This document shows positions 1 through 64,000 of a stretch of 64,000 bases of DNA, piece after piece (position 1 is the first letter of the stretch; every line of letters starts with the position of its first letter). The translations under genes and the position numbers were made by a program. Source of the stretch: Paracoccus cavernae (GTDB lineage: Bacteria > Pseudomonadota > Alphaproteobacteria > Rhodobacterales > Rhodobacteraceae); the NCBI GenBank assembly GCA_030410095.1, contig JAUFRC010000002.1, positions 1 through 64,000 on the forward strand, read 5' to 3'. The notes below the pieces were generated by a model. The model worked only from the letters and a program-made list of their open reading frames with translations. It was not told the origin of the DNA and did not search any database.

Positions 1-552
1 CCTTGCGCTGGCCGCTGTCCACGGCTTTCTGCTGCCGCGCGGGACCGGCATCGCGACCGGTTTTCATGAGGTGTTGCTCTATCCCGAAGGGCTGGCGCAC
101 GGTGGGCTGATCCTTGCCCGATTGGCGGCACTTCTGGCGGCGGGCCTGCTGGTCGTCACCGCGACGCCGCCCGGCGCGCTGGCCGACGGGCTCGAGGAGG
201 GCCTGCCGCCCGCCGCCGCCTATCTGCTGACCGCCCCCTCGGCCTCGCCCAAAGTCTCGCGCTCGAAGCGGGCGTGATCCGCGATGCCCTGCAGGTCCGC
301 GGCATGCCGCTGGCCGGATCACCACTGGCACGGCTCCGCGTCGTTGGCGCAATCACACTGGCGCTGGTCAGGGTCCAATTGCTCGAAGCGGCCCCGCGCG
401 CCCTCGCGCTCGAGGCACGCGGCTTTCGCGCCTTGCCGAGCCGGAGCCTCCTCGAGCCGCCCGCCGATAGTGTCGTCCAAGCGCGCGCCCGTTGGGGATT
501 TGTGGCGCTTTCGGTCCTGATCCTTGTGGCCGGAGTCGCCGGATGGGCCTGA
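1..552 (+). CDS. ECF transporter T component, 5' end outside window
   Basis: This is the C-terminal part of an energy-coupling factor transmembrane (T) protein, which joins a substrate-binding S component to the ATPases in the inner membrane. Hydrophobic helices are seen around 95-165 and near the end. The later part carries the short Ala/Val-Arg-Gly motifs (VRG near 295, EARGF near 415) by which T components dock on their ATPases. The frame opened at base 2 switches near base 245 to the frame ending at 552, consistent with one missing base in a C-rich run. It overlaps the ATPase gene that follows by 10 bases, so the two are one operon. The substrate is unknown because the S component lies outside the window. 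Confidence 0.72.
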
Positions 553-1960
553 CGATCGAGGCTGCGGGATTTACATGGCCGAGCGGCCTGCGCCTGTTTG
601 ACGGGCTCGATCTGGCCCAACCGGAAGGCGACCGGATCGTCATCACCGGTGGGAATGGCGCGGGGAAATCGACGCTTGCGCGGCTGATCGCGGGGCAGGC
701 TGCGCCGGATCGCGGGCGGGTGCTTTGGCATGGGAGGGCGTGGTCCGACATGACCCGCGCCGAGCGGGCCGCCACAGTCCAGCTCGTCGGCCAAAGGCCC
801 GATCTTTGCTGTCCGGCCGCGCGGCAAGCCTTGCCGGCGAGATCGCCTTCGGCCCCGAAAACCTCGGCCTGCCGCGCTCCGAGATTGCCGCGCGGCTCGA
901 GGCGGCCCAATCCGCGATGGGCCTCTCGCATCTGGCCCACCGCGATCCGCGCCAGCTTTCGGGAGGCGAGGCGCAACGTCTGGCAATCGCCTCGGCCCTC
1001 GCGATGCGGCCCGCGCTGTTGGTGCTGGACGAAGCTTTGACCGATCTCGACCGGCAATCGCGCGACGGGTTGGCCGATAGGTTGCTGGCCTTCGACCCCG
1101 CGATGACGGTGATTGCGCTTGATGTGGCCGCAGAGCATTGGCTGGCGCAGGGCTTTCGCCATGCCGCCGAACTTGCGGGCGGGCGGCTGCATCCGCCCAC
1201 GCCGACAATTCGCCCCACAAGGGCCATCGCGCCAATCGGGACTGGCAGCCCGTCAGCCGCGCCGCTCGTCACGATCCGCGATCTCGGCTTTGCCCATCCA
1301 GAAAGCGCTCCGCTTTTCACCGCGCTTGACCTGAGCCTGCCTGCAGCTGCCGCGATTGCGGTTACGGGGCCGAACGGGGCGGGCAAAAGCAGCCTGATGC
1401 GGCTGATTGCCGGTCTGATGAGGCCCTCGGCAGGAGAGATTTCGGTGGCAGGCCTGCCCGTGGGGGCAACCAAGCCGCGCGCTTTGGCCGCGAAGCTGGG
1501 CATGGTCTTCCAAAATGCCGACCGCCAATTCGTCACCGCCTCGCTTCTGGCCGAGGCTGCTCTGGCACCACGTCTGCACGGGCAGAAAGATCCGGCGCGT
1601 GCAGCGCTAGACGCGCTGGCTGCGGTCGGGTTGCAGGAAAGCGCGGCGAGGCATCCGCTCGATCTCGACAATGGCGGGCGTCGTCTGGCGGCAGTGGCCG
1701 CGGCGATCGCGCATCAGCCGGCGCTTGTCATCCTTGACGAGACCCAACGCGGCCTCGACCCCGATCACCGCGCGCGGCTCGAAAGCGTGATTGCAGCGAT
1801 CCGCAAGCGGAGCGGTACGGTTCTTTTCGTTTGCCATGACGAGGAATTCGTCGCCCGCAATGCCACGCATCGCCTTGCGGTCGCGGCGGGTTCGGCCGTT
1901 CTCTGCCCGCCCGACAAGGCGCAACCGGCGGGCGGGCTGGACGCCTTGCGACCGATTTAG
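543..1960 (+). CDS. ECF transporter fused double ATPase (EcfA-A')
   Basis: Two ABC ATPase domains in one chain of about 470 residues power the neighbouring ECF importer. Domain 1 has Walker A GGNGAGKST, signature LSGGE and Walker B ALLVLDEA. Domain 2 has Walker A GPNGAGKSS and Walker B ALVILDET, but its signature is degenerate (DNGGRR in place of LSGGQ), so the two sites are probably asymmetric. One frameshift lies near 805, where CTTTGCTG must be CTTTTGCTG to restore a QRPDLLLSGR-type reading. The start at 543 overlaps the end of the T-component gene. Fused A-A' ATPases are usual in YkoD-type ECF systems; the cargo cannot be told from this sequence. Confidence 0.85.
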
Positions 1961-2037
1961 CACAATGCGGGCGGCCGTTTTGGCGGCACAACGGGTTCAT
2001 GTATCGCCTGACCGCGATCATCGGAGGGGGCGATTCC

Positions 2038-2843
2038 ATGTCGGTTAACGAAACAATTTGTCTGGTCGGTTGGGGGCTATCGGCACGCGTCTGGCACAGC
2101 TTTTGCGCCAGACCGGCGCGCCGGTGCGGATCGCGGCAGTCGCCGTGCGCGACGCACAAACCCCGCGCGACGGCCTGCCCGAGGGCGTCGCTCTGATCGA
2201 CAGTCCCGAGGCTTTGGCTGCAACCGGCGCCAGCCTCGTCGTCGAAGCCGCAGGGCGCGGCAGTGTCGGCATTTGGGGCCGTGCGGCCTTTGCGGCGGAA
2301 ATGGATTACGCGGTCTCGTCAACCTCGGCTTTCGTGGACGAAGCACTTTTGGCCGAGCTGCTGTCCCTTGCCCGAGCAAAAGGCCGTCAATTGCTCATCC
2401 CGCCGGGTGCCTTGGGCGGGATCGATGCGCTGGCAGCGGCGGGACGTCTGCCGATCGCCTCGGTCGAGCACCGCATCGTCAAACCCGCTCAGGCCTGGAA
2501 GGGGACGCCGGCGGCGGATCTTGTCGATCTCGATGCGCTGAGCGGTCCGACCGTCTTTTTCTCGGCCAGCGCGCGCGAGGCGGCCGATGCTTTCCCGCAA
2601 AACGCCAATGTCGCGGTGATCACGGCACTGGCCGGAATCGGGCTGGACCGGACGCGGATCTCGCTGGTTGCCGATCCCGATGCCATGCTCAACCGCCACG
2701 AAATCCGCGCCGAGGGCGATTTCGGCAAAATGGATCTCACCTTTGAAAACCGCCCGCTCGCGACCAATCCAAAATCATCCGAGATGACCGCGCTCAATCT
2801 GGCGCGGCTGATCGAGAGCCGCGTCAATCCTTTGGTTTTGTGA
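2038..2843 (+). CDS. nadX: Aspartate dehydrogenase (NadX type)
   Basis: Predicted NAD(P)-dependent L-aspartate dehydrogenase, which makes iminoaspartate for NAD synthesis or deaminates aspartate. The N-terminal Rossmann motif reads CLVGWGAIG once one base is added to the G5 run near 2070. Without it, the ATG at 2038 (preceded by a GGAGGGGG ribosome site) and the downstream frame are out of register. The C-terminal half has the family's IPPGALGGIDAL segment and NANVAVITALAGIG. About 268 residues, the normal family length. It stands alone between the ECF operon and a convergent locus, so its role (NAD synthesis or aspartate use) is inferred only from the family. Confidence 0.85.
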
Positions 2844-2849
2844 CGAAAA

Positions 2850-2881
2850 GGCCGCGCCGAAAGGATCTCCTCGGCGCGGCC
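2850..2881. terminator. Bidirectional terminator between convergent genes
   Basis: Perfect 11-bp inverted repeat, GGCCGCGCCGA (2850-2860) with TCGGCGCGGCC (2871-2881) and a 10-base loop. On the minus strand the stem is followed by TTTT. It lies between the stop codons of nadX and the exported racemase-fold gene. Confidence 0.75.
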
Positions 2882-2900
2882 CGATGTTTCCAAGCGCGGC

Positions 2901-3687
2901 TTATTGCGCTTGGGTGATCGCTTTAGCCGCAGCCCGCGCCGCCGCATGAACCGCGACCAGAAGCGGGGCTTCGAATTGCGGCTGAAGGCGCACGGCCGAG
3001 GCGGAAAGCGGACCGCCTCCCATGATCACGGCCGATGCACCATCCTTTGCGACCGACTCGGTAACGGCGGCGGCAAGAGCCGCATCCAAAGCCTCGGCCT
3101 GTTCGACCAGCACTTTCGGATCGCCCTCGGTCACACGGGTGCCGCGATATTGTGCCTCGTAGCCGAGCGAGGCGGCCTTTTCGCGAAAGCTCTCGATCAG
3201 CGCGGGATCGGGCGTGACCGTGACGATGCCGAAGGGGCGACCGTCGCGGGCGGCCTCGTGAAAGACCTCTTCGCCGATGCCGAAGACCGGCACATCGACC
3301 GCCTTGCGCAATTCGGCCAGACCCGGGTCGCTGAAGGCCGAGACGATGATCGCGCCGACACGGGGTCGGCCGCGGCCTCGCGCCCGATCGCCACAACGCC
3401 GGATGCCGCCGCCGCCATATCCTGCGGCGTGGTCAAAAGCGCGGGCGCGCCGGTATTCGAGCGTCCTCGACCACGGCGGCATCTGCCGCCGCGATCTGTG
3501 CCAACCCGGTCATGGATTGGGTGGCGGCCTCGTTGGAGTTGGGGTTGATAAGGACGATCACCCGTCCTCCATCCGCGTTCTGGTTGGCCATTGCCGTGCC
3601 TATCGTGCCGATTGTCAGGCCCGCGACGATGGCGCAAGCCGTCGCCAGTAGCCAGCGCCGCGACGGCGCGTTCGGGGAAAACGCCAT
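2901..3687 (-). CDS. Exported Asp/Glu/hydantoin racemase-fold protein lacking both catalytic cysteines
   Basis: About 262 residues. The N-terminus (MAFSPNAPSRRWLLATAC) is a twin-arginine-like signal ending near AMA. The mature part starts with VIVLINPNSN, the strand-loop typical of Asp/Glu/hydantoin racemases, and aligns along its length with the intact racemase at 5107-5805. At the first catalytic cysteine position the intact paralogue has VVACFDDPG and this one has IVSAFSDPG; at the second, VLGCAGM is replaced by IMGGGPL. Racemase chemistry is therefore unlikely, and a periplasmic binding or accessory role for the adjacent symporter is my inference. Two single-base deletions (near 3455 and 3370) split the frame. 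The start is 3 bases after the NCS1 stop. Confidence 0.7.
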
Positions 3688-3690
3688 GGC

Positions 3691-5055
3691 TCAGTTCTCC
3701 ATGAAGCGCTTGGCGCTCGGCAGTTTGTGCATGAGCACATAGTAGAGGATGCCCGAGGGCAGCAGGCTGGCGTACCACGAGATCCCCGAGAAGATCAGCG
3801 CCGCGGCGATACCGGCAGCCATGGCGATCATCGCGGCCATATTGACGCCCTGATAGGGCCCTCGGGATCATAGAGTTTCTCGAGGTTGAGCGTCTGTTTG
3901 CGGATGAAGAAGTAATCCACGATCAGGATGGCGAAGATCGGGCCGAGGAAAGCCGAATAGGTGCGGATGAACAGGTTCAGCCCGGCGGCGGATCTGTCCT
4001 TGACCAGCTCCCAAGGGAAGGTTGCGAAGGCCAGAAGACCGACCAGAACCGCCGAGGTTTTGAACTTGAGCTTGAAGATGTCCATCAGCGCATAGGCCGG
4101 CGGCACGACGTTGTTGAGGATGTTCGTGGTCACCTGCGCAAAGGCGATGAAGACCAGCGTGACGATCAGCAGGAATTTGTTGTCGACCGCGCTCGAGAAG
4201 ACCTTGATCGGATCGACTTCGCCGGTCGCGCCCGAGACCATCAGGCCGATCATCCCCATGAACAGCGTCGCGGGCAGGATCGAGTTGGCATAGATCGCGA
4301 CCTGACGCAGCGGCCCGACATCTTTGCGCAACTCGCGCGAATAGTCCGAGACGTTCAGCATCATCGTCGAATAGATCCCGAGGAAGAGCATCGTCGCGCC
4401 CCAGAAGGGTGCACCCCAGGTGCCTTCGACATTGATCAGATTGGCCGAAATCTGGTCGCCGTATTTGTTGATCACGCTGAAGAACATGTAGATCAGCGCA
4501 CCGATGATGAAGACCGAACCGATGTTTTCCAGCCATTTGATGCCGTGGAAACCCAGAACCGACAGGCCGATCTGCAGGAGTTGGAAGCCGATGAAGAAGA
4601 CCCAGATGTTGGAGAAACCGAACATGGTTTCCGACACGAGGTTCAGCGCGCCGGCACCGATCCAGCTTTGGAAACCGAACCAGACGATCGCAGGCACCGA
4701 GCGCACCAGCGCGGGAATGCGCGATCCGGTGAAGCCGAAGGCCGAACGGGTCTGGACCATGAAGGGGATGCCGTATTTGTGGCCCGCCTTGCCGTTGAAC
4801 ATCAGCGCGACACCGATGACCGTACAGCCGATGGTGATCGCGACGAAGGTCTGGAGCAGGTTCAGCGTACCGACCAGCCCCGAACCGATGGTGAAGGTCC
4901 CGATCGACACGCAGCCCCCAGCCACGCGAAGAGATAGGACCAGGGATCCATGATCCGTGTTTCTGCGGCGCAAGGCTTTCTTCGCCGATTGCCTTGTGCT
5001 CGATCGCACCTTTGCCGATCGCGGCGCCCTCCAGCGCCGTTGAATCCATTGTCAT
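3691..5055 (-). CDS. NCS1-family nucleobase/hydantoin/allantoin:cation symporter
   Basis: About 455 residues with a dozen hydrophobic helices. Segments such as GGCVSIGTFTIGSGLVG, PAIVWFGFQSWIGAGALN and a late EAGP-like hydrophobic region (FLGPIFAILIVDYFFIRKQ) fit the nucleobase:cation symporter-1 family (Mhp1, PuiP, allantoin permease). It imports a small heterocycle such as hydantoin, allantoin or uracil with a cation. The length is a multiple of three but three single-base deletions split it: two near the N-terminus (including CTGGGGGCTGC near 4915, needing one G) and one near 3860 (GGGCCCTATC, needing one C). Flanked by racemase-family genes on both sides in the same orientation, which suggests hydantoin or allantoin use. 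Confidence 0.85.
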
Positions 5056-5106
5056 GGCTCTCCTCCCTAGCCGACAGTGATGTTTTACGCCTTGAAAGGC
5101 GACGTT

Positions 5107-5805
5107 TTATTTCGCGTTCGGGAACGCGTAGGCATTGATTTTGCTCGTTTTAAGCCCCGATCCGACCAGCGCTTCGATCATGCGGGTGGCGACGCTGACA
5201 CCGTCGATGACCGGAATGCCGGTTTCCTTGCTCAGCCATTCGGTCAGATCGGCCATGCCGGCACAGCCGAGAACCACGGCCTCGCAACGGTCTTCCTCGA
5301 TGGCGCGCAGGATCTCGTCGCGCACTTTGACGCGGGCGTTCGAGCCGGGCTCTTCCAGCGCCAGGACGGGGATCTCGGCCGAGCGCACGCGGCGACATTG
5401 ATGCGAGAGGCCGTAGCCGTGGATCAGATGCTCGATCACCGGCACCGAACGCGGCAGGGTCGTGACCACCGAGAACGAGGTCGAGAGCATGCTCGCGGCT
5501 TTCACCGCAGCCTCGCAGATCCCCAGAACCGGACCGGTTGCGATTTCGCGGCAGGCAGCAATGCCCGGATCGTCGAAACAGGCGACAACGATGCCGTCGA
5601 CGCCATTGGCCTCGGCCTCGCGGACCCGTGCCAAAAGACCCGGCAGCGACATGGCCTCGTCGTAGTGACCCTCGATCGAGGCAGGTGCGCCGCTTGCGGT
5701 CGCACCGTGGATGGTGGTGCCGGCGCTGGCGACGGCCCGCGCGGCATCGACGATTTTATCCGTCATCGATTGGGTTGAGTTCGGGTTGACGACCAGAATG
5801 TCCAT
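5107..5805 (-). CDS. Hydantoin racemase / Asp-Glu racemase family
   Basis: Intact 232-residue protein. It begins MDILVVNPNSTQSMT, and the ATG at 5805 has AGGAGG 6 bases upstream, which decides the start over an ATG 21 bases earlier. Both family cysteines are present (VVACFDDPG near residue 78 and VLGCAGM near residue 180), as needed for two-base proton abstraction at the alpha carbon of 5-substituted hydantoins or amino acids. The LGICEA segment is also typical. It is the first gene of the locus with the NCS1 symporter and the exported racemase-fold gene, and is divergent from the GntR regulator. Hydantoin or allantoin is the likely substrate class; no hydantoinase or carbamoylase is in the window. 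Confidence 0.85.
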   Translation of the reverse strand: MDILVVNPNSTQSMTDKIVDAARAVASAGTTIHGATASGAPASIEGHYDEAMSLPGLLARVREAEANGVDGIVVACFDDPGIAACREIATGPVLGICEAAVKAASMLSTSFSVVTTLPRSVPVIEHLIHGYGLSHQCRRVRSAEIPVLALEEPGSNARVKVRDEILRAIEEDRCEAVVLGCAGMADLTEWLSKETGIPVIDGVSVATRMIEALVGSGLKTSKINAYAFPNAK

Positions 5806-5818
5806 ATCTGCCTCCTGT

Positions 5819-5850
5819 GTTAACAACGATTGTTAACAATCACTGTTAAC
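5819..5850. promoter_or_regulatory. Three GTTAAC boxes at 13-bp spacing, likely GntR operator
   Basis: GTTAAC occurs at 5819-5824, 5832-5837 and 5845-5850, each exactly 13 bp from the last. The middle copy sits in a perfect 12-bp palindrome, ATTGTTAACAAT (5829-5840). The array lies directly upstream of the racemase ribosome site and between that gene and the divergent gntR gene. This is a natural place for autoregulation and repression by the GntR protein; that it binds here is inference. Confidence 0.65.
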
Positions 5851-5939
5851 ACGTCAACAACTTCTTCGGCTAATATGGTAAATTGTGGCGCGAGCCCTTA
5901 ATTTGACTGAAATGACGCGCAAAACGAGCAGGTGTAGAA

Positions 5940-6626
5940 ATGTCGGCGCTTCCCGAAGATCAGATCGTGAGCGCGATTCTGGACGCAGTTGCCGAGCAAC
6001 GTCTGCCTGCGGGCGCGAAGCTGGGCGAGCAGGCGTTGAGCGACCTTTTCCAGTGCAACCGCGCCAATGTGCGCCGCGCGCTGGCGACGCTGGCTGCGCA
6101 GAATGTCGTGGAATTGCGGCCCAATCGCGGCGCTTTCGTCGTCACGCCTTCGCCGCAGGAGGCCCGCGACGTCTTTCAGGCGCGCCGCGCGATCGAACGC
6201 ACCATCGCGCGTCAGGCGGCCAGCAATGCCAAGCCCGATGATATCGCCTATCTGCGCGAGAACATCCTTGCCGAATCGGAGGCCCATCGCCGCGCCGACA
6301 AGCCGACGGAGCTGCGTCTCACGCGGCAATTCCACATGTATCTGGCCCAGATTGCGGGCAACCACGTCCTCGAACGCTTCCTGTCGGAACTCACCATGCG
6401 CAGCACGCTGATCCTCGGGATCTATTCGCTGAGCGAACATTCCTGCGCCAGCGAGGCCGAGCATATGCGCATCGTCGATGCGCTTGAGGCCGGTGATACC
6501 GGGCTTCTGCTCGAACTGACCGACAGCCACTTGCGCCATCTCGAGGCGCATCTGAACTTCGACATTCCCCAGACCGCGGCGCTGAGCCTGCAGGACCAGC
6601 TCTTCCGCCACCCGATCGAGGCCTGA
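5940..6626 (+). CDS. GntR-family regulator, FCD (FadR/VanR) subfamily
   Basis: Intact 228-residue regulator. Residues 1-75 form the winged helix-turn-helix (AGAKLGEQALSDLF, then NRANVRRALATLAAQNVVELRPNRGAFV). The C-terminal all-helical FCD domain holds the metal/ligand residues of the family, including RQFHMYLAQIAGN and the paired HIDs near DSHLRHLEAHL. It is divergent from the hydantoin racemase/NCS1 locus and probably represses it in the absence of the imported compound. The GTTAAC array in the shared upstream region is the candidate binding site. The ATG at 5940 has a weak ribosome site. Confidence 0.88.
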   Translation: MSALPEDQIVSAILDAVAEQRLPAGAKLGEQALSDLFQCNRANVRRALATLAAQNVVELRPNRGAFVVTPSPQEARDVFQARRAIERTIARQAASNAKPDDIAYLRENILAESEAHRRADKPTELRLTRQFHMYLAQIAGNHVLERFLSELTMRSTLILGIYSLSEHSCASEAEHMRIVDALEAGDTGLLLELTDSHLRHLEAHLNFDIPQTAALSLQDQLFRHPIEA

Positions 6627-6655
6627 GCAAGCCGCGATCTCGGCACCGACGAGAA

Positions 6656-6680
6656 ACCCGCCCGCAGATGCGGACGGGCA
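6656..6680. terminator. Hairpin between convergent gntR and phosphatase genes
   Basis: A GC-rich imperfect stem (CCCGCCCGCA pairing with TGCGGACGGG) lies just after the gntR stop and before the convergent phosphatase stop. There is no clear T run, so it may be an mRNA 3' stabiliser or a weak bidirectional terminator. Confidence 0.4.
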
Positions 6681-6706
6681 AAGGATGATCGGGAAAGATC
6701 CCGCGC

Positions 6707-7482
6707 TTATTCGGCGACGAGCGGCGCGTCCCAAGCGGTCAGATCGGCCTTGCGCCACGTCCCGTAGGTCGCGTTCGGCAGTACGATCCAATCCTTGCCG
6801 AAATGCTCGGCATCGGCCTCGACCAGCGCATGTTGCTCGGCCAAAGGCACCTTGCTGACGTAACCTTCCGAGAAATCGTGCAGCGTATCGCCGAGTTGGA
6901 GAACGACCTGATAATCCTTGGTCACCGAGGCGCGGCGTTCCTGTTTCGGCGGGCCGAGCAGCAGAACGGTTTCGTTGCTCACCTTGGGGAAGCCCAGCTT
7001 TTCGAGGGTCGCCATGGTCTGCGCTTTGTTTTCCTCGTAGCGGTCCGAGATATAGAAAACCGCGACGCCCTTTTCATTGGCATAGTTGAAGAAATCGAGC
7101 GCACCAGGCATGGCGGTCGGATTGCCCTCGCGCTCCCAGTGCTTCCAGGTGTCCCAGGTCGTGTAATTGTGGCAGGCGTTCATGTCGCGCACCAGAAGGG
7201 CGCTGTTGTCGATTGCCGTTTCGTCGAGATCGGTGATCACGGCCAGTTTCGCATCGGGCGCGGCAGTGGCCAGCGCTTCGTCAAGACGCAGCTTGGCCAG
7301 AGCATAGGCCTGACGCTGGAGCGCATCGACCTCGGCCGATTGCTGCTGGTAGCGCAGACCCATCGCATAGGCCTGCTGCTCGCAGAGGGTTTTGTCTTCG
7401 GGGATTGCGCGAAGCCTGCGCCGGAGAGCGGAGCAAGAAGCGCGCATGCGGTGGCAAGGGTCGTAAGCGGGTGCTTGATCAA
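6707..7482 (-). CDS. Secreted HAD acid phosphatase / 5'-nucleotidase, class C (e(P4)-like)
   Basis: About 258 residues. It has an N-terminal signal peptide (MIKHPLTTLATACALLAPLS, cleavage near GFA-Q) without a lipobox cysteine, although many class C enzymes are lipoproteins. The HAD nucleophile motif is DLDET (in VITDLDETAID) and the later motif LQLGDTLHDF supplies the acidic metal ligands. It probably dephosphorylates nucleotides in the periplasm to release phosphate or nucleosides. The start at 7482 is set by GGGAGGA upstream; one base is missing near 7410, joining the signal peptide to EDKTLCEQQAYAM. It stands alone, with an AT-rich TTGATCAATCAATC promoter region upstream. Confidence 0.85.
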
Positions 7483-7681
7483 ATTGTCCTCCCATTTTGA
7501 TCGGCCCGACCGGAATTCCGGCCCGACAACCCGATAGGAGTTTAAATTTATTGATCAATCAATCAAAATAAATCGATCAATAGATACAGTCTTGCGAAAT
7601 GCGTCCGAAGCGCTTTCCCACGGGGCAGGGAAAGCCGCAAGCCCCGAAAGCTTGCGGCCGGTTTTCAAGTGACTTTCGCGC
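7483..7681. promoter_or_regulatory. AT-rich promoter region of phosphatase and terminator of TonB-receptor operon
   Basis: Bases 7540-7590 are strikingly AT-rich for this genome and contain repeated GATCAAT/ATCAAT units (TTGATCAATCAATC, then CGATCAATAGAT), probably the promoter/operator of the phosphatase. A perfect inverted repeat, CCGCAAGC (7635-7642) with GCTTGCGG (7650-7657), lies just past the TonB-receptor stop and can end that transcript; on the minus strand it is followed by a short T run. Confidence 0.5.
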
Positions 7682-9807
7682 TTAGAAAGTCAGGCGGCTG
7701 GTGATGAACATCGAGCGGCCGGCCTCGGGATAGCCTTCGACCAGAGCGTAATTCTTGTCGAAAGCGTTGCGCAGCCCGAAGACGAGGCTTGCCTGTTCGC
7801 TGACCTGCCAGTCCAGATCGAGATTGACCAGACCGAAGCCGCCGACACGGCTATAGGCAACTTCGGTCGGATCGGCAGGCGGCACCGCGCTATCGGTCCA
7901 GCGCGAGCTGGCCAGCTCGGTCGAGGGCGAGAGCGTCAAATCCTGCTGCACGCGCCAATCCAGTCGCAGATAGGCGGCATGACGCGGAATATCGGTCGAG
8001 CGCAGCCCCGAGCGGACCGGATCGTCGATGCTGCGGTCGAGGTAGGTGTAGTTCGCGACCAGCGACAGGTCGGGGTTGATCTCGTATTGCCCCGCCACCT
8101 CGAAGCCGGTGATGCGGCCAGTGCCGACGTTCCGGCTCTGGCTGAGATCGGTGCCGACGGGCACGGATTGGATCATGTCGTCGACTCGGCTGTGAAAAAA
8201 CGCGCCCTCGATCGCGACGGGGCCGAGATCACCGGCATAGCCGATCTCCACGGTCAGCGCGCGTTCGGATTTCAGGTCGGGATTGGGAACGGCAGTGCCG
8301 AAACGGGTCGAATAGCGGTTGAAGAGCGTCGGGAAGCGCGTGCGCGACGACAGGCTTGCGTGGAACTCGCCCTGATCCACCGCATATAGCGCGGCGAGCT
8401 GCCAGTTGACCGCATCGGTGCTGCCGGTCGGCCAACCGGGCTCTTCGCTGGTACGGCTGGCCTCGACCACTTTGGCGCGGTCATAGCTCAGGCCGCCGAC
8501 AATCGTCAGCGCGTCATTGACGCGCCAGGTGTCCTCGACCGCAAGCGACCAGGTCTCTTCCTTGCTGCGCTCGACCGGATCGCTGACATCGTTCACATCG
8601 GGCCGCGAAAGCTGGATATCGTCATGCTGGTCGCGCCGGTAATGGAGCGCACCGCGCAACGTATGCGCCGCCGCGACATCGCCGCCAACCTCGATGCTGG
8701 CGCCGTAAGCGTGATCGTCATAGCGGCTGTCGAAACTGCGCCGCTGCTCTTGCGTGCTATGGGTGACGTCGTCGTAGGCCTTCAGCACATTGTCGAAGGT
8801 GTTGTAGTAGAGCTTGGTCTTCACATAGCCGCTCTCGCCGAAGCCCGTATGCGAATAGAAGGCGTAGCTGTCGAGATCCCAGACCGGCCAGCTCCAGTCG
8901 CGCTGGTAGCTCTGGCCCTCGGGCAGGGGCTCGGGCGTGGTGCCGCGCACCGGCTGCATGACGTTGTAGGGCGCGTTTTTCGCGCCACTCTGGCGGGTGA
9001 AGCTCAGGACATATTCATCGTCCGCATTGGGCGTATAGCCGATCTTGAGGTTGAGGCGGCTGTCCTTGGTATCGGAATAGTCGCGCAAACCGCCCGATTG
9101 GACGGGAGTGGGGCGGTAATCCTTGGAGAGATAATAGCCGTCGCTCTCGCGCCACATATAGCTGCCCTGCGCGTAGAACTGGTCCTGTTTGGTGCCGAAG
9201 GACAGATAGGCGTTCTTGCCGGTGATGTCGCCGCGATTGCCGGCCTCGATCCCCACACGCGCCTCGCCCTCGAAGGGGCGGTCGGTTTGCGGGTCACGAG
9301 GTTGATCGCGCCGCCCATTGCGCCCGGGCCGTTCAGCACCGAGACATAGCCCTTCTGGACCTGCACTTCCGCCAGATCCGGCGTCAGGAAACGCCCGAAA
9401 TCCAGCCGGTTGTCGGCGGGCAGATAGACGCGGATGCCATCGACCGACAATGGCACCTGCAGGCGGTCGAAACCACGCACCGAGATCAGCCGTTCGTTGC
9501 GGCTGCCGCCGGTATTGCCGACGCTGACACCAGGCACGACGCGCATCGCATCGTCGAGCGTCTGACGGTTGCTGTGCAGAATCTCTTCGGAATCGACGAT
9601 GGCGGTGGTGCCGCCCGCGCCGAGTTCCTCGCCCGAGGCGGTCAGCACGATGGTACCCAGCACGAAGGCCTTGCCGGCCGCCGCCTGGGCCTGCGCCTCC
9701 CTGATGACCTCTTCGCGGGCCAGATCGAGTTCCTGAGCCTGTGCCCAGCCTCCGGCCAATCCCGGCAGGATACACCCCGCCAGGGCAAGTCTTTGGAGCA
9801 ATGACAT
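7682..9807 (-). CDS. TonB-dependent outer-membrane receptor
   Basis: About 708 residues. It has a signal peptide (MSLLQRLALAGCILPGLAGG, cleavage near AQA), a plug domain (residues 60-180, with SVRGFDRLQVPLSVDGIRV and GPGAMGGAINLVTRKPT), a 22-strand type barrel and a C-terminal Phe (SRLTF). It moves a metal chelate or vitamin across the outer membrane using TonB energy. One base is missing near 9285. It is the last gene of the mop-trmO-ABC operon (146 bases after the ATPase), which makes it the outer-membrane partner of that importer. The family alone does not tell the ligand; the operon's leading molbindin suggests a molybdenum or tungsten chelate. Confidence 0.88.
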
Positions 9808-9952
9808 TCTTTTTCCCTGTTGCTGCTTCCCGACCGCGAGGGGAGAGCGGTCGGGAATCGTTGTGCATGGTGAAACATATCGAAGCGAAGGACAACACGA
9901 CTTTCCGCGCAGAAGCCGCGCGGGAAAAGGCGAGGTCACAAGGGGCGCTGCT

Positions 9953-10724
9953 TCAGGCGCGGAAATGCAGGCTTCCGTCCGACAGCTCTTCGCGCCGGAT
10001 CTTGGTACCGTAAAGCGTGCTCAGCGTGGCAGGCGTCAGCGTCTCGCGCATCGGGCCGGCCGCCAGCACGCGGCCCCGATGCAACAGCACCATAGACCGG
10101 CAGAGCCGCGCCGCCTGATCGGGGTCATGGGTCGACAGGATGATCCCGATCCCGTCGCGGGCAAGGCCGAGAACCAGATCCTCGATCCGTTTGCGGTTGG
10201 CGAGATCGAGGCTCGCTGTCGGCTCGTCCATCACCACAAGCGGCGCATTCTGTGCCAGAGCGCGCGCGATCAGCACCATTTGCTGCTGGCCGCCCGACAG
10301 CCGCGTCATCCTCGCCCCCGCCAGATCCGCGATCCCGAGCCGCGCCAAAGCCGCCTCGGCCGCGTCGTGATCGCGCGCGGAAGGGGTGGCGAAAGCGCCG
10401 AGCGCCGCGCTCCGCCCCATCAGGACAATATCGCGGGCGCTGAAGGCGAAGGGCAGGTTTGCGCCTGCGGCACATAGGCGATCCGGCGGGCGATCTCGCG
10501 CCGCCCGAGATCGCAAAGCGCGGCCCCGCCAAGGAGACCGTGCCGCCAAGCAAAGGCAAAAGGCCGAGAAGGCTCCGAAACAGGGTGGTTTTCCCGACGC
10601 CATTCGGACCGAGCAGGCCCAGAACCTCGCCCGCACCAACCGCCAGATCGACCCCCTGCAATGCCGCATTTCCGCTATGGCCGACCGACAGCCCTGTCGC
10701 GTCCAGCAGCATCAATTGCGCCAT
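9953..10724 (-). CDS. ABC importer ATPase, siderophore/B12/MolC type
   Basis: About 257 residues. Walker A GPNGVGKTT, signature LSGGQQQ, Walker B PLVVMDEPTASLD and the H-loop STHDPDQ are all present. The sequence belongs with the FhuC/BtuD/MolC ATPases that pair with FecCD-type permeases. Two single-base deletions between about 10440 and 10525 move the frame twice; adding them back restores IAYVPQAQ (the Q-loop region). It overlaps the permease gene by 13 bases, so the two are translationally coupled. It energises uptake of the metal chelate delivered by the TonB receptor and binding protein. Confidence 0.88.
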
Positions 10725-11723
10725 TCCGCGGCACTGCGCGCGAGCAGAAGCACAAAAACCGGCGCGCCGAGCACGGCCGTCAGAATGCCGAGCGGGATCT
10801 CCTGCCGTGCCAGCATCCGTGCGGCCAGATCGACGAGCAACATGAAGGACGCCCCGCCGAGGATCGCCGCCGGCAAAAGCCGGTCGAAGCGCGGCCCCGT
10901 CAGCGGGCGCAGCATATGGGGCACCATAAGCCCGACCCAGCCGATCACCCCCGCCATCGATACAGCGGCCGCCGTCATCAAGGTCGCCGCCGTCACCACG
11001 ACCACCCTGACCGCACCCGCATTGATGCCCAGACTGCGCGCCTCGTCATCGCCCAAAGCCAAAAGCCCGATGCGCCAGCGCAGGAGCATCAGGGGCACCA
11101 ATCCCGCGAGAATGGCAGGCGCCGCCGCCCAGACATCGCCGCGTTTGATGCCGGCAAGGCTGCCCATCAGCCAGAAGGTGATTGCGGGAAGCTGGTTGTC
11201 GGGATCGGCCAGCAGTTTGATGAGCGAGATGCCGGCCCCGGCCAAAGCGCCGACCGCTATGCCGCACAGCACCATGACCAAAGCCGCGCCCCCATCGCGA
11301 GCGAGATGGAGATCACCAGCCCGACCGTTGCCAATCCGGTCCCGAAGCCCAAAAGCTGGATCGCAAGCACCGGCAAACCGAGATAGATCCCGAGCACCGC
11401 ACCCAGCCCGGCACCGGCAGATACGCCAAGAATATCAGGCGATACCAATTGGTTGCGGAATGCCGACTGGTAGCAGGCCCCTGCTGCCGCCAAGGCCGCA
11501 CCGACCAGTGCGGCCGCAGGACGCGCGGCAGGCGGATGTTCCAAAAGACGGTGGCGACGGTGCCGCCGGCGCTATGCCCGCTCAGCTCGCGCCAGATATC
11601 TGCGGGGGTAAGCGGGTAGGGGCCGAGCATGGTGCCGAGGATCAGGGCGCCAATCATCACTGCCGCCAGTAAAAGCGCTCCCCGGCCACCGGCCAAAGGA
11701 TGCGCCACGCCATCCTCACGCAC
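10712..11723 (-). CDS. FecCD/BtuC/MolB-type ABC permease
   Basis: About 337 residues with some nine to ten membrane helices. Family hallmarks are the IRLPRVL segment near the N-terminus, GAGLGAVLGI in the middle, and the coupling segment GVIGWVGLMVPHMLRPLTGP close to the C-terminus. Two single-base deletions (near 11520 and 11290) split it into three frames. It forms the inner-membrane channel of a type II importer for cobalamin, siderophores, haem or molybdate (MolB). It overlaps the binding-protein gene by 8 bases and the ATPase by 13, in the middle of the mop-to-tonB operon. Confidence 0.88.
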
Positions 11724-12745
11724 CCAACAGCACTTTCACCTGATCATCGCTCAGCTCGATCTGGTAAAAGAGGCGGTAGAAATCGCGCAGATCGGCCTCG
11801 AGCCCTTCGCCCGCAAGATCGGGGTGGAATTTCGCGCTCAGCCAGCGCAGCCCCAAAAGCCGGTTGACCGAAGGCGGCGCGTCGATGAAGCCGAAGGGCG
11901 CTTGCGGGGCCAGATAGACGCGGCCGTTCTCGATCGCGGGAATTCCGGCCAGTTCGGGCATGAGATCGGCATTGCGTGCGAAATCGGCATCCAGCGTGAT
12001 GATGATCTCCGGTGCCCAGGCATGGAGCTGCTCGGGCGAGACGGTCAGCAGGCTCTTGCTGTCGCCCTCCGCCACATTGATGCCGCCCGCGCGCTCGATG
12101 ATTTCGGAATGGATCGAGCCTTTGGCGGCACTTTCAAGCCCTTTGGCCCGCGCGCCAGATAGACTTTCGGCCGCTGGTCGGGCCCGAGCGCAGCCGTCAT
12201 CGCCTCGGCATCGGCGATGATCTTTTCGGCCTGTGCGCCCAAGGTCTCGCCGCGCTCGGCGACACCCAGAGCGGCGCCGAGAATGCGCAGGGTCTGGGGC
12301 GTTTTGGCAAAGCTTCCGTCGAGCAGCAGATAGGGCAGGCCGGTCTGCTCCGTCACCCGCTGCGACAGGTCGAGATAAGTCGGGCTGATATTGCCGTAAT
12401 CGAGGATCATCTGCGGCTGCGCTGCCAAAAGCCCCTCGAGGTTGAGCGTATCGCCCTTGCCGGTCAGACGCCCCAAAGCGGGCAGGTCGCGGGTCGCGGG
12501 CAAGACGAGATCGCGCCCGTTCGGCGGGATCGCGCGGACCCAACCCAGCATGGCCTCGGGCTTGAGGGTGTAAAGCAGCACATCCGCCGGCGGTCCCGCC
12601 GCATAGATCCGGCTGGCATGGTCGGGCAGGGCGATCTCGCGGTCGGCGGCGTCGCGCACCACGACCTCGGCCATAGCCGTCGGCGGGGCAAGCGCCATCA
12701 CAGCCGCGACGAGCGTCACAGCCGAAAAACTCTGGGATGGAACAT
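11716..12745 (-). CDS. Class III periplasmic metal-chelate binding protein (BtuF/MolA/FepB-like)
   Basis: About 343 residues. The ATG at 12745 overlaps the trmO stop as TGATG. Adding one T to the T5 run near 12725 gives an export signal, MFHPRVFSAVTLVAAVMALA with AMA cleavage, joined to the body. The domain has the family pattern: VVVRDAADREIALPDHASRI, a helix backbone, and a second lobe with SPEQLHAWAPEIIITLD. A second deletion is near 12140. It hands the chelate to the FecCD-type permease. The ligand is not evident from sequence; MolA-type molybdate binding is suggested by the molbindin gene two genes upstream. Confidence 0.82.
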
Positions 12746-13218
12746 CAGGCAATCCGTTTCTCGGGCTGCTCGTCAAAGCAGAAAATGGGTTTGATATCGA
12801 CCAGCGGCGTTTGGTCGATGCAATCGAGGCCGCGCACGAAAAGGCTCGTGCCCTCGATCCTCTCCAGCGTCACGGTCGACGAGGCGATCGGGTTCGGACG
12901 CAAGGGCGAACGCAGCGCGAAAGTCCCGATGGCGCGGTTGCCGAAATCGGGGTTTTGCCGGACCACATCGCGCCGCGCCAGATGCATCCAGTAAAGGATC
13001 TGGAGGCGGGTCTTTCCTTCAAGGCCGAGCATCGCCTCGGACCAGCGCGGATCGAGCACGATCTCGCACAGAGGGCCGTCCTGCGCGTCGCCTTTACGCG
13101 GGCAGGCGCGACGGTCGGTCCAAGGGGTGCGGATGCGGCCAATGAACCACAGATCCGCATCCGCGCTGTCGGGGGCGGAAACGGCGCGCTCGAACGGGCG
13201 CAAATCGCTGTCGGTCAT
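12745..13218 (-). CDS. trmO: TrmO/TsaA-like tRNA t6A37 methyltransferase family protein
   Basis: Intact 157-residue protein of the UPF0066/TsaA family, with FIGRIRTPW, an RSPLRPNPIASSTV core (the SAM-binding beta-barrel motif RPNPIG-like) and DCIDQTPLVDIKPIF. Family members methylate N6 of t6A37 in tRNA. In many proteobacteria a short TsaA-like gene sits in metal-transport operons, where its role is unclear. Here it lies between mop and the binding-protein gene, 8 bases after mop, and its stop overlaps the next start. Whether it acts on tRNA or is tied to metal handling cannot be told from the sequence. Confidence 0.75.
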   Translation of the reverse strand: MTDSDLRPFERAVSAPDSADADLWFIGRIRTPWTDRRACPRKGDAQDGPLCEIVLDPRWSEAMLGLEGKTRLQILYWMHLARRDVVRQNPDFGNRAIGTFALRSPLRPNPIASSTVTLERIEGTSLFVRGLDCIDQTPLVDIKPIFCFDEQPEKRIA

Positions 13219-13225
13219 CGTTCTG

Positions 13226-13435
13226 TCAGTCGTCGATGCCGATCATGACATCCGAGGCTTTGACGACGGCGCTGGCCTTGCTGCCAACCGTCAGGCCCAA
13301 TTCGGCAACCGCCTCGTTGGTGATCGCGGCCGTCACGATGGTTCCGCCGACATCGAGCCGGACATGGCTGGTCACAGCGCCTTTGCTGATCTCGACCACG
13401 GTTCCGGCAAGCACATTGCGAGCACTGAGTTTCAT
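13226..13435 (-). CDS. mop: Molbindin (Mop), molybdate-binding TOBE protein
   Basis: Intact 69-residue single TOBE/Mop domain: MKLSARNVLAGTVVEISKGA, then ITNEAVAELGLTVG and VVKASDVMIGID, a close match to the classic Mop pattern (SARN, G.V, ITNES, LGL..G, IKA..VM). Such proteins assemble into hexamers that bind and buffer molybdate or tungstate in the cytoplasm. The ATG at 13435 follows AAGGAGAGTCAC. It is the first gene of the operon ending with the TonB receptor, which links the importer to molybdenum. An inverted repeat resembling a ModE site overlaps the leader. Confidence 0.88.
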   Translation of the reverse strand: MKLSARNVLAGTVVEISKGAVTSHVRLDVGGTIVTAAITNEAVAELGLTVGSKASAVVKASDVMIGIDD

Positions 13436-13443
13436 GTGACTCT

Positions 13444-13467
13444 CCTTATGTTTGGGAAAACATATCG
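13444..13467 (-). promoter_or_regulatory. ModE-like inverted repeat upstream of mop
   Basis: Read on the minus strand, two near-dyad 8-base arms, CGATATGT and ACATAAGG, are separated by 8 bases; inside them TATGTTT and AAACATA form a perfect 7-bp inverted repeat. The layout resembles Mo-boxes (CGnTAT...ATAnCG) bound by ModE-type regulators. It overlaps the mop ribosome site region, as expected for repression when molybdate is plentiful. No modE gene is in the window. Confidence 0.45.
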
Positions 13468-13753
13468 GTGCGGCTTCCGCCGAGTCAATCTCAAATGACG
13501 CCCGCGCCCACGTGCCCGCAGCGCGGTTTCGGGCAGGGGCGAAACGGGCCGGCGCGAGCCGCTTGACCGGACGCAACCACGGGCTGACAGGACGCGCATT
13601 CTGTCCGCTCGGGCAGCCGGATTGGGGCGGAATGGCCGGAAAGTCCGGAGATTAACCCTCCGTCACTTGGCTTTATGGGCAATTTTTCTGCCGGTAGCAT
13701 TGTCCATCAAATGTTTCATAGTATGGAAGATAAGATCAACAAGGAGGAAGATC
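13468..13753. other. Divergent intergenic region between mop and the TAXI operon
   Basis: About 290 bases without a convincing gene. It holds the promoters for the minus-strand mop operon and the plus-strand TAXI-TRAP operon; the last 60 bases are AT-richer (AAATGTTTCATAGTATGGAAGATAAG region) and end in AAGGAGG, the ribosome site for the binding protein. No tRNA or clear riboswitch fold was seen. Confidence 0.5.
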
Positions 13754-14755
13754 ATGAATAAGAAGCTCATTCTTGGACTGGCTGCCGCTGTCGGCCTTTT
13801 CGTTCAAGGCGCATCCGCGCAAGAGATGTCGTTCTTCCGCATCGGCACCGGCGGGACGGCGGGCACCTATTATCCGATCGGCGGCCTGATCGCGAACTCG
13901 ATCTCGAACCCGCCCGGCTCGCGCGCTTGCGAGGATGGCGGCTCTTGCGGCGTCCCCGGCCTGATCGCGACGGCCGTGGCCTCGAACGGCTCGGTCGGCA
14001 ATATCAACGCCATCAACGGCGGCCAGATGGAAGCGGGTTTCACCCAATCCGACGTCGCCTATTGGGCACAGACCGGCACCGGCCTGTGGGAAGGCCAGCC
14101 CGCGGTTGAAAAGCTGCGCCTGATCGCGAACCTTTACCCCGAGAGCATCCACCTTGTCGCGCGCGCCGATGCGGGCATCGAGTCGGTGGCCGATCTCAAG
14201 GGCAAGCGCGTCTCGCTGGACGAGCCGGGCTCGGGCACGCTGGTCGATGCCAAGATCATTCTCGAAGGCTACGGCCTGTCGGAAGCCGATGTGAAGGCAG
14301 AATACCTCAAGCCCGACCAGGCTGCAGACCGCATGCGCGACAATGCGATGGATGCGTTCTTCTTTGTCGGCGGCTATCCGGCCGGCGCGATTGCCGAACT
14401 CTCCAGCCAGCACGACATCAAACTGGTCCCGATCGACGGCGAGGCTGCCGACAAGCTGCGCGAGAAGTACAACTTCTTCGCCGCCGACAGCTTCCCCGCC
14501 GGTACCTATAAAGGCCAGGACGCGGATGTTGCGACGATCTCGGTCGGCGCGCAGCTCGTGACCAGCGCGGACCAGTCGGACGAGCTGATCTACAACATCA
14601 CCAAGGCGCTCTACAACGAGAGCACCCAGAAGTTCTTTGCCGCAGGCCATGCCAAAGGCAAACAGATCACGCTCGACAGCGCGACGCTTGGCGCGGGCAT
14701 TCCGTTCCATGCAGGCGCCGAGAAGTTCTACAAAGAAGCAGGCAAGCTTCAGTAA
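13754..14755 (+). CDS. TAXI-family TRAP transporter solute-binding protein
   Basis: Intact 333-residue periplasmic protein. It has a signal peptide (MNKKLILGLAAAVGLFVQGA, cleavage after ASA) and the signature IGTGGTAGTYYPIGG that names the TAXI family, followed by an ECF-like cysteine-containing loop (CEDGGSCGVPG) and VGNINAINGGQMEAGFTQSD. It captures an organic acid or amino acid (glutamate or 2-oxoglutarate in studied members) for the fused permease that follows. The ATG at 13754 has AAGGAGG ideally placed. The permease gene begins 84 bases downstream, so the two are one operon. Confidence 0.92.
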   Translation: MNKKLILGLAAAVGLFVQGASAQEMSFFRIGTGGTAGTYYPIGGLIANSISNPPGSRACEDGGSCGVPGLIATAVASNGSVGNINAINGGQMEAGFTQSDVAYWAQTGTGLWEGQPAVEKLRLIANLYPESIHLVARADAGIESVADLKGKRVSLDEPGSGTLVDAKIILEGYGLSEADVKAEYLKPDQAADRMRDNAMDAFFFVGGYPAGAIAELSSQHDIKLVPIDGEAADKLREKYNFFAADSFPAGTYKGQDADVATISVGAQLVTSADQSDELIYNITKALYNESTQKFFAAGHAKGKQITLDSATLGAGIPFHAGAEKFYKEAGKLQ

Positions 14756-14839
14756 ACGGATCCTGCGCGATCCCTATGGCCCGGCTTTCCACAAGCCGGG
14801 CCGATTCCCATTTCTAGAATCCGGAAAGGGCACTTCTGT

Positions 14840-16899
14840 ATGTCTGAAACCGTCCCACATCTGACAGACGCTCAGCTGCGCGCGATCGAGGAAGAATACG
14901 ACCCCGAAACCCGATTTCGCACGCTGTTGCCGCCGATCGCGACGCTGATCGCGGTCGTCATGTTCCTGCTGTCGCTGTATCACTACTACACCGCAGGTTT
15001 CGGGATTCCGCGTTCGACCACGCATCGCGGCATCCAGATGGGCGTGTCGCTGTTCGCGACCTTCATCCTGTTTTCGGCCTTCGCATCCAAACGCGGCGTC
15101 GCCACGAAATTTGCCGTGCTGGGCATCCCCTTGCCCGACTGGATCCTCGCTTTCGCAGGGATCATCGCCTCGCTTTACGTGCCGTGGATCTACGACCAGC
15201 TGGCCTTCCGCGTCGGCAACCCCAATACGCTCGATGTGGTGATGGGCACGATCCTGATCTTGGCGCTGCTCGAGGCGGTGCGCCGCTCGATGGGCTGGCC
15301 GCTGCCGATCATCGCCGCGCTTTTCATGGCCTATGCCTATTTCGGCCAAAGCATGCCGGGGATTTTCGTCCATCCGGTGCGGATTGGTCGACGATCGTCA
15401 ACCACCTCTACCTGACTTCGCAAGGGATCTACGGGACCGCGCTCGGCGTGATCTCGACCTATGTGTTCCACTTCGTCCTGTTTGGCGTCATGGCGCAGAG
15501 GATCGGTCTGGGGCAGCTCTTCATCGACCTCGCTACCGCTTTGACGGGACGCTTTTCGGGTGGACCGGCGAAGGTCTCGGTGGTGTCTTCGGCACTGATG
15601 GGCTCGATCTCGGGCTCGTCGATCGCGAATACCGTGACCACCGGCGCGCTCACCATTCCGGCGATGATCAAGATCGGCTTCAAACGCCACTTCGCCGCTG
15701 CTGTTGAAGCTGCCGCTTCGACCGGCGGGCAGATCACGCCGCCGGTCATGGGCGCGGTCGCCTTCCTGATGGTCGAATATCTCGGCATTCCGCTGCGCAC
15801 GATCCTGATCGCGGCCATCGTTCCAGCCTTCATGCATTTCTTCGGCGTACTGGTTCAGGTCCATCTGGAGGCCCGCCGTCTGGGCATCCGCGGCCTCACC
15901 AAAGAGGAACTGCCCAAGGCCTGGCTCGTCCTCAAAGAGGGCTGGCTGGCGACGATCCCGCTGATCCTGCTGGTCTTCATGCTGATGTCGGGCCGCACGC
16001 CCTTCTGGTCGGCCTTCGTCGCGATTTCGGCCTGTATGGTCGTCTATCTGATCCAGTCGGTGATGAAATCGGGCGCGGTCGAAGGTTTCAAGGAAACCGC
16101 AGCCGGCATTTTCGAGGGCTTCGTCTCGGGCGCGAAACAATCGCTTGCGGTGACGGTGGCTGCGGCGCTTGTGGGTGTCGTCATCGGGATCGTGACCCTG
16201 ACCGGTATCGGCTTCAAAATCGCCTTCATGGTGACCTCGATCGCGCAGGGCTGGGGCGCCTCGGCGCATGAATTCCTCGGCTTCCTTCCCTTCGAGCTCA
16301 TGAGCCAGCAGACGCTGACCCTGCTCTTCACGCTGATGATGACGGCCGTGGTCTGCATCCTGATGGGTTGCGGCATTCCCACGACCGCAAACTACATCAT
16401 CATGGTCGCGGTCGCCGCGCCCGTGTTGGGGATGATGAACGTGGAGCCGATCGTGGCCCATTTCTTCGTCTTCTATTACGGGGTGATCGCGGATGTGACG
16501 CCGCCGGTCGCAATGGCGGCCTATGCGGCATCGGGGATCGCGGGGGCGAATGCCTTCAAGGCGGGCAATACCGCGTTCCGTCTGTCGATGGGCAAGGCGC
16601 TGGTGCCTTTCGTCTTCGTCTTCTCGCCGTCGCTTCTGCTGGTGACCGAGGGATTTACCTGGACGGCCTTTGCCCTGGCCTTCTCGGGAGCTGTCCTTGG
16701 GATCTTGTCGCTGTCGGCGGCGCTGACCAACTGGCTTCTTGCCCCGCTCAGCCTCTTCGAGCGGATTTTGCTGACGATCGGAGCCTTCCTGTTGATCGCG
16801 CCCGAGCCGATTTCGTCGGCCATTGGCGCAGCCATTCTGGCGCTGATCGCGCTCAAGCAATGGCGTATGAACAAGGCGGGCGCAGCTTTGCCCGCCTGA
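14840..16899 (+). CDS. TAXI-TRAP transporter fused permease (4TM/12TM, DctQM-like)
   Basis: About 686 residues: an N-terminal DctQ-like four-helix part fused to a DctM-like 12-helix part, as is usual for TAXI systems. The large domain has the tripartite-transporter hallmarks GGPAKVSVVSSALMGSISGSS and STGGQITPPVMGAVAFLM. One base is missing near 15372, where CATCCGGTGCGG needs an extra G to give HPGADWSTIVNHLYL. It carries out sodium- or proton-driven import of the ligand bound by the upstream protein. A strong terminator follows 60 bases after the stop. Confidence 0.92.
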
Positions 16900-16958
16900 G
16901 ACAAACAGCCCTTTCCCGCACCATTGCGGGAGAGGGCAGGGACCGTTCAGGATCAATC

Positions 16959-16990
16959 TCAAGCCCGATGGAAATTCGGGCTTGATTTTT
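16959..16990 (+). terminator. Intrinsic terminator of TAXI-TRAP operon
   Basis: Perfect 10-bp stem, TCAAGCCCGA (16959-16968) with TCGGGCTTGA (16976-16985), a 7-base loop, then TTTTT. A second GC hairpin (CCCGCA-CCAT-TGCGGG) lies just upstream, near 16916-16931. Confidence 0.85.
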
Positions 16991-17000
16991 GTCTCAATAG

Positions 17001-17017
17001 GTAACATCAATTGTTAC
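17001..17017. promoter_or_regulatory. Palindrome abutting the rrf2 start codon
   Basis: GTAACATCAATTGTTAC has 6-bp arms (GTAACA/TGTTAC) around 5 bases and ends on the base before the ATG of the Rrf2 gene at 17018. It occupies the place where a ribosome site would be, so the regulator is probably autorepressed here and may be translated from a leaderless or weakly led mRNA. Confidence 0.6.
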
Positions 17018-17455
17018 ATGAAAAGAGACAGCCGCCTTTCCCTCGTCCTGCACGCGCTTTTGCACATGGCGGAGCGCGCCGAGCCTGTAACCTCCGAAAC
17101 GCTCGGCGAATGCCTTGACGCCAATCCGGTGGTGGTACGCCGCACGATGGGCTTGCTGCGCGACGCGGGCTTCGTCCATGCGGGCAGGGGGCCTGCGGGC
17201 GGTTGGTCGTTGGCGGTCGCGCTGGATAGGCTGAGCCTTCTCGATCTGCACAATGCCTTGGGACAACCGGCGATCTTCGCGATGGGCAACCGCTCGGACG
17301 CGCCGGATTGCCGGATCGAGCAGGCGGTGAACGCCGCGATGGGCGAGAGCTTCGCCGAGGCCGAGGCGCTTTTGCTGGCGCGTTTCGCCGAGATCACGTT
17401 GGCAGAGCTCTACCAGCCTTTCGCGGATCACCGCAGTCACGAAACCCCGCGCTGA
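17018..17455 (+). CDS. Rrf2-family transcriptional regulator
   Basis: Intact 145-residue regulator. Rrf2 features: MKRDSRLSLVLHALLHMAE, an HTH (SETLGECLDANPVVVRRTMGLLRDAGFV) and the wing motif GRGPAGGWSLA. The usual three-cysteine iron-sulfur set of NsrR/IscR is absent; only the cysteines in GECLDAN and PDCRIEQAV remain, so it is more like thiol- or small-molecule-responsive Rrf2 proteins (YwnA type). It sits 22 bases before a thioredoxin-reductase-like flavoprotein gene, a common pairing, and probably controls that gene and itself through the abutting palindrome. Confidence 0.88.
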   Translation: MKRDSRLSLVLHALLHMAERAEPVTSETLGECLDANPVVVRRTMGLLRDAGFVHAGRGPAGGWSLAVALDRLSLLDLHNALGQPAIFAMGNRSDAPDCRIEQAVNAAMGESFAEAEALLLARFAEITLAELYQPFADHRSHETPR

Positions 17456-17477
17456 AACTCCAAGAAGGAAAAGACCC

Positions 17478-18365
17478 ATGCAGGATGTACTTGTGATCGG
17501 CGGCAGCTATGCCGGCATGGCCGCCACGCTTCAGCTGGCGCGCGCGCGGCGCAAGGTGACGGTGATTGACGCCGGTCAAAGGCGCAACCGCTTCACCACC
17601 CATGCGCATGGCTTTCTCGGGCAGGACGGCAAGGATCCCGCCGCGATTTGGGCCGAAGCCCGCAACCAGCTTCTGGCCTATCCGAGCGTCACCTGGATCG
17701 ATGGTCATGCCGAGATGGTGGCGGGCGACAAAGACGGTTTCACCATTACCACCAAAGCCGGTGCCGTCGCGAGCGGTCGCCGCCTGCTGCTGGCGACGGG
17801 TCTTGCCGACCAGCTCCCCGAGGTCGATGGCCTCGCGGCGCGTTGGGGCAAAACCGTGCTCCATTGCCCCTATTGCGACGGCTACGAGTTGGGCGGGCGG
17901 GCGATCGGCGTGTTGGCCAGCCATGCCAATGCGCTGCATCAGGCGGAGCTTCTGACCGATTGGGGCACGGTCACCTTGCTGCTCAACGATGCGGTCGCGC
18001 CGGACGGAGCACAGCGCAATGCCTTGGCCCTACGCGGCGTGGTGGTGGAGGAAACGCCGGTTGCAACCGTGCAAAACAAGGCGGATGTCTTGCTCTCCGA
18101 CGGGCGGGTGCTGCATTTCGCGGGCCTCTTCACCACGACGCGCACCAGCCCCGCCTCTGATCTCGCCGCGCGCGCCGGTTGCGCCTTGGCCGAAACGCCG
18201 AGCGGCACGCAGATCTGGACCGACGACACCAAAGCCACTTCTGTCCCCGGCATCTACGCCGCCGGAGATGTCGCGAGAGGGGCCCATTCCGTCTCGCTTG
18301 CCGTGGCGGACGGGGCATGGGCGGGCATGCAGATCCACCGCTCTTTGGTCTGGCCGCAAGGGTAG
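17478..18365 (+). CDS. Thioredoxin-reductase-like NAD(P)/FAD oxidoreductase
   Basis: Intact 295-residue flavoprotein. The N-terminal FAD motif is VIGGSYAGMAATLQLA, the redox-active pair CPYC lies in VLHCPYCDGYELGG, and the late FAD segment is VPGIYAAGDVARGAHSVSLAVADG. The NAD(P) domain (IGVLASHANALHQAELL) lacks the classic GxGxxA/G spacing, as in short TrxB-like disulfide oxidoreductases. It probably reduces or forms a disulfide in a small partner under redox stress. It is co-transcribed with the Rrf2 regulator (AAGGAAAAG ribosome site). Confidence 0.85.
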   Translation: MQDVLVIGGSYAGMAATLQLARARRKVTVIDAGQRRNRFTTHAHGFLGQDGKDPAAIWAEARNQLLAYPSVTWIDGHAEMVAGDKDGFTITTKAGAVASGRRLLLATGLADQLPEVDGLAARWGKTVLHCPYCDGYELGGRAIGVLASHANALHQAELLTDWGTVTLLLNDAVAPDGAQRNALALRGVVVEETPVATVQNKADVLLSDGRVLHFAGLFTTTRTSPASDLAARAGCALAETPSGTQIWTDDTKATSVPGIYAAGDVARGAHSVSLAVADGAWAGMQIHRSLVWPQG

Positions 18366-18387
18366 GTCTTGCGCCATAGGGCTAATC

Positions 18388-18411
18388 GGACTAAGTTGAG
18401 TGGACTAAGTT
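18388..18411. promoter_or_regulatory. Direct repeats upstream of toxin-antitoxin genes
   Basis: GGACTAAGTT occurs twice (18388-18397 and 18402-18411), 14 bp apart, 23 bases before the antitoxin ATG. This is a candidate site for antitoxin autoregulation; Phd/VapB antitoxins normally bind repeats in this position. Confidence 0.45.
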
Positions 18412-18433
18412 TGATTTGTCATGCGGGGTCGTG

Positions 18434-18697
18434 ATGAAAACCGTCAATATGCACGAAGCCAAGACCAACCTGTCGAAACTCGTAGAAAGCGCCGCGCAGG
18501 GGGAGCCCTTCATCATCGCGCGGGCGGGCAAGCCTTTGGTCAAAGTCACCATGCTCGAGGGCGAAACCCCGCGCCGCATGGGCTTTCTCGCGGGCCAATA
18601 CAGCATTCCCGACGACTTCGACAGCATGGCCGCCGACGAGATCCGCGGCCTTTTCGAAGGCGATGCCGATGCAGGGCCGGATCAGACCGCGCAATGA
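18434..18697 (+). CDS. Phd/YefM-type antitoxin
   Basis: Intact 87-residue protein. The N-terminal DNA-binding fold is typical: MKTVNMHEAKTNLSKLVESA, then GEPFIIARAGKPLVKV. The C-terminal tail (PDDFDSMAADEIRGLFEGD) is the toxin-neutralising arm, with the FDS/DEI pattern common in antitoxins paired with PIN toxins. The ATG at 18434 is preferred to an in-frame ATG 18 bases upstream because it starts the conserved domain. Its stop overlaps the toxin start as ATGA, so the two are translationally coupled. Confidence 0.9.
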   Translation: MKTVNMHEAKTNLSKLVESAAQGEPFIIARAGKPLVKVTMLEGETPRRMGFLAGQYSIPDDFDSMAADEIRGLFEGDADAGPDQTAQ

Positions 18698-19080
18698 ATC
18701 TGCTGATCGACACCCATCTGCTGCTCTGGTCGGCTTTCGCGCCCGCCAAAGTACCGGCCCGCGCCGCGGAGCTGATGCTCGATCCGGCGCATCAGCTGTG
18801 GTTCAGCGCCGCCTCGATCTGGGAGGTCGCCATCAAGCGCGGCCTCGACCGGCCCGACTTCCGCGTCGAGCCGGGGGTTCTGCGCGCGGGGCTTTTGGCC
18901 AATGACTACTCCGAACTCTCGGTCGACGGGCGTCACTGCCTCGCGCTGACCAGCCTGCCCGCGATCCATGCCGATCCCTTCGACCGCATGCTGATCGCGC
19001 AGGCGATTTCGGAAGGCATGGTGCTTTTGACCGCCGATGCGCGGATCGGGCAATATTCCGGCCCGATCGAAAAGGTCTGA
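18694..19080 (+). CDS. PIN-domain (VapC-like) toxin ribonuclease
   Basis: Intact 128-residue PIN domain. The acidic metal-binding residues are visible: Asp in LLIDTHLLLW, Glu in SIWEVAIK, Asp in DPFDRMLIAQA and Asp in LLTADARI. Such toxins cleave tRNA or mRNA when the antitoxin is lost. The start overlaps the antitoxin stop. The pairing of a Phd-type antitoxin with this PIN subfamily (type II, PHD/PIN) is common. No mobile-element signature is seen around the pair. Confidence 0.9.
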   Translation: MNLLIDTHLLLWSAFAPAKVPARAAELMLDPAHQLWFSAASIWEVAIKRGLDRPDFRVEPGVLRAGLLANDYSELSVDGRHCLALTSLPAIHADPFDRMLIAQAISEGMVLLTADARIGQYSGPIEKV

Positions 19081-19152
19081 CCACCTCCACCCACGAAGAC
19101 GCCGCGCGGAAGCAAAACCGCGCGGCGTAAATTCTGCTACCCGACAGCCCGA

Positions 19153-20241
19153 TCAGTAACGGCCGAGCCAATGGCCATAGGGCGGCGGAAGGACGCTCGA
19201 CAGCTCCTCGATCTTGAGCGTACGCGCCGCCTCATAGGCCCAATGGGGATTGGCGAGATGAGCCTTTCCGACCAGAACCACATCCAGCTCGCCTTTGGCG
19301 ACCGCCGCTTCGGCAACGTTAGGCTCGCCGAAATTCCAGGCGCTTGCGACCGGAATGCCGGCCTCGGTACGGATGCGCCGCGCGATCGGACCCATAAAGC
19401 CCATCGACCACGGGATCGTATTCTCGGGCGTCGAGAAGCCGATGCTCGTATCCAACAGATCCATGCCGTCGGCCTTGAGATTTCGCGCCAGAGCCACGGA
19501 TTCGGCGAGATCCTCGTCGACCCTTCCGTTGAATTCGGTCACGCCGAAACGCACCGTCAGCGGATATTCCTCGGGCCAGACCGCGCGCACGGCGGCGAAA
19601 GTCTCGCGCAGGAAGCGGCTGCGGTTCTCGAAACTGCCGCCATAGGAATCCGTGCGCTGGTTGGCCTCTTTCGAGAAGAAGGTCTGCGCGAGATAGCCGT
19701 GGGCGAAATGCAGCTCGAGCCATTCGAAACCGGCAGCGCGGGCGCGTTTGGCGGCGGCAACGAAATCGTCGCGGACGCGGGTGATATCGGCAAGCGTCAT
19801 TTCGCGCGGGACCTTGCTCAGCTGTCCGCCGAACGGAATGGCCGAAGGGGCGATGGTCTCCCAACCGCGCGGATCCTCTGTCGGAATATGGTCGTCGCCT
19901 TCCCACGGGTTGTTGGCGCTCGCCTTGCGGCCGGCATGCCCGATCTGGATCCCCGGAACCGCGCCGAAGGATTTGATCGCGCGCACGATCGGGGCGAAGG
20001 CCTCGGCATGGGCATCGCTCCAGATGCCGGTGCAATCGGGGGTGATGCGGCCCTCTGGCGACACGCCGGTTGCCTCGATCACAACCAGCCCCGCACCACC
20101 GCGCGCTTGCGCGGCATAGTTGAACAAATGCCAATCATTGGCGATGCCGTCACGCGCCGAATATTGGCACATCGGTGCGACGCCGATGCGGTTGCGGAGG
20201 GTAACGCCCTTGAGCTGAAAGGGCTGAAAAAGTGCTGACAT
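19153..20241 (-). CDS. Old Yellow Enzyme family ene-reductase (NamA/YqjM type)
   Basis: Intact 362-residue FMN protein. It starts MSALFQPFQLKGVTLRNRI and has GVAPMCQYSA (with the redox-tuning Cys typical of the YqjM group), QIGHAGRKAS, the substrate-anion pair HFAHGYLAQTF and QRTDSYGGSFENRSRF. It reduces activated C=C bonds of enals, enones or nitro compounds with NADPH. It stands alone; the ATG at 20241 begins the conserved domain, although an upstream in-frame ATG exists. Probable role in detoxifying electrophiles. Confidence 0.92.
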   Translation of the reverse strand: MSALFQPFQLKGVTLRNRIGVAPMCQYSARDGIANDWHLFNYAAQARGGAGLVVIEATGVSPEGRITPDCTGIWSDAHAEAFAPIVRAIKSFGAVPGIQIGHAGRKASANNPWEGDDHIPTEDPRGWETIAPSAIPFGGQLSKVPREMTLADITRVRDDFVAAAKRARAAGFEWLELHFAHGYLAQTFFSKEANQRTDSYGGSFENRSRFLRETFAAVRAVWPEEYPLTVRFGVTEFNGRVDEDLAESVALARNLKADGMDLLDTSIGFSTPENTIPWSMGFMGPIARRIRTEAGIPVASAWNFGEPNVAEAAVAKGELDVVLVGKAHLANPHWAYEAARTLKIEELSSVLPPPYGHWLGRY

Positions 20242-20374
20242 TCTGCGTTCCTGGGTCGGGGCGGATAGGGACGTCCCGAAAAACAGGACAGAATGCATTC
20301 AACCAATTTGTCTTCGTTCAGGTTCCGGCAGAAAGCTGCACTGCGGCATTGCGTAGCGTCACTTTTGTCGGCGG

Positions 20375-21337
20375 TCAGGAACGGCTCGGAAGGCGGAGCA
20401 CACAGCGGAAGCCGACATGGCTGGTCGAGGTATCGACCGGCTCAGGATGACGCGCGGCGGGGCGGTAGCGCCGGCAGTAATTCGGCGCGCACAGATGCGA
20501 GCCGCCCTTGAGAACCTTGCGCGCGATCGGGGACCCGGGCTGGGCGAAATCATGGCTGCCTACGGCCGAGAGCTGGCGGGGATTTTGCGGGATGCAGCAG
20601 GCTTTGGCCGCATCGGCAGCGTGGCGGCCGGTCCAGAAATCCGAGGTCCATTCCCAGACATTGCCGATCATGTCGTAAAGCCCGTAGCCATTGGGCGGAA
20701 AGGCCCCGACCGGCGAGGTCAGCGGCCAGCCGTCGCTCTCGAGGTTCTCGTGCGGAAACCGGCCCTGCCAAAGATTGGCCAAGTGACGACCCTCGGGCAT
20801 CAGCTCGTCGCCCCAGGCATAGTCGCGATCCTCCAGACCGCCACGCGCCGCGAATTCCCATTCGGCTTCGCTCGGCAGATCCTTGCCCGCCCAATGCGCA
20901 TAGGCGAGCGCGTCGTCATAGGAGACATGGGTGACCGGATGATCGGCGAGCCCGTCGAGGCTGCTTTGCGGGCCGCGCGGATGGCGCCAATCGGCCCCGA
21001 AGCTGAAGCTCCACCACAAATCCCAGCGCGACAGGGGCACAGGATGGGGAGGCTGCGTGAAAACCAGCGAGCCCGCGCGCAGCATCTCGGGCAGGGCGCC
21101 GGGATAGTCCTTGGCATCGGGTGCGATCTCGGCCGTGGTGACATGGCCGGTCGCCGCGACGAATTGCGCGAATTGTGCATTGGTGACGGGGTTGATGTCG
21201 ATCGCGAAGGGGCTGACGAAGACCGAATGGCACGGCGCTTCCTCGGGATAGAACCGGTCCGATCCCATGCGGAACAGGCCTCCCGCGAGCGCGACCATCC
21301 CGTCGGGAGCAATCTGGGCGGATTCCGGCGTGGTCAT
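20375..21337 (-). CDS. Formylglycine-generating enzyme (sulfatase-modifying factor)
   Basis: Intact 320-residue protein of the FGE-sulfatase superfamily. It contains GGLFRMGSD, SEAEWEFAARGG and GNVWEWTSDFW. The two active-site cysteines that bind copper in true FGEs are kept in the C-terminal segment KGGSHLCAPNYCRRYRPAAR, followed by HVGFRC. This separates it from EgtB and other cysteine-less relatives. It oxidises the Cys of the CxPSR motif of sulfatases to formylglycine. Its likely client, a CHPSR sulfatase, is encoded at 26040-27539, about 5 kb away and in the same direction. Start chosen at MTTPESAQ. Confidence 0.9.
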   Translation of the reverse strand: MTTPESAQIAPDGMVALAGGLFRMGSDRFYPEEAPCHSVFVSPFAIDINPVTNAQFAQFVAATGHVTTAEIAPDAKDYPGALPEMLRAGSLVFTQPPHPVPLSRWDLWWSFSFGADWRHPRGPQSSLDGLADHPVTHVSYDDALAYAHWAGKDLPSEAEWEFAARGGLEDRDYAWGDELMPEGRHLANLWQGRFPHENLESDGWPLTSPVGAFPPNGYGLYDMIGNVWEWTSDFWTGRHAADAAKACCIPQNPRQLSAVGSHDFAQPGSPIARKVLKGGSHLCAPNYCRRYRPAARHPEPVDTSTSHVGFRCVLRLPSRS

Positions 21338-21695
21338 GGCTGCTCGTTCTTTATCTTCCGGTTTGTCGTGATCCTCTTTTGGCCACAACCGCGGTTCGGG
21401 CACAAGCTTTGCGGGGCGGATCAGATCGTATGATAACCGGAGTTATGTAATATACCATCATCCCGCATGGGTGCCGGTTCGGCGACGGCCCCGGTCACGG
21501 CCAGTTGCGCTACTATCGCTTAATCTGCGCGCGGTTTTTCGCGAGATCCAGGATCTTCCGCCCCGCAGCAATCCGCCAGAGGTTCGCAAATATCGAACGC
21601 TACGTTCTTGACGGGACCTCTTTGCCGTTGATGCATCGAACACTAAATTCACGGCAACCAATAGCAAGTCCGCTTCTTGCGGCAGGAGGAATTCC
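21338..21695. promoter_or_regulatory. Divergent intergenic region with small palindrome
   Basis: About 360 bases between the FGE and LLM-oxidoreductase genes, with no convincing gene. ATAAC-CGGA-GTTAT (21433-21446) lies in a relatively AT-rich patch and could be an operator or hairpin. GCAGGAGG just before 21696 is the ribosome site for the monooxygenase. Confidence 0.45.
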
Positions 21696-22745
21696 ATGAG
21701 GGCATTCGGCTTTCTGAGCTTCGGCCATTATATGAACGCACGCGGCTCGCAAACGCGCAACGCCAGCGAAATGCTGAAACAGGCGGTCGAAATCGGCGTC
21801 GGCGCCGACGAGCTTGGCGTGAACGGCGCCTATTTCCGCGTGCATCACTTCGCCAAGCAGCAAACCTCTCCGATGCCGCTTCTGGCGACGATTGCGGCCA
21901 AGACCAAGAATATCGAGGTCGGCACCGGCGTGATCGACATGCGCTATGAAAACCCGCTCTATCTCGCGGAAGAAGCTGCCTCGCTGGATATTCTGGCCGA
22001 CGGCCGCATCGCGCTCGGCATCAGCCGCGGCTCGCCCGAGACGGTTATTCGCGGCTATGAGGCTTTCGGCTATACTGGCTCGATCGACGAGCGTGGTGCG
22101 GATATCGCGCGCGAAAAGTTCGACCTGTTCCTGCGCGCCATCGACGGCGACCGTCTGGCCAAGGGTGACCGCCAGATGGCGGGCGGCCAGCCGCAGGCGA
22201 TCGAGCCGCGTACCGATACGCTGCGCGACCGCATCTGGTGGGGTTCGGCCACGCGCGATACCGCCGAATGGACCGGTCGTCAGGGGCTGAACATGATGTC
22301 CTCGACGCTGCTGACCGAAGACGGAGGCATGCCCTTCGACGAGCTGCAGGCCGAACAAATCGTGCGCTTCCGCGACGCCTATCGCAAAGCCGGCCACAAA
22401 GGCTCGCCGCGCGTTTCGGTCAGCCGCAGCGTCTTCCCGATCATGAACGATCAGGACCGCGCCTATTTCGGCGGCGCGGCAGAGCGTCATGACGGCGTGG
22501 GCATGATCGACGGCTTCCGTTCGACCTTCGGGCGCACCTATGCGGCCGAGCCGGACAAGCTGATCGAGCAGCTGAAAGCCGACAAGGCGATCGGTCTGGC
22601 GGATACGTTGATGCTGACGATTCCGAACCAGCTTGGTCCGGAATACAACCTGCACATTCTGGAATCCTTCGCCAAACATGTCGCTCCGGCGCTTGGCTGG
22701 AAACCGAACACGGAAGGCCCCGTGCAGGGCGACCAGATCGGGTGA
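21696..22745 (+). CDS. LLM-class flavin-dependent monooxygenase (luciferase-like)
   Basis: Intact 349-residue TIM-barrel of the bacterial luciferase-like family: ADELGVNGAYFRVHHFAKQQ, GTGVIDMRYENPLYLAEEAA and LADGRIALGISRGSPE. These enzymes use reduced FMN and oxygen to cleave or oxidise substrates such as alkanesulfonates, amines or ketones; the group contains SsuD-like members, but family sequence alone does not give the substrate here. Excellent AGGAGG ribosome site. No flavin reductase gene adjoins it. It is convergent with the GMC dehydrogenase operon across a strong terminator. Confidence 0.88.
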   Translation: MRAFGFLSFGHYMNARGSQTRNASEMLKQAVEIGVGADELGVNGAYFRVHHFAKQQTSPMPLLATIAAKTKNIEVGTGVIDMRYENPLYLAEEAASLDILADGRIALGISRGSPETVIRGYEAFGYTGSIDERGADIAREKFDLFLRAIDGDRLAKGDRQMAGGQPQAIEPRTDTLRDRIWWGSATRDTAEWTGRQGLNMMSSTLLTEDGGMPFDELQAEQIVRFRDAYRKAGHKGSPRVSVSRSVFPIMNDQDRAYFGGAAERHDGVGMIDGFRSTFGRTYAAEPDKLIEQLKADKAIGLADTLMLTIPNQLGPEYNLHILESFAKHVAPALGWKPNTEGPVQGDQIG

Positions 22746-22762
22746 CCGGCAAGCAGTCACGC

Positions 22763-22792
22763 AAAAGGGCGGGTCGTCGGACCCGCCCTTTT
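22763..22792. terminator. Strong bidirectional terminator
   Basis: Perfect 12-bp stem, AAAAGGGCGGGT (22763-22774) with ACCCGCCCTTTT (22781-22792), and a 6-base loop. The A and T tracts serve both strands, ending the monooxygenase gene and the convergent GMC operon. Confidence 0.9.
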
Positions 22793-22825
22793 CTTTGTCC
22801 CAGGCCTTTGCCCAAGCCCGATCCC

Positions 22826-24405
22826 TCAGATCGTGCCTTTTTCCATTTCGGCGGCGATGAACTCGGCCTGACGGATCGCCAGCGCGACGATGGTCAGGGT
22901 CGGTTCTCGGCGGCCGATGTGGTGAAGACCGAACCGTCCGAGACGAAAAGGTTCGCGACATCATGGGATTGCCCCCATTTGTTCACCACCCCGTCACGCG
23001 GATTTTCCGACATGCGGTTCGTCCCGAGGTTATGGGTCGAGGGATAGGGCGGCGTCGGCAGAACGCGGGTCGCCCCTGCCGCGCGATAGATCTTTTCTCC
23101 CGTCCGGTAGGCGTGATCGCGCATCGCTCGGTCATTGGGGTGATCGTCGTAATGCACGTTCGGGACCGGCAGGCCGAACTGGTCCTTGGCCTCGTGGTTC
23201 AGTGTGACGCGGTTGGTTTCCTGCGGCAGATCCTCTCCCACGATCCACATGCCGGCCATATTCTCGTAGCTGTCGAGCGCCGAGGTGAACTCGCGCCCCC
23301 AACCGCCCGGATCCATGAACGCCGCCATGAAGGGGATGCCGAGCGACAGGGTTTCCAGCTCGTAGCCGCCGACAAAGCCGCGATCGGGGCCGTGATGGGC
23401 CTCGTCTTGCACGATCCCCGCCATGGTCGTGCCGCGCCACATATGTACGGGCTTTTCGAAGATCGCATAGACCGAGCCGGTGGTATGGCGCATATAGTTG
23501 CGCCCGACCTGCCCCGAGCTGTTGGCCAGCCCGTCGGGAAAGCGCTCCGAGGCCGAGGCCAGCAGCAGCCGCGGGCTTTCGATCGCATTGCCCGCAACCG
23601 AGACGATCCGCGCCTGCTGGAACTGTTCGGCGCCGTCCTTGTCGATATAGCGCACGCCGGTCACTTTGCCGGTCTCGTCATGCTCGATTCTGGTGGCATG
23701 GCAATGGTCGCGCACCTCGAGATTGCCGGTGGCTTCGCCGCGCGGAATATCGGTATAGGCCGCCGACCATTTCGCGCCCCATTTGCAGCCCTGAAAGCAG
23801 AAACCCGTCTGCTGACAGGCCATGCGGTCGTCGTTCTCGACCGAATTGATCGCCATATGGCCGGTCGAAACCTTGGTATAGCCGGCCGCCTTCGCGCCCT
23901 TTTCCAGAACCAGATAGTTCGTGTTTCCCGGCAGGCCAGGCAGGTCGTTGGTTCGGGTCACGCCCAGCTTTTTCTCGGCACGGTCGTAATAGGGTTCCAT
24001 CTCGGCCAGCGTGATCGGCCAATCAAGAAGGTTCGCGCCGTCGACGGGACCATAGGTGCTCAGCGCCTTGAACTCGTGCTCCTGAAAGCGCAGGGACGCG
24101 CCCGCCCAATGGATCGAGGTTCCGCCGACCGCCTTGACGATCCATGCCGGAAGGTTAGCGAAATCGCGCGCCACCCGCCAATCGCCCGAGGTGGTGCGCA
24201 TGTCGCCCCAGCTCAGCTGCGCGAAACTGTCCCATTCGTCGTTGATGTAGTCGTCGGGCAGATAGCGCCCGCCCGCCTCGAGAGCGACGACCTTGACGCC
24301 CTTTTGTGCCAGCTCGTTCGCGAGAACCCCGCCGCCCGAGCCCGTGCCCACGATCACCACGACCGATGCGTCGTCGAGGGCGAATTTTGCCACTGTATCA
24401 GCCAT
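22826..24405 (-). CDS. GMC-family oxidoreductase, large flavoprotein subunit
   Basis: About 526 residues. FAD motif VIVGTGSGGGVLANELAQKG; GMC pattern AVGGTSIHWAGASLRF; C-terminal catalytic region with THNLGTNRMSENP and DGSVFTTSAAENP. It belongs with the large subunits of gluconate/sorbitol/2-keto-gluconate-type membrane dehydrogenases that oxidise alcohols or sugars in the periplasm. One base is missing near 22908 (AACCGACC should be AACCCGACC); adding it restores the last 28 residues to the stop at 22826. It follows the Tat-type small subunit gene by 11 bases. The cytochrome subunit usually found is not in this operon. Confidence 0.88.
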
Positions 24406-24416
24406 ATCCGCCTCCC

Positions 24417-24958
24417 TTACAGCCAGTCGATGTCGTTGAAGCCACGGTTGATGTAGCCGCCCTGCGAATAGCTTTCGCCCTCGTAACCAAAGAGCGGCCA
24501 GATCTCTTTCTGGTTATAAAGCCCCGTCACAAGACCCGCGCGCACCCGCTGGAAGAACGGCGAATGCTCGATCATGCGCAGCATGACAACGCGGTCTTTC
24601 TCCCATCCGGCGGCCAGATAGCTGTCGAAACCCTGCGACTTCGCCACGACATCAAGCGCCGAGACCCCTCTTCGATCAGCGCGGCCTGTTCGGGGTCGTC
24701 ATAGCCCTTGACCGCGACCGCATAGAAACGGTCGGCAATGCGGTCATGGGGATAGATGTCGCGCGCCATCTGGATCAGCGTCGCCATGGTTTCGGGCTTG
24801 AGCGTGGTGGTTTCCACCGCCCATGCGGCATCCGGCGCGGCGACAAAACCGGTGCCCACGACGCAAAGCGCGCCCGCAGCGATTGCGCGCGACAAAAGGC
24901 CCCGCCGTGTCAACCCCCTGACCTTGTGGTCAGCGGGCGCGATGATTGTTTCGTTCAT
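24417..24958 (-). CDS. Gluconate 2-dehydrogenase subunit 3-like, Tat-exported small subunit
   Basis: About 180 residues. It has a twin-arginine signal (LTRRGLLSRAIAAGA, cleavage near AWA-V) and the subunit-3 fold with ETMATLIQMARDIYPHD and a C-terminal GEKDRVVML...GYEGESYSQGGY-type region ending in W-L. One base is missing near 24665. The partner large GMC subunit has no signal of its own and is probably carried out of the cell by this subunit, as in gluconate dehydrogenases. It lies between the glyoxalase and GMC genes on the same strand. Confidence 0.85.
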
Positions 24959-25021
24959 GTCGTTCCTCCCTCCTGTTGGTCGTCCCGCCTCCTCCCGACG
25001 GGGTTGCCTGCTTCGAGACGC

Positions 25022-25414
25022 TTAAAGATAGCGGCCGGCGCGCTGGAGCACTTCGATCTCGTATCCGTCCGGATCCTTGATGAAGAAAAACCGCGCGATC
25101 ACCTCGCCTGCCGGCGCGAAATCGACCAGCTTGCGCGGCGCAAGGCCCAGATCGGTCAGGCGGGCATGTTCCGCCGCGACATCCGCGACCGAGACCGCAA
25201 GATGGCCGTATCCATTGCCGAGATCATAGCTTTCCGTGCCCTTGTTCACGGTCAATTCCAGCTCGAACGTGCTTTCGTCATTGGCCAGATAGATCAGGGT
25301 GAAGCTCTCGAAATCCAGCCGCTCGACCACCTCCAAACCGAAAGCCGCCTTGTAGAAGTCAAGCGAGCGTGCCTCGTTTGCGACGCGGATCATCGAGTGA
25401 ATCATTTTGGCCAT
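25022..25414 (-). CDS. gloA: Glyoxalase I / lactoylglutathione lyase family (VOC)
   Basis: Intact 130-residue VOC protein made of two beta-alpha-beta-beta-beta modules. The four metal ligands of glyoxalase I can be placed: His in MIHSMIRV, Glu in TFELELTVN, His in GYGHLAVSV and Glu in DGYEIEVLQ. It converts the methylglyoxal-glutathione hemithioacetal to lactoylglutathione. It is first in a minus-strand group with the GMC small and large subunits, so it may deal with a reactive aldehyde or ketone made by that dehydrogenase; that link is inference. Confidence 0.85.
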   Translation of the reverse strand: MAKMIHSMIRVANEARSLDFYKAAFGLEVVERLDFESFTLIYLANDESTFELELTVNKGTESYDLGNGYGHLAVSVADVAAEHARLTDLGLAPRKLVDFAPAGEVIARFFFIKDPDGYEIEVLQRAGRYL

Positions 25415-25482
25415 GGGCTGGCGTCCTTTCCGAAATCGTTTGAACCAATTTCAAAAAGTTTTCCGCTCTCGGGGTAGCATCA

Positions 25483-25499
25483 TGCTACCACGCGGCGCT
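25483..25499. promoter_or_regulatory. 17-bp perfect palindrome upstream of gloA
   Basis: GGTAGCATCATGCTACC (8-bp arms around a central C) lies 69 bases upstream of the gloA start and just past the RHH gene stop. There is no T run, so an operator is more likely than a terminator. Confidence 0.5.
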
Positions 25500-25552
25500 T
25501 TCGGCGCGAAATCATTCCGCGAATGGCGGCATTTCGGGAAAAGACGTTCCGG

Positions 25553-25864
25553 TCAGGCGGCGCGGGCGACCTGTCTTGCGGCCTCGCGGAAGGCCTGTGC
25601 ATTGGTGCCGCGCAGCTCGAGCTGGACCAGACAAGCGCAGCGCAGCAGCGAGGTGAAGTTGACAGGCTCGCCGTCCAGCATCAACACCTCGGATTGCAGC
25701 GTCGACAGAAAGGCGGGCGTTGCTCGCCCTTCGCCTGCGGCAATTTCGTCGAGAATGTCCCAGAACGCCTGTTCAAGCCGGATCGAGGTGCTTTGCCCGT
25801 TCAGCCGGATCTTGCGTGTGACCGGCTGGTAGCGACGACGGTCCTGACGGGAAAAACTTCGCAC
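25553..25864 (-). CDS. Ribbon-helix-helix domain protein
   Basis: Intact 103-residue protein, GTG start at 25864 behind GGAAAGATCACCAT. The N-terminal part is basic; the RHH_4-like core reads VTRKIRLNGQSTSIRLEQAF then WDILDEIAAGEGRATPAFLS, the pattern of short Rhodobacteral RHH proteins of unknown target. The C-terminal extension (LLRCACLVQLELR) is conserved in that group. It follows the sulfatase gene after 175 bases on the same strand. It may be a regulator; no target site can be assigned, though a palindrome lies directly downstream. Confidence 0.7.
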   Translation of the reverse strand: MRSFSRQDRRRYQPVTRKIRLNGQSTSIRLEQAFWDILDEIAAGEGRATPAFLSTLQSEVLMLDGEPVNFTSLLRCACLVQLELRGTNAQAFREAARQVARAA

Positions 25865-26039
25865 ATGGTGATCTTTCCGAGGCTGGGGTTGATCAATCCT
25901 AACAGATCCGCACGCTTTTGCTACCGGCGCGGGCCGGTTCTCCCTCGAACGGATGGGGCCGCGACCGAATGGGGAAAGCGGGGATGGCGCCCCGCTTTCC
26001 TTTTGCCCCGAGGGCGTCTCCTGCATCCTAAGGCGCGCA

Positions 26040-27539
26040 TTAACGCAAGGTCGCCTCGCCCTTGGTCTTTTCGGGGTGGCGTGCGCGCAATTTGGCTGCC
26101 GCATCGCCGCGCCCGGTTTGCTCGAGCCAGTCGAGATAGCCCGGCAATTCGCCGCGCGTGTGATAGGGCCGCCCTCGCGCAGGACGGTCATCAGCGGATC
26201 GACATCGTGATCCGATAGCGCAGCCTGCTCGGCCCACCAATCGGCCAGAAGCTTCGAGGCATGGGCGACGACATCGGCACGCGCGGGCGCGAGATCGGTG
26301 GTCTCGTGCGGGTCCTGCGTGAGGTTGAAAAGCGTCTCGGGTCCGAAATCCTTGAACCCGTCATGCCATGTGCGCAAGAACAGCCAGTCCTCGCCCTCGA
26401 GGCGGAAGCGCACGCCGCGCTGCACCGCCCATGCGCCTTGGCTCAGGACCAGAAATTCGCGGCCTCCTCGTCACCCTCGAGCAACGCCGGTTTGAAGCTG
26501 CGCCCGTCCCAGACCTCGGGAACATTGCCGCCGAGATGGTCGATCAGTGTCGCGGCCCAGTCGAAATGGTAATGCAGGCCCTGATTGACACTGCCGCGCA
26601 GATCGCCGCCCAGATCGGGTGCGCGAATGATCAAAGGCACGTTGCAGGTATATTCGTCGGCAGTCTGGTGGTCGCCCCAGACGTTCAGCTCGCCCAGATT
26701 TTCGCCGTGATCGGCCCCGATGACGATGATCGTCTTGTCGTAAAGCCCCAGTTCTTTGAGCGCTGCGACGAGATGGCCGATATAGTCGTCGGCATAGCGC
26801 ACACCCGCATCGTAACCGTCGATCCAGGTCTTTGCCGCCGCGAGATCGGGAATCGAGGCCGGTTGGCGCTCGAGATAGTTCGCATGCCAGTTATGGCCCG
26901 AAAATCCGGTCGGCTCCTGCGGGGAATGGGGCCGAAACCGTTCCAGCTTTTGCGCATCACGTCGTCGGTGATCCAACCTGCGATCGGCGCATCGGCAAAG
27001 GGATTGCCCCATTCGGAAGGCGTGCGATAGGGCGTGTGGGGGTCCCAGATGTTGACATGCAGGAAGAAGCCGCGCTCGCCGTTGCGCTTGAGCCAGTCGA
27101 TCGCCTGCGGAATGATCTCGTCGGCGGTTTCCATGCCGCCCTTGCCGCAGTTGTGGACCTCGTTGAAGCCGGCATACCAATGCCAGCAGCCATGCCTTTC
27201 GCCGAAAGACGAAAAGGTCGCGGTATAAAGCCCGAGATCACGCAGCTGCTTGAGCCAGCCTTCCTCGTAAAACGTGCCCGCCCAAGCGCGCTCGCGGCCT
27301 TCGCGGAAGGGCTCGCAGGCAAGGCCGCCGTGGTTGACGACGCCGGTGCGAAAGCCGTGACGCCCCGACCACAGCGCGGTGCGCGACGGATGACAGGGCA
27401 CGTCCGAGACATAGACGTTATCAAACCGGATGCCCTCGGCGGCGAGCTGGTCGATATTGGGCGAGGTGTCGCGGTGATAGCCGTAGCAGCCCAGATGGTC
27501 GCGGCGCAGGCTGTCGATGTCGATGTAAAGAACGTTCAT
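26040..27539 (-). CDS. Cys-type sulfatase (formylglycine-dependent)
   Basis: About 500 residues, family S1 sulfatase. Metal and catalytic motifs: [15 protein letters not shown] (paired acidic ligands), the sulfatase signature [14 protein letters not shown] with Cys as the residue converted to formylglycine, and [13 protein letters not shown] (DH...N). It has no signal peptide, so it acts in the cytoplasm on an imported sulfate ester. Three single-base deletions (near 26930, 26455 and 26180) split it. It is the last gene of the ROK-permease-ATPase-binding-protein operon, and an FGE with both cysteines is encoded 5 kb away. Family S1 also includes phosphonate hydrolases, so sulfate ester is the best but not the only substrate class. 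Confidence 0.88.
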
Positions 27540-27599
27540 GTCGCTATCCGTCGGTATCAGAAAGGACGGCCGCGCAGGAAAGCGCGGCCGCTCCGTGGA

Positions 27600-28556
27600 T
27601 TATTTCACAAAGAGATCAGCAGTATAGTAGTCCGCCGCGGGCAGCGCCTTTTCGAGCTTGCCCTGTTTGACATAGATCGCGGCCATTCCGTCGAGCCAGC
27701 TGTTGATCGTGCCGTCCTTGGATTTCGCGGCCAGATCTTCGGCGGTGAAGCTCGTACCCATCGTCGCCTCCTGCTCCAGAACGGCGGCATCGACGCCCAG
27801 GAAATCGGCGGTGATCTTGATGGTCTCGGCAGGGTTGGCATGGCGCCAGTCGCCTGCCTCTTTCATCACGGCGATGAATTTTCCGACCAGTTCGGGCCGG
27901 TCGGTCACGGTGGCGGGATTGGTCACGAAAGCTGCCGGAAACTGGTTTTGCGGGAAGTCGGCATTCTTGGCCAGTTCGACGATCCCCGGGTTCGCCTTGC
28001 GGATCACGTCGACGAACGGATACCAGATCGCCGCCCCGTCGACCTGACCCGAGGCGAAGGCCGAGACCACGGTCGCCGGATCGGCGGTGACGATTTCCAG
28101 ATCGTCGCGGCTCATCCCTGCCGCCTCGAGCGCAAGGCCCAGAAGCATATCGCCCGAAGTCCCTCGGGCACGGCGACCTTCTTGCCCTTGAGGTCGGCAA
28201 GCGAGGTCACGCCTTCACGCGCAAGAATGCGGTCCGAGTTTCCGACCGAGCTGATCGCGACGACCCGCGCCTTGTCGGATGCGGGCAACCACAAGGCCCC
28301 CGGCCCGATATAGCCGAAATCGAGACTGTTCGTGCCAAGCGCCTGAATTTGCAGCGGACCGTTGGTGAAGACCTTGGTATCGGCGTCAAGCCCATGCTTT
28401 TCCCAAAGCCCTGCTCGGTCGCAACGGCAGTCGCCGAAGCCCCCAGAAATCGGCGATATAGCCGACGCGGACCTGATCGGTCTCGGCCAAAGCCGGATAG
28501 GCACCCGACAGGCTGGCAGCGGCAATGGCGGCTGCGATGAAATGGCGGCGTTTCAT
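27600..28556 (-). CDS. ABC importer binding protein, taurine/sulfonate/nitrate (TauA/SsuA) type
   Basis: About 319 residues. Signal peptide MKRRHFIAAAIAAASLSGAY with cleavage near ALA. The body has VRVGYIADFWG, DFGYIGPGALWLPAS, GREGVTSLADLKGKKVAVPEG-like text and VDGAAIWYPFVDVI, the SsuA/TauA/ThiY pattern. Three missing bases (near 28465, 28415 and 28160; the first in TGGGGGCTTCGG) break the frame. It delivers the substrate of the operon to the permease. Because the operon ends with a sulfatase, a sulfate ester or sulfonate is more likely than taurine itself. Confidence 0.85.
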
Positions 28557-28577
28557 GTCTTTCTCCCTGATGGGCCG

Positions 28578-29345
28578 TCAAGCGGCATTGGCCTGCGAAG
28601 GCTGGTGGTAAACGGAATGCCAGACCCGATTGCGGATCGCGGCGAATTCGGGCGAGAGGCGCATCTCCTCGGTGCGGGGATGGGGCAGATCGACCTCGAT
28701 CACCTCGAAAAGCCGCCCCGGACGCGCCGCCATCACGACGACGCGATTGGCGAGATAAACCGCCTCGTCGACATCATGGGTGATGAACAGGACCGAGCGG
28801 CGATCCTCGCCCCAGGTCTGCAAAAGCTGGTCCTGAAGCTTGATCCGCGTCAGGGCGTCCAGCGCGCCGAAGGGCTCGTCCATGAGCAGGATCTGGGGAT
28901 CGGCGGCATAGGCGCGCGCGATCGCGCAGCGCTGTTTCATTCCGCCCGAAAGGGTTTTGGGCAGAGCCTCGGCAAAATCCTGAAGGCCGACCAGCCGCAG
29001 ATAATGGTCCGAGATCCGGCGCCGCTCGGCTTTGGTTTTTCCGGCAAGGCGCGGCCCGAATTCGACATTTTCGCGAACCGTCAGCCACGGGAAAAGCGCA
29101 TATTGCTGGAAGATTACCCCACGCTCGGGGCCCGGGCCACGGATCGGGCGCCCGCCGGCCAGAACCTCGCCTTCGGAAGGCTGCAACAGCCCCGCCGCAA
29201 GATTGAGCGCAGTAGATTTGCCGCAGCCCGACGGGCCGACCATCGTGACGAATTCGCCAGCCGCGATCGTCAGGTTGAGCTTGTTCAGCACCAGAAGATC
29301 CTCGAATTTCATCGAGACATTCCGGAAAAGGATCTCGGAACTCAT
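28578..29345 (-). CDS. ABC importer ATPase, SsuB/TauB type
   Basis: Intact 255-residue ATPase: Walker [11 protein letters not shown]-loop [15 protein letters not shown], signature LSGGMKQR, Walker [18 protein letters not shown]-loop FITHDVDEA. The SSG-MKQR form and DALTR ending are those of the nitrate/sulfonate/bicarbonate importer group. Start at 29345 overlaps the permease stop by 4 bases. It powers the import system of this sulfatase operon. Confidence 0.93.
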
Positions 29346-30094
29346 AGCCGCTCCTGCCAGTTGGTGAGGCGTTTTTCGGCCAGCTGGAGAATGCGGTCCA
29401 TCGCGAGGCCGAGAATGCCGATGGTGATCAGCGAGACGAAAATCGTCGGCATGTCGTAGTAAAGCTGCGCCTGCTGCATGCGGAAACCGAGGCCCGATTG
29501 CGCGGCGATCAGCTCGGCGGCGACGACGGTGGCCCAGGCCGAGCCCAGCCCGATGCGGCAGCCGACCAGAATGAAGGGCAGCGAGGCCGGCACCACAACG
29601 CGGGCGAAGATCACCCCATCTTTCGCCCCCAAAACCCGTGCGGCATTGATCAGCGTGCGGTCGACCCCGATCACGCCCTGATAGGTCGCCACCACCGAAG
29701 AGAGGAAGGCCGCAAGGAAGATCACGAAGATCTTGGGGGCCTCGTCGATGCCCAAGGTGATGATCGCAAGCGGAATGATCGCAAGCGGCGGGATCATGCG
29801 GAAAAACTGGATCCACGGGTCGAGCAACCCGCGTGCCACGCGGTACCAGCCCATCAGGAACCCGACCGGAATGGCCAAAGCCGTGCCGAGCAGAAAGCCC
29901 GACAACACGCGGCGCAGCGAAGCGGCAATATCGGTAAACAGCCGTCCGCTTTCGATCGCGGACCATGCTTTGCCCGCAACCTCGCCCGGTCCGGGCAGCA
30001 TCACCGCACTAAAGCGGGTCAGCAGATACCACGCCAAAATCCCCAGTCCGAAAGACAGGAAACGCAAACCCGGAAGCTCTGATTTGCGGCTCAT
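29342..30094 (-). CDS. ABC importer permease, SsuC/TauC type
   Basis: Intact 250-residue membrane protein with about six helices. It has the family's [20 protein letters not shown] segment and the EAA coupling loop [22 protein letters not shown]. The ATG at 30094 follows CGGGAGGAACCCT. It overlaps the ROK gene stop and the ATPase start, so the whole operon is translationally coupled. It is the membrane channel for the sulfate-ester/sulfonate type substrate. Confidence 0.92.
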
Positions 30095-31151
30095 AGGGTT
30101 CCTCCCGAATAGTAAAGCGGTCGAGCGCGACAGCCGCCGCGCCCTGCAAGGTCGCATCCGGCCCGAGCAGGCTCGGGCGGAATTCGGTCCGCGCCCGCGC
30201 ATGCGGCATGACCTGCGCAAGGATCGCATCGCCAAGAGAGCCGCGCACCTCGGGCGAAAGCTGCGCCAGCCCCCGCCCAGAACCACGCGCTCGGGCGAGA
30301 GAAGGTTGACGATATTCGCGAATTGCTGGGCCACGAGGGCCAAGCCCCGCCGAGAATCTCGTGGTCGGAACTGCGGATCATATCGGCGGTCAGGACGGTC
30401 TCGAAACAGCCGCTCAATCCGCATTCACAGGGGCGGCCGGGGGTCTCGACCCTGATATGGCCAAGCTCCAGCGCGTCGCGCCCCGAGAAGGCGGCCCCGC
30501 GTCCCTCGCGGATGAAGGCCGCGCCCAGACCCTGATCGAGGTAGAGGTAAAGCATCGTGTGGTGATCGGCGCGTCGCGCGCGGACGGCCTCGGCAAAGGC
30601 CATCGCAGTGACCTTGTTCTCGAGCGTCACCGGCCAGGGCAGCGCGGCTTCGAGCACCTCGATCAAAGGCCCTCGCCCCAACCCGGCCGGCTGACCGCCA
30701 GCAGACGCCGCCCCTCGAGGTCGACATGGCCCGGCAGCGTCAGGCAAAGGCCCGCGATGCGGTCGTCGCCCAGATCCAGCTCGGCCTGCAGCGCACGCAG
30801 GGCATCGGGGACCATCGCCAGAGCCTGAATGGCGGAACAGTCGAGGTCGAAGCGCCGCGCCAGCAACACCCGCGCGTCCTTGTCGGCAATCCCGACTTCC
30901 AACCTGCCGGGCATCAGCGACACGCAGGCCACGCGCCAACCCGTTTCCGCGAGATCGAGATATTGCCGCGGCCGTCCGAAATTCACCTCGTCGCGTTTGC
31001 CGCCTTCGTGCAGCAGCCCCGCCTCGACCAAACGGTTCGCGATTTTGGTCAGGCTGGGAGAAGAGACCCCCATCTCGCCCATCAGCTCGGTCCGCGAAAG
31101 CGGTCCCATGTCGCGCACAAGGCGAAGCGTGGTGCCGTGAAACCGGCTCAT
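30091..31151 (-). CDS. ROK-family transcriptional regulator
   Basis: About 354 residues. The N-terminal winged helix ([30 protein letters not shown]) is followed by the ROK sugar-kinase-like fold. The ROK zinc signature is complete: [22 protein letters not shown], with the GH histidine and three cysteines. Four single-base deletions (near 30665, 30340, 30275 and 30115) split it, and restoring all four ends the gene at a TGA that overlaps the permease ATG. ROK repressors usually sense sugars, which suggests the operon's cargo is a sulfated sugar or related compound. A 35-bp palindrome upstream is the probable operator. Confidence 0.88.
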
Positions 31152-31172
31152 GGAATGCCTCCCGCATCCTTT

Positions 31173-31207
31173 CGCATACTTTTCTAGTTTAGTTAGAAAA
31201 GTATGCG
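31173..31207. promoter_or_regulatory. 35-bp perfect palindrome, likely ROK operator
   Basis: Arms CGCATACTTTTCTA (31173-31186) and TAGAAAAGTATGCG (31194-31207) are exact reverse complements around a 7-base centre. It begins 22 bases upstream of the ROK start codon, so binding would block the whole operon. The A/T-rich half-sites separated by about two helical turns resemble other ROK operators. Confidence 0.75.
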
Positions 31208-31524
31208 CCGCGCTATTACAAATTTGCGCCCTTGCGGAGAAAATCCTTCCCCTGCCGTTGGGTCCGAGAGAAATGGTGCGTTATGCCTATGCAGATTTTG
31301 GGGAACCTGGCGGATATGGAAGTTGCTTTCCTCGCCATATCACCATGATAAAATTGAATATTTATAAAGTGGCGCATCCCTGCCAGCGCCGCAATTTCGC
31401 CAAAAATCGTGACAGACCCCGCGTGATTGCGAGCCGGAAGAGGCCCGCAAGACCTTCCGGCGGCTCCAGCCTCCGCCCGTGAAATCTCTTGGTCGCGTAT
31501 CGGATCTGCGTTATAGTTAGCAAT
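31208..31524. other. Intergenic region between ROK and ArsR genes
   Basis: Just over 300 bases with no supportable gene. A GC hairpin (GCCGGAAG at 31433-31440 with CTTCCGGC at 31454-31461) and an AT-rich patch (near 31345-31370) are present, and the promoter of the ArsR gene lies at the right end. Confidence 0.4.
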
Positions 31525-31884
31525 ATGGCTAAGTATGATTCCGACCTCTCGCAGCTCTTTCAGGCCTTGGCCGATCCGACGCGGCGGGCGATTCTGGCGC
31601 GGCTGGCGCAAGGCCCCGCCCCAGTTTCCGAGCTCGCGCGCCCGACCGGACTGAAGCTGCCGACAGTGATGCGCCACCTTTCGGTGCTCGAAGAGGCGGG
31701 ATTGATTGCTTCGTCAAAGGACGGGCGGGTGCGCTCTTGCGCGGTCGTCCCCGAGGCGCTGACCCCGATGTGCGACTGGCTCGACGAGCAAAGGGCGCAT
31801 TGGGAAAGCCGCCTCGACCGGTTGGAAAGCTATGTCATGACGTTGTTGGAGGACGAAGACCATGACGATCGAACTCGACCCTGA
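31525..31884 (+). CDS. ArsR-family regulator (SRPBCC-linked type)
   Basis: Intact 119-residue winged-helix protein: LSQLFQALADPTRRAILARLAQG, HTH ELARPTGLKLPTVMRHLSVLEEAGLI, wing SKDGRVRSCAV. No metal-binding cysteine pair (CxC) of metal-sensing ArsR proteins is present. ArsR proteins of this type are nearly always followed by SRPBCC/AHSA1 genes, as here, and the three genes overlap. The ATG at 31525 starts the domain; an in-frame start exists 36 bases upstream. Its ligand is unknown. Confidence 0.88.
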   Translation: MAKYDSDLSQLFQALADPTRRAILARLAQGPAPVSELARPTGLKLPTVMRHLSVLEEAGLIASSKDGRVRSCAVVPEALTPMCDWLDEQRAHWESRLDRLESYVMTLLEDEDHDDRTRP

Positions 31885-32331
31885 TACCGACCTCAGCTTT
31901 ACACGCACGCCGCGCCGCGGGCACTCGTCTGGGAATGCTGGACCGATCCGCGCCATATTCCGCATTTCTTCATCCCCAAACCGCATAAGGTCACGGCGGT
32001 CGAGATCGATCTGCGGATCGGCGGACGCTTCGACACCCGCTTCGAGGTCGAAGGCAACAGCATCGCAAATCGCGGCGTCTATCTCGAGATCGTGCCGCAG
32101 GAAAAGCTGGTCTTTACCGATGCGTTCAGCGAGGGCTGGAAGCCCGCGCCGGAGCCCTTCATGACCGCGATCCTGCTTTTGGCAGATGCGCCGGAGGGTG
32201 GCACGCTGTACACGGCCATCGCGCGCCACCGCAATCCGGACAGCCGGAAAACCCACGAAAACATGGGCTTTTACGAGGGATGGGGTACCGTCGCCTCACA
32301 GCTCGAAGCCTATGCCCAAGGGTTGCGGTGA
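31862..32331 (+). CDS. SRPBCC (AHSA1/CalC-like) protein 1
   Basis: About 156 residues. START-like AHSA1 fold with PRALVWECWTDPRHIPHFFI, IDLRIGGRFDTRFEV and the C-terminal helix ENMGFYEGWGTVASQLEAYA. One base is missing near 31915, after the short N-terminal strand. It starts inside the end of the ArsR gene and its stop overlaps the next start (ATGA). Such proteins bind hydrophobic ligands; in ArsR-linked form they may act in stress or small-molecule handling, but no substrate can be named. Confidence 0.8.
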
Positions 32332-32815
32332 TGGCGCAAGCAGCTGCAAACCCTGCGGCGACCATGCGCATCGAGCGGGTGATCGCCGCACCGCGGGCCG
32401 CAATCTGGCGGGCATGGACCAACCCGAGAGCCTGCCCTTGTGGTGGGGCCCCGAGGGCTATTCCTGCCGCACGAAACGCATCAATTTGCGCACCGGCGGC
32501 GAATGGGTCTTCGACATGATCGGGCCGGACGGCACGGTCTATCCCAACCACCACCGCTACCACCGGATGGAGGAAGGCGCGGGCATCTCCTACAGCCTGC
32601 TCTGGGGCGAGAACGGCCCGAAACATGCCGATGCGGATGTGGCCTTCGAGGAGATCGGCACCGATGGAAAAGACGGAACCCTCACCGCCACGCGGATCAC
32701 CTTGACGATGGTCTTCGCCAGCGAGGACGAATGCCGCGCCGCGAAGGCATTCGGAGCCGAGGCGCTCGGGCAGGAAACCCTGGCGAAACTGGCGCGCTTT
32801 ATCGGGGCGGGCTAG
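32331..32815 (+). CDS. SRPBCC (AHSA1/CalC-like) protein 2
   Basis: About 161 residues, a second AHSA1 protein: MRIERVIAAPRAAIWRAWTN, then LPLWWGPEGYSCRTKRINLRTGGEW and a long C-terminal helix (AKAFGAEALGQETLAKLARF). One base is missing near 32428. It is a paralogue of the gene before it and is coupled by a stop/start overlap. It ends 6 bases from the stop of the convergent SGNH hydrolase gene. Confidence 0.82.
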
Positions 32816-32821
32816 ATCGCC

Positions 32822-33793
32822 TCAGGGCGCGATGCCGGTCAGCGGATTGCTCCGCGCGACGTCCCAGGCGATCTGCTGCATCAGGGCGGCGGTCTCCGGC
32901 TCGGGGCCGCGGCCGGCGTTCCATCGGCCCGCATCAGCGCGAAGGGCAAGCCTGCGGGGCTCTTTGATAGAGCACCGCATAATGGACCAGCGCCACGAAA
33001 TAGCTGCCGAGGTCGCTGAGATGGATATTGTCGGGCTTGCCATCCGGCGTCAGAGCGAAAGATCGGTCCTTTTCCCCAGGTTACCGACGCCGCCACGCGC
33101 CTCGACCGCCCGCACCAAAGCGGCCATCGCCTGCCCCGCGGGGATCAGATGGATGCGTTTGTCCTCGGGCAGCTCGCCCAATGCGGGACGCAGCACCCCC
33201 GCGAGCCATGATTGCTCGTAATCACCGTCGAGCCTTTCCAGAAAGCCCTCGGCGTGATCGACCTGATGCCATGTCTCGTAAAGATACAGGCGGGCATCGG
33301 GGCGGGCGACGATCGCCTCTTGCGCCCAGTTGGCAAGATAGCGCGGGCTGTCGAAGTATTTCAGCGCATCGCGGATCTCGACCATCTCGGTCAGCACAAT
33401 CGCATCATAATCGCCGCTTTTGACGGCCTCATGGGCGGGACGGAAACGGGGATGATCGTTCTCGGCCTCGAAACCGTTGATCTTGTCGTCGCCCCAATGC
33501 GCCTTGAGCGTGGTGCCCCAGCCGAGCTGGCTATCGTAGCGGTAGCCCTCGCCCGCGAGCTGGGCGAGCATGGCGGGCATGTCGCGCCCGACGAGGCTAT
33601 GCCCGATGAAATAGACCGAGAGCGGCTTTTGGGGCGGCGGCAGCGGCTTGGCGTAGCGCGCGGCCATCGCCGCTGCATCGGGGCCCTGGCCAAGGCTCGG
33701 CCCGCCGCCTGCACCCGCACCGCGCCACAGGAAAATCCCCGCAACGACGGCGGCAAGCGCCAAAGCGACAGCGAGCATTTTCGCAATAGTCAT
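32822..33793 (-). CDS. SGNH/GDSL-like hydrolase with N-terminal membrane anchor
   Basis: About 324 residues. An N-terminal hydrophobic helix (MTIAKMLAVALALAAVVAGI) acts as an uncleaved anchor or signal. The block VYFIGHSLVGRDMPAML carries the nucleophile Ser in GHS, and DNIHLSDLG near the C-terminus has the catalytic Asp-x-x-His pair. LYLYETWHQ is a further match to the SGNH family of periplasmic esterases acting on polysaccharides or peptidoglycan. Three missing bases, two of them near 33050 and 32955, break the C-terminal part. No neighbours suggest the substrate. Confidence 0.72.
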
Positions 33794-34096
33794 CCCATCT
33801 CCCTTCGGCCGCAACGCGCTTGGCAGCCCTTGTTTGCGGCCAAGAATGTCGGGAAGCTTGCCTGCCCTGTCAACCGCCCGCCCTACGGCCCCGCACGGCC
33901 TGCACCGGCCCCGTGGGCCGCTTCCTTGGCGCGATTTCGGCAGCAGGGCCCTGCCCGTCGCGATTTTCTCAGCAATCCCCGATGAATAGAATCATTTTCA
34001 ACGATAATGAAATTCTGATTTTATAATTCCTTGATTGACGCTGCCTTGCAGGAGCGACCCAATGTCGCACCGCCTTTTGCGGTCCGGAGAAAATCA
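33794..34096. promoter_or_regulatory. Divergent intergenic region upstream of BMP binding protein
   Basis: About 300 bases with no gene. A GC-rich inverted repeat (CGGCCCCGCACGGCC/GGCCCCGTGGGCCG-like) lies near 33888-33922. An AT-rich stretch (33980-34030) contains imperfectly paired AGAATCATT (33988-33996) and AATGAAATTCT (34006-34016), a candidate operator in the BMP gene promoter. Confidence 0.4.
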
Positions 34097-35092
34097 TTGA
34101 AGAATGCGACTTTCTTTCTTGGTCTGACGACCTCTCTTTTCCTCGCCGGCGGCGTCATGGCGCAAGACAGCGATGCTTTGTCGATTGCCATGCTCATTCC
34201 GGGCAAAATCGACGATAACGGCTTCATGGAAGCGGGCTATAACGGCCTCTTGCGGATCGAAAAGGAATTTGGTGCCAAGATCGCCTATCGCGATCAGGTC
34301 ACGCCCAAGCCCGAAGAACTGGCCGAGGCTTTGCGCGATCTCGCCAAGACGGGGCCGGATATGGTCATCGCCCATGGCGGTCAGGCGAATCAGGCGGCCG
34401 AGACCGTGGCTGCGGAGTTCCCCGAGATCCCGTTTGTCGTGGTGCAAGGCAATGTCACGGGACCGAACCTCTCGAGCTACGAGGTCCTGCAGGAAGACAG
34501 TGCATGGCTTGCGGGTGCGATGGCTGGCCTGATGACCAAGAGCGGCGTTGTCGGCCATATCTCGGGCATCCGCGTGCCGCCGGGGCTGAAGGGGCGCGGC
34601 GGTTTCTACAACGGGCTGATGCATACCAAACCCGATGCGACCTTCCTCACGACCTTTGCCGGCAATCAGGATGATGTCGCACTGGCCGGACGCGCCGCCC
34701 AGGCCGAGATCGACGGCGGGGCCGATATCATCTTCACCATGCTCAACGCCGGCCGGCAGGGCGCGAGCGATGCGATGCGTGCGGCCAAGGTGCGCCAGAT
34801 CGGCAATGTCATCGACTGGACCACGGTCGATCCCGAGGTTTATGTCGCCTCGGCCCTCGCCGATGTCAGCATCCCCAGCGTCGAGGCTGTCCGCGACCTC
34901 AAGGACGGCAACTGGAAACCCGAGACCGTCAAACATATCGGCCTGGCGAATGCCGAAGCGGTCTCGCTGAGCTATGCCCCCGATGTTCCGGCAGAGATCA
35001 AAGACCAGATCGCCAAGCTGCGCGAGCAGATCATCAGCGGCGAAATCAAGGTCGAGACCAGCTACGACGGCCCCGAAATCACCGTCGAGTAA
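34097..35092 (+). CDS. BMP-family periplasmic binding protein, orphan
   Basis: Intact 331-residue protein with a TTG start at 34097 (GGAG eight bases upstream); the next in-frame upstream ATG would add a non-signal-like tail. Signal peptide LKNATFFLGLTTSLFLAGGV with cleavage after VMA. BMP/Med fold: SIAMLIPGKIDDNGFMEAGY, DMVIAHGGQ, GHISGIRVPPGLKGRGGFYNG, DIIFTMLNAGRQG. Such proteins bind nucleosides or similar compounds for an ABC importer. No permease or ATPase gene adjoins it, so it either serves a distant importer or senses a ligand. It lacks the lipobox cysteine usual for PnrA types. Confidence 0.85.
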   Translation: MKNATFFLGLTTSLFLAGGVMAQDSDALSIAMLIPGKIDDNGFMEAGYNGLLRIEKEFGAKIAYRDQVTPKPEELAEALRDLAKTGPDMVIAHGGQANQAAETVAAEFPEIPFVVVQGNVTGPNLSSYEVLQEDSAWLAGAMAGLMTKSGVVGHISGIRVPPGLKGRGGFYNGLMHTKPDATFLTTFAGNQDDVALAGRAAQAEIDGGADIIFTMLNAGRQGASDAMRAAKVRQIGNVIDWTTVDPEVYVASALADVSIPSVEAVRDLKDGNWKPETVKHIGLANAEAVSLSYAPDVPAEIKDQIAKLREQIISGEIKVETSYDGPEITVE

Positions 35093-35105
35093 ACCGGAAT
35101 TGCCT

Positions 35106-35131
35106 CGCCCGCAGCCTTGGGATTGCGGGCG
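35106..35131 (+). terminator. Hairpin after BMP gene
   Basis: CGCCCGCA (35106-35113) pairs with TGCGGGCG (35124-35131) just after the BMP stop. A weak T run follows, so this is a possible terminator. Confidence 0.5.
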
Positions 35132-35699
35132 GGGTGTTGCCGTCCCCAAAGGACCATCCACTGACTGCGGCTTGAAAGGGTGACCCCCTCTCGGGCCGCT
35201 TTTACTTTGCGCGGCCAAGTAGATGCGGGGACCGCATCCTGTTGTCGGCCACGGAGAGCATCGCTCGGAGCGGCAAAAACAGAAATGCCGGCAGAACGGC
35301 ACGAAGGCCGGTCGGAAGCGGCCCTTTCCGGTTCTTCTGCCATGCTTCGTGCAGATCCTCGCCGATATGGTAGACGGCTGCGCTGAACTGCAGCGCTTCC
35401 AGCATCTGGATGCTTGTCGCAACCGGCGTTCAAGCGGTCTTGCGATGCCAGCACCCACAGCCCCATCAGGACGGGTGCAGGCGCAGGGCGATTTCCCGAT
35501 AAAGCTTGTCGATTTCGGCGCGCTCTCCGGTACAACGCGGATACGTGGCCGCGGCGGCATCGCCTCACATCAGCGAGCAGGAGTTTCTTCCTCCCCGAGC
35601 TACGCTCCGGCGCCGAACGCCCGATGCCGCGCCCTGCACTGTCTGGCCGCATGGCGCGTCTCGCCTGAACGATCACGGACAAACCTGCCGATAACCGCC
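35132..35699. other. Unassigned stretch with broken minus-strand reading
   Basis: About 570 bases with no recognised gene. The most protein-like reading is on the minus strand: a segment near 35540-35460 reads GERAEIDKLYREIALRLHP, and a frame from 35405 to 35202 (67 residues) reads LEALQFSAAVYHIGEDLHEAWQ-type text with a hydrophobic PAFLFLPL. Joining them would need two more single-base corrections, which is plausible here given how frequent such errors are. I do not recognise the family and do not assign a function. Confidence 0.3.
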
Positions 35700-36441
35700 T
35701 TACACCAGTTCCCGCAAAGCCAGGATCGATCCCGAAAAGAGCATCAGCCCGAAGAGAGCCACGCGGAACTGATCGTCGGACAGGCGCCGGAACACCAGCA
35801 TGCCGACTTGCGCACCGATCAAGGTCGCCGGCAGGGCGAGTGCGGTCAGCCCAAGCGTTTGGGCTGTATAAAACCCTTTCCACGCCAAAAGCGCGGCGGT
35901 CACGGTCAGCACGATCACATTATAGCTTTGCAGCACCGCGCGGGTTTCGCCCTTTGGCCATGGCCGCAAAGCACACCACATCGAGGGCAACGCGCCGGAC
36001 AGCGACGCGGCACCGCCAAGCATGCCCCCCGCAAGGCCGACGACCATATCCGGAACGGATGTGCGGGCTCGAACCGCGGCAGGTTGCCGCGCAGCAGGAA
36101 GAAGCCGCCATAGAAAACATCGATGCGGCAATCCCGATCCGGAGCAGTTCGGCACTGACGATCGACAGGGCGGCGACTCCCAGGGGAATCCCCGCCAAAG
36201 CGGGCAGCAGGAACCGCGCCAATCGGGCGGGGTGGCGCCGGATCTCGCTCCGCACGATCCAGATCCCCTGAAGCCCGCTCGCGATCGACATGACGACGGC
36301 AATGGCGACGGCCTGAGGGGCAGGAAGGATCTGCAGCCAAAACCCGAGCGCGAAAAGCGCGGTGCCGAAACCTGCAAGTCCGTTGACGAAACCGCCCGCA
36401 ATCGCGCCCGCAAACAGCGCCGCGAGAAAACCCGTATCCAT
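35700..36441 (-). CDS. TauE/SafE-family membrane exporter
   Basis: About 247 residues with seven to eight helices. The paired TauE repeats are seen: GAIAGGFVNGLAGFGTALFALG at the N-terminus and MVVGLAGGMLGGAASLSGALP in the middle. Family members are proposed sulfite, sulfoacetate or organosulfonate transporters. Two single-base deletions between about 36100 and 36035 split it. It is the last gene of the operon TRAP-HIBADH-SSADH-TauE, starting 133 bases after the semialdehyde dehydrogenase stop, and is one of two sulfur-type exporters in this locus (see 43718-44733). Confidence 0.8.
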
Positions 36442-36573
36442 CAGCCTAGCCGCCTCGCGCAATCGCGCAGAAAGAGCAGGACCGGAGTGTGGGTGGGCAC
36501 GCGCATTATCCTGCTTCTCCGTTCGAAAGCCGCCCGTAGGAAGGGTTCAAGGCAGGTGAGCTCCTGAGCCAGG

Positions 36574-38022
36574 TCAGAGGCCGGCGAGGCAAACGTATTT
36601 GATCTCGACATATTCATCGATGCCGTGACGCGAGCCTTCGCGACCAAGTCCCGACTGCTTGACCCCCGAACGGAGCCGCCTCGTTCGCCAAAGCGCCGGT
36701 ATTCACGCCGACCATACCGGCCTCGAGCCGCTCGGCCACGCGGAAGACCCGCGCGAGATCACGGCTGTAGAAATAGGCGGCCAAGCCGAACTCGCTGTCA
36801 TTCGCCAAAGCGATTGCCTGCTCTTCGGTCGAGAAGGGAATGATTGCCGCCAGCGGAGCGAAGGTCTCTTCGCGGGCGACCAGCGCATCGGGGCTGACAT
36901 CGGTGATCACGGTCGGCTGGAACCAGCTCCGCCCAAGCGCATGGCGCCCGCCGCCGGCAACAAGCCGCGCGCCGCGCTCAAGCGCATCTTCGAGATGGGC
37001 CTCGACCTTCTCCACCGCCGCCATATCGATCAGCGGCCCCTGTTCGGTCGCAGCGTCGGATCCGACCCCGACGACCAGCCGCTCGGCCGCTGCACCCAAG
37101 CGCAAGGCGAATTCCGCTGCGATGCTGTCATGAACATAGATCCGGTTAGCGCAAACGCAGGTCTGCCCCGAGTTGCGGAACTTGGCCATCATGGCGCCCT
37201 GCACCGCCGCCTCCAGATCGGCGTCGTCAAAGACGATAAACGGCGCATTGCCGCCCAGTTCCAAAGACAGCCGCTTGATGTCGCCGGCGCATTCGCGCAT
37301 CAGCCAGCGCCCGACCTCGGTCGATCCGGTAAAGCTGATCTTCGCGATGGTCGGGCTTTTGCAAAAAGCCTCGCCGATCATCGTCGCCTTGCCGGTGACA
37401 ACCTGAAACACCCCTGCCGGAATGCCCGCACGTTCGGCCAGAACCGCGAGCGCCAGGGCGGAGAGCGGCGTTTGCGAGGCCGGTTTGACGATGATCGGAC
37501 AGCCTGCAGCCAGCGCCGGACCCGCCTTGCGGGTGATCATCCCGTTCGGAAAGTTCCAAGGCGTGATCGCGGCGCAGACGCCGATCGGCTGTTTCAGCAC
37601 CAGAATGCGGCGATCGGTGGCCGGAGCGGGAATGATCTCGCCGTAAAGCCGCTTTGCCTCTTCCGCGAACCATTCGAGATAGGCGGCATTCGAAACGATC
37701 TCGCCTTTGGCCTCTGCCAGGGTCTTGCCCTGTTCGGCGGTCAGGATCTGTGCGAGATCATCGGCATTTTGCAAGATCAGATCATGCCACCGCCGCAAAG
37801 CGCCGCCCGCTCGCGGGCAGGACGCGCGGCCCAGTCGGCGCGCGCGGCTTCGGCGGCGGCAATCGCCTGCTCGATGGTCGTGCGGTCCAAAGATGGCACC
37901 CGACCCACGAGAGAGCCGTCGGCGGGGTTCGTCACTTCGATCCCCTGCCCCTCGGCAGAGATCCAAGCGCCCGCCACATAGGCGCTATCGGTCAGTAGGG
38001 TCTGGTCTTGCAAAGCTGGCAT
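36574..38022 (-). CDS. gabD: NAD(P)-dependent semialdehyde dehydrogenase (GabD-like)
   Basis: About 483 residues, ALDH superfamily. Motifs: [20 protein letters not shown], catalytic Glu in [17 protein letters not shown], catalytic Cys in [13 protein letters not shown], and the C-terminal [20 protein letters not shown]. Succinate-semialdehyde dehydrogenase of the GabD group is the closest class; related enzymes oxidise sulfolactaldehyde or malonate semialdehyde. Three missing bases (two close together near 36665, one near 37795) break the frame. It lies 54 bases downstream of the beta-hydroxyacid dehydrogenase gene, so a hydroxyacid or alcohol is probably oxidised to a semialdehyde and then to an acid. 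Confidence 0.88.
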
Positions 38023-38076
38023 CGTCTTTTCCTAATCGTCTGGGTCTTCACGTCGTGGCGGGCGGCCAAAGCTGCG

Positions 38077-38976
38077 TCAGTCCGGATAGTGGACCGGCTC
38101 GAGCGCCGATTTGCGCCGCAGCGTCTCCAGAACCGCAGACCAGTCGTTTCCGCCGAAACCTTCGGCTTTGGACATGGAGTAGATCTGCGCTGCTGCGGCA
38201 CCGACGGACAACGGCACGTTCAATCCGGCAGCATATGACAGCGCCAGATTGAGATCCTTGGAGGCGAGACCCAGGCCGAACTCTGCTGAAATGTCGCCGC
38301 CGAGCACTTTGCGTTGATAGGCGCCGGTAACAAAACCTTTGCCCGCTGTAGTGCCTGCCAGCACCTCGACCGTGCGCGCGACATCCAGTCCTGCAGCCTC
38401 GGCAAAAGCGAGGGTTTCGGCGGTCAGCGTGTTCAGGGCCGTCGACATGAAGTTGTTGACGATCTTGGTGCGGGTTCCGGTCCCGTTATCGCCGCAATGG
38501 ATCGTCTGACGACCGACCGCGTCGAAAATGACGGCCGCCGCCTCGACATCGCGAGACGCTCCGCCGGCGAGGATCAGGAGCTGGCCGCGCTCGGCCACTT
38601 CCGAGGTTCCGCCGACCGGCGCGTCGAGCATAGCAATGCCGATCCGCGAAAGACGCGTCGCGATACGGTCCGTGGCTTCGGGGGCAATGGTGCTCATGTC
38701 GATGAAAAGCGTCGCCTTGGCCATCGCATTCGCCACGCCCGGCGAACCGAACAGGATATCTTCGACATCCGGCCCGTTCGGCAGCATGGTCACGACGAAT
38801 TGCCGGTTCGAGGCCGCATCGGCCGCCGACGAGGCGGCATGGCCGCCAAGACCGGCGATGCGCGCAACCGCTTCCGGATTGATGTCGTAGACCCAGACCT
38901 CGTGTCCGGCCTCGACCAAGTTGCGCGACATGGCGTGACCCATGCGCCCAAGACCGATGAACCCAATGGAAGCCAT
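38077..38976 (-). CDS. Beta-hydroxyacid dehydrogenase (3-hydroxyisobutyrate/YihU-like)
   Basis: Intact 299-residue enzyme. NAD(P) motif IGFIGLGRMGHAMSRNL; substrate motif DAPVGGTSEVAERGQLLILAGG; catalytic Lys in TKIVNNFMSTALN; TAGKGF. Overall it resembles E. coli YihU (sulfolactaldehyde reductase / 4-hydroxybutyrate dehydrogenase) more than classic MmsB: the TMLPNG, IDMSTI and NN-MS blocks all agree. But the arginine that binds the sulfonate in sulfolactaldehyde reductases (in PVGRTS) is Gly here (PVGGTS), so sulfolactaldehyde is not assured. It probably interconverts a C3-C4 hydroxyacid and semialdehyde for the neighbouring dehydrogenase. Confidence 0.88.
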   Translation of the reverse strand: MASIGFIGLGRMGHAMSRNLVEAGHEVWVYDINPEAVARIAGLGGHAASSAADAASNRQFVVTMLPNGPDVEDILFGSPGVANAMAKATLFIDMSTIAPEATDRIATRLSRIGIAMLDAPVGGTSEVAERGQLLILAGGASRDVEAAAVIFDAVGRQTIHCGDNGTGTRTKIVNNFMSTALNTLTAETLAFAEAAGLDVARTVEVLAGTTAGKGFVTGAYQRKVLGGDISAEFGLGLASKDLNLALSYAAGLNVPLSVGAAAAQIYSMSKAEGFGGNDWSAVLETLRRKSALEPVHYPD

Positions 38977-39061
38977 TGTTTCTTTCTCCGTTTTCCGATG
39001 GCCTGATGCAGGATCAGGCAGGATTGTTATCTGAAATTGATCGTCCGGCCGGCGGCCCGCC

Positions 39062-40328
39062 TCAAAGGAAGGCCATCGACATCCACGGCATGAAGGCGAT
39101 CGCCACGCAGCACAGGATCAGCACGAGAACATAGGGGCCGACCGTTCGGGTTACGGTTGCGAAACTCACCCCCGAGACCGCACTGGCGACAAAGAGGTTC
39201 AGCCCGAGCGGCGGCGTGATGAAGCCGACTGCCAAGGTCGAGACGATGATCACCCCGAAATGCACCGGATCCACACCGATTTCACGGGCGATCGGGGTCA
39301 GCATCGGCGCAAGGATCAGGATATTGGGCGCGGCCTCCATCACGCTGCCGACAATGAGCAGCAGCAGGATGATCATGATCAGGAGCACCACGGGATCGGT
39401 GGACCAGCCGAGCATCGCCGAAACCAGAGCATCGGGGATCTTCAGCACCGTGAGGTTTTGCGACAGGACCATGGCGACCGCGACAATCGGGATGACCAAA
39501 CCACAGATGCGCGAGCTGCTGACCAGAACCGCCGGAACATCGCGGAGCTTCAGCTTGCGGGTAATGACCACCGCCACAAAGGCAGTAGACGGCGGCGACC
39601 GCGCCTGCCTCGGTCGGGGTGAAAATGCCCGAGTAGATCCCGACGAGAATGATGGCGATCGCGCCAATCGCGTAGCGCGTATCGATTGCAGCCGTCACCA
39701 CGCCACGCGCGGAAAAGGGCGTGCGCTCGCCATAATTGCGTTTGCGCGAGATGAGATAGGCCACGACACACATCGCGCCGACCATCACGAGACCCGGGAT
39801 GATCCCAGCAATGAAAAGGTCGGTGACGCTGACGCCGGTCGTCACGCCGTAAAGAACGAAGGAGACGCTTGGCGGGATGATGATCCCCACGACGCCTCCG
39901 GCCGCAACGGTGCCTGCCGAAAAGCCGCGGTCATAGGATTGTTTGCTCATCTCGGGCAGAACAACCTTGCCCACCGTCGCGACGGTCGCCGCATTCGAGC
40001 CGCTGATCGCCGCGAAAATGCCCGAGGCCACGATCGTCGTCAGCGCCAGACCGCCGCGCATCCATCCCACGATGCTCTGGGAAAAGCGCATGATCTGCGC
40101 CGCAATTCCGCCGGATGCGATCAGATCGCCGGTCACGACAAAGAGCGGCAGGGCCAAAAGCGGGAAGAGGTTCAACGAGTCGAACATCGTCAGGCTGATG
40201 TTGAGCAGCGGAAACTGGTCGGTGATCAGCGTCAGCAGCACGGCTCCGATGCCGATGACGGTCAGGATTTCGACCCCGAGCAGCAGGAAGACTGCCAAGG
40301 CGATGAATACAAGTGTGCTTGGTTCCAT
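39062..40328 (-). CDS. dctM: TRAP transporter large permease DctM
   Basis: About 422 residues with about 12 helices. TRAP large-subunit motifs: GSNAATVATVGKVVLPEMSK, GGVVGIIIPPSVSFVLYGVTTG, IFTPTEAGAVAAVY and GSVMEAAPNILILAPMLTP near the end. Two missing bases near 39585 and 39560 shift the frame. It follows dctQ by 20 bases and precedes the beta-hydroxyacid dehydrogenase gene by 85. It forms the sodium-coupled channel for the acid bound by the Tat-exported DctP. Confidence 0.92.
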
Positions 40329-40348
40329 GTCTTGCTCCCCCGCAAGGC

Positions 40349-40864
40349 TCAGCTGGCCGAAGCGACCGGCGGCGTCAGCGGACGCCCGTGCCGATAGTCG
40401 CCGATGGTGGTAATGGCGCGCTGCACCGTCCGCAGGGCCACAAGGCCCCAGCCCACCGGCACCGAGAGCAGGGCAATCCAGAACGGCAGGTCGATACCAA
40501 CCATTTTCTGCTCGAAATCGACGACATCGGCGAAAGGCTGGCGGATGAACACCACGACGATGCTGGCAAGGACGATCAGCAACAGATCGGACAGGAGCAG
40601 CAGGGCAAGCTGCGCGCCGCGCGGCAGCATGTCGCGCAGGACCGTCACCGCAAGATGGCTGCGGTTGCGCGCCATCGCCGCCATCGACAGATAGCTCAGC
40701 CAGATAAAAGCATAGATCGCCGTCTCGTAAGCAGAGAGGATCGAGGTTTTGAACAGGTAGCGCCCGATGACTTCGGCGAAAATGACGGCGATGATGTAGA
40801 TATAGAGGATCGCACCCAGCGCATCCTCGAGATACTGGTCCACAAGCGCAATGGTCCGCTTCAT
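40349..40864 (-). CDS. dctQ: TRAP transporter small permease DctQ
   Basis: Intact 171-residue protein with four helices. Family features: EVIGRYLFKTSILSAYETAIYAFIWLSYLSMAAMARNRSHLAVTVLRD, matching DctQ (R-Y-x-F and R...H.xV). It lies between dctP and dctM on the minus strand. Confidence 0.9.
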   Translation of the reverse strand: MKRTIALVDQYLEDALGAILYIYIIAVIFAEVIGRYLFKTSILSAYETAIYAFIWLSYLSMAAMARNRSHLAVTVLRDMLPRGAQLALLLLSDLLLIVLASIVVVFIRQPFADVVDFEQKMVGIDLPFWIALLSVPVGWGLVALRTVQRAITTIGDYRHGRPLTPPVASAS

Positions 40865-40931
40865 CCTTGCCTTCCCTCCCATGGTTGCAGTGACCGGACG
40901 GCAATCACGCGCGGATCTCCGGCCCCCGAAC

Positions 40932-42130
40932 TCACAGCTTCCACCAGCGCACCGGCTCGGTACCGCCTTGCGCCGCGGTCACCTTGAGAACGAGCTCGTA
41001 GGCCTCGCGCCCGTAGGTATCGACCGCTTGCTGCAGCAGGGGATTGCTCTCGACGGAAAGCGCGCTTTTCCACGCCGCGCGCTCTTCGTCGGTCAGGAAG
41101 GTCATCTTGGTTCCGGCAGCAAGGAAACCTGCATCCGGAGCCGAATCCGGCATGATGCCGAATGTGTCCCGCTGGATCGTTTCATAGGTGTTGTAGACAT
41201 AGGTCTGCGCCTCGAAAGCGGCTTCCATGACGGATTCCCGCAGATCCTCGTCCAGCTTGTCGAGCCAGCGGCTGCTGAGCCAGATCGAGTCGGTGTTGTA
41301 CATCCAGTCGGTGTCGATGATCTGACCGATGACAGTCGCCATCCCCGTGTCGTAGCCGGAGCCCGGCGCAAGATGCAGCCCCTCCATCACACCATCCTTG
41401 AGCGCCGAGAAGGTCTCGGCCCATGCGATCGGGGTCGCGCTGGTGGGAAGGATCTGGAAGGCAAGCTGTTCGAGCTTTGCGGCCGTGACGCGGATCTTCA
41501 TGCCGGCGAGATCTTCCGGCCGCCGGACCTCGGTCGAGACCGAACGCGACAGCATCACCCTGCGCACCCAGGGATGGGCAAAGGCAACAACAAGGCGGCG
41601 ATCCTCGGTGCCCTTGCGGAAGGTGTCGTTGAACTCCTTGCTGAACAGCAGACGCCAGAAATTCTGTTCGTTCCCGATGGCATAGGGCACATCGAGAATG
41701 TTCAGGATCGGAACCAGCTGCGCGGCATTCTGCATGCTGCAACTGCCCGCCTGAACGACGCCCTGCTGCACCTTCTTGAGCAGCTCGGCCTGACCGCCCA
41801 AAGCGCCGCCGTCATGGACTTCGACATAGATGCGGCCACCGCTCAGGCGCTCGATCGCGGCCTTGAACTCGGGTGCGCCATGGATCCAGGACATATGCGG
41901 CGTTCCGACACGGCCGGGGAACTGGTTCAACGTGGCGTCAAGTCCCATGGTCAGCACATGTTCGGCGGCCGCCTTTCGCGCGGTTTCATCCGCGACGACT
42001 TCGGCCAAAGCCTTGCCGCCCCCGACAGCGTGTAGCCAAAGCCCACGCTCGCAACCGTGCAACCGCCCAGAGCCGCCCGCAGGATGTCCCGTCGGTTCAG
42101 ATGTCCCGAGGCCTTTTCAAGTTTCTTCAT
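40932..42130 (-). CDS. dctP: TRAP transporter binding protein DctP, Tat-exported
   Basis: About 399 residues. The N-terminus KKLEKASGHLNRRDILRAALGG is a twin-arginine signal (NRRDIL). The body has PHMSWIHGAPEFKAAIERLSGGRIYVEVH, GQAELLKKVQQGVVQAG, the conserved Arg region AGMKIRVTAAKL (which clamps the ligand carboxylate) and ESVMEAA helices. One base is missing near 42030. Export by Tat suggests folding before transport or a cofactor. It is the first gene of the operon and is divergent from lysR. The ligand should be a carboxylic acid, possibly a sulfonated or substituted one. Confidence 0.88.
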
Positions 42131-42283
42131 TTCCGTTGTCTCCCCCATATGTTCTTGCGTCGCCCGCCGGCCCCCGATCTCCGGCGCTCGGCCCAAGGTC
42201 CTGTTCCGGACCTCGTGCGTGAACTCCGCGGCACCTCCCTGTGCCGACGTGATCCCGGACGTCTTTGCAGGGAATTTAATCCA

Positions 42284-42324
42284 CAGAACTACTTACGAAA
42301 AGTAATAAATTATTGACGGTTCTG
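42284..42324. promoter_or_regulatory. LysR operator between dctP and lysR
   Basis: TTACGAAAAGTAA (42293-42305) is a perfect-armed dyad of the exact T-N11-A form bound by LysR regulators, in the AT-rich intergenic region. A wider dyad, CAGAAC (42284-42289) and GTTCTG (42319-42324), frames it. The position between divergent dctP and lysR fits control of both. Confidence 0.68.
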
Positions 42325-42436
42325 TAAGTTGAGATTTAGGATGTACTGATATTCCAGCCAAATCCCTGCATTGCCGCGATACGGACAAGCAATACGGATC
42401 ACGCCAAAGACCCTCAACCCAGACCGGATATGATCC

Positions 42437-43348
42437 ATGTCGATCAGAATGCTCAAGACGCTTATTGCGATTGCAGACCACAAGACCTTCAGCGCCGCCG
42501 CCGATGCCGTCTTCGTCACCCATGCCGCCGTCAGCCAGCAAATGCGGTCGCTTGAGGAGAGCTGGCAGGTCAAGATCTTCGACCGCACGACCCGAACTCC
42601 CGAGTTTACGCCCGTCGGCCGCGCGCTTGTGTCGCAGGCCCGCGAAGTGGTCCGCGCCTACGACAATATCGTTCCGGCCGTTCTGGGCGATGGTGGCCTG
42701 CGGGGAGAATTCCCGCTCGGAGCCGTCGCCACGACCCTGACGGCGATCGTGCCTTTCTCGGCGGCCCTGCTGAAGAACAGCTGTCCCGAACTGCATTTGC
42801 GGCTTTATCCGGGACTGACGAACCAGCTGATCCCGCAGGTCGAGCGCGGCACGCTCGAGGCGGCGCTGATCTCGCGGCCTCCTGCGCTCGCACCGAGCCT
42901 GGTCTGGCGCAGCATTGCGCAGGAAAAACTGGTGCTGGTGACATCGCACAAGGTCCAGAGCGACGATGCCGTCGAAATCCTTCGCAGCTATCCCTTCATC
43001 CGCTTTTCACGCGATGCCGTCGTCGGCACGTTGATCGAAAAATGCCTGAGCGATAACGGAATCGCCGTCACCGATACGATGGAACTGGCCAATCTCGAGG
43101 CGATCTACGGCATGGTGATTGCCGATCTCGGCATCTCGATCGTCCCCGATCCCTGCATCAAACTGGCCAACGAGCCGCCACTGCGCCGCATTTCCCTCAG
43201 GGGTCTGAACGCCCCTGTCCGCGAGCTGGGCCTGATCTACCGCAAGGATACGACCAAGCTGCGGGTGATCGAAGAGGTCGCCACCTCGATCGACAAGGCG
43301 CTCGCCATCGGGACCTTTTCGTCCGATTCCATCCGGCTGGCGACCTGA
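42437..43348 (+). CDS. LysR-family regulator
   Basis: Intact 303-residue LysR protein. The N-terminal HTH reads MLKTLIAIADHKTFSAAADAVFVTHAAVSQQMRSLEE; the co-inducer domain follows with TAIVPFSAALLKNSCPEL and ERGTLEAALIS. It is divergent from the TRAP/HIBADH/SSADH/TauE operon and convergent with the 49.5-43.4 kb fumarate-reductase/hydro-lyase/exporter operon, so it may control either or both. The T-N11-A site 130 bases upstream is the likely binding site. Confidence 0.92.
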   Translation: MSIRMLKTLIAIADHKTFSAAADAVFVTHAAVSQQMRSLEESWQVKIFDRTTRTPEFTPVGRALVSQAREVVRAYDNIVPAVLGDGGLRGEFPLGAVATTLTAIVPFSAALLKNSCPELHLRLYPGLTNQLIPQVERGTLEAALISRPPALAPSLVWRSIAQEKLVLVTSHKVQSDDAVEILRSYPFIRFSRDAVVGTLIEKCLSDNGIAVTDTMELANLEAIYGMVIADLGISIVPDPCIKLANEPPLRRISLRGLNAPVRELGLIYRKDTTKLRVIEEVATSIDKALAIGTFSSDSIRLAT

Positions 43349-43364
43349 GGCGCAGCGGAGCGCG

Positions 43365-43679
43365 TCACTCCGGCTTGAAGAAGGGCGCGGGGATCAGGAT
43401 CTTGTTCTCGATCTGGTCGACGAGCGGGCGCATCTGGACGGCATAGCTCTGCCATTCCTGCGAGGCCTGCAACGCCTTGCGACGCTCCCACCGGTCATCC
43501 ATGCTGTCATAGCCCCACATATGGACGATCTGGTTCAGCGGGCCGATATCGGTAAAGTAATAGCCGACCATCTTGCCGAGAATGCGGGTCTGGACCTCCA
43601 GCCCTTCCGCCTCATAAAGCTTGAGGAATTTCGGGACATTGCCGTTTTTCAGCGTATAGGTTCGCATGTCGATGAACAT
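43365..43679 (-). CDS. NIPSNAP-family protein
   Basis: Intact 104-residue ferredoxin-like (dimeric alpha/beta barrel) protein: MRTYTLKNGNVPKFLKLYEAEG, GYYFTDIGPLNQIVHMWGYDS and DDRWERRKALQ. NIPSNAP proteins are poorly understood; in bacteria they are often the last gene of catabolic operons for aromatic or substituted acids. It follows the YeiH exporter gene by 38 bases. The ATG at 43679 has a weak ribosome site; a start 12 bases later is possible. Confidence 0.85.
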   Translation of the reverse strand: MFIDMRTYTLKNGNVPKFLKLYEAEGLEVQTRILGKMVGYYFTDIGPLNQIVHMWGYDSMDDRWERRKALQASQEWQSYAVQMRPLVDQIENKILIPAPFFKPE

Positions 43680-43717
43680 CGATCAGGGCCTTTTCATGTT
43701 TGGAAAGGGAGAGGGGC

Positions 43718-44733
43718 TCAGACCTGCAGCGTTATGATCATGGTCAGCGCGAAAGCGGCGAGAACGGCCGTCAGCGCGCAGACAACCGCGATGGCGCGCG
43801 GACCGACCTCGGCCAATTTGCCGAGCGAGGTCTTCATCCCCAGTGCGGAAATCGCGACGATCAGAAGCCAGCGCGACAGCTCGAGAAGAAATGCCACAAT
43901 CTCCGGCGGGATTATTCTGGTGCTGCCGATCAGAACGAGCGCCGCAAAGCCCAGAACGAAAAGCGGGATCGGAAGCTTGCCGCCCGATTGCGCGCCGGGA
44001 TGCGAGGCAAAACACAAGGAGATGACGACCACGACCGGCACCAAAAGCGCCACGCGCAGCAGCTTGACGAAGGTTGCGGTCGCGCCCGCCTCGTCGGAAA
44101 CCGAATATCCCGCCCCGACCACTTGGGCCACATCATGGATCGTCGCGCCGAAGAAGACGCCCATCGCGTGATCCGAAAGGCCCAATGCCGTGCCGATCAT
44201 CGGATAGATGATCATTGCGATCGTGGACAAAGCCGTGACCGCGATCACGGTGAAGACCGTATCACGCTCGTGATTGGGGTCGTCCTTGGGCAGAACCGAC
44301 GAGATCGCGAGCGCGGCCGAGGCGCCGCAAATCGCCACCGCTCCGCCCGTCAACAGGCCGAAGGGCAGCGAGCGGCCGGTAGCCCGCGCCAAAACGACGC
44401 CCAAGCCGATCGTCAGCCCGACACCGGCCAGAGTGATGCCCACGACGACCAACCCCGCCGAGGCGATCTGCTGGACGGTAATCCCCAACCCCAGAAGCGC
44501 CACGCCGAAACGCAGCAGCTTCTTTGCGGCGAACTCGATCCCTCGGCGGCCGGTGCCTGCGGCTCGGCCAGAAAGGCAAAGGCCATGCCCAGAAGCAGCG
44601 CCATGAGCATGACCGGCGCGCCGTAATGTTCGGAGAGAAACCGTGCCGCCAGCGCGACGGTCACCGCCGAGAGAATGCCGGGAAAAAGGCTGCGCAACCT
44701 GCCGGGAAACCGGCCCATCTCGATCACGGTCAT
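43718..44733 (-). CDS. YeiH/TauZ-family putative sulfate/sulfite exporter
   Basis: About 338 residues with about 9-10 helices. The UPF0324/YeiH signature GGAVAICGASAALAISSVLP is present, as are FFGATIHDVAQVVGAGYSVS and the C-terminal ISALGMKTSLGKLAEVG. Members of this family (TauZ, SuyZ) are placed in taurine and sulfolactate operons as exporters of the sulfate or sulfite released. One base is missing near 44535. Its ATG overlaps the hydro-lyase beta-subunit stop (ATGA), so it is made together with that enzyme; this is strong operonic evidence for sulfur release by the pathway. Confidence 0.85.
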
Positions 44734-45398
44734 CCGATCAGCTCGTCGGTGCGGTCGTCGGTCTCGCCGAAGCGCTTGAGGACGGCGGGTTTGGTGCCCT
44801 CGTAGACACGCTCGAGATTCTCGGCGATCTTGGCATTCTCGCGCTCGAAGAGGCAATTCCCTTCCATATCCGAAGCTACGAGGAAGGGCCCCATGCGGTT
44901 GCATTTCAGCACCCACATCGCCTGGGCCAGACCAAGCTCCTCATGCCAGTGCACGGCTTCGACATTCTCGACCCCGCGCCCGAGAAGCGCTCCGGTGCCA
45001 TAGCCCACGGTCGAGAGATAGATCGCTCCGTTCGGGACGAAGTATTCCTTGTAATCCTTGGACGACATTCCGCCCTTGCCGACGATCAGGCGCGCACCCG
45101 ATTTCGCGATCCATTCCGGCAGCCATTTCGAGAAGCGGAAACTCGCCGTGGCGGTGACCGCCCCCATGTCGAAACTGCCGTCCTTGCGGATCGTGGCTGC
45201 CGGCGAGCAGTGGAAATTCGCCGCGCTCTGTGACGGCAGCTCCAGCGGGATATTCGCCTTGCCCTCGAGCGCGCGCATGTAGACGCCCTCTCGCGCGGTA
45301 TACATCAGGCCGGAAAGATAGACGATATCGCCAAGGCGCAACGCGGCGATCTCTTCGGCGGTGGGCGTGGTCGAAAGCTCGACTTCGCGCGGCTTCAT
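44730..45398 (-). CDS. Class I fumarase/tartrate dehydratase-like hydro-lyase, beta subunit
   Basis: Intact 222-residue beta subunit. It keeps the swivelling domain pattern LGDIVYLSGLMYTAREGVYMRALEG and IVGKGGM, but the conserved GPTT-x-x-RM active-site loop reads TATASFRFS, and the segment after FHCSPAATI departs from FumA/TtdB. Such changes suggest a substrate other than fumarate, malate or tartrate. It overlaps the alpha-subunit stop by 4 bases and the exporter start by 4. With the alpha subunit it forms a [4Fe-4S] dehydratase. Confidence 0.85.
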   Translation of the reverse strand: MKPREVELSTTPTAEEIAALRLGDIVYLSGLMYTAREGVYMRALEGKANIPLELPSQSAANFHCSPAATIRKDGSFDMGAVTATASFRFSKWLPEWIAKSGARLIVGKGGMSSKDYKEYFVPNGAIYLSTVGYGTGALLGRGVENVEAVHWHEELGLAQAMWVLKCNRMGPFLVASDMEGNCLFERENAKIAENLERVYEGTKPAVLKRFGETDDRTDELIG

Positions 45399-46351
45399 TC
45401 TGCAGCCTCCAATGCGGTATCCCATTCCACGGTCTCGCGGCGCTGATAGGGGGTGAACCAGTCGGGGTCGGTGCGGTGTTCGACACGCCCGTCGGGGAAG
45501 ATGCGAGCCACCGCGCGGCGCGATGACAGGCAGAAGGCATGGACCGACATCTGCATCCCGCCGGTATGGCAATAGCCGACCTCGATATGGGTATCGATCA
45601 CCATGTTCTTGCCGACAAAGCCCATCGCGCCCATGCCGATGGAGTTGCCCAGCTCCTTGAGCTCTTCCTCAAGCTCGGCGATCCGGGGATCCGCATTGCG
45701 GTCGCCCACCGTACGCAGACAAGCCGCGCGTTTGCCCAAAACCATGCAGGTGTCCTTGCAGCCGCCCAGCCCGATCCCGATGATCGCGGGCTGGCAGGCA
45801 AGTCCGCGTTTGCCGAATGCCACAAGGCTGTCGAGATAGAAGCGCTTTATCCCCTGGATACCGTCGGACGGAAAAAGCATCCGGTAATCGGTTCCGAACA
45901 GCCCGCCTTTGTGGACCGTTATCAGGTCGATCCAGTCACCGCCGGGCTCGTAGCCATATTCGATCTCGGGCGCGCCGATGCCCACATTGTTGTCATGATC
46001 GGTGCGCCACAAGGGGTGTACGCGGTTGGGGCGCAGGGGCACCGAACTCGTGGCATTTGCGGTCGCCCGCCGCAAGGCGGCCTCGAGCGCGACCGGCCCG
46101 CCCTCGATGCGGGCATCATTGCCCATTTTCACATACCAGCGCGGCGTTCCGGTATCGCCGCACATGGCGCGGCGGTCCTGCTTGGCGGCCTCGTAATTCT
46201 CGAGCATGGCTTGCAGCACGAAGGATGACAGATCGCCGTCCTCGGTCTTGGCGGCAGCCTTTAGACCGCCGAGATAATCCTCGGGGATCTCGATTGCCGC
46301 CTTGGCCATCAGCTCTTCGGCGGTGGATTGGATGAGGTGAAGCGGGATCAC
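45395..46351 (-). CDS. Class I fumarase/tartrate dehydratase-like hydro-lyase, alpha subunit
   Basis: Intact 318-residue alpha subunit with a GTG start at 46351 (GGAAAG upstream). The three cysteines for the [4Fe-4S] cluster are visible: AMCGDTGTPRWYVK, GLGGCKDTCMVLG and YCHTGGMQMSVHAF. The middle loop (canonical GIGGTxExAM) is GCKDTCM here, with an extra cysteine. The fold otherwise follows FumA/TtdA (IEYGYEPGGDWIDLITVHKGG). It is one of eight genes in the operon, 32 bases after the flavoprotein gene. Confidence 0.87.
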   Translation of the reverse strand: MIPLHLIQSTAEELMAKAAIEIPEDYLGGLKAAAKTEDGDLSSFVLQAMLENYEAAKQDRRAMCGDTGTPRWYVKMGNDARIEGGPVALEAALRRATANATSSVPLRPNRVHPLWRTDHDNNVGIGAPEIEYGYEPGGDWIDLITVHKGGLFGTDYRMLFPSDGIQGIKRFYLDSLVAFGKRGLACQPAIIGIGLGGCKDTCMVLGKRAACLRTVGDRNADPRIAELEEELKELGNSIGMGAMGFVGKNMVIDTHIEVGYCHTGGMQMSVHAFCLSSRRAVARIFPDGRVEHRTDPDWFTPYQRRETVEWDTALEAAE

Positions 46352-46383
46352 GTTCTTTCCTTTCGAAGCTCGCTCTGCTGGCG

Positions 46384-48143
46384 CTATTGGGCCGCGACGA
46401 GCGTCTCGGGCTCGCTGGCAGGCAGGATGGTTTCGCCCGGGCGCACGATCGTGAACCGGACCTGTTCGCGCGACATGGCAAGCTCGTCGCCCTGCATCCG
46501 GGCCAGCGTGAAATAGGAGCTTTCGAGATCGCCCGATTCCGGAAAGTCCTCGCGGAAATGCGCGCCGCGGGAATTCTCGCGCAGCTCGCCGGCGCGCGCG
46601 ATCACCGCAGAAACCTCGGTCAGCGAGGCCATGTTGAGCCAATCGTGCCAGGTAAGGTTGAAGGCAAGATTGGAGGGGTCGACCCCGTTTCCATCAGCTC
46701 CGCCCGAATTTCGGCAACGCGCTTCTGGCCGCGCTCCAGACCGGCAGCGGTGCGCATCACGCCTACATCCTCCCACATCGCCTCCTGAAGCTTGTGGCGA
46801 AGGCTGTGCACGGCTGCGGGCTTGCGCGTGAGCGGATGAAGCGCGCGTTCGACCTCGGCGGCCAGCACCTGCTCGTCGGGATCGCGCAGCGCCCGATACG
46901 GCGCACGTCCACACCCATGACATCGCCCGCAATGCCGCCAAAAACCGTCGAATTGGCGACGCCATTCCCGCCGAGCCGGTTCGAGCCATGCGCACCGCCC
47001 GCATCCTCGCCGGCGACATAAAGCCCTTCCATCGCGGTGCGGGTATCGGGATCGACCACGACACCGCCCATGAAGTAATGCGCGGTCGGCACGACTTCGA
47101 CTTTGCCGGCTGCGAGATCAAAGCCGCTATCGGCGCAGCGCTTGACCATGCCTGCAAATTTTTTGCGGACATTCTCGGGGCCGAGATGACCCATCGAGAT
47201 AAACATGCCGACCTGCGAGGGTCGTTGTTCTTGCGCATCTCGGCATAAATGCCGCGGCTGACCACGTCCCGTGTCGCGCGTTCGCCGCGCTGGTCGTAAT
47301 CGAACATGAAGCGCTCGCCCCGTGCATTCAGAAGCTGCCCTCCCGCGCCACGCAGCCCTTCTTCAAGGACGGTGCCGGTCATGCGGGTATGATCGCCCGC
47401 GAGCAGGCCGGTGGGATGGAACTGCACCATTTCCATGTCGCGCAACGGCAGACCGGCGCGCAAAGCCATCGCGAGCCCGTCCATCGTCTTGTCGCCGGAG
47501 GGCGTGTGATATTTGTACATGGTCGGCCCGCCGCCAGTGCCCATCATCACACATTTCGCGCGGACAAAACGGAAGCGGCCGGTCCGCATGTCGATGAAAA
47601 GCACCCCTGCAAGCGAGGCGCCGTCCCGCGTCGGGATCAGCCCGATGGCGCGATGCTCCTGCAGCTTCTGGATCGGCCGCGCCAGCACCTGTTCCATCAG
47701 GCGGCTGATGATCTCGATACCGGTAAGGTCGCCCTTGTGGACGGTCCGGTCGGCGGTTTGGCCGGCGAAAGCCTTCTGATGCAGGGTGCCGTCGGGATTG
47801 CGGTCGAAGAAGCAGCCGATCTCGTTTTCCAGCTCGGTGATCCGCACCACCGCCTGTTCGCAAAGACGCCAGGCCATGTCCTGATTGGGCAGCCATTTGC
47901 CGCCGTTGATCGTATCCATGAAATGGCGCTCGACCGTGTCGCCGCCGCCAAGCGCGACGTTATAGCCGCCCTGCACCATGCGGGTGCAGCCGCATTTCCC
48001 GATCAGCCCCTTCACGGCAAGGGTGATACGCGTCCCCTCCGGTGCGGTCTGCAGGGCATGGAGCGCGGCAAAGAGCCCTGCCCTCCCGATCCGAGGATCA
48101 GGATATCGGTGTCTTCACGTTCGATTTGGATTTGTGGAGCCAT
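46384..48143 (-). CDS. Fumarate reductase/succinate dehydrogenase-like flavoprotein without covalent-FAD histidine
   Basis: About 587 residues. FAD motif ILILGSGGAGLFAAL (one base missing near 48083); dicarboxylate motifs QFHPTGLLAGDHTRMTGTV, EEGLRGAGGQLLN, PTAHYFMGGVVVDP and GGAHGSNRLGGNGVANS keep the catalytic Arg and His residues. But where SdhA/FrdA have the His-Thr of RSHT for covalent FAD attachment, this protein reads GKCGCTRMVQGG, with Cys in place of the His. FAD should be non-covalent, as in L-aspartate oxidase, so the enzyme is not the housekeeping succinate dehydrogenase. Four missing bases split it. It leads the alpha subunit of the hydro-lyase by 32 bases. Confidence 0.85.
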
Positions 48144-48495
48144 GTTCACACCGCGCGCAAAGGAAAGTGCCCGAGACCAGAAAGGCCCCTGCGATCGAGG
48201 CCGCAGCCAATGACTTCTGGCGTGACGACCACGGCAGAAACTCGAGCGCCAAAAGCCGCAAGCCGCCGAAGAAATGGACTGCCAACAGGAAGACCAGACC
48301 GAATTCCGCGAGCTTCACGAGCGGGTTGTCGGCGAAGCTCAGGAAGTGGTCGAGCGTCTCGGGCTTTGTCAGAGCCAGCGACAGGACGTAGAAATGTGCA
48401 GGCAGGAACAGCGCGAGCGCGAGGCCCGACAGCCGGTGCAGCATATAGGCCAGCCATAGCGGATGACGACGGTGCGGCTTCAATCTCGTGCTCAT
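48115..48495 (-). CDS. SdhC/FrdC-like membrane anchor subunit
   Basis: 126 residues as read, three helices. HPLWLAYMLHRLSGLALALFLPAHFYVLSLAL carries the histidines expected for haem b or quinone binding. It overlaps the second anchor gene by 4 bases and the flavoprotein gene by 29, or by about 0 if one base is missing near its end (a TGA lies just before the flavoprotein ATG in another frame). Quinone-linked membrane anchor of the dehydrogenase/reductase complex. Confidence 0.82.
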   Translation of the reverse strand: MSTRLKPHRRHPLWLAYMLHRLSGLALALFLPAHFYVLSLALTKPETLDHFLSFADNPLVKLAEFGLVFLLAVHFFGGLRLLALEFLPWSSRQKSLAAASIAGAFLVSGTFLCARCEHGSTNPNRT

Positions 48496-48824
48496 GCCCA
48501 TGTCACCGCCCAAAGGGCCCGTGCTCCCATCGTCAGCAGCACGAGACCCGTGCCATAAGTGAAAACACCCAGCCAAGCGCCGCGAATTCCGGTCGTTTCG
48601 TGCAGGATCACCCGCAGACCGATCGCCGCATGGATCGACACGGCCACCACCAGACTTCCGTAGAAAAGGAACCACATGATGCTGCCCTGCGTGCGGCCGA
48701 GGATCTCGGCCGTCGTCAGCCCGCCCTGGATCGCATAGGCCATAACCGCGAGGTGACCGAGCACCAGCGGGGCCATCACCATCGCGCTCAGGCGCTGCGC
48801 CATGTAAAGGTTAAGGTTGAGCAT
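48492..48824 (-). CDS. SdhD/FrdD-like membrane anchor subunit
   Basis: Intact 110-residue protein with three helices: MAQRLSAMVMAPLVLGHLAVMAYAI and SIHAAIGLRVILHETTGIRG (His pairs that can bind haem b). It follows the iron-sulfur subunit by 2 bases and overlaps the other anchor gene by 4. Together the two anchors pass electrons to or from quinone. Confidence 0.82.
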   Translation of the reverse strand: MLNLNLYMAQRLSAMVMAPLVLGHLAVMAYAIQGGLTTAEILGRTQGSIMWFLFYGSLVVAVSIHAAIGLRVILHETTGIRGAWLGVFTYGTGLVLLTMGARALWAVTWA

Positions 48825-48826
48825 CC

Positions 48827-49554
48827 TTATGTCCTCCGCTTCAGGAATGAACCGGCGACCGCCCGTTTGAGCCCGGCAATCGCGCTCAGGGGGTCAAGCT
48901 CGTTCGGACAAAAGCGGGTGCAGCTTCCCTGCGTGTGGCAGTTCATGCAGCCGCCCGTCCCGAAACGGCGTCGAGGACCGCGTTCCGATCCTCGACTTTG
49001 ACGTCGTTATAAAGCGTCCAGGCGCGTTGCAGGGCCGCAGGCCCGAGATAGTCGGCATTCGCGGCGACGGTGTCGCAGGCGGCATAGCAGACCGAACAGT
49101 TTATGCACTCGATGGCCTTGTTGGCCTCGACCCGCCCGCGCTCGTCCGGCGAGACCTGCTGGATCGGTTCGTCGCGACTGCGCGAGGGGCGATGCGCGCC
49201 GCCGGCCTTGACCCATTTGTCGAAAAACGGATCCATATCCGCCGCGAGATCCTTGATGACCGGCAGGTTGCGCAGAGGGGCGATCTCAAGCCGGTCGCCG
49301 TCGAGCACGCGGCTGACATGGGTCCGACAGGTCCAGCGCGGTTCGCCATTCACCATCATCGCGCAAGAGCCGCACATTCCGACACGGCAGGCATAGCGGT
49401 AGGTAAGCGTCGGATCCGCGGATTGCTGGATCCAGCTCACCACATCAAGAACGGTTTGGCTTTTCCGGGACGGAACGGTGAAGGTCTCGAACGCGCCGCC
49501 ATCCGCATTGCCGCGCCACACCGACACATTCAAAGGTCTTTCATTCTCGCTCAC
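48827..49554 (-). CDS. Fumarate reductase/succinate dehydrogenase-like iron-sulfur subunit
   Basis: About 242 residues. The [2Fe-2S] domain has CRVGMCGSCAMMVNGEPRWTC; the later clusters are bound by CINCSVCYAACD and, after one missing base near 48958, by CMNCHTQGSCTRFCP. The spacing of the first cluster matches SdhB/FrdB. It is the first gene of the operon, behind an AT-rich promoter, and feeds electrons between the flavoprotein and the quinone-binding anchors. Confidence 0.88.
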
Positions 49555-49734
49555 GGCCTACCTGCTCGCTTGTACGTTGGAGCAAGTAATATTCGGAACA
49601 AATTCTAACATAAAGGAACTAATAATAACACAAACGGTAAGATAAACTTACCTCAATCTGAATTATGTCCGTGGATTTCCGCCGCTTGATCGGCGCGGCG
49701 ACAAGGGAGAACCAGCACCAGCCCTCGTCGCAAG
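49555..49734. promoter_or_regulatory. Promoter region of the fumarate reductase-like operon
   Basis: Unusually AT-rich stretch (49580-49660, with TAATATTCGGAACAAATTC and repeated AATAATAACAC/GGTAAGATAAAC text) upstream of the minus-strand iron-sulfur subunit gene. It is the likely site of promoter and regulator binding; no perfect palindrome was found. Confidence 0.5.
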
Positions 49735-49946
49735 ATGCCTCAATGGCTGACCGCCATGGCTATAGCATCGATGCTGATACCCTTTGTCGGTTTGGGCTAT
49801 ACCGCCGTGCCCCCTTTTCCGCGTATCGCGCGACGGGCGGCAGCAGCACCCTGCCCGTGGCCGCCGCCTATCGGCGGATCAACAAAGGGCTGCTTCCCGA
49901 CGGGGTCGCGCCGACCATTTTCCGGATCAATACCGGCGACGAATGA
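49735..49946 (+). CDS. Small hypothetical protein, possibly secreted
   Basis: A plus-strand ATG at 49735 opens MPQWLTAMAIASMLIPFVGLG, a signal-like hydrophobic start. After one assumed missing base near 49830, the frame to 49946 reads protein-like text ending AAYRRINKGLLPDGVAPTIF. About 70 residues, no family recognised. It overlaps the end of the permease gene by 20 bases. Doubtful, because both the join and the start are inferred. Confidence 0.3.
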
Positions 49947-50769
49947 ACAGCGCGGCCAGCACCGAAACCGTAATCGTCACCGACAGAAGAACGAAGGCCA
50001 GCGCCGCGCCGAAGGGCCAGTTTGCTTTGCTCATGATTTCGGTCACGATCATCGGTGCCATCATCCGGAAAGACGGCCCGCCGAGCAGGACCGGCGTCGC
50101 ATAGGCGTTCATGGTCAGGATGAAGGACAAGGTCGCCGCAGCCAGCAGACCGGGCATCACTTGCGGCAGGCGCACCAGCAGAAAGGACTGAAACGGCGCC
50201 GCGCCAAGGCTGGCGGCAGCATAGTCGATATTTTCATCCAGCCCTTCGAACACGCTTTGCAACGTCAGAACCACATAGGGAAGATTGACCGCCGTAATGC
50301 CGATGAAAACCGCAAGCGGCGTATGCATGATCGTCAAAGGCTGCGAGATCAGACCCAGCTTGACCAACGTATAGTTCAGCACGCCGGTCTGACCAAATGC
50401 CACCATCCAGCCCGCCGCGCGCACCGCATTCGAGATGAAAAGCGGCAAGATGATGGCCATCATCAACAGCGTTTTGCGGTGACCTCTCTGGCTGGCGATC
50501 CAATTGGCCAAGGGCAAGCCCAGCAAGATGCAAAACACCGTGACGCCCGCCGCCATCATCAGCGTCGTGCCCATCCCCTCGAGATAATAGGCGTCGGTGA
50601 AGAAGGTGGTGAAATTGGCAAGGGTGAAGCCCGAAATCATGAACTCGCCCGGAACGAATTCGTTGAAGCTGTAGCGCAGCAGGTAAAGCAGCGGCAGCGC
50701 CATAAAGACCAGCACGAGGCCGGTCGCAGGCATCAGCAGCGCGGCGGCTGTCAAGGAACGGTTCTTCAT
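49927..50769 (-). CDS. ABC importer permease, PotB/polyamine type
   Basis: Intact 280-residue protein with six helices. LLYLLRYSFNEFVPGEF at the start and the EAA loop AAASLGAAPFQSFLLVRLPQVMPG are typical of the spermidine/putrescine/Fe family. It is the last gene of the group with binding protein, ATPase, PotC permease and amidohydrolase on the minus strand. Confidence 0.9.
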   Translation of the reverse strand: MKNRSLTAAALLMPATGLVLVFMALPLLYLLRYSFNEFVPGEFMISGFTLANFTTFFTDAYYLEGMGTTLMMAAGVTVFCILLGLPLANWIASQRGHRKTLLMMAIILPLFISNAVRAAGWMVAFGQTGVLNYTLVKLGLISQPLTIMHTPLAVFIGITAVNLPYVVLTLQSVFEGLDENIDYAAASLGAAPFQSFLLVRLPQVMPGLLAAATLSFILTMNAYATPVLLGGPSFRMMAPMIVTEIMSKANWPFGAALAFVLLSVTITVSVLAALFIRRRY

Positions 50770-50872
50770 CTGCTTGCCTTCCAGAAGCGGTCATATGGCC
50801 CGACCGAAGCGATCGGACGGGCCGGAGGCATTGGGGCGTAATCAGCCCCGCCCACACGGGCGAGCGGCCCAC

Positions 50873-51906
50873 TCAGGCCTTGAATTCCTTGTTCCACCAG
50901 TCCTGAAGCGCGGCGTCCTGCTTGGCGAGATATTCCAGATCGGGAAGCAGGAACTGCTCGCGCTGCTCGGGCGTGTAATCGACCTGTGCAGCAAGCTCCG
51001 GCGACAGCTTCACCTCGGAGTTGCTCGGCGCATAGCCCATCTGCTCGGCAAAGGCGGTTTGCGGCATCTCCTCGAGCATGGCGTTCAGATATTGGTAGGC
51101 CGCTTCCTTGTTGGGCGCGTTCTTGGGAATGCACATATCCGAGAGATAGATGGCAATGCCCTCTTTCGGGATGGCGATCTCGATGTCGATACCGGCTTTT
51201 TCCACATATAGCCGCGTGCGTTCCACATGATGCACATGACGATCTCTCCCGATTTGAGCGCCTGAGCCATCGCCTCGTTGGTCGGATAGATTTTGACGCC
51301 CTGCTTTTTCAGCTCGAGCAGCTTGGCCTTGCCGGGCTCGTAATCCGACGGACCGCCACCCGCGATCATCGCCGCGGATTCGATCGTGGTCTGGTACTGG
51401 ATGTCGATCACCCCGATGCGGCCGGCGTATTTCGGGTCCCACAGATCATTGTAGGAGGTCGGCGCGGGGCTCACCTCTTTGGGGTTAAACAGGATTACGC
51501 GGCCAGTATAGATATGGGGAATGCCGTAAGGCACGCGGATGAAGGGCAGGACTTTGGACAAGGCGGGGATCTTGCTCTCGTCCAGTTCCTCAAGAAGACC
51601 GTTGGCATACATCTCGTAGCTGCCCTGACGCGTCAGGCAGGCGATATCCATCGAGCCGCGCGGCAGGCGACGTTCGGCCATCAGCTTCGATTTGCGGACG
51701 ACGTCGTTGGCCGGATCGTAGATCACCTGCATGCCGCTGTCTTTCAGCACGCTATCGGCGATATTGATCTGCTGGAGGTTCTGGTAATCGCCGCCCCATG
51801 TGCCGATGACCACCCGCCCGCCGGCCTGCGCAAAAGCAGGCAGCGCGGTCGAAAGCATCAGCCCGCCCGAGAGAATACCGAAAGTCCGTCTGTTCATCTT
51901 GGTCAT
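50873..51906 (-). CDS. ABC importer binding protein, polyamine/PotD type
   Basis: About 344 residues. N-terminal signal with an RR pair (MNRRTFGILSGGLMLSTALP, cleavage near AQA; possibly Tat), then VVIGTWGGDYQNL, the PotD/DUF-type pattern, and SYNDLWDPKYAGRIGVID. One base is missing near 51215, after WNARGY. It should bind a small cationic or peptide-like ligand for the PotBC permeases. It lies 103 bases before the PotB gene; a hairpin region separates them. Confidence 0.87.
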
Positions 51907-51991
51907 GTCGCATTCCCTGATGTTATTGGTTGGAACGTCATCCTGCGCCTACGCATCGGGCGCAGTATTTTTCCGGCCGCCTTCTGCAGCC

Positions 51992-53057
51992 TTACATCGC
52001 GATGATATCGGCCGGCGAAATCGTCAGCGTCACACCGGCATCCGCGCGGAGCTCGATCCCCGCATCGCGCACCGCCGCAGGCGAGGCGACAACGGCCAGC
52101 CGCTCGCCGCCCTCGAGCGTCAGCCCAAGCTCGATCGCACCGCCGAGAAAGACGAAATGCGAAATCCGCGCGGGCAAGGTGTTCGGGCCGTTTGCGTTGA
52201 GCCCGCCCCTGCTTCGGCCGCGCCCAGACGGATCGCCTCGGGGCGGATCATGATCTCGGAGGCCGCACCCATATCCCGTCCGCCGCGCAGCGACAGCCGC
52301 CGGCGCTGCGGAACATATTGCCGATTGCCGCCCCGCTCAGGAAATTGGTGCGGCCAATGAAATCGGCGACAAAGCGGTTCGCGGGTTGATAGTAAAGCTC
52401 TTGCGCGGTCCCGACCTGTTCGATCATCCCCGCCCGCATCAAGACCAGCCGGTCACCGACCGACATCGCCTCTTCCTGATCATGCGTCACCATGATCGTC
52501 GTGATCCCGAGCGTCTTTTGCAGATTGCGCAGCTCGTCGCGTACCTGCAGGCGAAGCCGCGCATCGAGGTTCGACAGCGGCTCGTCGAGCAGCAGAATAT
52601 CGGGACGGATCGCGATGGCACGGGCGATCGCCACGCGCTGCTGTTGGCCTCCCGACAACTGCTTGGGCAGCCGGTCACCCAGATGACCCAGCTCGACCAG
52701 TTCAAGCGCATCGGTGACCCGTTTGCGGATCTCTGCCTCGGGCTGTTTGCGGCGGCGCAGGCCGAAGGCCACGTTTTCGAAAATGCTCAGATGCGGGAAA
52801 AGAGCGTAATTCTGGAAAACCAGCCCGATGTTGCGCCGGTGCGGCGGCGCATGCGTGATATCACGCCCGCCAAGCGTGACCTGCCCGCCGTCTGGCTCGA
52901 TAAAGCCCGCCAGCATCCGCAGGGTCGTGGTCTTGCCGCAGCCCGAAGGCCCGAGGAAGATCAGGAATTCACCATCACGGACGGACAGCCCGAAATCCGT
53001 CACCGCGCGAAAGGTGCCATAGGTTTTGGTCAGGCCCGCGATCTCGACATTTGCCAT
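51992..53057 (-). CDS. ABC importer ATPase, PotA type
   Basis: About 355 residues: Walker A GPSGCGKTT, signature LSGGQQQRVAIARAI, Walker B ILLLDEPLSNLDARLR and H-loop MVTHDQEEAMS, followed by a C-terminal TOBE domain (ELRADAGVTLTISPADI). Two missing bases (near 52310 and 52205) disturb the join to the TOBE part. Start and PotC stop share base 53057. It powers the PotBC importer. Confidence 0.9.
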
Positions 53058-53881
53058 CAGACCATCCTCGAAATGTTAACAAAGCGATTGGAGACGACCA
53101 GCATCAGCGCGACGAACAGCACCTGAAGCACCGATACCGCAGCGATGGTCGGATCGATCTTCCATTCCAGATATTGCATCATGGCGACCGGCAGAGTGAC
53201 CTGCCCCGGTGCCGACAGAAAGATCGACACTTCAAGATTGCCGAAGCTGACGACGAACGAGAAAACCGCGGCCGCAAAGATCCCGGGCCGGATCAGGGGC
53301 AATGTCACCAGCCAGACCACGCTTGACGGCCCTGCCCCCAGAGAGGCCGCGGCCTCTTCGATCGACATGTTGACCCCCTCGAGCGAGGACAGCAGCAGCC
53401 GGATGCACCACGGGATCGTCAAAAGCACATGGCCCGCGACAAAGATCCCCGTCGAGCCGACCAAAGGCAGGCCCGAGGCGATCTCGATTTCAACCACGGT
53501 GACATAAAGCGCGGCCCCGATGACGATGGCGGGCACGGTAAGCGGCGACATCAGCAGCTGGACCAGCGCCCCGCGACCGCGAAAGCTGCGGCGCACGATG
53601 ATCAATGCCGCGGGAACCGAGACCGCGAGACCGGCCAGCATGGCGAAAGTCGCCACCGAAACCGACAACAGGAAGCCGCTCAGGAACTGGGGCTGGCGAA
53701 ACGCCTCGGAGAACCACTTGAGCGAATAGCCCTCGACCGGCAGGGAGAGGATCTCGTTCGAGATCACCGAGAGCCAGAACACCAGTACCAAAGGCACCAG
53801 CATCAGCCCCAGACCGCAAGCGATGGTCACGCCTCCCGCCAGCCGTCCAACCCTTTCGGAAAGCGATTTTCCCCTGATCAT
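53057..53881 (-). CDS. ABC importer permease, PotC/polyamine type
   Basis: Intact 274-residue membrane protein. It contains LMSPLTVPAIVIGAALYV and the EAA loop EEAAASLGAGPSSVVWLVTLPLIRPG. It follows the amidohydrolase gene by 6 bases and is coupled to the ATPase gene. Partner of the PotB permease. Confidence 0.9.
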   Translation of the reverse strand: MIRGKSLSERVGRLAGGVTIACGLGLMLVPLVLVFWLSVISNEILSLPVEGYSLKWFSEAFRQPQFLSGFLLSVSVATFAMLAGLAVSVPAALIIVRRSFRGRGALVQLLMSPLTVPAIVIGAALYVTVVEIEIASGLPLVGSTGIFVAGHVLLTIPWCIRLLLSSLEGVNMSIEEAAASLGAGPSSVVWLVTLPLIRPGIFAAAVFSFVVSFGNLEVSIFLSAPGQVTLPVAMMQYLEWKIDPTIAAVSVLQVLFVALMLVVSNRFVNISRMV

Positions 53882-53887
53882 GCGGGC

Positions 53888-55119
53888 TTACTCCGCCAGA
53901 CGGTTCTTGTAGAAGACCCCGCCCTTCATGATCGCGCTCAGGCATTCGTCATGGCGTTCGAGCACGGTAATATCTTCCAGCGGATTGCCGTCGACGATCA
54001 GAAGATCGGCGTAGGCGCCCGGCGCCAGCGTGCCGATTTCGTCCTCCATGCCGCACAGCCGCGCCGAGATACGGGTGGCCGAAAGCAGCACTTCCTGATT
54101 GCTCAAGACGCGGGTGCGCAGCGAAAACTCCATCGACTGATATTTGTGCAGCTGACCAAGCAGATCCGAACCGAAGGCCATCGGCAGACCGGCATCGCGC
54201 ATGATCTTCAGCGATTCCAGACCGGCGACGCGAACCGTATCGATCTTGGCGGCGGATCGGGGTTGAGCCCGAAATTCGCCCCCTCCAGCGCCAGCCCCTC
54301 ATAGGCGACCAGAGTCGGGCAGGCGATCGCACCGGCTTCTGCGGCGAGACGTGCGGTCTCGGGGGTGATCAGGTTGCAATGCTCGAGCGATTTCACGCCG
54401 CATTCGACAGCGCGCCGGATCGACGCGTCTGAATAGGTATGGGCCGCAACATAGAGGCCGTAGTTTTCGGCCTCTTCGACAATGGCGATGATCTCTTCGC
54501 GCGAATATTGCAGAACATGGATCGGGTCATTGGGCGAAGCCACCCCGCCATTGGCCATGATCTTGATGAATTGCGCACCGTTCTTGATTTCCTCGCGCGT
54601 GGCGCGGCGAACCTCGTCGACACCATCCGCGATCCGGCCAAGCGAGCCGAGACTTGCTTGATGAAGCGGGCGGTTGTCGTAGCGGGCACGGTAATCGCCG
54701 TGGCCAACGGTCTGGCTGAGCGCCTTGCCGCAGATCACCAGACGCGGCGCGTCGATCTCGCCCTCGTTGATCGCCATCTGCAGCCCGAGATCCGCGCCCG
54801 CCAGATCGCGCAACGTGGTGAAACCGCGCATCAGCATCTTGCGCATGATCCCTGCCGAACGCAGCGCGATCACCGAACTGGGCAAAGCCGCATTTTCGGC
54901 CAGATTGACCAAAGTGGCGACGACATGGACATGGGCATCAACCAGCCCCGGCATGAGCGTGCGCCCGCCAAGATCGATCCGCTCGGCATCCGGCGCGTCG
55001 ATCCGACCCTCGCTGACCTGAGCGATCCGGTCGTTCTCGACCAGCAGCTCCAGCCCCTCGCGCAGGGTCCCCGCGTCGACATCCAAAAGCTTTCCACCGA
55101 AAAATACATAGCGCGTCAT
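53888..55119 (-). CDS. Amidohydrolase superfamily dipeptidase/carboxypeptidase 1
   Basis: About 410 residues. Zn-binding HxH in GLVDAHVHVV, carboxylated Lys in FIKIMANGGVASPNDP, then AHTYSD and SLEHCNL, late Asp in MAFGSDLLGQLHK. This set is that of the amidohydrolase carboxypeptidases (Cc2672/Sgx9260 group) that cleave L-Xaa-L-Pro/Arg/Lys dipeptides or N-acyl derivatives. One base is missing near 54255. First gene of the polyamine-type ABC operon; the start at 55119 follows CCCGGAG. A close paralogue lies at 59970-61197. The cytosolic enzyme would hydrolyse what the importer brings in. Confidence 0.87.
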
Positions 55120-55203
55120 CATCATCTCCGGGCGTTGGGCCTTGGCTGGTTTTGCATGCAACGAATATCCTGAAGGGCACTCTGGCAGGCGGTTCCGCAT
55201 CTT

Positions 55204-55231
55204 GTCCAGAAAAAACACCGCTGTTCGCAAA
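55204..55231 (-). promoter_or_regulatory. Shared 28-bp regulatory element, copy A
   Basis: On the plus strand, GTCCAGAAAAAAC, three bases (ACC), then GCTGTTCGCAAA. It lies 85 bases upstream of the amidohydrolase start, within an AT-rich region. The same two blocks with the same spacing occur at 57398-57425 upstream of the M24 peptidase gene: 25 of 28 positions agree. Probable common operator. Confidence 0.7.
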
Positions 55232-55385
55232 ATTTCTTAAAAATACATAATGCCATGATTTTGCTTATTTATATTACAGAAATTCGAATTGCTGCTTGCG
55301 AAAAAGGCAGCAGCAGCTTAGAAATTCCAAACCGGAGAGCGTTATTTTTCCGGCAAATGTCCCAAAGCCAGGCAGAGTGTTTTCA

Positions 55386-56045
55386 TGCCCGCCAAGACGA
55401 ACACGCCTTCGAAAATCTCGCGCCTGACACAGGCCGAGCGATCCTCGACAACGCGCGAAAGGGTCTGTCGGGCGACGCTCGAAGCCTTGGCCGAAGTGGG
55501 GCATGACAGCATCTCGACCACGATGATCGCACATCGCGCCAATCTGTCACGGGGGCGCTGACGCATCAGTTCCCGACCCGCAACGACCTTCTGGTTGCCG
55601 CCCTGCGCCAGCTTCACGACAATTGGAGAAATGCGCCGCCGGTCAATCTGGACCCGCTCGAGACGCGGCTTTCAATGGCCGATCTGACCGAGGTTCTGTG
55701 GCAAAACGTCTTCGGAGACCCGCATTATCTGGCCGCGATCGAGCTGATGCTTGCCGCCCGACTGGACACGGATCTTGGCCGCGGCCTGCGCGAGGAAATG
55801 GAAAGCTGGGTCGCGCACCGAGACGACCGCTTTTTCGCGCTTTTGCGCATGTCCCCGATTGCGAAGAACAAAGACTGCTGCTTCGCCTCACCTTGTCCGT
55901 ATTGCGCGGCATCGCGGTTCATCGCAGCTTCGATCAAAGCGACACGATGGCCCGCCAACTTGTCTCGTTGTGGCAAAAGATGCTGCGCGGTAGCGATGTC
56001 GGCCTGCCTCGCCCCATGCCGGATCAGGAAGACCGCAACGCTTAG
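55386..56045 (+). CDS. TetR-family regulator
   Basis: About 220 residues. HTH: RERVCRATLEALAEVGHDSI, then TTMIAHRANLSRGALTHQFPTRNDLL, the typical TetR domain with the recognition helix. The C-terminal ligand domain follows (DPHYLAAIELMLAARLDTDLG). Three missing bases (two near 55555, one near 55860) break the frame. It lies between the two operons that share the 28-bp element and could be their regulator; that is inference. Confidence 0.82.
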
Positions 56046-56069
56046 CCTGCTGGTCCCGTCCTGCATGCA

Positions 56070-56090
56070 GGCGGGAGCATTGCCCCCGCC
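56070..56090. terminator. Bidirectional hairpin between tetR and M24 peptidase
   Basis: GGCGGG (56070-56075) pairs with the CCCGCC at about 56085-56090, and CTTCCTTT follows on the plus strand. It lies between the convergent stop codons. Confidence 0.55.
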
Positions 56091-56101
56091 CTTCCTTTGG
56101 C

Positions 56102-57330
56102 CTAGCGCCCTGCCGTGATCCCGAAGGGATCGTCAAAGCTATGGGCAGGCTCGGTGAACCAGCGCGCACCCGCGTCGGTCATATAGGCGCAATCCTCAAG
56201 CCGGATCCCGAATTCGCCATAGATGCAAATCATCGGCTCGACCGAGAAACACATTCCGACCTCGAGCGGCCGCAGGTTGCCGCGCACCATATAGCTGTCT
56301 TCATGCATATCCAGCCCGATGCCGTGGCCGGTGCGATGCGGAAGCCCCGGAACGCCGTAATCCGACGCAAACCCCGACGCGGCCTCGATCACCGCGCGCG
56401 CGGCATGGTCGACATTCTCGCAAGCGGCGCCAAGACGGGCCGCGTCGAAGCCCGCAAGTTGGGCCGTCCGCTCGAGGTTCCAAACCTCGCGCTGCCGCGC
56501 CGTTCCCGTACCGAAAACATAGGTGCGCGTGATGTCGGAGCGGTAGCCGTCAAGTTTGCAGCCGGTATCGACCAGCACCATATCGCCGTCCTTCAGCGTC
56601 TGGGGATAGTCGACGCCGTGAGGATAGGCGGTCGCCTCGCCAAAAGAACGATCGGCAGACCCGATCCCGTGACATCGCCACCCAGCCGGCCATAGGCGGC
56701 GAGGATGAACTCCTGAACCTCGGTGGTCGAAATACCTTCATACAGGATCGAGGCCGCGCTTTTATGCACCAGGATCGCCATATCGCTTGCCCGCTGCATC
56801 AGGGCGATCTCGCGTTCCGATTTCAGGGAGCGGCAAGCCGCCGTCACGCCGGCACCGTTCACGAATTCAAGCGCCGGACCCGCTTTCTGCATGGCGTCGA
56901 GCGTAAAGAACGGTGTCTGCGGATCAACAGCAACGCGCCCCGAGGCAATCCCCGCCCGTGCAAGTTCCGCCACGACCAGCGCACCCGGATCCTCATGCTC
57001 TTGCCACAAGGCGATCCGGCCCGGCAGTTTGAGCATGGTTTCGGTCTTGGGCCCCTCGAAAGCGGGGCTAAGGTAAACGAGGTCCCCCGCAGCCGGTAGA
57101 AGCGCGCCGTGCAAGCGCTCGCTTGCGCCGATGTTGAGGCCCGTAAAATACCGCTGGTTCACGGTCGCATCAAGATAGAGCGCCGCGATCCCCTGCGCCC
57201 GCATCATGGCCTGCGCAAGCGCAAGCCGCGCACGAAGATCGTCCGGACCGATCATCTCCAGCCCGTCCGTCATCACCTTCAGTCCGGCCAAAACCTCTTG
57301 GGCATTCGCCCCGCCTACGCCATGCACCAC
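56102..57330 (-). CDS. M24-family metallopeptidase (Xaa-Pro dipeptidase/aminopeptidase)
   Basis: About 409 residues. Creatinase-like N-terminal domain, then the pita-bread fold with all five metal ligands: Asp in VLVDTGCKLDG, Asp in SDITRTYVFG, His in HRTGHGIGLDMHED, Glu in SVEPMICIYG and Glu in RLEDCAYMT. It would cleave Xaa-Pro peptides or related amides such as creatinine analogues. One base is missing near 56640. It is a single gene with its own promoter carrying copy B of the 28-bp element; convergent with tetR. Confidence 0.9.
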
Positions 57331-57397
57331 GTCTTGTCTCCGCCCATTCGGTATACTTGTTGTATTCCGGCGGAATGTGCAGGCAAATGGATGTGCA

Positions 57398-57425
57398 GTC
57401 CAGAAAAAACCGTGCTGTTCGCAAA
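57398..57425 (-). promoter_or_regulatory. Shared 28-bp regulatory element, copy B
   Basis: On the plus strand, GTCCAGAAAAAAC, CGT, then GCTGTTCGCAAA, 68 bases upstream of the M24 peptidase start. Only the three central bases differ from copy A at 55204-55231. The rest of 57331-57580 holds no gene; it contains ATTCCGGCGGAAT near 57364. Confidence 0.7.
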
Positions 57426-57580
57426 TTGATTTGGCTGGTTCGGCCGCTCATGGCGGCGTCAGCCATCAGAGGTTCCGGTCGGGGCGGTACGGGCGGGCGG
57501 TCGCCTCGATCAGCCGGAAAGCGCTGCGAGAACAGGAGGGCGGCATGATCACCCCAAGAACGTCCGCTATCCCGCACCGC

Positions 57581-58174
57581 CTAAACAGACCGAAGCGTCT
57601 CGACCTTGCCTTTGGGAAGATCGGTGACATCGGCATGAAAGCTGGCGGCGCGGCCTGCGGGTTGGTTGAGCAGCAAAAAGCACAGGTTGATGATGGGCTG
57701 CCAGCGCAGGGCCGCCTCGACCTTGGCGGGCTGGTAGGTGCCGCGCACCGCCAGCAGGTTCACAGTGCCGATCAGCGTATCATTGACCACCGCCGGAATG
57801 TTCAAACTGGATTCGTAGCCAAGATCGCGGATCTTCTCCCAATCGAAGAAAAGTTCCGCCACCCCCGCCAGATCGACCGAGGCCCAGTGCTGGCGCGGCT
57901 TGACCACGCGCTCGAAATAAGGCCCCGGCACAAGGGCTTTGAAATTGCCGACCGGATAGGCCGCGCGATCCTCGGAAAAGACGCGGCACGAGGTCATGTC
58001 GTCGAAATCATAGACGAGCGCGGTCAGCAGGCCGCAATCGGCATCCCGCGCCAGCCCCTCGCGCAGATAGGCGAAAAGATTGACGGCGGCATCCGCGCCG
58101 GCCAGCAGTTGCGCGACTTGGGCGCGGTCATAGGGGTTTGCATCATTTGCTCTCGGCTCAAGGTCATTGGGCAT
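57581..58174 (-). CDS. GAF-domain-like protein
   Basis: Intact 197-residue protein of a single GAF-like domain: [54 protein letters not shown] and [19 protein letters not shown], all typical of free-standing GAF proteins next to peptide or amide hydrolase operons. Its function is unknown; a ligand sensor is possible. The start overlaps the end of the double ATPase gene by 11 bases, making it the last gene of the operon. Confidence 0.75.
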
Positions 58175-59957
58175 CCGCCATGACGAAATGTCCGGCCGAG
58201 ACCTCGTCGTAATGGCGCAGCGGCGGCTGGTAATCGACATGGCGCAGCGGGCTGCGGATATCGCTGGTATCCATCCGCCCCTGACACGGCGCAGCGTCGG
58301 ATCGGGGATCGGGACCGCATCGATCAGGCGGCGGGTATAGGGATGGCGCGGGTTGTTGAAGATTTCAGCGCGCGGGCCGATCTCAACAATCTCGCCCGAA
58401 TACATCACCGCAACCCTGTGGCTGACTCGCTCGACCACGGCCATATCATGGCTGATGAAAAGATAAGAGAGGCGCTTGCGCTCTTGCAGGTCCAGCATCA
58501 GGTTCAGCACCTGCGCCTTGATCGAGACATCCAGCGCCGAGACGCTTTCATCGGCGATGATCAGCTTCGGCTCGAGCGTCAGGGCGCGGGCGATGCAGAC
58601 CCTTTGGCGCTGCCCGCCCGAAAATTCATGGGGATAGCGGTCGGCCATTTCGCCGCTAAGACCCACCTCTTCGAGCAGGGCGCGGGCGCGCGCCATGGCC
58701 TCGCGGGGGTGCAGACCTTGTGGATCAGCAAGGGCTCGGCAATCGCGGCCCCGACCTTGCGGCGCGGGTTGAGCGAGGCATAGGGATCTTGAAAGATCAT
58801 CTGGATCGAGCGGCGCAGCGCTTGCAGATCAACGCCCGCGCCCAGGATCTCTTGGCCCTGCAAACGGACCGAGCCCGCTTGCGTATGCACCATGCGCATC
58901 AGCGCCCGACCGGTGGTGGACTTGCCGCAACCGGATCGCCCACCAGCGCCAAGGTCTCGCCGTGGTTCAGATCGAAGCTGACGTTTTCGATGGCATGAAC
59001 ACGCGCGACCGCGCGGCGGCGCAGACCGCCCCGAATGTCGAAACGCGTGACCAGATTGCGCACCTGCAAGACCGGCTCGGGGCCGACCGTGTCGATGGTG
59101 GGCGCGGCCGGTGCGGCCAGGCCGGTCATGGCATCGACCAGATCAAAGCGCTTGGGCCGCGTCGTCGCGCCCATCTTGCCCAAAGCCGGAACCGCCGCCA
59201 AAAGCGCGCGGGTATAGGGCTGCCGGGGCGCGGCAAAAAGCGGATCGGTCGCGCCGGTTTCCACGATATCGCCGCGATACATCACCGTCACACGATCCGC
59301 GATCTCGGCCACGACCCCCATATCATGGGTGATGAACAAGACCGCCATATCCTCTTCTTGTTGCAACTCCTTGATCAGCTGGGTGATCTGGGCCTGAATG
59401 GTCACATCCAGCGCGGTCGTCGGCTCGTCCGCGATCAACAGCTTGGGACGACAGGCCAGCGCCACCGCGATCATCACCCGCTGCCGCATCCCCCCGACAG
59501 CAAATGCGGATAATCATCGGCGCGCCTGCTGGCGGCGGGGATGCGCACTTTCTCCAACAGCTGCAGCGTTTCCTTGCGCGCCGCCGAGGCCGAAAGGCCG
59601 CGATGGATCATCAGGGCCTCGTCGATCTGATCGCCAATCGTCATCACCGGATTGAGCGAGGTCATCGGCTCTTGAAAGATCATGGCGATGCGGTTGCCGC
59701 GGATCTGCTGCATCTGGGTCTCGGGCAGGGTCAAAGATCCCAGCCCTCGAACAGGATCCGGCCCTGATGACGCGCCAGACCCGGCTGCAACAGCCGCATG
59801 ATCGACATGGCCGTGACGCTTTTCCCGAACCCGACTCGCCGACGACCGCCAAGGTCTCGCCCGCATCAATCGAGAAGCTGACATTGCGCACGACCGGTTT
59901 CCAGCCGTCGTCGCCCCGAAAAGAGGTCGTCAGATTGTCAAGTTCCAGAACAGCCAT
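58164..59957 (-). CDS. Oligopeptide ABC importer fused double ATPase (OppD-OppF / GsiA-like)
   Basis: About 599 residues: two peptide-type ABC ATPases in one chain, like GsiA or YejF. Domain 1: [19 protein letters not shown]-loop [19 protein letters not shown], signature LSGG near 59480, [29 protein letters not shown]. Domain 2: GES-type Walker [45 protein letters not shown]. Six single-base deletions scatter it over frames; restoring all six gives 600 codons. It powers the DppBC-like permeases and shares their operon. Confidence 0.88.
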
Positions 59958-59969
59958 CACGATCTCCGG

Positions 59970-61197
59970 TTAGCTTAGCTGATTTTTCGCAAAGCGCCCG
60001 CGCGCCATGATCACGGGCATCTTTGCGCCGTTTGCGGCAAGACAAAGGATGTCCTCCAGCGGATTGCCGTCGACGACGATCAGATCGGCGCACAGACCCG
60101 CTTCGATCCTGCCGGTTTCAGCGTCAAGGCCGCACAGCTTTGCGCCGATGACGGTGGCCGAGCGGATGATCTCGGCCGGGGTCAGAACCTTTGCCAAAAG
60201 CTCGAATTCCATGCCGTGATATTTGCGCAGATCCCCCAGCAAATCCGAGCCGAAAGCCATCAAAAGGCCCGCATCGCGCATCACCTGCAGCGATTTCAGC
60301 CCGCCCTGACGCACGACCTCGATCTTGGCAAATTCGGCGGGGCCCAGCCCCAAGGCCTCGCCCTCGATCGCCAGCGCATCATAGGCAACCAGCGTCGGCA
60401 CCGCGATACAGCCCTGCGCGGCGGCAAGGGCTGCGGTCTCGGGCTCGATCAGGTTGCAATGTTCCAGCGAATGGACGCCCAGCTCGACGCAGCGCCGGAT
60501 CGCGCGGTCGGTATAGACATGGGCCGAGACATAAAGCCCCGCATTTTCCGCCTCTTCGACCATCGCAAGGATTTCATCGCGCGAATATTGGATCGAATGG
60601 ATCGGGTCATTGGGCGACGAGACCCCGCCATTGGCCATGACCTTGATGAATTTGGCCCCTCTTTGATCATGGTGCGGCAGGCGGCGCGGATATTGTCGAC
60701 CCCGTCCACGATCATCCCCATCGAGCCAAGGCGGTCCGACATCATATCGGGGCGCCCATCGGTGAGACCGCGCAGATCGGCATGCCCGCCCGTCGTGGTC
60801 AGGCCCTTGCCGCAAATGACCAGACGCGGCCCCGCGATCAGCCCCTCTTCGACGCCGCGCACAAGGCCAAGATCGGCCCCGCCCAGATCGCGCAACGTGG
60901 TGAAGCCGCGCTGAAGCGTCTCTTCCATCACCCGCGCCGAGCGCAGCGCGGAAAGCGAGGAAGGCGCGGTCACATTCGACCAAAGATCAAGGCTTTGCGC
61001 GGTGACATGGACATGGCAATCGATCAGGCCGGGCATCAGGGTCCGGCCCTGAAGATCGATGATGCGCGTGCCCGCCTCGCGCGGCAGCCCGTGCCGGTGG
61101 CGATGATACGTTCGCCCTCGACCAGCACTTCTTGCGTGCTCAGCGCGCCTGCGACCGGGTCAAGAACCCGGCCATTGGTGAAAAGGACGCGTTCCAT
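59970..61197 (-). CDS. Amidohydrolase superfamily dipeptidase/carboxypeptidase 2
   Basis: About 409 residues, paralogue of the enzyme at 53888-55119. Zn motifs: GLIDCHVHVT, AKFIKVMANGGVSSPNDP, SAHVYTD, SLEHCNLIEP and MAFGSDLLGDLRK. Same Cc2672/Sgx9260 carboxypeptidase pattern. Two missing bases (near 61090 and 60660) split it. It starts overlapping the deacylase stop (TGATG) and ends 12 bases before the double ATPase gene, inside the peptide importer operon. It would hydrolyse imported dipeptides or N-acyl amino acids. Confidence 0.87.
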
Positions 61198-62139
61198 CAA
61201 TCGGTGGCCCCGTCCATATTGCCGACCATGAAGCCGTAATCGCCTGCATTGACCAGATTGCGCGTCAGATGCTGCATGATCATCACGCCGTTCTTGAAGG
61301 GCGATTTGATTTCTTCGAGCACCTCGAACGTATAGGGCGAGACGACCCGCCCCAGCAACTGATCGCCCGAGATCATCTCGCCATTTGCGGGGCACAGGGG
61401 TTCAAGCCAGCCACCGCGGGTCGGGCGGATACCGGCCAGCTCGGTCACGACGATCTGTTTGGAATTGGGCGCAACCTCGCCCTCAATGACGCCGCGCACG
61501 CGCAGCATGTTCAAGATCCCGTCCAGCGTGCGCTGGCAATATGGCCCCTGATCGACAATGCCGCCGCCCAGTTCGATCACGATCGAGGAAATGCCGCGGG
61601 TCTCGATGGTCACGGCCTTGGTCGTGCCCGCAAAAACCGTGCCCTGCTTGTCGGTGACGGGGCGATAAAGCAGCGTCGAGCCAAAGGCGCGCGACAGCTC
61701 TTCGTCGTTCTCGATATAGACGTAATCGACGGTCGGGCGGTCTGTGCCCGAATGCAGGTCGATATGGACATCGATCTTATTAAAGAATTCCTGCACCAAA
61801 GCATGGGCCAATTGCTGGCTATAGGTGCCGTTGGGATTGCCGGGGAACTGGCGGTTCAGGTCCAGCTCGTCGATCGTCGAGAAGCGGTGATTGACCGCGA
61901 AAGCATAGGGGTTCACCACCGGCAGCAAGATGATGCGGCCCTTCAGCGGCATGTCCTTGAGCACGCGGTAAAGGTCCAGGATGACCTGCGAGCCGGTATT
62001 TTCGTTGCCGTGGATCGCGGCCGAGATGCCGATGGTCGGGCCGTCGCTTTCCCCACCAGCTCGTGCATGATCAGCGTGGCATCATTGCCATCGGCCATGG
62101 TGGTGAATTTCGGGCGCAGGATATTGATGGTTTTACCAT
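61197..62139 (-). CDS. AstE/AspA-type (M14) deacylase
   Basis: About 314 residues. Zn ligands of the succinylglutamate desuccinylase/aspartoacylase family: His and Glu in IHGNENTGSQ and His in VHIDLHSGT; catalytic Glu in GISSIVIELGGG. Two missing bases (near 62135, in GTAAAACC, and near 62052) restore the start MVKTINILRPKF at 62139 and a normal GES segment. It removes an acyl group from an N-acyl amino acid or peptide. It lies between DppC and the amidohydrolase, both overlapping, so acylated dipeptides are likely imported and then deacylated and split. Confidence 0.86.
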
Positions 62140-63005
62140 GATGTCAGTCCTTTGTTATTTGGATTTGCTGCCGCCACGCGACAGTTGGCGGGGTCAAGCA
62201 CATCGCGCAGACCATCGCCGAGAAGGTTGAAGCCCAGCACCGTGACCATGATCGTCGACCCCGAGATGATCGACAGCCACGGCTCGTCGCGGATGAAGCG
62301 GGTGCCGTAAGACAGCGTCCAGCCCCAGGTCGGCGCCGGCGGCGGCAGGCCGAAGCCCAGAAAGCTGAGCGCGGATTCCGACAAGATCGCCGTCCCCAAC
62401 CCGATCGAGACGAGCACGATGATCGGACCAAGCGCATTGGGCAGGATCTCGCGAAACAGGATGCGCGCATGGCTGGCGCCGATGGATTGGGCGGCCTGCA
62501 CATAGACCTGCTCGCGCAAGACCAGCGTCGTGGCGCGCACCACCCGCGCATATTCCGTCCAGGCCACGACGATGATCGCGACCGAGACATTCATGATCCC
62601 GGGCCCCAGCGCCGCAACGATGGCCAGCGCCAGAACGATCGCGGGAAAGCCCAGAAAGATATCGGTGATCCGCATCAGGATCAGATCGACCCAGCCGCCG
62701 AAATAGCCCGCGATCAGCCCGACCGCGACGCCGATCAGCGCCGAAATCGTCACCGCCGTCAGCGCAATCGTCAGCGAGATCCGCGCCCCGAACACCAGCC
62801 GCGACCACAGATCACGCCCGAAATTGTCCGTGCCCAGCCAATGCTGCCAGCTTGGCCCGGAAAAGCGGTTGGTCATATCCATCTTCTCGATCGGATGGGT
62901 CGCGACCAGCGGTGCGAAAATCGCCAGCAAGATGATGGTGATCGTGATCAGCGCGCCGATCATCAACGAGGCATTGCGCAGTTTCTTTGGAACTCGGAAT
63001 GCCAT
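62133..63005 (-). CDS. Peptide ABC importer permease, DppC/OppC type
   Basis: Intact 290-residue membrane protein: LGTDNFGRDLWSRLVFGARISL, the EAA loop AAQSIGASHARILFREILPN, and SESALSFLGFGLPPPAPTWG, all classic for DppC. Overlaps both neighbours. Partner of the DppB-like permease that precedes it. Confidence 0.93.
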   Translation of the reverse strand: MAFRVPKKLRNASLMIGALITITIILLAIFAPLVATHPIEKMDMTNRFSGPSWQHWLGTDNFGRDLWSRLVFGARISLTIALTAVTISALIGVAVGLIAGYFGGWVDLILMRITDIFLGFPAIVLALAIVAALGPGIMNVSVAIIVVAWTEYARVVRATTLVLREQVYVQAAQSIGASHARILFREILPNALGPIIVLVSIGLGTAILSESALSFLGFGLPPPAPTWGWTLSYGTRFIRDEPWLSIISGSTIMVTVLGFNLLGDGLRDVLDPANCRVAAANPNNKGLTSW

Positions 63006-63984
63006 CAGCCCAGCCTCACGCGCGGGTCGACGACGGCGTAAAGCAGATCGACGACAAGATTGACCAAAGCGAAAATGATGGCGAAGGTCAGGACAATGCC
63101 TTGAATAAGCGGGAAATCACGCTGCGAGATTGCAGCGACCGTCAGCTGGCCAAGGCCCGGCCAAGCAAAGATCGTCTCGGTCATGACCGCGCCGCCCAAA
63201 AGCGCGCCAAAGCGCAGCCCGATCACCGACAAGACCGGCATCAGCGCGTTGCGCAGGGCGTGGCGATAGATCACCCGCGCCCGCGGCACGCCTTTGGCGG
63301 TGGCGGTGCGCACGAAATCCTCGCGCAGGATCTCCAGCATCGAGCTGCGCACCAGCCGCGAGATGATCGCCGCAGAATTCAGCGCCAAGGCCAAGGCAGG
63401 CAGCGCCAGATGGCCAAGGAATCCCACAAAACGCCGGGTTTACCGCCCAAAAGCGCCATGAGGGCCTCGGGCAAGGGCACGCCGCGCCCGATGGCGGGCA
63501 GCCAGCCCAGCTTGACCGAAAAGCCCAGCATCAGCAAAAGCCCCAGCCAGTAAACCGGCATCGAGACGCCAATCTGCGCAAACAGCATCGCCAGCGTATC
63601 GATCAGACTGCCCTGGCGGACCGCCGCAATCACCCCCAGCGTGACCCCGATCAGCGTGGCGATGATCAGCGCCACCACCGCCAGCTCGATCGTGGCCCCC
63701 AGCCGCTCGCCGATGACGGTGGCGACGGGCTGGTTTTGGAACCATGACTGGCCCATATCGCCGTGCAAAAGCGCCCAAGTGTAGTCCCAAAGTCGGACAT
63801 ACCACGGGTTATCAAGCCCCATCTGGCCGCGCAGCGTCGCAATCGCCTCGGGGGTGGCCTCCTGACCCAAAAGGACGGCGGCCGGATCGCCGGGGATGAT
63901 CAGCAGCAGCGCGAAGGTCACGACGACCATGCCCGCAGCCATCGGGATCATCAGCAGCAATCGTTGGATAAGATAGTTCAGCAT
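63005..63984 (-). CDS. Peptide ABC importer permease, DppB/OppB type
   Basis: About 326 residues. MLNYLIQRLLLMIPMAAGM at the start and GDMGQSWFQNQPVATVIGERL; later RTATAKGVPRARVIYRHALRNALMPV (EAA loop). One base is missing near 63420, within WDSLGHLALPA-type text. The gene's binding protein is probably just to the right of the window. First gene visible of the peptide importer operon. Confidence 0.92.
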
Positions 63985-64000
63985 GCGCCTTGCCCTCACG

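Follow-up and report, generated by a model that had tools for sequence, protein, structure and literature searches.

Bacteria of several genera carry a conserved gene for a racemase-fold protein in which both catalytic cysteines are replaced and a signal-like N-terminus is added, and in about two dozen bacterial genomes this gene adjoins that of an allantoin-type importer. The protein is called RacX here, a name that we coined for the exported, Cys-less protein of the racemase fold. The reading that we tentatively put first is that RacX would be a binding protein for allantoin-type hydantoins that works outside the inner membrane and is linked to uptake by symporters of the NCS1 family. That RacX also docks to the symporter, which would make the pair a binding-protein-dependent NCS1 transporter whose binding protein came from a racemase fold after the loss of its thiols, is a more doubtful step. 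We infer a model in which RacX, without catalysing a reaction, would capture an allantoin-type hydantoin between its two domains, outside the inner membrane, and would either hand the ligand to NCS1 or concentrate it for NCS1, thus raising capture; the cytosolic HyuE racemase that is encoded in the same place would interconvert the enantiomers for a stereospecific allantoinase.

RacX gene and its relatives

The window, i.e., the whole stretch of 64,000 nucleotides of Paracoccus cavernae DNA that was analysed, contains the following features:

2901..3687, minus strand: RacX gene, encoding a racemase-fold protein and broken by two frameshifts in this assembly
3586..3687, minus strand: putative N-terminal signal of RacX, 34 residues up to TAMA, with the same type of N-terminus in 30/32 relatives
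3321..3338, minus strand: motif 1 of RacX, AFSDPG, Ala replacing the first catalytic Cys (Cys79 in the K. pneumoniae allantoin racemase)
3006..3020, minus strand: motif 2 of RacX, GGGPL, Gly replacing the second catalytic Cys (Cys184 in the same enzyme)
3691..5055, minus strand: NCS1-family symporter, directly upstream of RacX with a 3-base gap, partly out of frame
5107..5826, minus strand: HyuE-type racemase with CFDDPG and GCAGM, PF01177 at 6.3e-61, first gene of the trio, with its start probably at 5805
5940..6626, plus strand: GntR/FCD regulator, divergent from HyuE-NCS1-RacX

Close relatives of RacX (55-81% identical) were found in Paracoccus, Halomonas, Zobellella, Oceanimonas, Psychrobacter, Granulosicoccus and Tsukamurella. 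The scan of genome contigs yielded 39 loci, 29 of them at 56-81% identity, including the frameshifted L050; the ten loci L051-L060, with 27-36% identity or short matches of up to 43%, were unused. L010 and L013 (55%) were added from the genome sample and L148, L149 and L152 from plasmid records. The counting set comprised 32 close relatives, i.e., 30 with a signal and the doubtful L029 and L037, and L047 (56%, no signal) was grouped with 12 other cytosolic cousins (13 in total) and not with the 32. The neighbourhood set consisted of 33 loci which, minus the duplicates L084 and L087, gave 31 distinct ones; L050 was kept out of the alignments, yet was counted among the 31. Because they lie on the same contigs, L009, L011, L012, L084 and L087 duplicate L023, L027 and L046, and the H4 plasmid record is a near-copy of H3. 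Cousins with unclear starts (L019, L020, L078, L080, L081 and L082) were omitted, and among the HyuE rows L084 is a duplicate and L086 a partial sequence.

Racemase fold without catalytic cysteines

The catalytic sites were located by alignment to the allantoin racemase of K. pneumoniae, in which Cys79 and Cys184 are reported as the catalytic residues (PMC12661438). At the equivalent places the adjoining HyuE of the window has CFDDPG and GCAG. The replacement of both cysteines that had been described for the window, where RacX has AFSDPG and GGGPL, holds for the family, as Ala and Gly occupy the two sites in 32/32 close relatives and in all 13 cytosolic cousins, compared with Cys at both sites in 24/24 neighbouring HyuE rows (one of which is a duplicate record). 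The remaining motif residues, NPN, F-DPG and G-GG, were present in 100% of the exported rows. With Ala and Gly at the catalytic sites, RacX cannot use the two-thiol proton-transfer mechanism. For the related fungal enzyme OpaE, an activity of 4.8% is reported to be left in C90S and of at most 0.3% in C199S and in the double Cys-to-Ser mutant (PMC12661438).

By sequence and fold, RacX is a member of the PF01177 superfamily and is not a two-Cys racemase. Whole-domain matches above the curated cut-off were obtained for L024 (3.8e-43), L036 (1.4e-39) and L045 (9.4e-38), all over profile positions 1-211; PF01177 was the sole family over the cut-off in these three exported relatives, and no ABC, TRAP or TTT binding-protein family of Pfam matched them. 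The two cysteines of allantoin and hydantoin racemases are Ala and Gly in 32/32 relatives. The second site, at which arylmalonate decarboxylase (AMDase) has its catalytic Cys, is Gly in 32/32, with the AMDase site placed by alignment to the allantoin racemase and by the AMDase numbering; Gly74 and Cys188 of AMDase are named in the titles of structure entries. No reaction of the Asp/Glu racemase superfamily is known to dispense with Cys at both of these sites.

For the P. denitrificans relative, AlphaFold2 predicted the two-domain racemase fold (pLDDT 88.5). The closest matches of this model were the allantoin racemase structures 3QVK/3QVJ (Z 24.9/24.8, rmsd 2.5/2.4 over 219/217 residues), tied with the hydantoin racemase 2EQ5 (Z 24.7) and the P. 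fluorescens allantoin racemase (24.6). After these allantoin/hydantoin racemases (Z 24.5-24.9) came OpaE (21.6) and then AMDase (17.8). A Foldseek match to the sugar-binding protein 6gt9 (E 4.7e-5) had a TM of 0.30 and was not accepted as evidence.

In the tree of 67 rows, the 31 rows that were labelled exported, both doubtful ones included, formed one clade (99/95), and the cytosolic L047 was its nearest neighbour (100/100). The exported clade and L047 lay inside a Cys-less branch that was set apart from HyuE at 100/100. The tree is unrooted (with a midpoint drawing), several of its cytosolic rows are long branches, and it left out L084_hyu, a duplicate, and L013_exp, the frame of which is seemingly shifted inside. 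From this unrooted tree, the loss of the cysteines seems to be older than export. A recent duplication of the local HyuE was rejected as the origin of RacX because the two belong to separate branches (support 100/100). The dN/dS was 0.045-0.274 across nine pairs, which shows purifying selection. The RacX gene is real and conserved.

The cytosolic Cys-less cousins have the motifs AFGDPG and GGGPL (L071, L072, L073, L079, L083, L150, L151 and L153), and their neighbours are apparently Dpp-like ABC transporters, an MFS carrier, dihydropyrimidinases and a PuuE-like protein. The main alternative to pure binding is an activity that all of the Cys-less branch has in common. RacX might be a thiol-free periplasmic enzyme that, e.g., isomerises, decarboxylates or hydrolyses the ring of a hydantoin-like or urate-derived compound ahead of its uptake, which we regard as possible, if on the unlikely side. 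The strong conservation and low dN/dS would suit an enzyme, as would the dihydropyrimidinase, PuuE-like and transporter genes beside the cousins, which run contrary to the binding-protein reading, and decarboxylases and isomerases are both known within the superfamily. Room for a new activity is also left by residues that are fixed in the exported clade, common in the Cys-less cousins and rare in HyuE (e.g., R142, T150, T178, G180, P218 and L219) and by those special to the exported clade (N69, S111, K162, D193 and R225). Conversely, the absence of Cys from both sites departs from the known superfamily reactions, and the general base that such an enzyme would need has no established candidate in RacX.

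Gene neighbourhood and co-occurrence with NCS1

The NCS1 gene was located directly upstream of RacX on the same strand in 22/31 distinct loci; of the remaining nine, L047 has two NCS1 genes preceding RacX, and NCS1 was not near in eight. HyuE precedes NCS1 in 21/22 trio loci, and the contig of the 22nd begins inside NCS1. The HyuE-NCS1-RacX trio was present in two of the three plasmid records and absent in Tsukamurella. Among 20 loci, the gap between NCS1 and RacX was 3 bases in three Paracoccus loci, the same as in the window, and 66-208 bases in 16, and the genes overlap in L029. The GntR/FCD regulator probably controls the HyuE-NCS1-RacX genes; its position, divergent from these genes, recurs in the Paracoccus and Granulosicoccus loci, and in the Halomonas loci it is located elsewhere.

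The sample of 148 genomes that was centred on Paracoccus, with P. cavernae among them, included 24 with the NCS1 orthologue, six with exported RacX and five with both (Fisher p = 4e-4), with G051, which has NCS1 and a frameshifted RacX, counted as RacX-less. In the sample of 201 genomes that was centred on Halomonas saccharevitans, NCS1 was found in 124 and RacX in eight, and NCS1 was directly upstream in 8/8 (p = 0.025); several of these eight loci are already in the 31-locus count. The partner gene is therefore linked to the carrier gene across lineages (22/31 loci; 8/8 in the Halomonas-centred sample). For the two samples together, NCS1 was present in 13/14 RacX genomes vs. 135/335 others (Fisher p = 9e-5; neither this p value nor those of the single samples are corrected for relatedness), and no intact RacX was hit in 135/148 NCS1 genomes (19/24 in the Paracoccus-centred and 116/124 in the Halomonas-centred sample). 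These counts indicate that RacX depends on NCS1 far more than the reverse, i.e., that it is accessory, and RacX is best read as an optional partner of NCS1, since most genomes with the NCS1 orthologue are RacX-less.

Where NCS1 was not near RacX, six of the eight genomes carry an orthologue elsewhere (68-86% identity). Exported RacX without an NCS1 orthologue was found in G062 (best match 30%) and in Tsukamurella (31%), which, like the many NCS1 genomes without a RacX hit, counts against the binding-protein reading. In G062 (L086), exported RacX adjoins HyuE, an apparent Liv-type ABC transporter is located upstream in the place of NCS1, and both RacX and HyuE have apparent frame problems. The two exported lineages without the orthologue, the six further genomes without NCS1 nearby and the many NCS1 genomes that do without RacX would fit a protein that binds an allantoin-type ligand in the periplasm with no docking to NCS1, either as a buffer or as the sensing part of a signalling route. 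We consider this rather improbable, as NCS1 accompanies RacX in all but one of the RacX genomes of the two samples, often directly upstream, and no sensor protein was recognised by eye among the recurrent neighbours.

The setting of the genes points to urate and allantoin. Among nine Halomonas loci, PuuE was present in eight, PuuD in seven, HIU hydrolase in six and OHCU decarboxylase, which was identified in L036, in six, and AllE was found in four of the nine as well as in two Oceanimonas loci; in L029, L036 and L048, PuuD, HIU hydrolase, OHCU decarboxylase, PuuE and AllE all lie within the fetched 12.5 kb. A second NCS1 gene, whose best match is an allantoin permease below the cut-off, is often next in the Halomonas loci. 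In the ninth Halomonas locus, L043, RacX stands alone, and in that genome PuuD and PuuE flank the HyuE-NCS1 genes (L131). Contig C1 of the P. cavernae genome carries PuuE, AllE and HIU hydrolase; the AllB allantoinase model had no match over its cut-off in this genome, so PuuE is likely its allantoinase. Given this urate/allantoin setting, the ligand of a RacX that binds for NCS1 would probably be allantoin or a closely related compound. The oxidation of urate by PuuD is believed to take place at the cytosolic face (PMC4562309), and a periplasmic protein would thus meet imported, not home-made, allantoin. The urate/allantoin cluster of Halomonas saccharevitans also contains a second, divergent HyuE-like stretch (L036:2388-2996, 31% identity).

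N-terminal signal and export

A signal sequence, of the Sec rather than the Tat type, was found in 30/32 close relatives. In these 30 relatives, 30-50 residues precede the first strand, with a hydrophobic core of 1.57-2.57 (12-residue mean; 2.39 over 12 residues in the RacX of the window), compared with 0-9 residues in the cytosolic cousins and 0-11 in HyuE. The signal calls are heuristic (length, hydrophobicity and charge), and the label "exported" refers to the N-terminus given by a script that chose the first ATG within a set range; the start of L039 was shifted upstream by hand. In the RacX of the window, a further ATG directly precedes the mature part (MANQNADGG); the first ATG was favoured because it lies 3 bases after the NCS1 stop and the relatives have a similar extension.

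The preliminary description had proposed an added N-terminal signal of the twin-arginine type. The signal itself recurs in the relatives as given above. The SRRWL of the window fits the loose Tat pattern [ST]RR.[FLVIM], yet 0/30 signal-bearing relatives do, and only 5/30 have an RR pair near the start; Tat export was therefore dropped, the conserved feature being a Sec-type (or lipoprotein) signal. Homologues of the anticipated kind, with a racemase fold, missing cysteines, an export signal and an NCS1 neighbour, do exist across genera, only without the SRR/Tat pattern. The concern that resequencing could restore a Cys to the motifs or remove the signal is largely answered by these relatives, none of the 32 having either Cys and 30 having the signal. 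Both Tsukamurella proteins contain a lipobox-like VVGC/VAGC, and a Cys lies inside the signal core in several Gram-negative relatives (e.g., LGAC in five), for which lipid anchoring is possible. As far as the N-termini tell, the best reading is that RacX is exported, with a Sec-type signal in the Gram-negatives and a lipobox-like one in Tsukamurella.

The mature part, taken from the beginning of the first strand, was free of Cys in 31/32 close relatives (29/30 signal-bearing ones and both doubtful rows), the single exception being L013, the frame of which is apparently shifted inside; a Cys-free mature part occurred in 0/13 cousins and 0/24 HyuE rows. Two relatives were retained as doubtful. 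L037 has a signal-like stretch without a usual start codon, and in Halomonas sp. PR-M31 (L029:5700-6000) the start codon of RacX overlaps the stop of NCS1, so that a signal would not fit in, which makes this locus a natural contrast to its exported relatives.

Contrary to the binding-protein reading, the signal-less L029 and the cytosolic L047 both adjoin NCS1 genes, and the sampled members of the wider Cys-less branch are cytosolic. Such cases would agree with a RacX that stays in the cytosol, its signal unused or serving as an anchor only, e.g., as a regulatory subunit of HyuE or of the inner face of the symporter. This is nonetheless quite unlikely, considering the frequency of signal-like N-termini, the lipobox-like sites of both Tsukamurella proteins and the complete loss of Cys from the mature part, which is confined to the exported clade.

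Frameshifts and assembly

RacX in the window is read in three frames, within the ORFs 3433-3687, 3197-3871 and 2901-3482 of the minus strand, and its C-terminal part matches PF01177 (1.2e-28, profile positions 65-211), in agreement with the racemase-fold gene with two frameshifts that had been described at 2901-3687. NCBIfam gave no family for the RacX fragments of the window at E 0.1, nor for L024 at 1e-10. The NCS1 gene, which ends 3 bases upstream of RacX and is, as had been noted, its neighbour, is also partly out of frame in the window; its ORF at 3828-5009 matches Pfam PF02133, and NCBIfam TIGR00800 below the cut-off of that model.

Contig C2 (310,401 bases) begins with the window, and the end of C2 repeats its start, which indicates a circular replicon of approximately 255.1 kb with an untrimmed overlap. 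The repeat pairs window 1-55284 with G000:C2:255118-310401, and two stretches of it were aligned: the one that covers RacX, whose second copy is near C2:257-262 kb, had 19,387 columns, no mismatch and 17 gap bases, and the other had 15,414 columns with five mismatches and 16 gap bases. The differences between the copies are hence almost all gaps. One of the two RacX frameshifts is absent from the second copy (L003), and the other is common to both. The completeness score of the genome was 79%, as expected for an indel-rich assembly. We infer that the RacX frameshifts of this strain are sequencing errors; a genuine frameshift is possible.

That RacX might be an artefact, i.e., a decayed HyuE duplicate that owes its motifs and signal to sequencing errors, would accord with its two frameshifts, one of them in both copies, and with the broken frame of NCS1, but it is extremely improbable and is refuted at the family level by 29 genomes or plasmid records (of the 30 in the count, L013 being apparently frameshifted) in which RacX is unbroken and has these motifs and a signal, by a dN/dS well below 1, by the branch separate from HyuE and by overlap copies that differ almost only by gaps.

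Convergent with RacX, at 2058-2843 of the window, is an aspartate-dehydrogenase-like gene, the longest ORF of which begins at TTG and the second assembly copy of which is broken further along. It was rejected as a conserved neighbour, as its tblastn matches were only in the genome's own copies.

Comparison with known systems

RacX resembles the allantoin racemases of K. pneumoniae (3QVJ/3QVK) and P. fluorescens (5LFD/5LG5) in its predicted fold (Z 24.5-24.9), in the positions of its motifs and in its allantoin/urate gene setting. It differs from them in its predicted export, in the replacement of both catalytic cysteines and in being only approximately 20-23% identical. The fold is also shared with the arylmalonate decarboxylase and maleate isomerase branches (Z about 17-18), which are known to have at least one Cys, unlike RacX with none at either site. 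AMDase genes are often found near genes for TTT, TRAP or ABC transporters (PMC4996985).

If the binding-protein reading is right, RacX-NCS1 would, like TRAP and TTT systems, combine a periplasmic binding protein with a secondary carrier; unlike in those systems, the carrier is an NCS1 protein and RacX stands outside the binding-protein families in Pfam. It has its carrier family and likely substrates in common with Mhp1 and other NCS1 hydantoin/allantoin carriers. NCS1 carriers have the LeuT fold and are not elevator carriers, and no NCS1 carrier is known to use a soluble partner.

A parallel, if RacX does bind for NCS1, is TAXI-GltS of Bordetella pertussis, in which an exported soluble protein is encoded tightly beside an unrelated secondary symporter and in which the argument likewise proceeds from gene context and coupling (PMC12344293). 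For TAXI-GltS, unlike for RacX so far, a nanomolar ligand affinity was measured and natural gene fusions are reported, and its binding protein is of the TAXI type (PMC12344293). According to its authors, soluble binding proteins had been known, before TAXI-GltS, for no secondary carriers other than TRAP and TTT; the secondary carriers for which a binding protein is known are regarded as elevators, some property of this mechanism might be a requirement, and further classes would test that (PMC12344293). Set beside the LeuT fold of NCS1 carriers, this elevator pattern counts against the binding-protein reading.

RacX-NCS1 is a concrete candidate outside this elevator-only pattern. If RacX does serve NCS1, soluble partners would not be limited to secondary carriers of the elevator type, as a LeuT-fold carrier would be served; RacX would give the NCS1 importer family a novel type of helper and would illustrate a route from an enzyme fold to a transport protein. 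It also bears on bacterial allantoin uptake. Among the matches listed from the open-access literature, the titles and the starts of the abstracts named no exported or Cys-less hydantoin racemase and no NCS1 binding protein. An ocean survey counts the allantoin NCS1 permeases of SAR11, with a periplasmic partner unmentioned in the part of it that we draw on (PMC11698098).

Distribution and annotation of RacX

In a phylum-wide draw of 398 genomes, a RacX match at the level of the clade was found in the P. cavernae genome only, and eight other matches were more distant, which indicates that RacX is rare and is a further point against the binding-protein reading. Among the 30 plasmid records listed, 22 call the protein "aspartate/glutamate racemase family protein" and eight are without annotation; this name is probably misleading as to activity. 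In Paracoccus sp. WLY502 (G051; L050/L126), a frameshifted RacX is located downstream of HyuE and NCS1, owing to either decay or a sequencing error. The Tsukamurella RacX proteins (L045 and L149) are actinobacterial, have the lipobox-like site and lack an NCS1 neighbour; they were perhaps acquired from Proteobacteria. In T. tyrosinosolvens, RacX is carried on a 416 kb plasmid record amid sugar genes.
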